From: Candidatus Tiamatella sp.
GTDB lineage: Archaea > Thermoproteota > Thermoprotei_A > Sulfolobales > Acidilobaceae
DNA length: 38,066 nucleotides
Direction of reading: 5' to 3'
NCBI GenBank assembly: GCA_015522645.1
Contig: WALV01000035.1
Span: 1 to 38,066, forward strand
Positions within the stretch are counted from its first letter, which is position 1. Every line of letters begins with the position of its first letter. The translations under genes and the position numbers were made by a program. Of the stretch, positions 1-38,066 are shown in pieces. The notes beneath the pieces were generated by a model. It ran no database searches and was not told where the DNA came from. It saw only the letters and a program-made list of their open reading frames with translations.

Positions 1-278
1 AGCTGGGATAAAAGGAGGCTTCCAACACCCTTTCTCCTATGATCTCTTCTAACGGCTATATTCAATATGTGCCCATAATTCCTTTTCTCCAGCAATCCAA
101 TAGCATATCCTACTACTTCACCATCGTTGTATACTAGGAACCTTGCAAGATCAAGGTACAGGAAGAAGCCTAATGCAGCTGGGTGCCAAGCATCCACTCC
201 AAATACCTCCACCTCGATCCTATAAATAAAAGGTAAATCCTCCTTAGAGGCTATTCTTATCAAGTTACTACTGCACAT
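1..278 (-). CDS. GNAT (RimI-like) N-acetyltransferase, 3' end outside window
   Basis: Reading leftwards from an ATG at 276-278, 92 codons stay open to the window edge, so the gene is cut at its C-terminus. The product has the GNAT fold signature: an N-terminal strand with IRIASKEDLP, a central strand VVGYAIG, and the acetyl-CoA pyrophosphate-binding loop RRKGVGSLLL near the cut edge (R/Q-x-x-G-x-G/A). Archaeal proteins of this kind resemble RimI/NatA acetyltransferases that acetylate protein N-termini, using acetyl-CoA in the cytoplasm. It is divergent from pelota, with 73 bases between the starts. The substrate cannot be told from the sequence. Confidence 0.8.
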   Translation of the reverse strand, partial: MCSSNLIRIASKEDLPFIYRIEVEVFGVDAWHPAALGFFLYLDLARFLVYNDGEVVGYAIGLLEKRNYGHILNIAVRRDHRRKGVGSLLLSQ

Positions 279-351
279 TGCCTTCTACCAGCACTTCATT
301 ATAATTAGACTGTAATCTAACATTAATTATGTTGGACCTAGGTGTAAGGTA

Positions 352-1437
352 GTGCAGGTAGAGCAGCTCGATAAGAAGAGTAGAAAAATTAGGTTGAGAT
401 TAGAGTCAGAGGAGGATCTCTGGATACTTAGGACGCTATTGAGGAAGGGTGATCTAGTCACCAGTAAGACCACTAGGGATGTTAAGGTATCTGAGACTGG
501 GGAAGCGGAAAGGAGGCCTATGGTACTTACGGTAAAAGTGAGGGGAGTTGAGTTCCAACCGTTTTCAGGGAGTCTTAGGGTTAAAGGAATTATAGTGGAG
601 GGGCCGGAGAGATACGGTTTGAAGGGTTCTTGGCACTCACTGAACTTCAAGCCTGGAATGAAGTTGGAGATAGAGAAGCCGGAGGGTTGGAGTAAGAGGG
701 ACTTGGAGAGGGCTTCTAGGAAAACGTTTAGAGGTAAGGCAATAGTTATTGCAGTCGACTATGATGAGTATGCTATTGGATTAGTCAGCGTTCAGGGTTT
801 GAAGATCCTCGAGGAGTCCGAGATTTATTTGCCCGGAAAAGACGATCCGAGTAGGGAGCAGGCTTTAGAGAAGGAATTAGCGTCACTGGCAGGTAGGATA
901 GTAGACTATACTTCACGGTATAATGCTGATACCATGGTGTTGGTGGGCCCGGGATTTTTGAAGGAGATGCTTGCTGATCGTGTCAGGGGGATGATTCTCG
1001 GCAAGAAAGTACTGGTAGATGATACTAGTATGGGCGGTGTTAAAGGGGTGGAGGAGGCCTTAAAGAGGGATAAAATCACTGAGGCTCTCAGGGAGGTCGA
1101 GGCTGTCAGGGCTGAGGGGGTCTTAGAGGAATTTAATAAGCTACTAGTTAAGGATCAAGATCTCATAGCTTATACACCGGTGGATGTCGCCCGAGTTTCA
1201 AGTTTAGGTGCAGTTGGAAAAATAGTGATGGTTGACGAGTTACTCTATTCTCCTGACGAGAATACTCGTCTTCTCGTGGAGGAGATCTTGGAGAACGCTG
1301 AGAGGTATAGAGCTGATGTTATTATCGTACCCACTAAGTCGCCGGTGGCTCGAAGGTTACTCCCTCTCGGTGGAATTATTGCTATACTGAGGTATAGGGT
1401 ACCTGGAGATGCTAGGTTAAGTTCCGATGAGGGTTAG
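352..1437 (+). CDS. pelA: Pelota/Dom34 mRNA surveillance protein
   Basis: A 361-residue protein, the usual archaeal pelota length. It has the three-domain Dom34 layout: an N-terminal Sm-like domain (about 1-130, with EDLWILRTLLRKGD and the segment FQPFSGSLRVKG), a central eRF1-like domain (about 135-255) and a C-terminal L7Ae-like domain (about 260-355). It lacks the GGQ peptide-release motif of aRF1, as expected for Dom34. Pelota binds the A site of stalled ribosomes with a GTPase (aEF1A in archaea) and, with ABCE1, splits them. The start is GTG at 352. Its 3' end overlaps the converging Lrp-domain gene by 21 bases. Confidence 0.95.
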   Translation: MQVEQLDKKSRKIRLRLESEEDLWILRTLLRKGDLVTSKTTRDVKVSETGEAERRPMVLTVKVRGVEFQPFSGSLRVKGIIVEGPERYGLKGSWHSLNFKPGMKLEIEKPEGWSKRDLERASRKTFRGKAIVIAVDYDEYAIGLVSVQGLKILEESEIYLPGKDDPSREQALEKELASLAGRIVDYTSRYNADTMVLVGPGFLKEMLADRVRGMILGKKVLVDDTSMGGVKGVEEALKRDKITEALREVEAVRAEGVLEEFNKLLVKDQDLIAYTPVDVARVSSLGAVGKIVMVDELLYSPDENTRLLVEEILENAERYRADVIIVPTKSPVARRLLPLGGIIAILRYRVPGDARLSSDEG

Positions 1438-1677
1438 ACTGGTGAGCACTCCAGGGAGACTCCTCATCTTGGTTATAATCTTATCTACCTCTCTTAGAGA
1501 AGATGCTTTCACCTTCACAACCACGTCGAACTGGCCGTAAGTAACCCTTACATCCTCAATATTGTCTTTGAATTCTTCTTTTATGGCATCAGCAACTTCA
1601 TGCTCCTTAGCTACCTCCGTGTTTACTAGAACATACGCAATAATCTGTTCCTCCAACTTATTTCCCACCAGTTTCAC
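1417..1677 (-). CDS. Stand-alone Lrp/AsnC ligand-binding (RAM) domain protein
   Basis: A protein of up to 86 residues that is only the RAM (regulation of amino-acid metabolism) domain of Lrp/AsnC regulators: an alpha/beta ferredoxin-like fold with IIAYVLVNTE, a central VTYGQFDVVVKV strand and a final helix and strand. There is no DNA-binding helix-turn-helix, so it probably works as an effector-sensing or oligomerisation module. The listed start is GTG at 1677. A TTG at 1656 (giving MEEQIIAYV) fits the family better and has GGTGG 8 bases upstream, so the true product may be 79 residues. It converges on pelota and its last 21 bases lie inside pelota's 3' end. Confidence 0.85.
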   Translation of the reverse strand: MKLVGNKLEEQIIAYVLVNTEVAKEHEVADAIKEEFKDNIEDVRVTYGQFDVVVKVKASSLREVDKIITKMRSLPGVLTSLTLIGT

Positions 1678-1771
1678 TATAATCGGTTTATTTTACCAAT
1701 AAAAAGTTTACTTTCCCGGGATTCATTAATATTCCACCCTGGCATGAATACAATCCCCGGGTGCCGGGTGC

Positions 1772-4195
1772 ATGGTAGAATTCAAGCCTAGGATCAAGGA
1801 GAAACGCTGGGATGTGAAGAGGGAAAACGAAATAATTGCTAAATGGAAGGAGGAAAACCTTTACACTTACAGTATGAACCCCCAGGATACCAGGCCTCTA
1901 CTAGTCATAGATACTCCTCCACCCTATCCGAGTGGTAAATGGCACGTTGCAGGGGCAGCACACTACTCTCAGATTGATATGATAGCTAGATATTTCAGGC
2001 TAAAAGGATACAATGTCGTATTCCCGTTTTACGTTGACAGGAACGGCCTCCCAGTCGAGGTGAAAGTAGAGAAAACCTATAATATAAACGCGCATGAGAT
2101 GGCTTCAACTCCTGAAGGCAGGAAGAAGTTCATTCAATTATGCAGCAGTTTCCTCGACGAGGTTGAAAATGAGCTTGTAACTGTAATGGAGAAAATGGGG
2201 TGCAGTCATACTTACTGGAAGAATGGGACTGACAGTACTAAGTATAGGACTATGACTCAAGCCACGTTTATTGAGTTATGGAAGAGAGGTATGATTTATG
2301 AAGACGAGAGGCCAGTCAGATGGTGCCCCAGGTGTAAAACCACCCTTGCTGAGGCCGAGGTAGAGTATGAGGAGAGGAGAGGCTATCTATACACTATTAC
2401 TTACAGTCTAAAAGAGACAGGTGAACCACTATATGTATCAACAACTAGACCAGAGCTCATAGCATCATGCAAAGCCCTTGCATACAACCCGGACGACGAG
2501 AGGTATAAGAGTCTTGAGGGAAAAACTGCATTAGCCCCCATTTACGGGCATGAATTGAAAATAGTCTCACACCCCCAGGTTGATCCGAACTATGGCACCG
2601 GTTTAATGATGATATGTAGCTATGGGGACGAGGACGATGTCAGGATGTTCAAGGAACTCGGTCTAACCCCCAAGATTATAATAGACGAGGATGGCAGGCT
2701 AACAGAGGATGCAGGCCCCCTAGCCGGACTCAAGGTTGACAAAGCGAGAGAAAGGATTGTTGAGTTGTTGGAGGAGAAAGGTCTCCTCGTAGATAAAAGA
2801 GAAATAACTCACAAAGTCCCTGTATGCTGGAGGTGTCACACGCCGATACAAATCATACATAGGAGGGAGTACTTCCTAAAACAAATGGAATTCTTACCTA
2901 GTCTTAGAAGGTTGATTGATAAAATAGAATTCAAACCTTCGATGCATAAAAGAAAGCTTCTAGACTGGATGAATAGTATAACAATGGATTGGCCCATATC
3001 GAGGGATAGATATTATGGCACCGAAATCCCGGTATGGCACTGTACTGAGTGCGGTGCAAAAATAGTTCCGGAACCTGGGAAATACTATAGGCCCTGGATA
3101 GATGAGCCACCCTTTGATAAATGCCCAGTATGCGGAGCCCCGAGAGAAAAATTAGTAGGGGAAAAGAAAACCTTTGACACATGGTTCGACAGTAGCTGTT
3201 CAATGCTATATGTTACACAGTGGTTCTACAACAAGGCATTCTATGAGAAAGCTAAAGACAGCACTTTGAGACCCCAGGGATACGAGATCATAAGAACATG
3301 GCTGTACTATAGCCTTCTTAGAGTATACCAGTTGACTGGTAGGGTTGCATTCAAGTGGATTAGAATATCCGGAATGGGGCTTGACCCCAAGGGTAGAGCC
3401 ATGCATAAAAGCCTTGGAAACGTTGTAGACCCGGAGCCTATTCTTGACGAAGAAGGCGCGGACGCGTTTAGATACTGGGCTGCAGCCTCCGCGAAACTCG
3501 GGTATGATTACAGGTTCAACCGTGATATGATTCGAACGGGTAGGCTTTTCGCCACTAAACTATGGAATGTAGCCAGATTCATAAGCAGTTTCCCCGAACC
3601 GGAAAATAACTATGAGCTATCTAACTTAGATAAAGCATTTCTAGGATTATTGGATGAGTACCTTGAAAGAATAGATGAAGGCTACAACGACCTCGACGTG
3701 TTCGACCCGATCCACCTAATATACGAGTTTACCTGGAACTTCTTCGCTAGCCATTACCTGGAACTATCAAAGAAAACCGCCTATAATAGAGACGGGAAAT
3801 ACCCGGAAGAGTTTCAGAGAGGAACGTGGTATGCACTGCATCAGATCCTTCGACGTATACTAGTAGTGCTATCCCCCATAATGCCGATAGTAACAGACGC
3901 GATTTACAGGGAACTCTACGGTGAAAGCGTTCACGAACAAGTATGGCCAGAGAAAACAGGTTATAAAGAACTAGCAGATCTAGCGAGGGAAGTAGTAAAG
4001 ATAAACAATACAATCTGGGGTGAAAAGAGAAGACGGGGCTTAAAACTCGTTGACCCCCTCCCTGGAAAACTATGCCTGGAAACTAAGGTTCCAAGCGATA
4101 TACTAGGAATTCTAGGCGAGTTCCATAAAACGCAAGTAGTAATAGATAGCTTCTGCGAAGGTAGAGAAATAGGTCCAGGGATTAAAAGCATCTAG
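1772..4195 (+). CDS. valS: Valyl-tRNA synthetase
   Basis: An 807-residue class Ia synthetase that charges tRNA-Val with valine. The HIGH signature is HVAG (58-61) after TPPPYPSGK, and the KMSKS loop is MHKS (544-547) in AMHKSLGN. The inserted CP1 editing domain carries TTRPE and YGDEDD. Two zinc-knuckle-like Cys clusters are visible: CPRC, and the pair CTEC/CPVC. The C-terminal anticodon-binding helical domain follows. The ATG at 1772 sits just after GGGTG. An in-frame DPxxG-like first half of the catalytic domain favours valine over leucine or isoleucine. The stop overlaps the converging FUN14 gene by 4 bases. Confidence 0.95.
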   Translation: MVEFKPRIKEKRWDVKRENEIIAKWKEENLYTYSMNPQDTRPLLVIDTPPPYPSGKWHVAGAAHYSQIDMIARYFRLKGYNVVFPFYVDRNGLPVEVKVEKTYNINAHEMASTPEGRKKFIQLCSSFLDEVENELVTVMEKMGCSHTYWKNGTDSTKYRTMTQATFIELWKRGMIYEDERPVRWCPRCKTTLAEAEVEYEERRGYLYTITYSLKETGEPLYVSTTRPELIASCKALAYNPDDERYKSLEGKTALAPIYGHELKIVSHPQVDPNYGTGLMMICSYGDEDDVRMFKELGLTPKIIIDEDGRLTEDAGPLAGLKVDKARERIVELLEEKGLLVDKREITHKVPVCWRCHTPIQIIHRREYFLKQMEFLPSLRRLIDKIEFKPSMHKRKLLDWMNSITMDWPISRDRYYGTEIPVWHCTECGAKIVPEPGKYYRPWIDEPPFDKCPVCGAPREKLVGEKKTFDTWFDSSCSMLYVTQWFYNKAFYEKAKDSTLRPQGYEIIRTWLYYSLLRVYQLTGRVAFKWIRISGMGLDPKGRAMHKSLGNVVDPEPILDEEGADAFRYWAAASAKLGYDYRFNRDMIRTGRLFATKLWNVARFISSFPEPENNYELSNLDKAFLGLLDEYLERIDEGYNDLDVFDPIHLIYEFTWNFFASHYLELSKKTAYNRDGKYPEEFQRGTWYALHQILRRILVVLSPIMPIVTDAIYRELYGESVHEQVWPEKTGYKELADLAREVVKINNTIWGEKRRRGLKLVDPLPGKLCLETKVPSDILGILGEFHKTQVVIDSFCEGREIGPGIKSI

Positions 4196-4515
4196 CCTAG
4201 CTTGAACCCAGCTGCAAATCCCACCAGGAAACTAGCAGCGAAAGGCACGTTCATAATAATATATGTTTTCATACTGACCCCCGCGCCAGCTATATGCCCA
4301 GCCGCCCCTTCTATTTTGCTCTTAAGGGCGTCATAGTTAACCGATATTATACCTTCATTAGCTAGGTAGAGTAACCCTAATGTGAACAGTCCTAGAACTA
4401 TGAGAAGAAGCTTCAATAACTTTTTCACTGCGAACCCGGTAGCGAAGCCTAGGATTACCCCGCCTCCGGCTTGGAAAGCCAGGTTCATCCAAATCCCATT
4501 ACTCGATGAATCCAT
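4192..4515 (-). CDS. FUN14-family small membrane protein
   Basis: A 107-residue hydrophobic protein with three likely membrane segments (about 14-32, 33-52 and 88-106). It has the FUN14 signature: a glycine-rich first helix (AGGGVILGFATGFAVKKLLK) and a matching C-terminal helix ending in FLVGFAAGFKLG. Eukaryotic FUNDC1 is a mitochondrial outer-membrane mitophagy receptor; the archaeal role is unknown, and no LC3-interacting motif is expected here. The gene converges on valS with a 4-base overlap and is divergent from acylphosphatase. Its start is ATG, preceded by GGTGTAACCC on the minus strand. Confidence 0.85.
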   Translation of the reverse strand: MDSSSNGIWMNLAFQAGGGVILGFATGFAVKKLLKLLLIVLGLFTLGLLYLANEGIISVNYDALKSKIEGAAGHIAGAGVSMKTYIIMNVPFAASFLVGFAAGFKLG

Positions 4516-4579
4516 GGGTTACACCTATATTGTTTAACTAATTGTTTCTTAGATTATAACAATAAAAAGGTGATAAATC

Positions 4580-4858
4580 ATGGAGGAACAAGTGTGCTTA
4601 AGGGTTTATGTTGAAGGTAGGGTTCAAGGAGTGTTTTTCCGTGCTAACACTAAAGCGGTGGCTAAGACCTTTGGTGTTAATGGTTGGGTTAGAAATCTAC
4701 CTGACAGCCGGGTTGAAATGCGTTTGGAGGGAACATACTCGAGTGTTGGCAATCTAGTAGCTTGGGCGTTAAGAGGGCCTAGGCATGCTAGGGTCGACAG
4801 GTTAGTTGCCGAAAGAATAGAGTGCGAAGGCTATCGTGGATTCGACATTATATATTGA
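4580..4858 (+). CDS. acyP: Acylphosphatase
   Basis: A 92-residue protein of standard acylphosphatase length. It hydrolyses acyl-phosphates such as carbamoyl phosphate and 1,3-bisphosphoglycerate in the cytoplasm. The phosphate-binding loop GRVQGVFFR (13-21) supplies the catalytic Arg21, and GWVRN (35-39) supplies the catalytic Asn39. The ATG at 4580 follows AAAGGTGATAAATC, a good GGTGAT Shine-Dalgarno. It stands alone, divergent from FUN14. The 3' flank holds two minus-strand guide-RNA candidates. Confidence 0.95.
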   Translation: MEEQVCLRVYVEGRVQGVFFRANTKAVAKTFGVNGWVRNLPDSRVEMRLEGTYSSVGNLVAWALRGPRHARVDRLVAERIECEGYRGFDIIY

Positions 4859-4874
4859 ACTTGGAGTTTATTTA

Positions 4875-4942
4875 GGGGTCAGTAGCGCCGACCATGCTCA
4901 CTGGCCGGAATGGCCTCACGCCGTGGTCTATCTCCATCCCCC
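4875..4942 (-). ncRNA. C/D-box guide RNA candidate (sRNA A)
   Basis: A 68-nt minus-strand element. In transcript order: GGGGG (4942-4938), C box ATGGAGA (4937-4931), antisense TAGACCACGGC, D' box GTGA (4919-4916), spacer with a GGCC/GGCC stem, C' box GTGAGCA (4901-4895), 12-nt antisense TGGTCGGCGCTA, D box CTGA (4882-4879), CCCC (4878-4875). The outer GGGG/CCCC closes a terminal stem. GTGA and AGTGA flanking the inner stem fit a kink-turn (L7Ae site) at C'/D'. The complement of the first antisense, GCCGTGGTCTA, resembles the start of a tRNA D-arm (from memory). A TATA-like ATTTAATAG lies at 4980-4972. The C box is degenerate. Confidence 0.6.
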
Positions 4943-4997
4943 ATGTGGTTTATAGTGATGCTAGACTGTAACTATTAAATCGAGAGTCAATACCATA

Positions 4998-5071
4998 GCG
5001 GGTCAGTGAGAGAGCCAGAGCTCATACCTCCCCCAATAGAGGTCGCCCGGTTTGCTAGTCTTCATCCCCGC
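4998..5071 (-). ncRNA. C/D-box guide RNA candidate (sRNA A2), overlapping the rimK stop
   Basis: A 74-nt minus-strand element with complete architecture: stem GCGGG (5071-5067), C box ATGAAGA (5065-5059), 12-nt antisense CTAGCAAACCGG, D'-like GCGA (5046-5043), spacer with a CCTC/GAGG stem, C' box ATGAGCT (5025-5019), 12-nt antisense CTGGCTCTCTCA, D box CTGA (5006-5003), stem CCCGC (5002-4998). The 5-bp outer stem is perfect. The inner segment is a well-formed kink-turn: NC stem GGGC/GCTC, tandem GA pairs, three-base loop TAT, C stem CCTC/GAGG. Its first ten bases overlap the last codons of the RimK-like gene, so it may be processed from that mRNA. Confidence 0.65.
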
Positions 5072-5955
5072 TTCTCTTTAATCAGATCTATCAGCCTGCC
5101 AACTATGTGTTCAGAAGGATCTATTCTAGTAGCGTAATAGAAGCCCCTCCATAATGGTGCACTGTTAACTTCGAGGACTATGTATGAACCATTATTTACA
5201 TCCTCGGCAATATCTACGCCAGCGAATTCCAGCCTTAGAGTTCTAGTGGCTCTTAACGCTAACTCTTCGAGTTCATCATCCAACTCCGCCTTAATAGGCC
5301 GCCCTCCTCTTGCCACATTCGTCTTCCATCCCATTGAAACACGGTATATTCCTCCTAGAACCCTGTCTCCCACAACGAATATCCTTATATCCCTGCCGGG
5401 CTTCTCAATGTACCTTTGAATGTATATAGGCTGCCCGCTTCTCAAAACTGTAGTTAACTCGTAGAATGCTCTATCCTCGTCGTCAACTAGCAACACTCCA
5501 CGACCTAAACTGCCAATGACCGGTTTCACAATAGCCTTACCCCACTTCGATAAGTATCTAAGAGCTGTTGACACACTCCAAGTCACGATAGTTTCCGGTG
5601 TCGGAACACCATTTTCCGATAGATATAGTAACTGAGTTATCTTATCTCTTGACAATAAAAGACTCTCAAAAGGGTTGATGACTGCAGACCCCGAGAGTTC
5701 CAAGCTCTTGATCAAGCCCAGTTTACCTACAGCTTCTTCTGCAGTGTTGAGATCACCTAGACCCTTAACTATCGCCCCATCCAGTTTCACCTGCTCATCC
5801 TCGGTAATAGCTAGACCTCCATTGATAATGTAAGGGACTGAAGTCACCCTCAGGTAATACGGGCTATGGCCTCTTTCTATAATCCTCTTGAATAACTGCC
5901 TAACGCTCCAAACCATATGTGGTGCGTCATGAATTACTGCGATTCTAAACGTCAA
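5062..5955 (-). CDS. RimK-family ATP-grasp ligase
   Basis: A 297-residue ATP-grasp enzyme of the RimK/MptN/LysX group, which adds an amino acid (often glutamate) to a carboxylate via an acyl-phosphate. ATP-binding elements are visible: AIVKPVIGSLGRG (141-153, with Lys144), RDIRIFVVGDRVLGG (188-202), and the metal-binding LEVNSAPLWRG (261-271) with Glu262 and Asn264. The exact acceptor (ribosomal S6, LysW, coenzyme or peptide) cannot be told; no LysW-like carrier protein is nearby. It is divergent from the GPT-type transferase over a palindromic promoter region. The stop codon lies inside guide RNA A2. Confidence 0.88.
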   Translation of the reverse strand: MTFRIAVIHDAPHMVWSVRQLFKRIIERGHSPYYLRVTSVPYIINGGLAITEDEQVKLDGAIVKGLGDLNTAEEAVGKLGLIKSLELSGSAVINPFESLLLSRDKITQLLYLSENGVPTPETIVTWSVSTALRYLSKWGKAIVKPVIGSLGRGVLLVDDEDRAFYELTTVLRSGQPIYIQRYIEKPGRDIRIFVVGDRVLGGIYRVSMGWKTNVARGGRPIKAELDDELEELALRATRTLRLEFAGVDIAEDVNNGSYIVLEVNSAPLWRGFYYATRIDPSEHIVGRLIDLIKEKRG

Positions 5956-5985
5956 TACGAACCACCAATAGCTCCAGCATGTTGT

Positions 5986-6013
5986 ATTATAATATCTACA
6001 GGGATATTATAAT
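5986..6013. promoter_or_regulatory. Perfect 11-bp inverted repeat in divergent promoter
   Basis: ATTATAATATC (5986-5996) and GATATTATAAT (6003-6013) are exact reverse complements separated by six bases, TACAGG. They lie in the 94-base gap between the divergent RimK-like gene and the GPT-type gene, 31 and 37 bases from the two start codons. Each arm contains a TATA-like core, so the palindrome probably gives a TATA box in each direction and may also be a regulator site. Which of the two roles it plays is not decidable here. Confidence 0.6.
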
Positions 6014-6049
6014 GAGAACAATGAATTGGAAGTAACGGGGTAAAAGGAC

Positions 6050-7054
6050 TTGGAATCATGGTTACTGAACGCCATTATCTCAGGTATCATAGGATCGCTT
6101 CTCTTCGTTGTCCTTATAAGGCCGTATATACGTTGGGCTCATAAGCATGGAAGAATAGGGAAGGATATGCATAAACCGAGTCATCCTCCTGTAGCGGAAT
6201 CCGGCGGACTCGTATTCCTACTATCGGCGGTAGTAATAGAATTATCATTGTACTACTTAGGGGAGCTCGCCTCTAACCAGTTGTATACCGTCTTACTCAT
6301 AACGGTATTGGCAGGTATTATTGGAATAATAGATGATGAATTAGTCCTGTCTCCTAGAGGGAAAGTATTAGGAGGACTGGTACTCGGGGCACCGTTCATA
6401 TTATTCAATACATATGGCCCTCACCTTTTCATACCTCTAATCGGGTCTGCCAGGTTCACCATACTCTATCCCATAGCTTTGCCGGTAGCTATGACTGTGT
6501 TTGCTAATGCAGCTAACATGAGTGACACTCATAATGGCGTGCTCCACATATCATCCATATTCATATATTTAGCGGCAATAACTTCTGGCTGTATTCTATG
6601 GCTTCACGGAGGCGCTGTCACTGCCATTGTTCTCGGATTACCTTTCCTCCTACTCCACCTAGCGGCTTTACGCTACAATATGTTTCCAGCCAAAGTATTC
6701 AACGGTGATGTAGGCAGTATTACTGCTGGAGCATTGGTTGGCCTGGTCGCTATACTTGGGAAAGTAGAGCTGGCTGTAATACTTGCAATGATGCCTTGGA
6801 TTATAAATGGTTATGGCAATATAGCAAGCCTGCGGGGGTTCAAGGGAAGGCATCAACTTCGTAAGAGGCCTGTTATTGTAGAAGGTTGGGAGATAAGGCG
6901 AAGCAGTGAGAGGGGGGTGCCTATAACTCTTGTAAGACTCTTAACTAGCGACTACTCTCTAACAGAACCCGAAATAGTGGCTGCTTATATAATACTGTCT
7001 GCACTAGCAGCATCCATCTCACTAATAGTTGCACTGTTCACCTACACATTGTAA
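6050..7054 (+). CDS. GPT/MraY-family UDP-sugar:polyprenyl-phosphate transferase
   Basis: A 334-residue, roughly ten-helix membrane protein of glycosyltransferase family 4. The family joins a sugar-1-phosphate, usually GlcNAc-1-P, to dolichyl phosphate as the first step of lipid-linked oligosaccharide synthesis for N-glycosylation. Conserved sites are DMHKP (39-43) near PPVAESGG, IIDD (93-96), NMSDTHNG (156-163) and NGD (218-220), followed by a cytoplasmic loop with GRHQLRKRP. The start is TTG at 6050; no in-frame ATG lies near. It shares a divergent promoter region with the RimK-like gene and runs towards the PRPP synthetase gene, 43 bases downstream. Confidence 0.9.
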   Translation: MESWLLNAIISGIIGSLLFVVLIRPYIRWAHKHGRIGKDMHKPSHPPVAESGGLVFLLSAVVIELSLYYLGELASNQLYTVLLITVLAGIIGIIDDELVLSPRGKVLGGLVLGAPFILFNTYGPHLFIPLIGSARFTILYPIALPVAMTVFANAANMSDTHNGVLHISSIFIYLAAITSGCILWLHGGAVTAIVLGLPFLLLHLAALRYNMFPAKVFNGDVGSITAGALVGLVAILGKVELAVILAMMPWIINGYGNIASLRGFKGRHQLRKRPVIVEGWEIRRSSERGVPITLVRLLTSDYSLTEPEIVAAYIILSALAASISLIVALFTYTL

Positions 7055-7097
7055 CAATATTTAGTTGAGTCCGTAGGTAGATATTATTTTACTGGGG

Positions 7098-8015
7098 ATG
7101 GTTTTGGACAGGAACATAGCAGTTCTAGCTGGGACGGGAGAGATATCGCTATCCTATGCTCGTGGATTATCGAATGCTCTGGGACTGGAGATGTATAGTG
7201 TTGAAAGCAAGGTATTTCCTGACGGTGAAAGCTATATCAGATTACCTGAAATCAAGGAAGGTAATGTGATATACATACAAAACCTAGATCCACCGCAAGA
7301 TAAGCGTATCTGGGAAATGCTGCTGTCACTTGACAAGCTTAGAAGCACTGGATACCATGTTATACTGGTAACTCCTTACCTCGCCTATAGTAGGCAGGAC
7401 AAAGAGTTCCTTAAGGGGGAAGCGATTAGCGTAGCCCTTTTACTCCAGTTAATAAGGAGCTTGGGGGCCTACGAGTTTTATACCATTGAAGTACACCAGA
7501 TGAATAGCCTGAAGTTCTTCACAGGTAGAGCGTTAAGCCTGGATCCGTACCCATATATGGCTGGGGTTCTCTCCGATAAATTACCCCATCCCAGTGAGGT
7601 ATTAGTGTTATCCCCGGATATAGGAGCCATTGATAGAGCTAGGAGATTCGCGGACGCGTTTGGATCCGAGTTCGATTACATAGTAAAGAGGCGGGATCGA
7701 TTTACGGGTGAAATCTATATGGAGCCTAAGGGTATCCCAGTCCGGGGCAGGAGTGTTGTAATAGTGGATGATATTATATCTACCGGAGGCACGGTAGCCA
7801 AGGCTGCTAGGATGCTTTTAGAGCAGGGAGCATACAACGTGTATGCCGTAGCTACTCACGGGGTTTTCGCTGGAAATGCCGTTGAGAAGTTGAAGTCCGG
7901 AGGTATCAAGGGTATATATGTTGGAGATACTCTTCCTGGCAGGGATGGTGTAGTTCAAGTGGAGCTGCATCCTATGGTTGCCCGAGAGTTCAGCTGGGCT
8001 AAGGAGTTATCTTAG
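7098..8015 (+). CDS. prs: Ribose-phosphate pyrophosphokinase (PRPP synthetase)
   Basis: A 305-residue enzyme that makes PRPP from ribose-5-phosphate and ATP for nucleotide, histidine and tryptophan synthesis. Motifs in order are FPDGES (40-45), YSRQDK (97-102, flexible catalytic loop), EVHQ (131-134, metal site) and the PRPP-binding loop VDDIISTGGT (223-232). The ATG at 7098 follows a GGGG Shine-Dalgarno. It converges on the TrmG10 gene with a 9-base overlap. It may be co-transcribed with the upstream GPT-type gene. Confidence 0.95.
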   Translation: MVLDRNIAVLAGTGEISLSYARGLSNALGLEMYSVESKVFPDGESYIRLPEIKEGNVIYIQNLDPPQDKRIWEMLLSLDKLRSTGYHVILVTPYLAYSRQDKEFLKGEAISVALLLQLIRSLGAYEFYTIEVHQMNSLKFFTGRALSLDPYPYMAGVLSDKLPHPSEVLVLSPDIGAIDRARRFADAFGSEFDYIVKRRDRFTGEIYMEPKGIPVRGRSVVIVDDIISTGGTVAKAARMLLEQGAYNVYAVATHGVFAGNAVEKLKSGGIKGIYVGDTLPGRDGVVQVELHPMVAREFSWAKELS

Positions 8016-9077
8016 AGGCTTCCTTGCCACAACTATTCCTCGAACTAGCCTTCTATGAACATGCATCTCGAAATAGTCAATTACTTCAAATCCAGTCTCC
8101 TCCGCTATTTTCTTCGGTTTGACCTCTACTGGAGACGCAAATACCAGGTACCCTCCTGGGGACAGGGTTTCCATTGCCTCCTTTAGAAATTTCCTGATTA
8201 CGGTTTGCCTAGGGATTCCTCGCGTGGACGTTGTCCTCCCGTAGGGTGGGTCCGTGGCTATTCTATGGATTGACTCGGCTCTAATGGGGAGAGATACGGC
8301 GTTTCCGTAATAAAAGATTACAGATGAGTTATTTGGCAGGTATGCGTTTAGATTGGCTGCTGCGCCCTTCATCATATGGTAGTCAATGTCACCGCAAACC
8401 ACGGGATCATAGCCTACGAGGCCCGCTTCTATGGCGAAGCCTCCTACACCGCAGAAAGGGTCAAGGTAGGTTATGTGCTCTTCCGGCCTGGAGAGGTTTA
8501 CAATAACCCTGGAAAGTACGGGGTCAAGAGTTCCCGGCCTGAATACAGGCCTTCTCCTCGGAAGCCTATTCATAAAACTCGAGTAGTCCTTTTTCTCCAG
8601 CAGTATTCCTATATGGATGAACCCTGGGTAGTGGTCTACTTTCAATATCCGGCCTTTTCTAGTGAATTTTGAGTCTTTATTCGCAGACGCTATTTCCCGT
8701 ATGAGTTCACGTGGATTCGGATTCCACTCCGGCTTAAGGTGCTTCTCGTAGACTATCCAGTATTCCCCCCGTGGTAGTTGGTTTTCTTTTATATAATAGG
8801 TGAATAGTGAAGGGTCTTCTGGTACCAGCATACAACTATAACCTGTCTCTCTAATGTAACCGCTCTCCCCTACTATCTTCTTCATAATAATTGGGGGAGT
8901 ATTTGTGTCAACTATCACTATAGACTCTAGCCGGTATATTAGGCTTGCCTCCCCTCCCCAGCTTTCGAGCAAAGATACTAGTTCTCCATAAGGTAGTGTC
9001 GGATGCTCGCCGGATAGTAGAGCGTAGTACAATCTATGTTTAGGTGTATATTGCCTTTGCAAGTTTTCCCGCTTCAC
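8007..9077 (-). CDS. tRNA (guanine10-N2)-methyltransferase, TrmG10/Trm11 type
   Basis: A 356-residue SAM-dependent enzyme. The N-terminal part (about 15-165) fits a THUMP-type RNA-binding domain, starting with the family's ALLSGEHPTLP. The Rossmann methyltransferase part has DPFCGVGG (206-213, SAM loop) and the N-methylation motif DPPYG (276-280). The archaeal homologue methylates N2 of G10 in tRNA. The GTG start at 9077 has a strong GGAGGAG 5 bases upstream, which places the start 38 bases inside the SIS-domain gene and indicates translational coupling. A start near codon 16 would match shorter homologues but lacks a ribosome binding site. Confidence 0.88.
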   Translation of the reverse strand: MKRENLQRQYTPKHRLYYALLSGEHPTLPYGELVSLLESWGGEASLIYRLESIVIVDTNTPPIIMKKIVGESGYIRETGYSCMLVPEDPSLFTYYIKENQLPRGEYWIVYEKHLKPEWNPNPRELIREIASANKDSKFTRKGRILKVDHYPGFIHIGILLEKKDYSSFMNRLPRRRPVFRPGTLDPVLSRVIVNLSRPEEHITYLDPFCGVGGFAIEAGLVGYDPVVCGDIDYHMMKGAAANLNAYLPNNSSVIFYYGNAVSLPIRAESIHRIATDPPYGRTTSTRGIPRQTVIRKFLKEAMETLSPGGYLVFASPVEVKPKKIAEETGFEVIDYFEMHVHRRLVRGIVVARKPLR

Positions 9078-9954
9078 TCCTTCTCCTCCGGTAAAATGGT
9101 TCTATTAATCCTTCCCTGCTTATACACTCTGCGATAAGCCTAGTTAGTGATTGTGCAGTGCAAACCATCTTGTCAACATCATTCACTGCTTCACTGTTAA
9201 TCAGGTCTCCTAGGAAGACCGGGCTTGATTTCTCAGTTAACGTTGATATAAGGTTTTCTGGAAGTTCCTCTCTAGGGTATAGTATAATGGGGGTTTCATA
9301 CTCTTTTAAGCTGAATATTGTGGCATGCATAAATTGTTCCAGTCTCTCCGACCTAGAAGGCCATCCAAGGCCCTCGTGCATTTTGAGCATAGCGAAATAA
9401 GCTAAACCATAGCTCCATGCTTCCCCTATAAAGAACGGTATACCAACTGGTATGTTCCCAGGATAGCATTGTAGTTTCCCGGCCGGTTTTACTCGGACTC
9501 CTAGAAGACCTGCTATTGCCGCGGTCATACTTACATAGCTCCCGAAACCGCTACCCTTGACATATGACGGATGAACCACCTGCACTACCATATCGCCTAG
9601 TTCAGCTAACGGCGACTCCGTGTTACCTGTAACAACAACTACCTTGGACCCCTTATCTTTATGCAAGGATACTGACTCGATTAAACTCTTCGTCCTACCT
9701 CCGAGGGAGACAGCTATAACTGTAACTCTCTCCCCCTTGGGATATAAGGATAATTCTCTGGGGTCAACAGCCTCTCCCCTATAACCGGATAATGCTGTGC
9801 CTGTTAGTGAAGCAGCGAAACTATCTCCTGCACCTGAAACAAATATTCTCTCAGTATGCAGGACTATATCCGTCTTCTCTAGTTGCCTGGAATATATGCT
9901 TGGGTATAACTTGGCCTCCTCCTTTACTTCCTCGGCAAAACCGGTCAACGCCAT
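9040..9954 (-). CDS. SIS-domain sugar-phosphate-binding protein
   Basis: A 304-residue protein with sugar isomerase (SIS) motifs: VSGAGDSFAASL (39-50) and AVSLGGRTKSLIE (about 82-94), which bind a phosphosugar. The length and the two-lobed arrangement suit archaeal proteins related to GlmS isomerase domains, GlmD or phosphoglucose/phosphomannose isomerase. There is no glutaminase domain. The substrate is not decidable. It is the first gene of a minus-strand pair with the TrmG10 gene. A TATA-like TTAAA lies about 40 bases before the ATG. Guide RNA C lies further upstream on the same strand. Confidence 0.75.
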   Translation of the reverse strand: MALTGFAEEVKEEAKLYPSIYSRQLEKTDIVLHTERIFVSGAGDSFAASLTGTALSGYRGEAVDPRELSLYPKGERVTVIAVSLGGRTKSLIESVSLHKDKGSKVVVVTGNTESPLAELGDMVVQVVHPSYVKGSGFGSYVSMTAAIAGLLGVRVKPAGKLQCYPGNIPVGIPFFIGEAWSYGLAYFAMLKMHEGLGWPSRSERLEQFMHATIFSLKEYETPIILYPREELPENLISTLTEKSSPVFLGDLINSEAVNDVDKMVCTAQSLTRLIAECISREGLIEPFYRRRRSEAGKLAKAIYT

Positions 9955-10005
9955 ATTACCATTTAGAATTAAATGTGAACTAGGTTTTAGGTTTAAGCGT
10001 CCCGA

Positions 10006-10074
10006 GGGGCTCTGTTGGACTAGGAGTCTTCACCGCATCGAACTCTGTTCCGGGTTCACATCATCACTGCCCCC
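10006..10074 (-). ncRNA. C/D-box guide RNA candidate (sRNA C) with CAGA D boxes
   Basis: A 69-nt minus-strand element: GGGGGC (10074-10069), C box GTGATGA (10067-10061, exact consensus), 13-nt antisense TGTGAACCCGGAA, CAGA (10047-10044), 10-nt spacer, C' box GTGAAGA (10033-10027), 12-nt antisense CTCCTAGTCCAA, CAGA (10014-10011), GCCCC (10010-10006). GGGGC/GCCCC closes the ends. Both D boxes are CAGA, not CTGA. The terminal C/D kink-turn would then have a U-A pair in place of U-U. The complement of the first antisense, TTCCGGGTTCACA, looks like a tRNA T-arm. A TATA box TTTATA at 10105-10100 is about 28 bases before the first G. Confidence 0.6.
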
Positions 10075-10169
10075 TTAATTACAGGTGTCAACTTTTACGT
10101 ATAAACTAGCATCATTGTTTACAAGTTGTTAAGCCTACTTAAATCTATCCTATTATTCAGCAGGCTCAT

Positions 10170-10189
10170 CCCGTTATATAAAAACCGGG
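10170..10189 (+). promoter_or_regulatory. TATA box flanked by CCCG/CGGG inverted repeat
   Basis: TTATATAAAA (10174-10183) is a good archaeal TATA box, about 45 bases before the TTG start at 10223. It is bracketed by CCCG (10170-10173) and CGGG (10186-10189), a short inverted repeat that could be an operator. Transcription would start near 10200, just before the Shine-Dalgarno GGAGGAGGTG at 10203-10212. Confidence 0.5.
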
Positions 10190-10222
10190 TGAAAATCTCT
10201 CTGGAGGAGGTGTATTAATAGA

Positions 10223-10717
10223 TTGAGTTCAATGGTAGATTCCTCTGGGACAGCGGGGTTTACAGTAAAAGAATTTACCCCCCTTACTCCTCTAGGACTA
10301 GAAGTTAAGGATTTAGCCGAGGACTTCGTAGCTCACCTGGCACTAGTCTACTTCTTAGACTGCCCGGAAGATATTAGGGAACTAGCCAATGCAGGAGCGG
10401 TCCTAGACGAGATGCTTGCAAGAGTTCCATTATACGATTATGAGAGAGTAAAGGATTACTTTGACTGGCCATTAGTGGACATATTTGAACTAGTTGACTG
10501 TATAGGCCTGGATGGAATAGAAGAGGTCCTAGCTTGGAGTCTCATCACTCTAGAGGGTAGAATACAGGAACCATCATCCTATAAGAATCTTGTGAAGGTC
10601 TTTGCCGACTGTGTGGGATGGAATACTGAGCCAAGCGACCCTCAGGACCTTGCTAGCCTGGTATTCCTCTCGACTATAGCGGTCTATAATAAAACACTGA
10701 GCAATATAGGTGAATAA
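10223..10717 (+). CDS. Uncharacterised acidic helical protein
   Basis: I do not recognise this 164-residue protein. It is strongly acidic and rich in Leu, Asp and Glu, with predicted amphipathic helices throughout and no membrane segment, no signal peptide and no known catalytic motif. Five scattered Cys do not form a CxxC pair. The TTG start at 10223 is chosen because GGAGGAGGTG lies 10 bases upstream; an ATG three codons later is 19 bases away. It has its own promoter and is followed 33 bases later by a zinc-finger gene, so the two may be co-transcribed. Confidence 0.7.
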   Translation: MSSMVDSSGTAGFTVKEFTPLTPLGLEVKDLAEDFVAHLALVYFLDCPEDIRELANAGAVLDEMLARVPLYDYERVKDYFDWPLVDIFELVDCIGLDGIEEVLAWSLITLEGRIQEPSSYKNLVKVFADCVGWNTEPSDPQDLASLVFLSTIAVYNKTLSNIGE

Positions 10718-10750
10718 ACATATAATCACCCCGAATCCCAAAACACATAA

Positions 10751-11077
10751 ATGGTGCTATTTTTGCCCAGGTCGGGCCTTTTCAGGAACAGGATTGAAAT
10801 ATATGTTGCGAGGCTTGCAGCTGAACTAGTCCCCGCCAGCGAGTTCGATACACCTGTTCTACCGAGGAATATAGTACATGCCATTAGAAACGTGGGCAGG
10901 CTTCTCTCAAAAAAGGACGGCAACGGCAAATACGTATGTACACTCTGCGGCAAAAAGGGCTTCACGAAGAGAGGTTTATATCTTCATCTAGTTAGAATGC
11001 ATGGCGATGAAATAAGGGATCTAGTCTCAAAGGAAGGAGAGAGAATACTGTCTAAGAAGAAGGTTTGCATTGAGTGA
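10751..11077 (+). CDS. Small C2H2 zinc-finger protein
   Basis: A 108-residue basic protein with one classical C2H2 finger near the C-terminus: CTLC (63-66) and HLVRMH (79-84), with the usual hydrophobic core positions. The N-terminal 55 residues are helical and may mediate dimerisation. Single-finger proteins of this type occur in crenarchaea and their viruses and are thought to bind DNA, but a protein-binding role is possible. Its ATG is at 10751. It converges on the next gene with a 26-base overlap. Confidence 0.8.
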   Translation: MVLFLPRSGLFRNRIEIYVARLAAELVPASEFDTPVLPRNIVHAIRNVGRLLSKKDGNGKYVCTLCGKKGFTKRGLYLHLVRMHGDEIRDLVSKEGERILSKKKVCIE

Positions 11078-11567
11078 GAATTCTCCTACCCTTCTCCGTA
11101 TCCAGTATCACCAATAACACGTCCTCGGGAGCCTCACAGAATCCTTCGAAGATATAGGCGTCCTCGGAAGCCACGTCAACCCACTTTATGTGCCCACTAT
11201 CTACCTGGAACTTACCGCTCTCGCTATCCTTCTTACGGACAATCCCTATTTTAATCAGTTTACTCGGGCTGGGGAAAAGCATTTCACTCCAATCGTAGTT
11301 GGGCTTGTCCCCATGGGTTACCACCAAGCCGGGGGCCTCAACGGTAACTTCAACGTAACCAAGATCCCTCAGCTCTCTATCCTTAGATAATCTCGTAGCA
11401 TAACCTAGTAAAGCGTCTAGAGGACCCTGTCTGCTACGGAGTGCTTTCTCCTTCCAATCCTCCTTGACACGCTTCAGGACGCCTAGTCTAATACCCTTAA
11501 CTTCAAGCACTTCTGGAGAATACCCGGAGATGCTGTATATTATGGTCTTCTTCGCCAACTCCGTCAA
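11052..11567 (-). CDS. Uncharacterised conserved-looking protein
   Basis: I do not recognise this 171-residue soluble protein. It has alternating strands and helices, including LGYVEVTVEAPGLVV and VLLVILDTEKGRRIL, the latter a typical buried strand followed by a turn. No metal-binding or nucleotide-binding motif is visible. The start used is TTG at 11567; upstream bases do not show a strong ribosome binding site. It is divergent from the aminotransferase, 70 bases away, and converges on the zinc-finger gene. Codon use is like its neighbours, so it is probably a real gene. Confidence 0.65.
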   Translation of the reverse strand: MTELAKKTIIYSISGYSPEVLEVKGIRLGVLKRVKEDWKEKALRSRQGPLDALLGYATRLSKDRELRDLGYVEVTVEAPGLVVTHGDKPNYDWSEMLFPSPSKLIKIGIVRKKDSESGKFQVDSGHIKWVDVASEDAYIFEGFCEAPEDVLLVILDTEKGRRILTQCKPSS

Positions 11568-11637
11568 CCCTTAGAATAACGTGTCATATTGAGTATATTA
11601 ATAAGATAGTATTAATATCTACTCAACACGGTGAGAA

Positions 11638-12858
11638 ATGATGATATCTAAGTCTCCTACACTAAATCTAACGCCAGAGATTCTCTCGATAGAAGGAGAA
11701 ACGAGCTTCGCGTATCTATCCAAGGCTAGAGAGGTACACGAGAGAAAAGGCATACCCATATATAGTTTCGGTATAGGGCAACCGGACTTCCCTACACCGA
11801 AGCATATAGTTGAAGCCGCTAAGAAAGCTCTAGATGAAGGCTTCACTGGATACACTGAAACAGCCGGAATACCGGAGCTGAGAAGAGCTATAGCTGACTA
11901 TCTAAATGAAAGGTATCACGGCGAAGTCCTGCCGGAAGAGATAATTGTAACTCCTGGGGCAAAGAATGCCATCTACCTTGCACTCGCGTCATATGTAACG
12001 GAGGGGGATGAAGTAATAATTGTGGAACCCAGCTACTATGCATACGCGATGGTTGTGAAAATGAGAAGAGGGAAGCCGATCTTCGCCTCGGCTGATTTTG
12101 TCCCTGGGAGGGGATTTATTATAGACACGGATAAGATCCTAGATAAAATAACGAGTAAAACAAAGGCTATTGTTATAAATAACCCGCATAACCCTACTGG
12201 TAGCATTTTCTCGCCGAGCCAGATAGACGGGTTAGTTGAGATAGCCAGGGAAAAGGGCATACTCCTCGTATCTGACGAGATATACGATAACTTCGTGTTC
12301 CATGGGCAATTCAAGAGTTTACTAGAATATGAGGACTGGCGTGACACTAGCATAGTCATCAACGGATTCTCTAAGACGTTCTCAATGACGGGGTGGCGTC
12401 TAGGTTACTTGGTAGCTAGAAAAGAGGCGATACCCAGACTTACAAGCCTAGCTGTAACAATGTACAGCTGTGCAGCTAGTTTTGTCCAGAAGGCTGGCGT
12501 GACAGCGTTGAAGGGAGACTGTACTCCTGTTAGGGAAATGATACAGGAGTTCAGGGAGAGGGCGCAGTTACTCCACGATGAGCTATCGAAAATACCTGGA
12601 TTCGAGAGCTACCTGCCGCACGGGGCCTTCTACTTGTATCCGAGAATAGTAAATTTGTTGAAAATGACTGGTATGAGTACTGAGCAGTTCGTGAACTATC
12701 TACTAGAAGAGAAAGGTGTAGTCGTACTACCGGGATCAGCCTTCCCGGATAAGGCGGGAATAAACCATGTGAGATTCAGCTTCGCGACAAGTAAGGATGT
12801 GATAAGAAAAGGGGCTGAGCTCATAAGAGAGGCTGTTGAAGAGCTAATAAACAAATAA
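11638..12858 (+). CDS. PLP-dependent class I aminotransferase, aspartate aminotransferase-like
   Basis: A 406-residue fold-type I aminotransferase. The PLP Schiff-base lysine is Lys246 in NGFSKTFSMTGWR (242-254). Other signatures are NPHNPTG (182-188, with Asn182), SDEIYDNF (212-219, Asp213 and Tyr216) and the C-terminal HVRFSFA segment with the carboxylate-binding Arg. It likely moves amino groups between glutamate/aspartate, or another amino acid, and 2-oxoglutarate. Exact substrate is uncertain. The ATG at 11638 follows GGTGA. It converges on the MFS gene; the 26-base gap is T-rich on one side and could terminate both. Confidence 0.92.
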   Translation: MMISKSPTLNLTPEILSIEGETSFAYLSKAREVHERKGIPIYSFGIGQPDFPTPKHIVEAAKKALDEGFTGYTETAGIPELRRAIADYLNERYHGEVLPEEIIVTPGAKNAIYLALASYVTEGDEVIIVEPSYYAYAMVVKMRRGKPIFASADFVPGRGFIIDTDKILDKITSKTKAIVINNPHNPTGSIFSPSQIDGLVEIAREKGILLVSDEIYDNFVFHGQFKSLLEYEDWRDTSIVINGFSKTFSMTGWRLGYLVARKEAIPRLTSLAVTMYSCAASFVQKAGVTALKGDCTPVREMIQEFRERAQLLHDELSKIPGFESYLPHGAFYLYPRIVNLLKMTGMSTEQFVNYLLEEKGVVVLPGSAFPDKAGINHVRFSFATSKDVIRKGAELIREAVEELINK

Positions 12859-12884
12859 TTTTTAACCTGCAATCTTTCTGGGCT

Positions 12885-14087
12885 TTATACTATTTTTAAT
12901 TCTCCAGTTTTCTCAGTACCCTTCTCAGATGAATAGAACAGTATACCTAGTATAGTGAGTGAGATACTGTAAATAACGGCAGTAAGCCTTAACGGGAGCT
13001 CGAGATCAATATCGAATAAGTAACCCCCCACCATTCTCCCGAATCCTGCGGGGAGAGTCCACGACAAACTCATCAGGCTACTAGCAACACCTCTCTTCTC
13101 GAACTGCACGAGGCTTAGGGCAAAAGACTGGAACAATGGGTTAGCTACATTCATAAGAACACTTCTAGTTATAAAGAAGCCACTAGCCAAGGTATAGTTG
13201 TCGGTTAATGTGATCAAGACTAGTAACGGTATACTAGAGTAGGATAATGCAAGGTAGAGTTTGAGAGGGCCACCAACTCTATCCGATATGTAAGGCATTG
13301 CAACCATTATGAACGCCATAATCAACTGCTGTATACCGAATACGCTACCCAGAAGACCACTATTAGCATTATACTTCACTGTAAAATAGTAGTCTATATT
13401 ATGTATACTCATTGCTGCAGCGAACCCGATTAACGCGTTCACGATAGCTATCCACCAGAACGCTCCTAACCCGTGGAACCCGGAAAGGAATCCTCTATTC
13501 TTCAGTTCTAACATATCCTCTCTAACGGTCAGGAGTAGTGGGAAGGATAGAATAGCTAGTATGCCTAGAATAAGAAACGTCTCCCTATAGGCCTCTGTGA
13601 TTGCCGTGTTGAAGGATTGTGACACGTAAACCGGGGCCCATCCCAAGAAGCTCCCGATTCCTCCTCCGAGTGTTTGGCTTGCTGAGAAGTAGCTGAATCT
13701 ATAGTGCATATCTCTATCTAGGCCTGTTCTGGATAGAAGAACAGTTATACCGGTGTAAAGCATGCCTCCTCCTATGCCATTGATTAAAGCGGCTGTATAG
13801 ATCATTGTAACTGTTCCCTGGCTGAGAATGACAAACCCTATGCCTGAGAAGACTATGCCGGCTAAGCTAACAATTCTACCTCCATGCCTATCGCTTAGAG
13901 GGCCTGCGATAAAAGTAACTATTGCCAGCGTTAGAACATTAAGACCACCATAGAGACCGTACATTTCACCGGTAAAACCTATTCCCCTCAAATATGGGGC
14001 CATTGTAGCCCAAGCAATACCTTGGACTACACCGAGGAGGAAACCCGTCATGATCATCGGGGACTGTAGTTTACCCGTAATATTCAT
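12885..14087 (-). CDS. Major facilitator superfamily transporter
   Basis: A 400-residue membrane protein with about twelve hydrophobic segments in two halves. Between the second and third segments is the MFS loop GPLSDRHGGR (62-71, G-x3-D-R-x-G). A second copy, SDRVGG, lies in the equivalent loop of the C-terminal half, at about residue 270. MFS proteins move small solutes, often driven by ion gradients. The substrate (drug, sugar or other) is unknown. The ATG is preceded by GTGAGGA, with a TATATATTTAAA promoter element about 49 bases upstream on the minus strand. Confidence 0.9.
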   Translation of the reverse strand: MNITGKLQSPMIMTGFLLGVVQGIAWATMAPYLRGIGFTGEMYGLYGGLNVLTLAIVTFIAGPLSDRHGGRIVSLAGIVFSGIGFVILSQGTVTMIYTAALINGIGGGMLYTGITVLLSRTGLDRDMHYRFSYFSASQTLGGGIGSFLGWAPVYVSQSFNTAITEAYRETFLILGILAILSFPLLLTVREDMLELKNRGFLSGFHGLGAFWWIAIVNALIGFAAAMSIHNIDYYFTVKYNANSGLLGSVFGIQQLIMAFIMVAMPYISDRVGGPLKLYLALSYSSIPLLVLITLTDNYTLASGFFITRSVLMNVANPLFQSFALSLVQFEKRGVASSLMSLSWTLPAGFGRMVGGYLFDIDLELPLRLTAVIYSISLTILGILFYSSEKGTEKTGELKIV

Positions 14088-14124
14088 TCCTCACGTACCG
14101 GTCATACAAGGCTAATCGTACTGA

Positions 14125-14136
14125 TTTAAATATATA
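14125..14136. promoter_or_regulatory. TATA element, possibly serving both strands
   Basis: TTTAAATATATA is nearly symmetrical. On the minus strand it is correctly placed to start transcription about 20 bases ahead of the MFS gene. On the plus strand it lies about 22 bases upstream of GGGAACC at 14158, just before guide RNA D (14178-14246). Confidence 0.45.
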
Positions 14137-14177
14137 GGAATCTTGTATATTAAATAAGGGAACCATAGAAATATGAT

Positions 14178-14246
14178 GGGTCCTATGAAAGAACCGCCAG
14201 TGACCGACCCTATAGGGAGTGAAGAGCTTTCAGCGGTAGAGGACCC
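14178..14246 (+). ncRNA. C/D-box guide RNA candidate (sRNA D) matching conserved 23S rRNA
   Basis: A 69-nt plus-strand element closed by a perfect 6-bp stem, GGGTCC (14178-14183) with GGACCC (14241-14246). Inside are C-like ATGAAAG (14185-14191), 12-nt antisense AACCGCCAGTGA, D' CCGA (14204-14207), an 11-base spacer with CCC/GGG, C' GTGAAGA (14219-14225), 11-nt antisense GCTTTCAGCGG and D-like TAGA (14237-14240). The complement of the second antisense, CCGCTGAAAGC, is part of the near-universal 23S rRNA segment CGCUGAAAGCAUCUAAG. The five-nucleotide rule would place 2'-O-methylation on the U of CGCU. It lies between the AmrS 3' end and the MFS 5' end. Confidence 0.65.
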
Positions 14247-14256
14247 TCATAGTAGT

Positions 14257-15351
14257 CTAGAAAAACCCGAATCTAGGCCTCCTTAATTCTCCCTTGAACT
14301 CCCCTCGAATATTTAGCTTGTAACCACAGTTAGGGCATTTGTTGCCCTTCTCGAGTCTCCAGGCAGTAATATAGAACCCGTACCTCTCTATGACAGGGTA
14401 ACCACATTTAGGACAGTATGTGTTCTCAAGCCGGTGCCCCCACAAATTACCGAGGTAAACGTGTTTCAACCCCTCCTCCATAGCTATCTTAGCCAGCTCT
14501 TCTAAAGTCTTGATTGGCGTGGGAGGAAGGTTTTTCAGCTTATAATCAGGGTGGAATCTGAGGAGGTGAAATGGTGTTTCTTCCCCGAGGTTGTCCCGGA
14601 TCCATCTAGCCAGTTTCCTTATATCCTCTGTTTTATCACCTATCTCGGGGACAACGAGGTTAGTGACCTCCAGGAACCAGCCGAATTTCTTCATCTCTAG
14701 AATGGTCTCGTAAATAGGCTCAGGGTTCCATACTCCCATGATTTTACGGTAGAACTCTTTGTTCCCTCCACCTTTCAAGTCCACTGTCGCGGCATCCATC
14801 AGGCCACCAAGCTTCCTGACGGCTTCAGGCGTCATATAGCCATTTGTCACCATCGTATTATATAGGCCGTGCCGCTTAGCTAACTTAGCCGTATCATACA
14901 TGAACTCGAAGAAAACCGTGGGCTCATTATAAGTGTAAGTTATGCCATCGGCACCAAGAGACATAGCTTCCTCGATAACTTTCTCTGGAGACATATAAAC
15001 ACCGTATAACCCCTGCTCCAACCTCGACTGACTAAGCTCCCAGTTCTGACAGAACTTACAGTAGAAATTGCATCCTACGGTGGCAATGCTGAAGGTAGAG
15101 CTGCCTGGATAGAAGTGCATTAGAGGCTTCTTCTCTATCGGGTCCATGTGTGCTGCGGAAACCAGGCCATAGACCATCGTATATAGCTTACCTCCTATAT
15201 TCTTCCTAACTCCACAAGCCCCATATTTCCCCGGGGCTATAATACACCTCTTATGACACAGGTTACACCTGACATAGCCAGGCTTGCCTTCTACAGGCTC
15301 CCAGAAATCAGCCTCCCTTACATACGGTTTATCAACAAGATTCTCAGTCAC
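14257..15351 (-). CDS. amrS: AmmeMemoRadiSam-system radical SAM enzyme AmrS
   Basis: A 364-residue radical SAM protein of the AmrS type. The 4Fe-4S/SAM motif is CNFYCKFC (94-101, CX3CX2C) followed by QNWELSQ. A Cys-rich N-terminus (Cys29, 32, 36, 46) and a C-terminal zinc ribbon (CPKC, CPNC) match the family. The partners Memo and AMMECR1 are not in this window, so the genes are unlinked here. The GTG start at 15351 lies 21 bases after the AlaX stop, which suggests an alaX-amrS operon. The reaction is not assigned from sequence. A degenerate relative lies about 800 bases away at 16155. Confidence 0.92.
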   Translation of the reverse strand: MTENLVDKPYVREADFWEPVEGKPGYVRCNLCHKRCIIAPGKYGACGVRKNIGGKLYTMVYGLVSAAHMDPIEKKPLMHFYPGSSTFSIATVGCNFYCKFCQNWELSQSRLEQGLYGVYMSPEKVIEEAMSLGADGITYTYNEPTVFFEFMYDTAKLAKRHGLYNTMVTNGYMTPEAVRKLGGLMDAATVDLKGGGNKEFYRKIMGVWNPEPIYETILEMKKFGWFLEVTNLVVPEIGDKTEDIRKLARWIRDNLGEETPFHLLRFHPDYKLKNLPPTPIKTLEELAKIAMEEGLKHVYLGNLWGHRLENTYCPKCGYPVIERYGFYITAWRLEKGNKCPNCGYKLNIRGEFKGELRRPRFGFF

Positions 15352-15372
15352 CGCGATACACCCTAGGAAGGA

Positions 15373-16083
15373 TTACGGGTTTATCTTGAAGTATATTCTT
15401 CTATTGTTCTTGCCCTTATTCTTTAAACGGAGGAACACTATTTCTCCAACCTCGCTTGTATTCCTTACATGCGGACCTCCATCTGCCTGGATATCAACTC
15501 CCGGAATCTCCACAATCCTCAACGTATCCACACTAGGAGGAAGTGCTTTCGCGAGCTTCACTATACCAGGTATTTTCATGGCCTTCTCCCTAGGCATATA
15601 GTATATCCTAACCTCTATACCTTTCTCAAACACCTTGTTAGCCTCGCTAATAGCTTGTTCTACAATTCCCCTGTCAGGTTTCTCTAGGTTAACGTCTACC
15701 CTACTCTCTTCGAGGCCTATCTGATTCCCAGTCACGAGAACCCCCAGCATCTTGTTCAACACAGCGATCAGTACATGTAAACCGGTGTGTGTCCTCATGA
15801 CACGATACCTTCTATCCCAGTCGATGATGCCGTAAACCCTAGTCCCTACAGGTATAGTACCTTCTTCAAGGTAGTGCCTGACAGTCCCCTCCTCCTTTAG
15901 AACACGTATAATCCTAGCCTTACCACTATCCCATTGTAGGATGCCTGTATCACATGGTAACCCTCCGCCACGCGGATAAAAGGCTGTCTGATCCAGTGAA
16001 ACCCAGTTCTCACCGGATTCGATTGCTTTTGCATCGAACTCCCTCGCATAGGAGTCATCCATGTAAAGGAGCCTAGTCTCCAA
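15373..16083 (-). CDS. alaX: Alanyl-tRNA editing protein, AlaX-M type
   Basis: A 236-residue trans-editing hydrolase that removes Ser or Gly mistakenly attached to tRNA-Ala, homologous to the AlaRS editing domain. The glycine-rich strand FYPRGGG (35-41) and the zinc motif HTGLH (99-103) are intact. The second zinc motif, normally CxxxH in CGGTH, is DGGPH (201-205), so the Cys ligand is Asp201 while His205 remains. The start is TTG at 16083. It is upstream of amrS on the same strand and divergent from the AmrS-like gene. The Asp may still bind zinc; other family members with this variant may exist. Confidence 0.9.
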   Translation of the reverse strand: METRLLYMDDSYAREFDAKAIESGENWVSLDQTAFYPRGGGLPCDTGILQWDSGKARIIRVLKEEGTVRHYLEEGTIPVGTRVYGIIDWDRRYRVMRTHTGLHVLIAVLNKMLGVLVTGNQIGLEESRVDVNLEKPDRGIVEQAISEANKVFEKGIEVRIYYMPREKAMKIPGIVKLAKALPPSVDTLRIVEIPGVDIQADGGPHVRNTSEVGEIVFLRLKNKGKNNRRIYFKINP

Positions 16084-16154
16084 TACCGAGCCACCCCATC
16101 AGTTAATAATTGAGTACCCTAAGGATATATGTATAGTAATAAGACAGAGGGATT

Positions 16155-17033
16155 GTGGTGCTGGAGGAAGATGGTTATATTCGTTTACTAGGTCTCGGGA
16201 GATGCTTACCGGAAGCATTACCATTCTACCACTACTGCCTATACTCAACATGCCTCCGAATAACACCGCTTCACAGTAGAACGCTTCCATTCGAATGCAA
16301 TACGTGTAGTATTGGGCAACTCAATTTTCCGCCAGATGTGGCTTTTCCGGCTAGAGTTAATATAGTGAAAATACGTGGACTAATCAATGGATGGAAGCCC
16401 TGCTGTGTGTTCCTAGATGGAATAGAGCCGCTTGAGAATATTAACATCGATACAGTAGAGGCCCTAGGAATACCCTTGTCAGCCAGGACACAGGGGTACA
16501 GTGAAATACCCGGGAACATTGAGGCAATAGTTTTCGACGTATTCCCCGGGATGTATAATGGCGTGGGAGGCGTAAAGGTATTAGAAACCCTAAGCAATAT
16601 AGCTCAATCTGGATTACACGTTGAAGTAGTCTTCTACCTAAACCAGCTCAGGGCAGCTCCAATAGCGCCATACCTGCAGTCACTCCCTTCTAGCACAATT
16701 ATACATCTAGACTACCAAGGAGTGGCGAGCCTGTCGAAAGCAGAAAAGCTCCGGGAATCCCTAAAGGAACGGGGTTACAACTACATATACCTGCGAGACA
16801 GTGAGAGGTGGATATGGGACGACACTGAATGCCACCAATGTGGAAACAGGATTGTATCCAGGAGGAACAGTATAGCAATCGGACACCATGTCACATCGAA
16901 TTGTAAATGCGGTTATTGCGGCGTACAACTCCCATTCAAGCGAGTTTCTATGCTGGAGGATAATGTCAGGAGGATAATGTCGAAGAAATCGATCCTAACG
17001 GAATGGCTTGATATTTATGCACTAACCAACTAG
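16155..17033 (+). CDS. AmrS-like protein lacking the radical SAM cysteines
   Basis: A 292-residue protein with no CX3CX2C motif. Its second half nevertheless follows AmrS: VLETLSNIAQSGLHVEVVF (142-160) matches AmrS IYETILEMKKFGWFLEVT; LRESLKERGYNYIYL (199-213) matches ELAKIAMEEGLKHVYL; and the zinc ribbon CHQC (226-229) plus CKCGYC (250-255) matches CPKC plus CPNC at the same spacing. The N-terminus holds its own cysteines (28, 33, 48, 51), perhaps another metal site. It is likely a cluster-less paralogue with a binding or scaffold role. The start is GTG at 16155. It is divergent from alaX-amrS over 71 bases. Confidence 0.65.
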   Translation: MVLEEDGYIRLLGLGRCLPEALPFYHYCLYSTCLRITPLHSRTLPFECNTCSIGQLNFPPDVAFPARVNIVKIRGLINGWKPCCVFLDGIEPLENINIDTVEALGIPLSARTQGYSEIPGNIEAIVFDVFPGMYNGVGGVKVLETLSNIAQSGLHVEVVFYLNQLRAAPIAPYLQSLPSSTIIHLDYQGVASLSKAEKLRESLKERGYNYIYLRDSERWIWDDTECHQCGNRIVSRRNSIAIGHHVTSNCKCGYCGVQLPFKRVSMLEDNVRRIMSKKSILTEWLDIYALTN

Positions 17034-17036
17034 CCA

Positions 17037-17378
17037 TTACTCCTTCCTACTCAGTTTATCCAGTAGCATCCTATAGAACTCCAGTTTACTCAGACTGGGA
17101 TCGATCAAAGATGGAGACGGGCCTATCAGGCCTGCAAGAGCGTCTCTAAACTCGAATGACTCTACCCTGCTAGGGATACTTTCCACCATACACAGACCCT
17201 GTACAATATTCTTCTCATCCCCCTTACCAACTTCCATGTAAAGAGTGCTAGTCTGTATCCCACCTTTCTTGCGTAGAATAATAACCTCAACATCCTCGCC
17301 TTCATCCAGGCTAACAGTGTCCTTTAACTCGAGCCTACCATTACTATAAACCGCGTCTGCCTTCAAAACATTCGTCAT
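17037..17378 (-). CDS. DUF104/AF2212-like antitoxin domain protein, no toxin partner
   Basis: A 113-residue protein. The first 35 residues have the DUF104 (AF2212-like) antitoxin pattern, a short beta unit with AVYSNGRLEL and EGEDVEVIIL. Typical members are 60-75 residues and sit next to a PIN-domain VapC toxin. Here the domain is followed by about 75 further residues of helical, uncharacterised sequence, and no PIN gene is adjacent (the neighbours are the AmrS-like gene and a secreted protein). It may be a repurposed antitoxin or regulator. It converges on the AmrS-like gene with 3 bases between stops. Confidence 0.7.
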   Translation of the reverse strand: MTNVLKADAVYSNGRLELKDTVSLDEGEDVEVIILRKKGGIQTSTLYMEVGKGDEKNIVQGLCMVESIPSRVESFEFRDALAGLIGPSPSLIDPSLSKLEFYRMLLDKLSRKE

Positions 17379-17452
17379 AGCAAATCCACCATCCTACCAG
17401 TTAATATTTACTTGTTAAACAAAGTATTATCTAGGTTATGGTGTAACACGAG

Positions 17453-18460
17453 TTGACAAGGACAGCAATCACAGTAATACTGCTAGCAATAATGATCATC
17501 ACACCTGCAACAATAACAGCATACTCCGGTGAACCAATAACCTACACAGTACTATTCGCCTTCATTCCAGAAAACCATTCCTCAACTGGATTCACTTTAG
17601 GGGCGCCTAGATGGATTCCAGGTAACGGACAGGACGCTGAAGTAATACAGGAATTAGAAACACCCTACTATAATTGTGAAATGATTAAATGGATCATAAA
17701 AGACCCTATCGACAGATACGAGAACGCGCCCCTGTCGACTCAACCGACAAGCCTATACAATTACACGAACCCTGTAGTTAAGGAATTCATACGGGAAAAC
17801 ATATCAAAGCTAAACCTAAGCAACTTGTCAAACGAAGAGAAAATAAACCGTATCGCAGATTACATTTATAAGCACTTCAAATACCAAGTCGGGCAATACC
17901 CGCATTATCCATGGGAAACAATAAGACTTGGACACGGGGACTGCGATGATCTTGCAATACTCGTAGTGACAATAGCAAGAGCTTACCACGTACCATCCGC
18001 TATGGCTGTAGGGCTCTTAGTCATACCAGGATTTAAATCAAGCATCGTGGCAGGTGGTATAAATTATACTATAAAAGGTCTCGCTGGGCATGCATGGATA
18101 GTCTACAGGGACGATAAAGGTAAACCTGTGGTAATGGACAGACTGGTCCCTCTAGATGCGGTACCTAACAAGCGGAGGATATTACTCGACTTCCCCGTTA
18201 ACGGATACCAATACGTAAACCAGACTAGAAGCGAGGTAATGCAACAGAAAGGCAAAGCATACATAATGCTATACAATGGGAAAACATGTCCTTCACCACT
18301 GGAACTCGATAAACTAGGACAAACTACTAGTGGACTTACACCTAAGGTCGATATGAGTGATAAGCAGGCGGTTATAGCCCTAGGCATACTAGGATGGATA
18401 CTCGTTGCACTAGTCTACTATATATACACTAGCATAACAAGACCGGCCTGGGGCAGGTGA
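17453..18460 (+). CDS. Secreted transglutaminase-like (cysteine peptidase fold) protein
   Basis: A 335-residue protein with an N-terminal signal or anchor (about 4-22), many N-glycosylation sequons, a transglutaminase-like domain (about 125-235) and a C-terminal membrane segment (about 307-328) followed by a short positive tail. The catalytic triad is visible: Cys164 in GHGDCDD, His213 in GHAW and Asp229 in VVMD. It likely acts outside the cell as a peptidase or amidase tethered to the membrane. The start is TTG at 17453. Its stop TGA at 18458-18460 lies within the Shine-Dalgarno of the RNase Z gene, so the two are probably translationally coupled. Confidence 0.85.
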   Translation: MTRTAITVILLAIMIITPATITAYSGEPITYTVLFAFIPENHSSTGFTLGAPRWIPGNGQDAEVIQELETPYYNCEMIKWIIKDPIDRYENAPLSTQPTSLYNYTNPVVKEFIRENISKLNLSNLSNEEKINRIADYIYKHFKYQVGQYPHYPWETIRLGHGDCDDLAILVVTIARAYHVPSAMAVGLLVIPGFKSSIVAGGINYTIKGLAGHAWIVYRDDKGKPVVMDRLVPLDAVPNKRRILLDFPVNGYQYVNQTRSEVMQQKGKAYIMLYNGKTCPSPLELDKLGQTTSGLTPKVDMSDKQAVIALGILGWILVALVYYIYTSITRPAWGR

Positions 18461-18466
18461 TGAACT

Positions 18467-19375
18467 ATACATATTTTCAAAGCAACACTACTAGGTACCA
18501 GCGCTGCCATCCCTATCACGGATCACATGCTCCCAGCTCTACACGTCAAGGCAATAACGGGTGAGAGCGTATTAATAGACGCTGGAGAAGGAACACAACT
18601 CCAGCTGAACAGAGCTGGTATAAGTATAAACAAGATAAACATCATACTCATCACGCATATGCATGGGGATCATATTTTCGGATTACCAGGACTCCTGGAA
18701 AACATGAGTCTAACAGGTAGAACCCGAGAACTCCTCATAATAGGCCCACACGGCATAGGAGGCTATATCACTGAATCATTCAAGGCAACATATTTCTACC
18801 CGAGATACAGCCTCTACTACGCAGAAATAAATGGATGGGGATCCTATAAATACGGCTCCATAACCATAGAATGGTTCCCAGTATGCCATACAATAGAAAC
18901 ATACGGCTACAGGGTAACCTACTATAAGAGGCCAAGGCTAAGCAAGGAAAAACTAGAGCAGACAGGCCTCCTCAATAATCCGCTCACGAGCAAACTACTC
19001 GATAAAGGCGAAGTCAAAGTAGATAATAGAACAATAAAAATCGAAGATGTTATTGCTGAACCCGCAAGAAAATACTGCATAGCATACACGGGGGACACCG
19101 CACCATGTGCCCGTATAATAGAGGAAGTTAAAGGATGCGATATACTGTTTCACGAGGCTACTTTCGCGTCAGACCACCGCTATGAAGCCTGGGAATATGG
19201 TCACAGCACAGCTATGGATGCAGCATTAGTAGCGAGAGAAGCGGGGGTAGGCAGACTAGTCCTTTACCATTATAGCACGAGATACAGGGAGGATTACAGT
19301 ATACTTGAAAAAGAAGCACTCAGTATATTCCCATATACAGATCTAGGTGTAGACTTGAAGGAATACTTCGTTTGA
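18467..19375 (+). CDS. rnz: Ribonuclease Z (tRNA 3' processing), apparent ATA start
   Basis: A metallo-beta-lactamase-fold tRNA 3' endonuclease. The zinc motif is THMHGDHIFG, and the later metal ligands are in YTGDTAPC and EYGHSTAMD. The first ATG in frame (18527) would drop the conserved first strand. The upstream sequence in frame codes IHIFKATLLGTSAAIP, the typical RNase Z N-terminus, and an in-frame TGA at 18461 limits the start to 18464 or later. No ATG, GTG or TTG occurs before 18527. An ATA at 18467 sits 5 bases after GGTGAT (18456-18461), so it is taken as the start, giving 302 residues. The conservative start is 18527 (282 residues). Confidence 0.8.
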   Translation: MHIFKATLLGTSAAIPITDHMLPALHVKAITGESVLIDAGEGTQLQLNRAGISINKINIILITHMHGDHIFGLPGLLENMSLTGRTRELLIIGPHGIGGYITESFKATYFYPRYSLYYAEINGWGSYKYGSITIEWFPVCHTIETYGYRVTYYKRPRLSKEKLEQTGLLNNPLTSKLLDKGEVKVDNRTIKIEDVIAEPARKYCIAYTGDTAPCARIIEEVKGCDILFHEATFASDHRYEAWEYGHSTAMDAALVAREAGVGRLVLYHYSTRYREDYSILEKEALSIFPYTDLGVDLKEYFV

Positions 19376-19464
19376 AGAAGCATGTGTACCAGCACTATTT
19401 ATGCGTCTACATATTAAATATTAGAGGATTCATTTATACCAAATTATTGCATACAGGGATATTG

Positions 19465-19551
19465 TTGAATACCGTTATTTCAGTTATGGTTCAGAGAAAA
19501 CTTAAGGAAGAAGCAGAGAATCAGGGAATGGATGTAAAAGGAGACAATTAG
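19465..19551 (+). pseudogene. Decayed VapB-type antitoxin fragment
   Basis: A 28-codon open stretch from TTG gives MNTVISVMVQRKLKEEAENQ followed by GMDVKGDN and a stop. This is the start of a crenarchaeal VapB antitoxin (strand TVISV, then the helix KLKEEAE.QG.DV). Normal VapB proteins continue for another 40 or more residues; here a TAG stops it at 19549-19551 and all downstream frames are broken. It is followed by a VapC fragment. It lies between rnz and the converging kinase gene, in a 420-base stretch with no intact gene. Confidence 0.6.
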
Positions 19552-19649
19552 GAATCCCTACTGTTAATACTAGAAGCTTCATCCCTTATACCTCCTAACA
19601 AAGCTAGCTAGAAAAATCTCCAAGGAAAATTAGTAAGAAACTATTAGGC

Positions 19650-19808
19650 ATGAAAGTTTCGATTCTGAATCTAACTATTTACGAAGCTATTAACGCTACA
19701 CTATTAGAATTCAGAAGAGGACTAGTTAGAAATCCGTACGCGATCATTGAGGCAATCCCAGGAACGAGATTACAATTCAATCAAATCGATCGTATTCAGT
19801 TAAAATAG
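19650..19808 (+). pseudogene. Decayed VapC (PIN-domain) toxin fragment
   Basis: A 52-codon stretch from an internal ATG encodes ILNLTIYEAINATLLEFRRG, which matches the middle of VapC PIN toxins (hydrophobic strand, then YE..NA helix, then RRGL). The first PIN aspartate region is missing upstream and the C-terminal DxD region is missing, so nuclease activity is unlikely. It is in the expected position after the VapB fragment. The last 13 bases overlap the end of the kinase gene on the other strand. Confidence 0.6.
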
Positions 19809-20545
19809 CCCAAAACGAAATCCCTAATCGATAGATATAGCCTACTATTACAGCCATGCTTATACGTTGACAACAGACTCTTAAGACTCTCACTAATCTC
19901 AATGCCAACCCTTCTAAGAAGTGAACCGGTAATGCTCGGCAAATTCCTGCAATACCCATAGGATGATGAGCCGAAGTCGATTATAACGGCATTAGCGTCT
20001 GTTAGATATACGTGCTTCCATGGTCTACTAATCTCATGGTGGTGTATTCCCGCTTTATCCAATGCATAAGCAGAAGACAAGATTACTGAAACATCACCCT
20101 TAGTTAAAACAGGTAGGTCTCCAAGCGGAATTCCTTCAAGGAGATCCATCACAATCACGTTGTCTCTATAGCAATAAACCCGTGGGGCGACGCCAGCCCT
20201 CCAAGCCGATTCCTGTAGTATACCCTCGCTTTGAAAGGACTTATGCTTAGAATCAGTCCTCCTAATCTTCACAGCCACAATCCTGTTATCATAGTACCCG
20301 AGAGACACGATAGAAGCATGACCCTTCCCCAATACACGCCCCCAAGGCAGAGTGATACTACCCCATGAAACGAGAGATTCAACCCCGCAGCCAACGAGAT
20401 CCCTAAGAACAGTCCTACACATCTCTAGCTTAGATCCATTCCAAGGAAAACAAGCTGCCATCCTAGAGAAAACACTGTCCGGAACTGGATTCAAAGCCAG
20501 GCCGGCTGACGCCTCCAAGCATCCACGGCAATACTCTTCAACCAA
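19796..20545 (-). CDS. Archaeal protein kinase-like protein (COG2112 type)
   Basis: A 249-residue atypical Ser/Thr kinase of the RIO/Bud32-like archaeal set. Visible are the nucleotide loop VLGKGHASIVSLG (71-83), the ATP lysine VAVKIRR (Lys93), a hinge-like IVMDLLEG, the catalytic loop HHHEISRPWKHV (168-179, Glu171 in place of the usual HxD Asp) and the metal motif IIDFGSS (188-194). COG2112 members carry a similar HxE loop. The TTG start at 20545 has GGGAGGAGAG just upstream inside the CCA gene, so the 55-base overlap with that gene is likely real and the two are translationally coupled. The target is unknown. Confidence 0.82.
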   Translation of the reverse strand: MVEEYCRGCLEASAGLALNPVPDSVFSRMAACFPWNGSKLEMCRTVLRDLVGCGVESLVSWGSITLPWGRVLGKGHASIVSLGYYDNRIVAVKIRRTDSKHKSFQSEGILQESAWRAGVAPRVYCYRDNVIVMDLLEGIPLGDLPVLTKGDVSVILSSAYALDKAGIHHHEISRPWKHVYLTDANAVIIDFGSSSYGYCRNLPSITGSLLRRVGIEISESLKSLLSTYKHGCNSRLYLSIRDFVLGYFN

Positions 20546-21834
20546 TTAGGCTCTCCTCCCGGCCGGTAAACAATAGGCTTCCGCCATTTGAAGTGAGGAG
20601 GGACAGTATAATCACTCCACCTCTCAGCAAGCAACTCCATCAGAGTTATTTTCCTTCGCTTATAAGAGTAAAGCTTTCCATCCCAGCCGACCCAGACGGG
20701 CATACTGTCGCTGGCCCGTGACTCCACATAACTATCAGCGCCCTTCCTCCAAGACTCGGGTCCCACGTCAAGCACAAGCGTGGGCTTCTCTCTTTCAACC
20801 TCAACCACAATAACAGCAACACTTGACAAGTCAGTGGAGGAGCCGGTGTAAACTGGTTTATAACCCCAATTACGGAGGAACCCCCTGATACGGGACTCCA
20901 GCCTTCTCAGTTCACCGTATACAGTCTGCTCGGGTAGACCAGAGAGATCCAGCTCGTAGACTAGAACAGCCCCCCTATCCACAGGAGGTACTATGGGAAT
21001 ATCCTTTTTACTAGCATAGTGGAAGAAGTCTTCCCTAGGCTTAGACAAGAACTTCTTAGCTGCTAACACGAGCCTCGACAATGACTCCGGCCTAACTGCA
21101 GCAGCTACATTCCGTGAAGGATCAACAGGGTCAACCCATACAAGGGAATTGCCCTTAAACCGCTTCAATAATTCCTCCCCACTCAAACCCCATTCCATAT
21201 CTACAGTAATAGGCGGAGTCCAATCAGCAATACTCCTCAGAGCCTCGAGGAACCCGCCATAATGAATAACCATTAGCTCAGCCAAATAACCGCTGAAACC
21301 CCCGACCCTAACCTCAGCACCGTAGACGCCCACACCCTTCAAAAACGACTTGAGTAGTCTAACATCCCTCCTAAGCTCACTTGTAAGCTTCTCCCTAACA
21401 TACTTAGTGTGGAATGGAGTACGCTCAACAGCTAGACTAGTATCACCCGGCTTCTCAGCCCGTAGTACAGGGACAACATTAGCCTCCAAACCCATTAACA
21501 CGATAGTCAAATAGGGGTGTTGAGCAAAGTCAACCTTAAACGGTAAATCACTCAGGCAACTCTCTAGTAGGCCAAGGCTCTTGTATAGAATCCACTCCCG
21601 GCCAAGCTCGCTAGGGAAAGCAACGAACACGTCGAGATCAAAGGAACCTGAAACCCAGGTATCCTTAGCGAAACTACCCTCCAAACTAATCTCTCCACTA
21701 ACCCTTCTAAGCTCATTGCAACCAGTCAACATCGACTTGATCAGTTTGTAGAAACGGTTTCCGATGAAATACTCCAATCTGGATGGTGTCACTTTACGAG
21801 CAGCAGCTTCGATTACTCTACTAAATGAAGCCAT
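20491..21834 (-). CDS. cca: CCA-adding enzyme (class I tRNA nucleotidyltransferase)
   Basis: A 447-residue archaeal class I nucleotidyltransferase that adds or repairs the 3' CCA of tRNA without a template. The catalytic motif is EGSFAKDTW...SFDLDVF (52-70), with GS at 53-54 and metal aspartates 66 and 68. The archaeal tail domains follow, with VDPVDPSRNVAAAV typical of the class. The length matches the family. It heads a two-gene minus-strand operon with the kinase gene. The leader has GTGATGAGA before the ATG. It functions with RNase Z, encoded 1.1 kb away. Confidence 0.93.
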   Translation of the reverse strand: MASFSRVIEAAARKVTPSRLEYFIGNRFYKLIKSMLTGCNELRRVSGEISLEGSFAKDTWVSGSFDLDVFVAFPSELGREWILYKSLGLLESCLSDLPFKVDFAQHPYLTIVLMGLEANVVPVLRAEKPGDTSLAVERTPFHTKYVREKLTSELRRDVRLLKSFLKGVGVYGAEVRVGGFSGYLAELMVIHYGGFLEALRSIADWTPPITVDMEWGLSGEELLKRFKGNSLVWVDPVDPSRNVAAAVRPESLSRLVLAAKKFLSKPREDFFHYASKKDIPIVPPVDRGAVLVYELDLSGLPEQTVYGELRRLESRIRGFLRNWGYKPVYTGSSTDLSSVAVIVVEVEREKPTLVLDVGPESWRKGADSYVESRASDSMPVWVGWDGKLYSYKRRKITLMELLAERWSDYTVPPHFKWRKPIVYRPGGEPNWLKSIAVDAWRRQPAWL

Positions 21835-21939
21835 AATATCTCATCACGGGGAAATACAAGTATAAGATTAGAACTATTAAATAATGATTCTTTGATACCG
21901 TTAAAGTTATTCCAGCTAATCCTGGAAGGAGTTGTATGA

Positions 21940-22201
21940 CAGGAAGACTTATCCCTCGTTATCCGTTATTCCAATGTGGACCTTAGGTCTAGGATAGATG
22001 TTGTAGGTATTCCGTCTCCCGAGGGAGGCATTGAAGACAGTAATGGAGGCCAAGTCTATCAGAGTTAACGGGAAATCCTAGGTTATCTGGTTTCAATGGT
22101 ATACCGACACGGAGGAGGCGGTCAGTTGTGCCATTAAGAGAGACTTTATTGTAGTCCGTGGATTGCGTATTAAGAGGGTTCACTCCTCCATGTACACGTA
22201 G
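21940..22201 (+). pseudogene. Decayed ORF of unknown function
   Basis: This holds the only coding-like signal in the 439-base gap between cca and aIF5A. One frame codes QEDLSLVIRYSNVDLRSRID up to about 22018. A plus-one change near the CCCGAGGG stretch continues with REALKTVMEAKSIRVNGKS, a TAG at 22079-22081, then VIWFQWYTDTEEAVSCAIKR and further residues to the TAG at 22199. Amino-acid composition and the alternation of strands and helices look coding, but one frameshift and one stop break it. I do not recognise the family. It may be a chance reading. Confidence 0.35.
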
Positions 22202-22282
22202 GTATAGTATTTATTATACTCTAGGTTACATTCTATTCCTTGAAGCTCTATAGGAGTATATGAACAGCTTGGGGTGTTTGTT

Positions 22283-22693
22283 GTGAGTGTGAACTACGCT
22301 ACTCTGGGAGAACTCAAGAAGGGAAGCTATATTGTATTAGACGGTGAACCTTGCAGGATCGTTGATGTAACTAAGGCTAAGCCCGGTAAACACGGCAGTG
22401 CTAAGGCTAATGTTACAGCTATATGCGTTTTCTCTGGTAACAAGAAGAACTTTGTAGCACCGGTGGACACTCAAGTCCAGGTGCCTGTGGTTGAGAAGCA
22501 TGTAGCCCAGGTTCTAGCCGATATGGGCAATCAAGTTCAGTTAATGGATATGGAGAGCTATGACACGTTTGAAGTGGAGAAGCCTAAAGATGACCCTCAA
22601 CTTGTTTCCAGGCTCCAGCCTGGTGTAGAGGTGGAGTACTGGCTAATTATGGGTCGCCCTAAGATAATTAGGATAAGGAGTAGTAGCCACTAG
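22283..22693 (+). CDS. eif5A: Translation factor aIF5A
   Basis: A 136-residue aIF5A (139 if the GTG at 22274 is used). It has the N-terminal SH3-like domain with the hypusination loop KPGKHG, where the central Lys (Lys36 here) is modified by deoxyhypusine synthase, and a C-terminal OB fold. The factor helps ribosomes through difficult peptide bonds. GTG at 22283 is preferred because GGGGTG ends 6 bases before it and it gives the common [16 protein letters not shown] start. A TATA-like TATTTATTATAC precedes it. It lies 103 bases before the SRP54 gene, which has its own TTTATTTAA element. Confidence 0.95.
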
Positions 22694-22796
22694 GGAAGCA
22701 GTTTTCTCATTATCCACAACCTATCACATACCCTGTTTATTTAACCCCCCAAAACCGATGTACTCATAGGTATGACTATGGGAGCGGTGCGCGGGG

Positions 22797-24134
22797 TTGG
22801 TTTTAGACGGCTTGAAGAACGCGGTCTCCAAATTCATTAAAGGGACCGGTAGTTATGAGAAAAATGTTAACGAGTTCATCAAGGAGATGCAGAGAGAGCT
22901 CATAAAATCAGATGTGAACATTAAGCTTGTCCTTGAGCTTTCCAAGAAGATTAAGGAGAGGGCTTTGAAGGAGGCTCCCCCGCCTGGGGCCAGTAGGAGG
23001 GACTGGTTTATTAAGATAGTCTACGAGGAATTAGCTGGATTCTTCGGTGGGGATGCTGAACCACATGTTAAGCCTTCAAGAACACCTTGGGTCATAATGC
23101 TTATAGGTGTACAGGGGTCTGGTAAGACTACGACTGCCGGGAAGCTTGCATACTATTACAGGCATCGTGGGTACAAGGTAGGATTAGTCGCGGCGGACAC
23201 TCATAGGCCTGGTGCTTATGATCAGCTTAAACAGCTTGCAGAGCAGGTGGGTGCACTGTTCTATGGCGAGCCCGGGGAGAAGGATGCTGTTGGTATAGCT
23301 AAGAGGGGTGTCGGGTTTCTCAGGGAGAAGAGTGCTGATATAATTATTGTTGACACTGCAGGTAGGCACGGTTATGGTGATGAGCAGGGACTGTTAGATG
23401 AGATGGAAATGATATCAAGGCAAATAAACCCGGATGAAGTTATCCTCGTAATAGATGCAGCCATAGGCCAGAAAGCATTTGACCTAGCCAGGAGATTCCA
23501 TGAGAGAACACCCGTAGGCTCAATAATAGTTACCAAACTAGATGGCACAGCGAGAGGAGGAGGCGCCCTCTCAGCGGTAGCAGCAACTGGAGCCGGAATC
23601 AAGTTCATAGGAACGGGGGAGAAAGTCGGTGAAATAGAGCCCTTTAGACCAAAACGATTCGTAGGACGCATACTGGGCATGGGGGACATAGAGTCTCTCT
23701 TAGAGAAACTTCAGGCACTAGAGGAGGCTGAGGAGCTAGAAAAGCGAACCCAGGAGATGATGGAAGGCAAGATCAATATGAGGCTAATCTACCACCAGCT
23801 CAAGGGTATGAGGAAAATGGGACCCCTAAGCAAAGTCCTCCAAATGCTCCCTGGATTAGGGCTATTTAAACTGGATTCTATCGACACTAAATTGGGGGAG
23901 GAGAAGATAGATAAGTGGCTTGCAATAATCGAGTCAATGACGTATAGGGAGCTAGATAAACCCGAGATCATAGATAAGAGCCGGATGAGAAGGCTTGCGT
24001 TCGGGAGTGGAACAAGCTTAGAAGACGTTAAGGAATTACTCGTATATTATAACAATCTAAAGAAGATGCTGAAGCAGTTAAAGAGGAAGAAAAGACTCCT
24101 TAGGAAGCTCGGCGGAGCCGAGCTGGGAGTCTAG
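22797..24134 (+). CDS. srp54: Signal recognition particle GTPase SRP54
   Basis: A 445-residue SRP54 that binds signal sequences on nascent chains and the SRP RNA. The N domain (1-90) is followed by the GTPase G domain with GVQGSGKTT (104-112), DTHRPGA, DTAGR (186-190) and TKLDG (246-250). A Met-rich M domain (about 300-430) carries SRP RNA and signal-peptide binding, ending in a basic tail. The start is TTG at 22797, giving MVLDGLKNAVSKF, the usual N-terminus. It is followed 20 bases later by the TrmY-like gene. SRP RNA and SRP19 genes are not in the window. Confidence 0.96.
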   Translation: MVLDGLKNAVSKFIKGTGSYEKNVNEFIKEMQRELIKSDVNIKLVLELSKKIKERALKEAPPPGASRRDWFIKIVYEELAGFFGGDAEPHVKPSRTPWVIMLIGVQGSGKTTTAGKLAYYYRHRGYKVGLVAADTHRPGAYDQLKQLAEQVGALFYGEPGEKDAVGIAKRGVGFLREKSADIIIVDTAGRHGYGDEQGLLDEMEMISRQINPDEVILVIDAAIGQKAFDLARRFHERTPVGSIIVTKLDGTARGGGALSAVAATGAGIKFIGTGEKVGEIEPFRPKRFVGRILGMGDIESLLEKLQALEEAEELEKRTQEMMEGKINMRLIYHQLKGMRKMGPLSKVLQMLPGLGLFKLDSIDTKLGEEKIDKWLAIIESMTYRELDKPEIIDKSRMRRLAFGSGTSLEDVKELLVYYNNLKKMLKQLKRKKRLLRKLGGAELGV

Positions 24135-24154
24135 ACTCTTAGGAGGGAGGAGTT

Positions 24155-24604
24155 ATACCTGTACACATACTAGTCGGCCACCATAAAAAATGGATTATAA
24201 CATCATTCCTTTCCTCAGCCCTCCTAATAAGCCATGGAGTCAGGAGGGATGTGACTGCTGTATTCCAAGCGGGAGGAAAAACCATCATAGTAAAAGGGAG
24301 TAGTGTCAGGCACCTACACCCAGACCAGGATAGCGGAGAAGGATATGTAAGAGCAGTTCTAATGAGTAAAGCACGGCGGATGGGAGCGGTTGTCTGCAGG
24401 GAATACGAGGTAGAGAAGCCTTGCCTCAATGTCACCCAATTTGACGGAGAAGATATTTTCGCAATGGATCTAAGGGAATACAAGTCCTTCGTGTACGGGG
24501 GTAAAATCGAGGGCTGTACAACTGGGTTCCTAGGGGCAGACGTACCCGTTAACCTAATGCCCTCGGTAATCAACATCATGTTAGACAGGAGTAAACAGTG
24601 GTAG
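24155..24604 (+). CDS. TrmY-like SPOUT RNA methyltransferase, apparent ATA start
   Basis: A SPOUT-fold protein similar to TrmY (DUF358), which N1-methylates pseudouridine 54 of tRNA. Family motifs are SHGVRRDV and VRHLHPDQDS, with a knot-like C-terminus FLGADVPVNLMP. The first standard start, GTG at 24251, falls inside SHGVRRDV. The same frame is open upstream to a TAG at 24140 and codes VHILVGHHKKW and SALLIS, clearly family sequence. No ATG, GTG or TTG is available there in any frame, but an ATA at 24155 follows AGGAGGGAGG (24141-24150) by 4 bases. With that start the protein is 149 residues, shorter than typical TrmY (about 195). Confidence 0.72.
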   Translation: MPVHILVGHHKKWIITSFLSSALLISHGVRRDVTAVFQAGGKTIIVKGSSVRHLHPDQDSGEGYVRAVLMSKARRMGAVVCREYEVEKPCLNVTQFDGEDIFAMDLREYKSFVYGGKIEGCTTGFLGADVPVNLMPSVINIMLDRSKQW

Positions 24605-24610
24605 ATTAAC

Positions 24611-26467
24611 GTGTCAGGTAAATTCCCATACAAGGAATTCCGTAAAGGTCAGGAGGAGGTCGCTGAGAATGTCAGGGAAACAGTTGAGAATGGTGAGGTT
24701 CTCCTACTAGAAGCACCGACAGGATTCGGTAAGACGGCGGCTGTAATAGAGGGACTAGAGAGAGGCGGGGCTGAGAAGGTACTATGGGTAGTGAGAACTA
24801 TTAACCAGATAGACCCTGTATTACGCGAGTTACGTAGATTCAGGGTATCATACACATATGTATTCAGTGCGAGAAGAAGTTGCCCACTGGTGGAAGGCTC
24901 GGACATACCTGTAGAGGATTTCTGGATGAACTGTAGGCATCTCAGGAGCCAAGCAAGATGCAGTTTCTACTTCAATACCATGGAAGCTAGCATTGAATAC
25001 CTTCAATCGCTACTAGATAATTACAAGGGCTATACTACTACTGAGACAGCATCCCTCCTAGCTAAGATGGACGGGTTATGCCCGTTCTTTTCCCTTCTAC
25101 GACTGGCGGGCCATTCGAAATATGTGGTTGCCACTTATCCTTATCTATTCAAGTGGGATCTATTCACACACGTCCTAGATATAGGAGATTACAGTGACCT
25201 AGCTATCGTTGTAGACGAGGTACATAGTATCCTAAGCATCCACAGTATATACGAGTACAAGATAACGGTTGACGTGGTCGAGAGAAGCCTTGATGAAGCA
25301 AGGACGTATACTGATGACGTGTCGCTTGTTGAGAGGCTAGAATCCTTTCATAGGATGCTACAGCAGAAAGCTTCTGGAATAACACCTGGAATATACCCAA
25401 TGGATAAGGCGCAGATTATTGAGATACTAGGTGACCCTGAGCAACTAGCATATACAGCTGAAGCTGTTAGAGAAGTAATATTGGAGGAGAGGTATCGGGC
25501 AGCTGGGTTGCAGGGAGTTATGAAAATAGTCTCGGGATTGACGAAGCTTGCTACTTGGCTTGAGACGCTTTCTATGGAGTCAAGCAAACTCTACATTGAA
25601 TGGGACGGTGAGGATCCACCTGGGTTTGTTGCAACACCCATGGATCCAGCCGAGATTGCCTCCCCTATAATCCAAGGGGCGCAATCAGCAATACTTATGA
25701 GTGGTACTCTTCCACCGGGGAACATGGTTAGGGATTTCCTTGGAGTTGAAAGAAGTGCTACGGTAGTCGATGTAGACGCTATGTATGGGCCTGTTATGCC
25801 TCCGGAGAACAGGTATACTATACTAGGTATAGACGTCTCAACGAGATATAGCGAGAGAGGCCCTTTTACATACAAAGTATACGCCGGCTATATAACCAGC
25901 ATAATAACAGGTTTACCAGGCGCTAAACTAGTAGTATACCCTAGCTACGATGTCCTCTACAGTATAATAGAGAGAATCGACCGGGGAGATAACGATATTG
26001 TCGAGACGAAGAAAACAAGCATAGCAGAAGTAGTCAGGAAACTGGAGGACAGGAAGGACATAGTGATACATAGTGTAGCAGGAGGGAAACTAGTCGAGGG
26101 AGTTGAGTACGTAGACGAGAACGGTAGGAGCATACTGAAAACCGTGGTAATCGTCGGAGTCCCATATCCCCAGCCGACTCCATACACCCAAGACTATATT
26201 GATGCACTAGCAAAGAGGATAGGGCCTCGGAAAGCGAGAGAATACGCGTACCATATCAATGCCTCCATAAAGGTCAGGCAAGCTCTGGGTAGGGCAATAA
26301 GAAGCAGGGAAGACAAGGCAGTATACTTTCTGCTAGACCATAGATATAACAATAGGAAGCTACGGAGCTTCCTCAAAACAAGGATAGACGAAATGGTTAC
26401 ATACAACAAAATAACATTTCCAGTGATAATAGAGAAGGCTAGGAAGCACATTGAGACAGAGGCTTAA
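24611..26467 (+). CDS. XPD/Rad3-type iron-sulfur DNA helicase
   Basis: A 618-residue superfamily 2 helicase of the XPD group, moving 5' to 3' on DNA in repair or transcription-linked processes. Motifs are Walker A APTGFGKT (35-42), Walker B DEVH (202-205, where DEAH is usual), a SGTLPP segment in motif III/IV position and the arginine-rich motif VI QALGRAIRS. Four cysteines (91, 108, 117, 157) are spaced as the XPD 4Fe-4S cluster ligands. The start is GTG at 24611, 6 bases after the TrmY-like stop, so the genes are co-transcribed. The next gene begins 3 bases after its stop. Confidence 0.92.
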   Translation: MSGKFPYKEFRKGQEEVAENVRETVENGEVLLLEAPTGFGKTAAVIEGLERGGAEKVLWVVRTINQIDPVLRELRRFRVSYTYVFSARRSCPLVEGSDIPVEDFWMNCRHLRSQARCSFYFNTMEASIEYLQSLLDNYKGYTTTETASLLAKMDGLCPFFSLLRLAGHSKYVVATYPYLFKWDLFTHVLDIGDYSDLAIVVDEVHSILSIHSIYEYKITVDVVERSLDEARTYTDDVSLVERLESFHRMLQQKASGITPGIYPMDKAQIIEILGDPEQLAYTAEAVREVILEERYRAAGLQGVMKIVSGLTKLATWLETLSMESSKLYIEWDGEDPPGFVATPMDPAEIASPIIQGAQSAILMSGTLPPGNMVRDFLGVERSATVVDVDAMYGPVMPPENRYTILGIDVSTRYSERGPFTYKVYAGYITSIITGLPGAKLVVYPSYDVLYSIIERIDRGDNDIVETKKTSIAEVVRKLEDRKDIVIHSVAGGKLVEGVEYVDENGRSILKTVVIVGVPYPQPTPYTQDYIDALAKRIGPRKAREYAYHINASIKVRQALGRAIRSREDKAVYFLLDHRYNNRKLRSFLKTRIDEMVTYNKITFPVIIEKARKHIETEA

Positions 26468-26470
26468 GTA

Positions 26471-27265
26471 ATGGTGAAATATAGAATAAATTTTAATCCT
26501 GCGAACGGTATTGCACTGGATAAACATAATGTTGACAAGTATGCAGAACAAATACTCTGCCTAGATAAGTACCTTGTTGGGGAGATAAAGAAGTCTAGAA
26601 TAGTCTACTTTTACAACATAGATACTAAATCCATATACCCCTTGGAGAGGAGGGAAAGCGGTTATAAAGCCCTGGTAACTCTAGGCCCAAACGTTCCATA
26701 CACCCTGAGGATAAATGGGATACATATGCATAGGATATGGGGAATAGACCCTCTGACGGACTCGGAAATCAAGGTCAAGGCTGCAAGAATTGGTAGGCAT
26801 CAAAAAGTATTAGACACCTGCATGGGTTTAGGGTATACTGCAGTTAAATCCCTGCAACATGGAGCAGAGGTGACAACCGTAGAAAAAGATCTTGATGTTA
26901 TATGGATAGCGGAACACAATCCTTACAGTCAAAACCTAGAGGACACTAGGGTTAAGGTTATCCACGGCGATATTCTCCTAGTCATAAAAGAGTTCCTAGA
27001 CAACGCTTTCGACAGGATAATACATGACCCTCCAAGGCTAACAGCGTCGACCGGGGATCTCTATGGCATCTCGTTCTACAGGAATCTCTACCGCGTGCTA
27101 AAGCCTGGCGGGATACTATTCCATTATACAGGGCTCCCGGGGAGAAAGAGGGGGATAAACCTACTTGGTAAAACAGCCTCAAGACTAGAGAAGGCAGGGT
27201 TCTATCCTGTTATTAAAAACAGGAGAGCACAGGGTGTTGTGGCTATTAAACCTTTGGATGAGTAA
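26471..27265 (+). CDS. SAM-dependent methyltransferase (COG2521 type)
   Basis: A 264-residue Rossmann methyltransferase. A SAM-binding loop VLDTCMGLGYTA lies near 117-128, an acidic residue after the second strand is in VEKD, and DRIIHDPPRL near 180-189 is an NPPY-like catalytic segment, typical of methylation of nitrogen in RNA, DNA or protein. The N-terminal 100 residues form a family-specific domain. It is tightly linked to the XPD-like gene (3-base gap). The substrate is unknown; RNA is a reasonable guess given the neighbours. Confidence 0.8.
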   Translation: MVKYRINFNPANGIALDKHNVDKYAEQILCLDKYLVGEIKKSRIVYFYNIDTKSIYPLERRESGYKALVTLGPNVPYTLRINGIHMHRIWGIDPLTDSEIKVKAARIGRHQKVLDTCMGLGYTAVKSLQHGAEVTTVEKDLDVIWIAEHNPYSQNLEDTRVKVIHGDILLVIKEFLDNAFDRIIHDPPRLTASTGDLYGISFYRNLYRVLKPGGILFHYTGLPGRKRGINLLGKTASRLEKAGFYPVIKNRRAQGVVAIKPLDE

Positions 27266-27335
27266 GTATGTAATAATTAAAACTCTCCATTAAACTCTTG
27301 GGTATAGAGTAAAACGGTCTACCGGTGTAAAACAC

Positions 27336-27686
27336 GTGGAAAATGGAGCCGATTTAGGACTAGTCCAGACCATAAGGGAGGCTGTAAAAGAATACAATAA
27401 ATATAGGTCACCGGAGTCAACTGCCATAGTATTAGAAATGAAGGAGGACACCCTAACAATAGAGTTCGAAGGCTCCTACTGCGAAACCTGCGGGTTAAAC
27501 GATTGGATACTAGACTTCAAATACGTTCTGGAGGAACATGGGGTTCAAGCAGAGGTCATTGGAATAAAGGGAGATGAGGACGATATATGGAATATTTCTG
27601 AACGGAGGATAGGAGTGTTCAGAATCAAGATTCCCCCGCAAGTAACCCAAGGCGGGAAAGCTTCTCAACTAAAGCCTTCCTCCTAG
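27336..27686 (+). CDS. Small CxxC protein of unknown function
   Basis: I do not recognise this 116-residue acidic protein. It has one CETC pair (about 49-52) inside a strand-turn segment, FEGSYCETCGLNDW, then a helix YVLEEHGV and a strand AEVIGIK. This fits a small alpha/beta domain with a redox or metal site. The start is GTG at 27336, with TATA-like sequence upstream. It converges on the aldolase gene with a 62-base overlap, the largest convergent overlap in the window, so the last 20 residues are probably not essential. Confidence 0.65.
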   Translation: MENGADLGLVQTIREAVKEYNKYRSPESTAIVLEMKEDTLTIEFEGSYCETCGLNDWILDFKYVLEEHGVQAEVIGIKGDEDDIWNISERRIGVFRIKIPPQVTQGGKASQLKPSS

Positions 27687-28530
27687 CATCATCCAATGGG
27701 AGGAGAGGAGGCCTAGTCACGGGTTTAATTATACCCCTAACTAAATGCAACGCCTCCTTAATAACCACCGGTGTCTCCGCAATATCATAGATCTCCGAAA
27801 GCTCTAGGAGCCTTCTCCACAGTGATACTGAAGCCTCTAGGTTGCCCGAAACGTATGTTTTGTATAATCCTACGAGTAGTTTAGGGTCGAAATTAGCTAA
27901 AGCAACAACACCTCCGTCACCCCCAGCCATAAGGTTGGGGAGCAACATGTCACCAATACCTGTAAGTATGCTGAAACGCGGGTTCACTTCCTTTAACTCT
28001 ATAATAGCCCTCCTGAGATAAGTGAAGTCAGAGTATGTTATCTTAATTCCAGAAATATTACTATACTCCCAAATTAAATCACGGAGTAAATCTACGGTGA
28101 TAAGATTACCTGTTAGGCTAGGTATGTTGTAAATAATCACCGGTGCATCTATCTTCTCCGCGAGATTGCCAAAGTGCTGGAACAAGCCTTCCCTCCTAGG
28201 CTTAAAGTAGTATGGTGGAGTTGCAATCACGCCGTCAACACCTAGATCAACATACTTCCTCCCAAACTCTATAGCCTCTAAGGTTGAATTAGCTGAAACG
28301 CCAGGCAATACCAATGCACGCTTATGACTGCCAACAACCAGCGAAACCAGACTATCCCTCTCGTCACGAGACAAATGAACAAACTCCCCAGTACTACCAG
28401 CAGGGAATAAGCCATGGACACCGTTATTCTCCAGGAACTCGACAAGCCATTTCGATCCATCCGCATCAATAGTATAATCCTCTCGGAAAGGTGTGATCAT
28501 AGGAACAATTATGCCTCGAATATTCACCAA
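27625..28530 (-). CDS. DapA/KdgA-family class I aldolase
   Basis: A 301-residue (beta/alpha)8 lyase of the dihydrodipicolinate synthase superfamily. The Schiff-base lysine is in GIKITYSD, the active tyrosine in IIYNIP and the substrate loop in PAGSTGEF. Members make dihydrodipicolinate or cleave 2-keto-3-deoxygluconate and related acids; the choice cannot be made from sequence, and no lysine-synthesis gene is adjacent. TTG at 28530 is preferred (MVNIRGIIVPMITPF) because GGTGAT lies 5 bases upstream. An in-frame TTG at 28542 would add four residues. It is divergent from the Sir2 gene. Confidence 0.88.
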   Translation of the reverse strand: MVNIRGIIVPMITPFREDYTIDADGSKWLVEFLENNGVHGLFPAGSTGEFVHLSRDERDSLVSLVVGSHKRALVLPGVSANSTLEAIEFGRKYVDLGVDGVIATPPYYFKPRREGLFQHFGNLAEKIDAPVIIYNIPSLTGNLITVDLLRDLIWEYSNISGIKITYSDFTYLRRAIIELKEVNPRFSILTGIGDMLLPNLMAGGDGGVVALANFDPKLLVGLYKTYVSGNLEASVSLWRRLLELSEIYDIAETPVVIKEALHLVRGIIKPVTRPPLLPLDDARRKALVEKLSRLGLLAGES

Positions 28531-28603
28531 TTGAATCACCAATATAACCAGTATTATGTTGATCCTTTTATTAAAATAGAATCAATATTTTCCTCTACCC
28601 GAT

Positions 28604-29365
28604 ATGAATACATGGGTTGTTACGTTGGGTGAAGACGCTGTTAAAATGGTAGCTCAATGGATTAGGGAATCATCATATACAGTTGTTTTGACAGGTGCCG
28701 GAGTCAGTGCTGAGAGTGGTATTCCAACATTCCGTGGAAGGGATGGTTTGTGGAATAAGTATAGGCCTGAGGAGCTCGCTACTCCGGAAGCATTCAATAG
28801 TAACCCGAAACGTGTTTGGGAATGGTACAAGTGGAGGATGGAGCTGATAGCTAAAGCACAACCTAACCTAGCTCACATTGTGCTAGCTAAAATGCAGCAG
28901 AAAGACACGATTGGTCCTATAATAACACAGAACGTTGACGGGTTGCATCAAAGAGCTGGAGCTGTAGACGTTGTCGAATTACACGGTAATATCTGGAGGG
29001 TGAAGTGTATTAGTTGCAGTTACGCTAGTAAGCTTGATAGCCCTCCTGAGGAGATACCTCCACGATGCCCTGAATGCGGTAGTCTCCTGAGACCTGGTGT
29101 CGTTTGGTTCGGGGAGCCTTTGCCTGAACAGGCTATTAGAAGGGCTCTCCAGGAGGCTTCTCATGCAAAGCTAATACTTGTCGTGGGAACTAGTTTACAG
29201 GTTTATCCAGCTGCGTATTTACCTGTATTAACAAAGAATTACGGAGGGCATGTTGTTATTATTAACCCGACTCCAACGCCATTGGATGATGAGGCCGACC
29301 TTGTGATTCGCCGGGAAGCGGGCGAATTCTTCGAAAAGTTGGGTAAGGAGCTTGGTTTAATCTGA
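28604..29365 (+). CDS. Sir2-family NAD-dependent protein deacylase
   Basis: A 253-residue sirtuin. The NAD loop GAGVSAESGIPTFRG (31-45), TQNVDGLHQRAG (108-119), catalytic His127 in ELHGN, zinc cysteines 135, 138, 155 and 158, and GTSLQVYPA are all present. In crenarchaea Sir2 deacetylates Alba and other proteins. Two ATGs occur close together in the leader; the ATG at 28604 follows a TTTTATTAAAATAG promoter element. It converges on the winged-helix regulator with a 9-base overlap. Confidence 0.95.
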   Translation: MNTWVVTLGEDAVKMVAQWIRESSYTVVLTGAGVSAESGIPTFRGRDGLWNKYRPEELATPEAFNSNPKRVWEWYKWRMELIAKAQPNLAHIVLAKMQQKDTIGPIITQNVDGLHQRAGAVDVVELHGNIWRVKCISCSYASKLDSPPEEIPPRCPECGSLLRPGVVWFGEPLPEQAIRRALQEASHAKLILVVGTSLQVYPAAYLPVLTKNYGGHVVIINPTPTPLDDEADLVIRREAGEFFEKLGKELGLI

Positions 29366-29734
29366 GTCAAAGGTTTCTCCTGTGAGTATGTCTATGCATA
29401 TCTTCCTCTTCCTCAGCTCCCATACTTTCTCTGGTGCACCCGCACCAGATTCCTTGTATCCCGTATGTGTGATCAGCCCCAGGTTCTCGAGTTCTGATAG
29501 ATGATAATATAGCGTGGTTCTTGGTATATTGTAGTCTTTCTCCAGTAGTGTTTGGTAGATTTGGTTTGTAGTTGCCCCTCTGTCGCCTATAGCGTTAAGT
29601 ATAGTTCTTCTAGGCTCTGTTTGTGCTGATGATATTACTGCAAGGATATATTCAATGTTCGCGGGTAATGCCTGGTATCCCCATGGGCCTCTTCCTCTCC
29701 AGCCTCCTCTCCGTCTTCTACCCCCGCCCCACAA
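29357..29734 (-). CDS. Winged-helix regulator with Gly/Arg/Trp-rich N-terminus
   Basis: A 125-residue protein. The first 20 residues are low-complexity (WGGGRRRRGGWRGRGPWG), followed by a winged helix-turn-helix (about 28-115) of ArsR/PadR-like type: RRTILNAIGDRGATTNQIYQ, recognition helix IPRTTLYYHLSELENLGLI and wing HTGYKESGAGAPEKVWEL. The start is TTG at 29734. The unusual N-terminus resembles the ends of the divergent neighbour at 29841. A palindromic site lies between them, so it likely regulates that gene and itself. Confidence 0.82.
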   Translation of the reverse strand: MWGGGRRRRGGWRGRGPWGYQALPANIEYILAVISSAQTEPRRTILNAIGDRGATTNQIYQTLLEKDYNIPRTTLYYHLSELENLGLITHTGYKESGAGAPEKVWELRKRKICIDILTGETFDSD

Positions 29735-29752
29735 CTATGTCTCCCCATACGT

Positions 29753-29820
29753 TTATTACAGTGATATACTCATAGATGATTATAATGTTACAGAAAAATA
29801 TATAAGTGTAACTGTAATAA
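29753..29820. promoter_or_regulatory. Operator with repeated TTACAG elements
   Basis: TTATTACAGT (29753-29762) and ACTGTAATAA (29811-29820) are a perfect 10-bp inverted repeat, 48 bases apart. A third copy, TGTTACAG (29786-29793), lies between. The plus-strand TATA (ATATATAAG, about 29798-29806) sits between the second and third elements, so binding would block transcription of the Gly/Arg/Trp-rich gene. The likely binder is the divergent winged-helix protein. Confidence 0.6.
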
Positions 29821-29840
29821 TTAATTCCCGGTGAAGTAAA

Positions 29841-30245
29841 ATGCCTGCACCATGGAAAGGAGGATGGGGGAGAGGAAGAGGATACGGAAGAGGATGGTGG
29901 GGACCACCCGCACAGTCAGTACCACCTGCACCTTTCGATCCCACTATATATGCGGGAAAAGCAGCGGAACTACTGAAAACCGCGAGGAAAGGAGAACCCT
30001 ACAGTTATCCGGGAGGCCTGAGGATTCCTCTACTCAAAGACAGTATAATAATAGGAGAACTCTGGGCTGACATAGACCTAGCCAAAGCCAGCGTTGGATG
30101 GATAAGGCCATGCAGATGGGGAGTATGGGCTGACATAGTCTATGAGGGCAGAGTCGTAGGAGCACTGTACGTGGAGGGCTATCCATACGGATGGGGGCCC
30201 GGATGGGGTAGAGGATACGGTAGAGGGTACTGGTCCTGGTATTGA
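29841..30245 (+). CDS. Gly/Arg/Trp/Tyr-rich protein of unknown function
   Basis: A 134-residue protein with low-complexity ends: GGWGRGRGYGRGWWG at the start and GWGRGYGRGYWSWY at the end. They enclose a compact middle domain (about 35-115) of strands and a helix, with SVGWIRPCRWGVWADIVY. I do not recognise the core. RGG-like termini can bind nucleic acid or aid assembly. The ATG at 29841 follows GGTGA by 6 bases. Its promoter overlaps the operator described above, so it appears to be tightly controlled by the divergent regulator. Confidence 0.72.
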   Translation: MPAPWKGGWGRGRGYGRGWWGPPAQSVPPAPFDPTIYAGKAAELLKTARKGEPYSYPGGLRIPLLKDSIIIGELWADIDLAKASVGWIRPCRWGVWADIVYEGRVVGALYVEGYPYGWGPGWGRGYGRGYWSWY

Positions 30246-30263
30246 TAAATAATTAATAACTTA

Positions 30264-30278
30264 GGAGAACTGTTCTCC
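30264..30278. repeat. 15-base palindrome GGAGAAC-T-GTTCTCC
   Basis: A perfect 7-bp inverted repeat with one central base (GGAGAACTGTTCTCC), 19 bases after the end of the Gly/Arg/Trp-rich gene and 58 bases before the M20 peptidase start. It could be a transcription-end hairpin or an operator. A T-rich stretch near 30308-30315 follows. Confidence 0.55.
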
Positions 30279-30335
30279 ATCATTCATTAATATACTGAAA
30301 ACGCTATTCTTTTCTATCCGGAGGTGTTTTCCTAG

Positions 30336-31565
30336 ATGGGCTTACTAGACAGAATAGACAGTCTCCAAGAAGACATAGTTAACATATTGTCTGAGATGGT
30401 TAGGGTACCAACTGTTTCCCCTTCAGGTGAAAACTACGGCGAGTTCGTTGATAATATGAAATCCCTTCTTGAGTCTTACGAGTTAACATATAGATTCATA
30501 AACGTACCCCAGAGCTATGTTGACGAGCACTGTCCAGAAGAGGCGAAAGGGAATCCCCGGTATATTATAGAGGTTAAACTAGAGGGCGGGGAAGAAAAAC
30601 CAGTGGACTTCAACGGTCACTACGATGTTGTACCAGGAGGTCCCGGGTGGACTGTAACAGAGCCGTTCAAACCCTTATTGAAAGACGGTAAGTTATATGG
30701 TAGAGGAAGCGTCGACATGAAAGGAGGTCTTGCCTCTGTCCTTGCGGCGTTTATAGCATTAAAGGAAGAGGGAGTCAAGCCGAAGAGAACGGCCAGGCTT
30801 TACATGGTTCCAGACGAGGAAATAGGCGGTGAATGTGGTACAGGATGGCTAGTGGACCACCTTGATGTCACCCCGGAGGCAGTAGTGATCCCTGAGCCCA
30901 GTGGTACAGGCAAGATTTGGCATGGGCATAAGGGCGCATTGTGGGTCGAAGTAATTGTTAAAGGAAAAACAGCTCACGCTAGTACACCATGGCTTGGTGT
31001 GAATGCCTTCGAGGGAGCCTCCAAGATGGCTGTATGGTTATTCGAGAACTACGTGCCTTCCGTAGGTCTTATCAGTAGCAGATACAAGTTCGACTTGGAA
31101 GGAGCCGAAAGAGCCACAGCTATGATAGGAGGTGTGGTAGGTATGAAGAGTGAAGGTAAAATCAATCAAGTACCTGGCAGTGTTTATTTCACTATAGATA
31201 GGAGGATTAACCCAGAAGAGAATGTTGAGTCTGCACTGAAGCAAATGAAGGAGTTCCTTGAACTTGCAGCAGAGAAGGCACAAGCTGAGTACGAGTTGAA
31301 AATAGTTCACACCATGGAGCCTGCGCTTACACCAGTTGATACTGTGGCTGTTAAAATGGTCACCGAAGCAGCTTCAAAGATAGGGTTAAAGGTAGAGCCG
31401 ACGGTTTGCATGGGAGGATTGGATCTAAGGTACTACACTGTAAAAGGGATACCTGCCTCATCCTACGGTCCCGGGAATAATACTCCCCATATGCCTAATG
31501 AGTATGTTGATTTAGATGAATTAGTGAAAGCAGCAAAGGTCTTCGCCCTACTGCTCCAAGGGTAA
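30336..31565 (+). CDS. M20 family metallopeptidase (ArgE/DapE type)
   Basis: A 409-residue dizinc amidohydrolase. Metal ligands are in FNGHYDVVP (His95, Asp97), GRGSVDMKGG (Asp127), VPDEEIGG (catalytic Glu161 and Glu162) and PEPSG (Glu187), with a late His in NNTPHMPNE. The lid domain is about residues 195-310. Family members remove acyl or succinyl groups from amino acids or act on short peptides; the substrate is not clear and no arginine or lysine cluster is nearby. ATG at 30336 follows a GGAGG that ends 14 bases upstream. Confidence 0.92.
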   Translation: MGLLDRIDSLQEDIVNILSEMVRVPTVSPSGENYGEFVDNMKSLLESYELTYRFINVPQSYVDEHCPEEAKGNPRYIIEVKLEGGEEKPVDFNGHYDVVPGGPGWTVTEPFKPLLKDGKLYGRGSVDMKGGLASVLAAFIALKEEGVKPKRTARLYMVPDEEIGGECGTGWLVDHLDVTPEAVVIPEPSGTGKIWHGHKGALWVEVIVKGKTAHASTPWLGVNAFEGASKMAVWLFENYVPSVGLISSRYKFDLEGAERATAMIGGVVGMKSEGKINQVPGSVYFTIDRRINPEENVESALKQMKEFLELAAEKAQAEYELKIVHTMEPALTPVDTVAVKMVTEAASKIGLKVEPTVCMGGLDLRYYTVKGIPASSYGPGNNTPHMPNEYVDLDELVKAAKVFALLLQG

Positions 31566-31578
31566 CCTCTTTATGGAA

Positions 31579-31606
31579 CCTCTTCACCCTCCTTTAAAAG
31601 AAGAGG
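31579..31606. repeat. 7-bp inverted repeat upstream of the DUF2175 gene
   Basis: CCTCTTC (31579-31585) and GAAGAGG (31600-31606) are exact reverse complements, 14 bases apart, in the short gap before the GTG at 31616. It could be a terminator stem for the peptidase mRNA or a regulatory hairpin near the start. Confidence 0.4.
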
Positions 31607-31615
31607 CGAATATTA

Positions 31616-31945
31616 GTGTCATCCCCGAAGTATAAGTCATGGAAGTGCGGTCTCTGCGGAGAACCTGTTATAGAGGGTCAACGGATGGTTGTTTTAGGGA
31701 AATATGGTTACGTTCATGTGGAATGCTTTTATGAGTATCTGAAGAAGAAGTATCCGCATGGTATTCCCCGGGACATACTGGCTTTATCTGATGCCAATGA
31801 GGCACTGGCATATGCTATTGTAAGGCTGAAACAGGCGCAGAGAATATCAGACGAAGAGTCAGGATTCCTATTATCCACTAGGAATAAAATAGAAGATCTT
31901 GCAGAGGAGATAGATGTTAAGCTCTCCGAGAAACTAGGCCTCTAG
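31616..31945 (+). CDS. DUF2175-like small zinc-binding protein
   Basis: A 109-residue protein with an N-terminal zinc knuckle: CGLC (about 11-14) followed by HVECF (about 34-38), a pattern shared by archaeal DUF2175 proteins (WKCGLCGEPVIEGQ). The rest is two to three helices. Function is unknown; nucleic acid or protein binding is likely. The start is GTG at 31616. It is in line with the metallophosphoesterase, 33 bases downstream. Confidence 0.8.
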   Translation: MSSPKYKSWKCGLCGEPVIEGQRMVVLGKYGYVHVECFYEYLKKKYPHGIPRDILALSDANEALAYAIVRLKQAQRISDEESGFLLSTRNKIEDLAEEIDVKLSEKLGL

Positions 31946-31978
31946 GGGTCAACTGTAAAAGGATTAGGTGCATAATAG

Positions 31979-32701
31979 TTGCGTTCGCCTCCGGGTATTG
32001 CAGCAGTCAGCGATGTACACAGCCCACTATATCTGGAGGCGTATAAGAGAAGCCTTGAGCTTACAGGTCTAAGCAAAGTAGATATAGTTATTTTTGCCGG
32101 CGACATGGTTGAAAGGAATATGATCAACGCACTAGCACCGGCAGAGGAGGCGACAAGGAAAGCCTTTCCCGGTGCCGAGATAGTGGCAGTGTTCGGTAAC
32201 GATGAGTTCATGGAGCATGAGGACGAGTATAGGAAGCAGTATCCTAGCATCAAATGGCTCGATGATGAGCTATACAATGTTGAGATAAGAGGTTATAAGC
32301 TGGGAATAATAGGCAGTAGAGGCGCGATAGACAGGCCTACATATTGGCAAGCAAGGTACATCCCTAACATATGGGAAATATATGAAGAACGAGTTGAGAA
32401 GATAAAGTCCTTCTTAGAAGATAGTACAAAAGAGAATGATATTACATTACTAGTAACTCATTATGGTTCAGCATCTTGTACGCTTATCGGTGAACCTAGG
32501 AAAGGCTGGCCCGGTATTTATAGTAGAAAGGTGGAAGAACTTTTGAAGACTTACAAGCCTAACGCCGCGATACATGGTCATGCCCATAAAGGAAGGGGCT
32601 ATTGTAAGGTTAGCGGGGTTCCCGTGTACAACGTCGCTTTCCCCGTTAATCGGAGGGTCGTCAAGATAGGTTACACGATAAGCCTCCTAGGTTTCCACTA
32701 G
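31979..32701 (+). CDS. Calcineurin-like metallophosphoesterase
   Basis: A 240-residue phosphoesterase with the five metal-binding motifs: SDVH (11-14), AGD (40-42), GNDE (73-76), THYG (about 160) and GHAHKG (about 200). It hydrolyses phosphomonoesters or phosphodiesters; natural substrate unknown. The start is TTG at 31979. It probably forms an operon with the preceding zinc protein. Confidence 0.88.
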   Translation: MRSPPGIAAVSDVHSPLYLEAYKRSLELTGLSKVDIVIFAGDMVERNMINALAPAEEATRKAFPGAEIVAVFGNDEFMEHEDEYRKQYPSIKWLDDELYNVEIRGYKLGIIGSRGAIDRPTYWQARYIPNIWEIYEERVEKIKSFLEDSTKENDITLLVTHYGSASCTLIGEPRKGWPGIYSRKVEELLKTYKPNAAIHGHAHKGRGYCKVSGVPVYNVAFPVNRRVVKIGYTISLLGFH

Positions 32702-32769
32702 GAACCCAATATTTTTAAACTACCTGGAGATAAGGCTTTGAACGAACGTATAGATACGGGTGTATAACA

Positions 32770-33024
32770 TTGAGTAGTGCAGAATACATCGTAAGTGTAA
32801 AGGATGCAATAAAACCTATGCTCCAAGAGCTAGGGTTAAAGATACTTCCTAAGGGGAGCACCTCGTTCAGCATAGTCCAGGGTACAGAGATAGTGATGAC
32901 AATCAGGGACACTGGAGACTATGTAGAGATTAGCTACAAGGGCAAGAAATACCAGTACGATAAGTGGTATACGAAGCCTCCTCATCTAGCGAAGGTAATT
33001 GAGAACGTTTTGAAAGCTCCTTAG
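32770..33024 (+). CDS. Small protein of unknown function
   Basis: An 84-residue protein with a leading helix (about 5-22), then three or four strands with GTEIVMTIRDTGDYVEISYK and a final helix. There is no recognised motif. It has a TATA-like TTTTTAAAC about 55 bases upstream and a TTG start at 32770. The fold could be a small alpha/beta sandwich. Confidence 0.65.
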   Translation: MSSAEYIVSVKDAIKPMLQELGLKILPKGSTSFSIVQGTEIVMTIRDTGDYVEISYKGKKYQYDKWYTKPPHLAKVIENVLKAP

Positions 33025-33117
33025 GAGTAAAACTACTTGTTTCCTATCAGTTCTTTTTTCACATCGCATAATAGTTTTATCTAATTAACACTGAACACAC
33101 TCATCGGGGAGTGAATA

Positions 33118-34116
33118 TTGGTATCATGGAAGCTTAAATGCCCTAAATGTGGCCTGGAAATAGAGAACATGTACCGTCACAGGTGCCCTGTGTGCGGTGC
33201 GCCTCTAAACTTGAGTGTTAAGGATCTAGATTGGAAGGCTGGCTCAGTTATGGGGGAGGGCAGAACTCCACTCGTCGAAAAGCGATTAGATGGTAAGACA
33301 GTATTATTTAAACTAGAATACCTAAACCCCTCAGGAAGCTTTAAGGACAGGGGTACAAGTATAAATATCCACATAGCCAAGCTCTTGGGGTACGACTGTA
33401 TTGTTGAGGACTCCTCTGGTAATGCTGGAATATCAGCCGCGTTATATGGAGCTTATACCAGTATGAGAACCAAGATAATTGTCCCGAGAAATACTCCTCC
33501 TGGAAAGAAGAAGATAATAAGAAGCCTTGGAGCACAGTTAATCCAGGCTAAAACGAGGAAGGCAGCCGCTGAGCTGGCTGAAACCATGGCCGATGAATGC
33601 TACTATATAGCACACGCATGGAACCCGTTCTTCACACTAGGACTTCAGAGCATAGCATATGAAATAGCTTCAAAGGGTTACGTGGGAGTACCTATTATAG
33701 CACCGGCGAGCACGGGCGGTCTTATTTATGCGATATACAAAGGGTTCCTGGACTATGCGAATAGGACACCGAGGATAATAGCTGCACAAGGCTCTAGTAA
33801 TCCTTGGCTGGCAGAGGCTGTTGGAGGCACGGTGGAGAAAGGTGAGTCAAAGCTAGCTGACGCCCTCGTCTATGAGGATCCGCCTAGGAAGGATGAGGCT
33901 ATAAGGGCGGTTGAGAAGTCGGGTGGTACTGCCGTTGCTGTTAACGATAGAAGTATTAAGAGGGCTTTGAAAGAGCTTTGGCATATGGGTTTCCCAGTGG
34001 AACCGTCGAGCGCGGCTGCTTACGCCGTGTATAAAAAGGTAGCTGGAAAACGAATTGAGGGGCCGGCTATTATCGTTCTAACTGGAACAGGATACAAGTA
34101 TTTAGATATCCTCTAG
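33118..34116 (+). CDS. thrC: Threonine synthase
   Basis: A 332-residue PLP enzyme of fold type II that converts O-phosphohomoserine to threonine. A short N-terminal zinc ribbon (Cys8, 11, 23, 26) is followed by the PLP lysine motif SGSFKDRG (72-79, Lys76). Other signatures are SSGNAGISAALY and the phosphate loop PASTGGLIY. The start is TTG at 33118. No other threonine genes are next to it. A related cystathionine-type lyase is possible but less likely given the zinc ribbon and the SFKDRG motif. Confidence 0.88.
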   Translation: MVSWKLKCPKCGLEIENMYRHRCPVCGAPLNLSVKDLDWKAGSVMGEGRTPLVEKRLDGKTVLFKLEYLNPSGSFKDRGTSINIHIAKLLGYDCIVEDSSGNAGISAALYGAYTSMRTKIIVPRNTPPGKKKIIRSLGAQLIQAKTRKAAAELAETMADECYYIAHAWNPFFTLGLQSIAYEIASKGYVGVPIIAPASTGGLIYAIYKGFLDYANRTPRIIAAQGSSNPWLAEAVGGTVEKGESKLADALVYEDPPRKDEAIRAVEKSGGTAVAVNDRSIKRALKELWHMGFPVEPSSAAAYAVYKKVAGKRIEGPAIIVLTGTGYKYLDIL

Positions 34117-34153
34117 TTTTTCCCCTTAGTTAACCTTCAACGGGTTATATCGG

Positions 34154-34161
34154 TTTATATA
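34154..34161 (+). promoter_or_regulatory. TATA box of the dehydrogenase/hydratase gene
   Basis: TTTATATA lies inside the symmetrical CGGTTTATATACCG. Transcription should start about 26 bases on, near 34183. This is only two bases before an in-frame ATG at 34185 and 50 bases before the Shine-Dalgarno-led ATG at 34233. Confidence 0.55.
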
Positions 34162-34232
34162 CCGTTATACCATACACTCCCTATATGCGGACCATATGTC
34201 CGATGCAATTCCTAAAATATAGGGTGGAAAAA

Positions 34233-36251
34233 ATGTCTGCGGAAAACATAAAGAAGTTAACCGTTGTCGGAGCCGGGACAATGGGCCATGGCATAGCCGA
34301 GGTAGCAGCCCTTAAAGGCTACAAGGTATACCTTGTGGACATTAAACAAGAGTTCCTAGACAATGCCTTGCAGAAAATTGAGTGGAGCCTCAAAAAACTC
34401 TACGAGAAGGGAGTTCTCAGGGATCCAGTTGAGACGGTAATGTCTAGAATCACCCCAGTAGTCAATCTAGATGAGAAAGGCGAGTTCACTGAGGAGTTCG
34501 CCAAAGTCCTAGCCGACACTGACTTTATGGTTGAAGCAATCGTTGAAAGAATAGACCTCAAACAGAAACTATTCGCCTACGCCGACGAACACGCGCCAAG
34601 CCATACAATACTAGCATCGAACACTAGTAGCTTACCGATAACAGAGATAGGAAGGGCGACTAAGAGGCCGGAGAAGGTCGTTGGGATGCACTTCTTTAAC
34701 CCGCCCCCACTAATGCCTCTGGTAGAAATAATTAAGGGAGATAAGACGAGTGACGATACTGTTCAGGTAACATATGATTTAGCCAAGAGGTTTGGTAAAC
34801 AGCCAGTGGTAGTGAAGAAGGACGTTCCAGGCTTTATAGTCAATAGGATACTGGCAAGATTCCTAAATGAGGCATGCTGGGTAGTGAAGAGAGGGAAAGC
34901 TGATGTAATTGAGGTTGACGCGACTGTAAGATACCAGCTGGGATTCCCGATGGGGGCCTTCGAGCTAGCAGACTATAGTGGAATAGACGTATTCTACTAC
35001 GTGTTCACAGCAATGACAGGCAGAGGCTTCAAGATCAGTCCCTGTACGCTCTTCAAGGAGAAGTTTGACGCTAAGGAGTTCGGGATGAAGAGCGGAAAAG
35101 GATTCTATACATACCCAGCACCCGGGAAGTATGTGAGGCCTGAAATACCTAAAGAGAAGGCAGGCAAGGTAGATCCTGTAGAACTAATAGCACCTGCAGT
35201 TAATGAGGCAGCATGGCTTCTCGAGAATGATGTAGCTACAAAAGAGGATATAGATAAGGCAGTGAAACTAGGTCTAGGATGGCCGAAGGGGGTATTCGAG
35301 TTTGCCGACGAATATGGAGTAGATAAGATAGTGGAGGCCCTGAAGAAACTTAAGGAAGAAACCGGATTCGAGGAATACGAGCCTCAATCGCTTCTCCTGA
35401 AAATGGTGGAAGAAGGAAAGCTGGGTAGAAAGACGGGTAAAGGATTCTACGAGTACAAGGAAGTAGAGGAGAGGAGGAAGAACACGCTACTCATACGGAT
35501 AGAAGAGCCGATCGCATGGATCGTACTTAACAGACCGAAGAAACTCAACGCTCTCAGCCCGGAGTTATTGAAGGAGCTATACGAGACGTTAGACGAGTTA
35601 GAAGAAGATGACAAGGTAAGAGTAGTCGTATTGACGGGGACAGGTAGAGCATTCAGTGCGGGAGCAGACGTAACCGCCTTCATGGGGCTGACACCGTTCA
35701 AAGCAATGATATTCAGTAAGAAATTCCACGAAATCACACTCAAGATGGAGTACTTCCCCAAGCCAATAATCGTTGCACTCAACGGTTTCACTCTCGGAGG
35801 CGGAATGGAGATAGCTATGAGCGGAGACATTAGGATCGCAGCTGAGGGAGTAATGATAGGCCAGCCGGAGATAAACCTTGGAATCATACCTGGCGGAGGA
35901 GGAACCCAGAGAATGCCAAGGCTAACCACCAAGAGCAAAGCCAAGGAAATAATATTTACGGGAGACATGGTTGATGCTAAGGAAGCGCTCAAACTAGGAT
36001 TGGTGGATAAGGTTGTACCACCAGAGCAGTTAGAGCAAGAAGCTAGAGCACTAGCACTCAAACTAGCGGAGAAACCGCCGCTGGCGTTACTAGCAGCTAA
36101 GTATGCGATTAATTTCGGGACGGAATCACCTATATGGGCAAGCCTACCCTACGAGGCGAGCCTCTTCGGGCTACTATTCAGCACAGACGATGTTATTGAG
36201 GGAGTAACTGCTTTTATGGAGAAACGGAAACCCAAATTCAAAGGACAGTAA
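34233..36251 (+). CDS. Fused 3-hydroxyacyl-CoA dehydrogenase/enoyl-CoA hydratase
   Basis: A 672-residue bifunctional enzyme. Residues 1-300 are an NAD-dependent 3-hydroxyacyl-CoA dehydrogenase with GAGTMGHG (13-20), a second C-terminal dehydrogenase repeat follows, and about 410-670 is a crotonase domain with AFSAGADV, GGGMEIAM and GQPEINLG (both catalytic glutamates). In autotrophic crenarchaea this fusion converts crotonyl-CoA to acetoacetyl-CoA in the 4-hydroxybutyrate cycles; elsewhere it serves beta-oxidation. ATG at 34233 is preferred (GGGTGG upstream, MSAENIKKLTVVGAG). An in-frame ATG at 34185, placed for leaderless translation, would add 16 residues. Confidence 0.92.
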   Translation: MSAENIKKLTVVGAGTMGHGIAEVAALKGYKVYLVDIKQEFLDNALQKIEWSLKKLYEKGVLRDPVETVMSRITPVVNLDEKGEFTEEFAKVLADTDFMVEAIVERIDLKQKLFAYADEHAPSHTILASNTSSLPITEIGRATKRPEKVVGMHFFNPPPLMPLVEIIKGDKTSDDTVQVTYDLAKRFGKQPVVVKKDVPGFIVNRILARFLNEACWVVKRGKADVIEVDATVRYQLGFPMGAFELADYSGIDVFYYVFTAMTGRGFKISPCTLFKEKFDAKEFGMKSGKGFYTYPAPGKYVRPEIPKEKAGKVDPVELIAPAVNEAAWLLENDVATKEDIDKAVKLGLGWPKGVFEFADEYGVDKIVEALKKLKEETGFEEYEPQSLLLKMVEEGKLGRKTGKGFYEYKEVEERRKNTLLIRIEEPIAWIVLNRPKKLNALSPELLKELYETLDELEEDDKVRVVVLTGTGRAFSAGADVTAFMGLTPFKAMIFSKKFHEITLKMEYFPKPIIVALNGFTLGGGMEIAMSGDIRIAAEGVMIGQPEINLGIIPGGGGTQRMPRLTTKSKAKEIIFTGDMVDAKEALKLGLVDKVVPPEQLEQEARALALKLAEKPPLALLAAKYAINFGTESPIWASLPYEASLFGLLFSTDDVIEGVTAFMEKRKPKFKGQ

Positions 36252-36253
36252 AT

Positions 36254-36284
36254 TCTTTAGTTTTTTCTAAAAACTTTTTGTTTT
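36254..36284 (+). terminator. T-rich transcription terminator
   Basis: Three T tracts (TTTTTT at 36261-36266, TTTTT at 36275-36279, TTTT at 36281-36284) begin a few bases after the dehydrogenase/hydratase stop. Poly-T runs terminate archaeal RNA polymerase. This starts a 447-base stretch (36252-36698) that holds only a short ORF and a guide-RNA candidate. Confidence 0.6.
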
Positions 36285-36350
36285 AGATCAAAACATTAGA
36301 AGGGTAATTATATTAATAATAAATTCATTAATAATGATAAGGGGATCCTG

Positions 36351-36494
36351 ATGAAGGGTCTCCTGGGCTCGATAGGATTCATTGTATTGTTATCAATACC
36401 TTCGAATATAACGTTTAATATTAGCTATCAAGATTTAGTGAGATTAATTAACAATAGCAACTATAGCTATGAAACCTTTTATGATGAACCGTAG
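36351..36494 (+). CDS. Possible small secreted peptide or gene remnant
   Basis: A 47-codon ORF with an ATG at 36351 and GGGGAT five bases ahead. It begins with a signal-like segment, MKGLLGSIGFIVLLSIPS, and then has several N-glycosylation sequons (NIT, NIS, NNS, NYS). It ends at a TAG at 36492 without a clear domain, so it may be the broken N-terminus of a larger secreted protein. An AT-rich promoter-like region precedes it. No family is recognised. Confidence 0.4.
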   Translation: MKGLLGSIGFIVLLSIPSNITFNISYQDLVRLINNSNYSYETFYDEP

Positions 36495-36595
36495 GAACGT
36501 ATGTATCCTCCTTCAACCTCTAATTTCCCTTGATCCATTATGTTAGCTCAAATACTTTTCCTGTCGGAACGGCATCGAATTACTATAGGGAAGAG

Positions 36596-36667
36596 GTCGG
36601 TTAGGAGATTCGTGATCACTGCCCACTTTCCCCATCGGGGCTCACTCGACCGTCGTATCTTCATCCC
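36596..36667 (-). ncRNA. C/D-box guide RNA candidate (sRNA B)
   Basis: A minus-strand element of about 72 nt: GGG (36667-36665), C box ATGAAGA (36664-36658), 12-nt antisense TACGACGGTCGA, D'-like GTGA (36645-36642), spacer with a CCCC/GGGG stem, C' box GTGATCA (36619-36613), 12-nt antisense CGAATCTCCTAA, D-like CCGA (36600-36597). The first 12 bases differ from sRNA A by one base. The complement of the first antisense is close to the conserved large-subunit rRNA segment GACCGUCGU (from memory). The terminal stem is weak. A TATA-like AATAAAAG lies about 30 bases upstream on the minus strand. Confidence 0.5.
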
Positions 36668-36698
36668 ATTATCTTGTTTCAGCTTAGTTTCTTTTATT

Positions 36699-36947
36699 CT
36701 ATTTGCATGCTTGTAATGCTCTTAATGCATTGTAGCCTGATACCGTTGATGCTCCTATGTTGAGTACTAGGAAAAGTATGTCATTTACCAGGTAGCTATA
36801 TACTACTAGGAATATACTTCCAAGCATATATAAGACACTAAGTTTTAACGGGGGTATGTCTGGGATACTTATAATCCACCCTAGAACTATTAGCAGCATC
36901 CCCGTTATACCTATCAACTCCACTAAACCTATCGCCACTATGGCCAC
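36699..36947 (-). CDS. Small three-helix membrane protein
   Basis: An 82-residue hydrophobic protein with three likely membrane segments (about 5-26, 34-51 and 54-72). The pattern, with a Trp after the first helix, a central GS and an LN in the last helix, is reminiscent of CBU_0592-type/SemiSWEET-like small proteins, but the match is by eye only. The listed start is GTG at 36947. GTG at 36938 is better placed after GGTGG, so the protein may be 79 residues. It is divergent from the aminopeptidase gene. Confidence 0.6.
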   Translation of the reverse strand: MAIVAIGLVELIGITGMLLIVLGWIISIPDIPPLKLSVLYMLGSIFLVVYSYLVNDILFLVLNIGASTVSGYNALRALQACK

Positions 36948-37021
36948 CAGAGCCTTTGGAGGTAACGTTATCTCCTATATATACCCGACCCTATACCCAT
37001 TATAGAATGAGGTGTATCTAA

Positions 37022-38066
37022 ATGTATCCGAGCCCTGGATTCCAAGCTGTCTTACCTAAGTATGCCGCCCTCCTGGTAGACTATAGTATAGGTGTAGAGG
37101 AGGGCATGGAGGTAGTTATATCTGCCGAACTCTCAGCAGCACCACTAGTAAGAGAGATTTACCGGGAGGTGTTAAGGAGAAAGGCGTATCCCACACCGCT
37201 TTATAGAGACGATCTTTTATCCGAGGTCTTCTATTTAGAAGCCAATGAAGAACAGCTCAAGCATGTATCCCCAGTTGTAGAGACTATTTACGAGAAGTAT
37301 AATGCATCGATAAACCTGCTCTCCAGTATTCACACAAAACCGCTGATAGGCATCGACCCGAGGAAGATGGCTACTGCCAGGCAAGCTATGGCCCCGTTAT
37401 TCCAGAAGTTCCTCGAACAAGCCGCGCGTGGGGAGAGGAAGTGGACAGTAGCTCCTTATCCGACTCTAGCTTTGGCTCAGGAGGCTAGTATGAGACCGCT
37501 CGAGTTCGAGGAATTCGTCTACCGTGCACTCAAGCTTCACATAGAGGATCCTGTAAAGGCGTGGAGTGAACAGGCGGAGAAGCAGGAGAGAGTGATCAGG
37601 GAGATACTATCCAAGGCTGAAGAGCTGAGGTTCGAGGGGCCAGGTATAGATTTGACTGTCAGAGTAGGCGGTAGGACTTGGATAAGTGACAATGGCCATG
37701 AGAACATGCCTGGAGGAGAAGTATTCACCGGTCCCCGTGAGGATGGAGTGAATGGGTGTGTTGAATTCGATATGCCCCAGGTGTATAGTGGTGTTGAAGT
37801 GGAGAGCGTAAAGCTTTGCTTCAAGAATGGCTTACTAGTAGAGTATTCTGCATCTAAGGGTAGTGACTTCTTAGATAAGATGGTTAACTTAGATGAAGGT
37901 GCTAAGAGGCTGGGGGAGATTGCTTTTGGTTTGAACTATGATGTTCAGAGGCAGACCAAGGAGATATTATTTGACGAGAAGATAGGTGGAACAATACACA
38001 TGGCACTAGGAAACGGTTACCCCGAAACAGGATCCACTAATAAGAGTGCTATACACTGGGATATGA
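37022..38066 (+). CDS. M29-type aminopeptidase, 3' end outside window
   Basis: The ATG at 37022 follows GAGGTG, and the frame stays open for 348 codons to the window edge. The protein matches the thermophilic M29 aminopeptidase family (AmpS/AmpT/PepS), metal enzymes releasing N-terminal residues from peptides. Seen are NMPGGEVFTGP (with a metal Glu), the second metal-site Glu region near GLLVEYSASKG, and HMALGNGYPETG...NKSAIHWDM at the very end, where His and Asp ligands lie. Only the last 20-30 residues should be missing. It probably has its own promoter in the 74-base gap. Confidence 0.9.
   Translation, partial: MYPSPGFQAVLPKYAALLVDYSIGVEEGMEVVISAELSAAPLVREIYREVLRRKAYPTPLYRDDLLSEVFYLEANEEQLKHVSPVVETIYEKYNASINLLSSIHTKPLIGIDPRKMATARQAMAPLFQKFLEQAARGERKWTVAPYPTLALAQEASMRPLEFEEFVYRALKLHIEDPVKAWSEQAEKQERVIREILSKAEELRFEGPGIDLTVRVGGRTWISDNGHENMPGGEVFTGPREDGVNGCVEFDMPQVYSGVEVESVKLCFKNGLLVEYSASKGSDFLDKMVNLDEGAKRLGEIAFGLNYDVQRQTKEILFDEKIGGTIHMALGNGYPETGSTNKSAIHWDM

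Follow-up and report, generated by a model that had tools for sequence, protein, structure and literature searches.

A TrmY-like gene of Candidatus Tiamatella with a probable AUA start, and candidate AUA or GUA starts in other genes of the genus

Where does translation begin in a gene whose conserved N-terminal sequence lies ahead of every standard start codon in its frame? Gene finders accept only ATG, GTG and TTG, so that genes starting at AUA or GUA would be truncated or lost. This question is raised by a TrmY-like gene in the window, the whole 38,066-nucleotide stretch of DNA analyzed here, which is contig C35 of an archaeal MAG of Candidatus Tiamatella (G000; 1.54 Mb, 98% complete, 71 contigs). 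The TrmY-like frame is open on the plus strand from 24143 to its stop at 24602-24604, and 20 nt separate the stop of the preceding SRP54 gene (24132-24134) from an ATA at 24155 (Table 1). The initial annotation had described TrmY-like family sequence upstream of the first GTG and an ATA four bases after a strong Shine-Dalgarno (SD) sequence. Both observations were borne out: the frame contains no ATG, GTG or TTG ahead of GTG 24251, which encodes the V of RRDV directly after SHGVRRD, and ATA 24155 lies four bases after AGGAGGGAGG. The further statement that no frame offers ATG, GTG or TTG from 24143 onward is true before 24190 and overstated beyond, as out-of-frame ATGs occur at 24190, 24234 and 24249. 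Because the sequence from the upstream stop to 24189 is free of start codons in all frames, the conclusion on the start of the gene holds despite this overstated detail.

Table 1. Features of the window around the TrmY-like and RNase Z genes
Feature	Position	Strand	Evidence
SRP54 gene	22797..24134	+	ORF; matches to Pfam SRP54, SRP_SPB and SRP54_N
In-frame TAG closing the TrmY frame upstream	24140..24142	+	Sequence
Double SD motif AGGAGGGAGG, with GGAGG at 24142-24146 and 24146-24150	24141..24150	+	Sequence; identical in G045
Proposed ATA start codon of the TrmY-like gene	24155..24157	+	SD spacing of 8 and 4 nt; kept in G045
TrmY-like gene for a putative SPOUT methyltransferase (149 residues and stop)	24155..24604	+	Matches to PF04013, NF002560 and the AF_1056 profile
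First in-frame canonical codon GTG, residue 33, rejected as start	24251..24253	+	Invariant residues ahead of it
XPD/Rad3-type helicase, next gene downstream	24611..26467	+	TIGR00604, E=6.6e-48
SD of RNase Z, AGGTGA, which shares bases with the TGA of the upstream gene	18455..18460	+	Sequence
Proposed ATA start codon of RNase Z	18467..18469	+	6-7 nt from SD; aligns with TTG of L090
RNase Z, metallo-beta-lactamase fold	18467..19375	+	PF12706, E=2.4e-23; PF13691 (tRNase Z), E=7e-4

The product is only a short, divergent relative of TrmY (COG1901), the tRNA (pseudouridine-54 N1)-methyltransferase. It shares with TrmY the SHG-[IV]-RRD region and the invariant LL-S-R and R-L-PD motifs, but is only 149 residues long, against about 200 for TrmY, and its scores fall below the curated cut-offs of both PF04013 (E=3.3e-5, 24.1 bits vs 25.5) and NF002560 (E=6e-8, 32.3 bits vs 183). 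Its family profile matched AF_1056 (2qmm) with E=1.4e-7, the SHG-RRD region included. For the SPOUT trefoil-knot fold, an AlphaFold model computed from the single sequence with no alignment had a mean pLDDT of 31.

We compared G000 with two congeners, the sister species G045 and a third species, G046 (270 contigs); all three are metagenome assemblies. Of the 36 codons that precede the GTG position, 30 encode the same residue in G000 and the sister species, and the substitutions at codon positions 1/2/3 (4/2/8) follow a coding pattern. When 12 family members were aligned, all shared L23, L24, S26 and R30, and almost all shared H4, F18 and G28 (residues are numbered from ATA 24155). All of these precede residue 33, and a protein starting at GTG 24251 would lose them. 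A standard start was present at or before the conserved N-terminus in 25 of 30 TrmY family loci, while none of the 30 began at the GTG position. The remaining five had no standard start, namely those of G000 and G046 (L004) and three from other genera (L011, L016 and L017).

The spacing between SD five-mers and the first canonical starts in G000 peaks at 6-8 nt (range 4-11), a peak that internal codons lack, and the distances of ATA 24155 from the two GGAGG motifs, 8 and 4 nt, fall inside this range. The segment GAGGGAGGAGTTATACCT is unchanged base for base in the sister species, while the codons downstream of it vary. As the sister species keeps SD, ATA and coding sequence, a sequencing error is unlikely. 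The sister gene also has an in-frame GTG just ahead of the SD, which is a possible start there. In the third species the GGAGGGAGG part of the SD is present, and the start slot is occupied by GTT, or by GTC two codons later. Together, the conservation in the sister species, the SD spacing, the codon-position substitutions and the starts of the homologues support the proposal of the initial annotation, and the most likely start judged from the sequence comparison is AUA 24155; the exact start could also be GTT 24152 or GTA 24161 near the SD. In the three loci from other genera the candidate near-cognate start adjoins the SRP54 stop and is ATT in L016 (G041) and L017 (G043) and ACG in L011 (G033).

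RNase Z had been named as a second gene with ATA behind an SD, and this, too, agreed with our comparison. Its frame spans 18464-19372, with the first in-frame ATG at 18527. ATA 18467 aligns with the TTG start of an Aeropyrum-like homologue (L090). The sister species likewise has no canonical start until codon 21; there, an ATT aligns with ATA 18467, and an ATA is found one codon earlier. Out of frame, an ATG at 18460 overlaps the stop of the preceding gene. This wrong-frame ATG over the upstream stop (18457-18463; GTG in the sister species) belongs to the SD GGTGA.

To see how often this arrangement recurs, we scanned for genes with conserved coding sequence before their standard starts, sampling 804 kb of G000 (about half) against about 1.0 Mb of G045 (about two thirds). 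The sister copies of TrmY and RNase Z entered the sample on account of the window, in which both genes had been noticed. Among 338 evaluable ortholog pairs, only four genes showed conserved residues, with substitutions biased to the third position, before the first canonical codon of the G000 copy. Each of the four carries an ATA at 6-8 nt from an SD: the TrmY-like gene, RNase Z, a gene for a LUD/4Fe-4S (ferredoxin) protein, and a DUF359 gene. Substitutions at codon positions 1/2/3 were 2/1/11 in RNase Z, 8/8/26 in LUD and 13/10/20 in DUF359. The ATA is kept in the sister species in TrmY, LUD and DUF359. The LUD gene reads GAGAGGTGA NNN NNN ATA in both of these genomes and GGTGA NNN NNN TTG in G040 and G024, so that ATA occupies the slot of a TTG start. 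The DUF359 gene reads GGTGG(C/T)ATTAAA ATA in G000 and the sister species and has an ATG two codons later in the third species.

Two more cases were found from the side of the sister species. A NusA-type KH protein whose N-terminus carries a Cys pair is encoded by a gene that reads GAGGTGGTGA ATG ACG GTA in G000 and GAGGTGATGA ATA ACG GTA in G045, where no standard start follows until codon 37; the two proteins are 92% identical. The third species has GAGGTGGTGA GCG ACG GTT at this place (L205). In a sodium:solute symporter gene the same position is occupied by GTA in G000 and by ATA in both congeners, behind AGGTGG or GGGGTGG in the three species, and no canonical codon precedes the SSF core. 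The initial annotation had tied the ATA starts to tRNA maturation; the LUD/4Fe-4S, DUF359, KH and symporter genes leave this link unsupported. Our list of recurrences leaves aside two weaker G000 candidates, on the minus strand of L052 and at +9149 of L058, for the latter of which a homologue search gave none, as well as the CTG cases of the sister species (C10 minus strand 90575 and L200 +1356). A search of genome contigs for related loci returned a single, irrelevant match, and the exact pattern GGAGGTGATNNNATA had no match in the G000 genome.

About 4.65% of codons are ATA; at a distance of 5-9 nt behind internal SD-like motifs the share is 5.8%. A single case is thus weak, and the strength comes from recurrence: an ATA behind an SD is expected by chance in about 9% of genes, and in four of four genes with a probability of about 8e-5. 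Taken alone, SD plus ATA shows only a moderate enrichment (Fisher p = 0.003 for G000 and 0.05 for G045). For the first five genes, a standard start is missing in 3 of 84 instances outside the genus, all three of them TrmY, and in 9 of 13 inside it, a contrast that is illustrative rather than conclusive because these genes were picked for lacking starts in the genus. GTT in the TrmY-like gene and GCG in the KH gene of the third species indicate that AUA is not fixed. These GTT/GTC and GCG codons could mean that the relaxed start extends beyond AUA, or that the assembly is erroneous.

Several other explanations have to be weighed against initiation at AUA 24155. The least implausible is that another near-cognate codon by the SD (GTT 24152 or GTA 24161) initiates TrmY and the ATA is incidental. 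The slot holds GTT in the third species, the double SD makes the spacing loose, and GTA may start the symporter gene of G000; however, ATA recurs in the SD slot of six genes and replaces TTG or ATG at the same position in LUD and KH, which makes this explanation unlikely. A sequencing or assembly error that masks a standard start, such as an ATG at 24155, or an indel, would be conceivable in a MAG of 71 contigs, and a 1-nt indel would restore the out-of-frame ATG of RNase Z that overlaps the upstream stop. Yet the sister MAG shares ATA and SD in TrmY, LUD and DUF359, the frame relation of RNase Z is the same in both species, and errors would not repeatedly choose ATA or GTA in the SD slot. We consider such an error very unlikely.

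No more can be said for GTG 24251 as the true start, with the conserved upstream stretch a relic or regulatory sequence. This GTG is indeed the first canonical codon in the frame, but the substitutions upstream of it are of the coding type, four invariant residues precede it, and 25 of the 30 homologues have standard starts further upstream. Just as improbable is initiation out of frame, or in the preceding gene, followed by a ribosomal frameshift into the frame of the gene. The RNase Z overlap does contain an out-of-frame ATG (G000) or GTG (G045), and the LUD and KH genes carry GTGA or ATGA at the overlap. Against this, at the TrmY-like gene all frames lack a start from the stop up to 24189, and entry from SRP54 is barred by the in-frame TAG at 24140; the out-of-frame GTG of DUF359 leads to a stop after four codons, and the GTG in the other genes belongs to the SD GGTGA, which is present also in relatives that use TTG. 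Finally, A-to-I editing of the third mRNA base, which would turn AUA or GUA into an AUG- or GUG-like start and would suit the predominance of third-base G-to-A replacements (ATA, GTA), can be set aside, as no archaeal mRNA editing of this kind has been described to our knowledge, no common sequence context was noticed around the sites, and the ATT, GTT and GCG cases would be left unexplained.

The account that we favor, and consider likely on comparative grounds, is that an intact TrmY-like gene is read from AUA 24155 by near-cognate initiation, a device shared by at least five more genes. The strong double SD would position the 30S subunit at the AUA, and the SRP54 gene, ending 20 nt upstream, may supply ribosomes locally. 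The ordinary initiator tRNA (anticodon CAU) would then initiate at this near-cognate codon despite an A-C mismatch in its third position and place Met as the first residue, at reduced efficiency. The same device would operate in RNase Z, LUD/ferredoxin, DUF359, the KH protein and the symporter. Start codons whose third base changed to A would thus have been tolerated repeatedly, from AUG to AUA and probably from GUG to GUA, and strong SDs and, in most genes, a close or overlapping upstream stop may offset the weak AUA starts. The sequences themselves show the missing standard starts, the coding constraint before the first of them, the placement of the SDs, the conservation in congeners and the ATG/ATA alternation of the KH gene; from these we infer the use of AUA by the ribosome, Met at residue 1, the low yield, and the role of the preceding gene and its coupling.

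That the start changes are mostly third-base G to A fits near-cognate initiation by the normal initiator tRNA. An altered initiator tRNA gene was ruled out as the cause, since the G000 gene is ordinary and differs by one base from that of an A. pernix-like genome. Loss of aIF1 or KsgA was ruled out as well, because both are encoded in G000. aIF1 was reported to destabilize archaeal initiation complexes on non-AUG messages (PMC6237735), and hence AUA starts should be weak. The initiator tRNA-Met gene has an apparent T-arm intron in the sister (L259) and third (L261) species and not in G000 (L255).

A wider proposal is a relaxed initiation code throughout the genus, under which NUA codons (AUA, GUA and perhaps UUA) genuinely start the translation of a set of genes genome-wide. 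We regard it as doubtful; the source could be a modified wobble base in the initiator tRNA or a less strict aIF1. If this proposal is true, present annotations of such genomes are all missing or truncating genes. At one locus on the minus strand (L040, 2464) a TTG of G000 aligns with TTA in the sister species behind a conserved GAGGGAGG, with a GTG three codons later; this TTA is a possible third kind of NUA start. At another, an ATG of G000 (L033, minus strand 18125) aligns with CTT in the sister species (L114, 17060), where no canonical start follows for 24 codons; the latter may be a decaying gene.

Non-canonical starts have been thought of as isolated curiosities in bacteria. Genes without a standard start are already known, and what is new is the repeated occurrence of candidate AUA or GUA starts across one archaeal genus; among the open-licence papers covered by a literature search, none described AUA starts in an archaeal genome. 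The infC gene (IF3) starts at ATT in E. coli and at ATC in Streptomyces (PMC5472188). It resembles our cases as an intact, strongly conserved gene that lacks ATG, GTG and TTG and has a near-cognate start (AUU/AUC), but it is a single autoregulated bacterial gene, whereas here several unrelated archaeal genes have AUA or GUA and no autoregulatory logic is visible. Streptomyces sigR has a GTC start, and mutation showed that this codon sets a low level of translation (PMC5472188). This, too, is a rare non-canonical start that annotation misplaces, although the codon is GTC, the gene is bacterial, and the start is repressed by IF3, a fidelity role that falls to aIF1 in archaea. In a survey that covered 36 groups of closely related genomes, and which relied on annotated starts and is hence biased, 61,358 ancestral AUG starts had changed to CUG in two cases and to AUU in one, and none was reported to have changed to AUA (PMC5622118). 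Start switches between close relatives are common to that survey and our genes, and the difference is the alternation of ATG and ATA between congeners seen here. With at least six candidate AUA or GUA genes, the alternation would make the genus a natural test of how strictly archaea read the third base of the start codon.

Two further observations concern genes of the recurrence list. In two Aeropyrum-like genomes (G005 and G006; L150 and L151) the LUD/4Fe-4S gene is apparently split; the first part of the match contains two TAGs in frame. The symporter loci of the three congeners (L241, L242 and L243) share a hairpin, CTCCCAC-4 nt-GTGGGA, directly before the SD, with a folding z-score of -4.6 in the third species and of about -1.2 in the other two.
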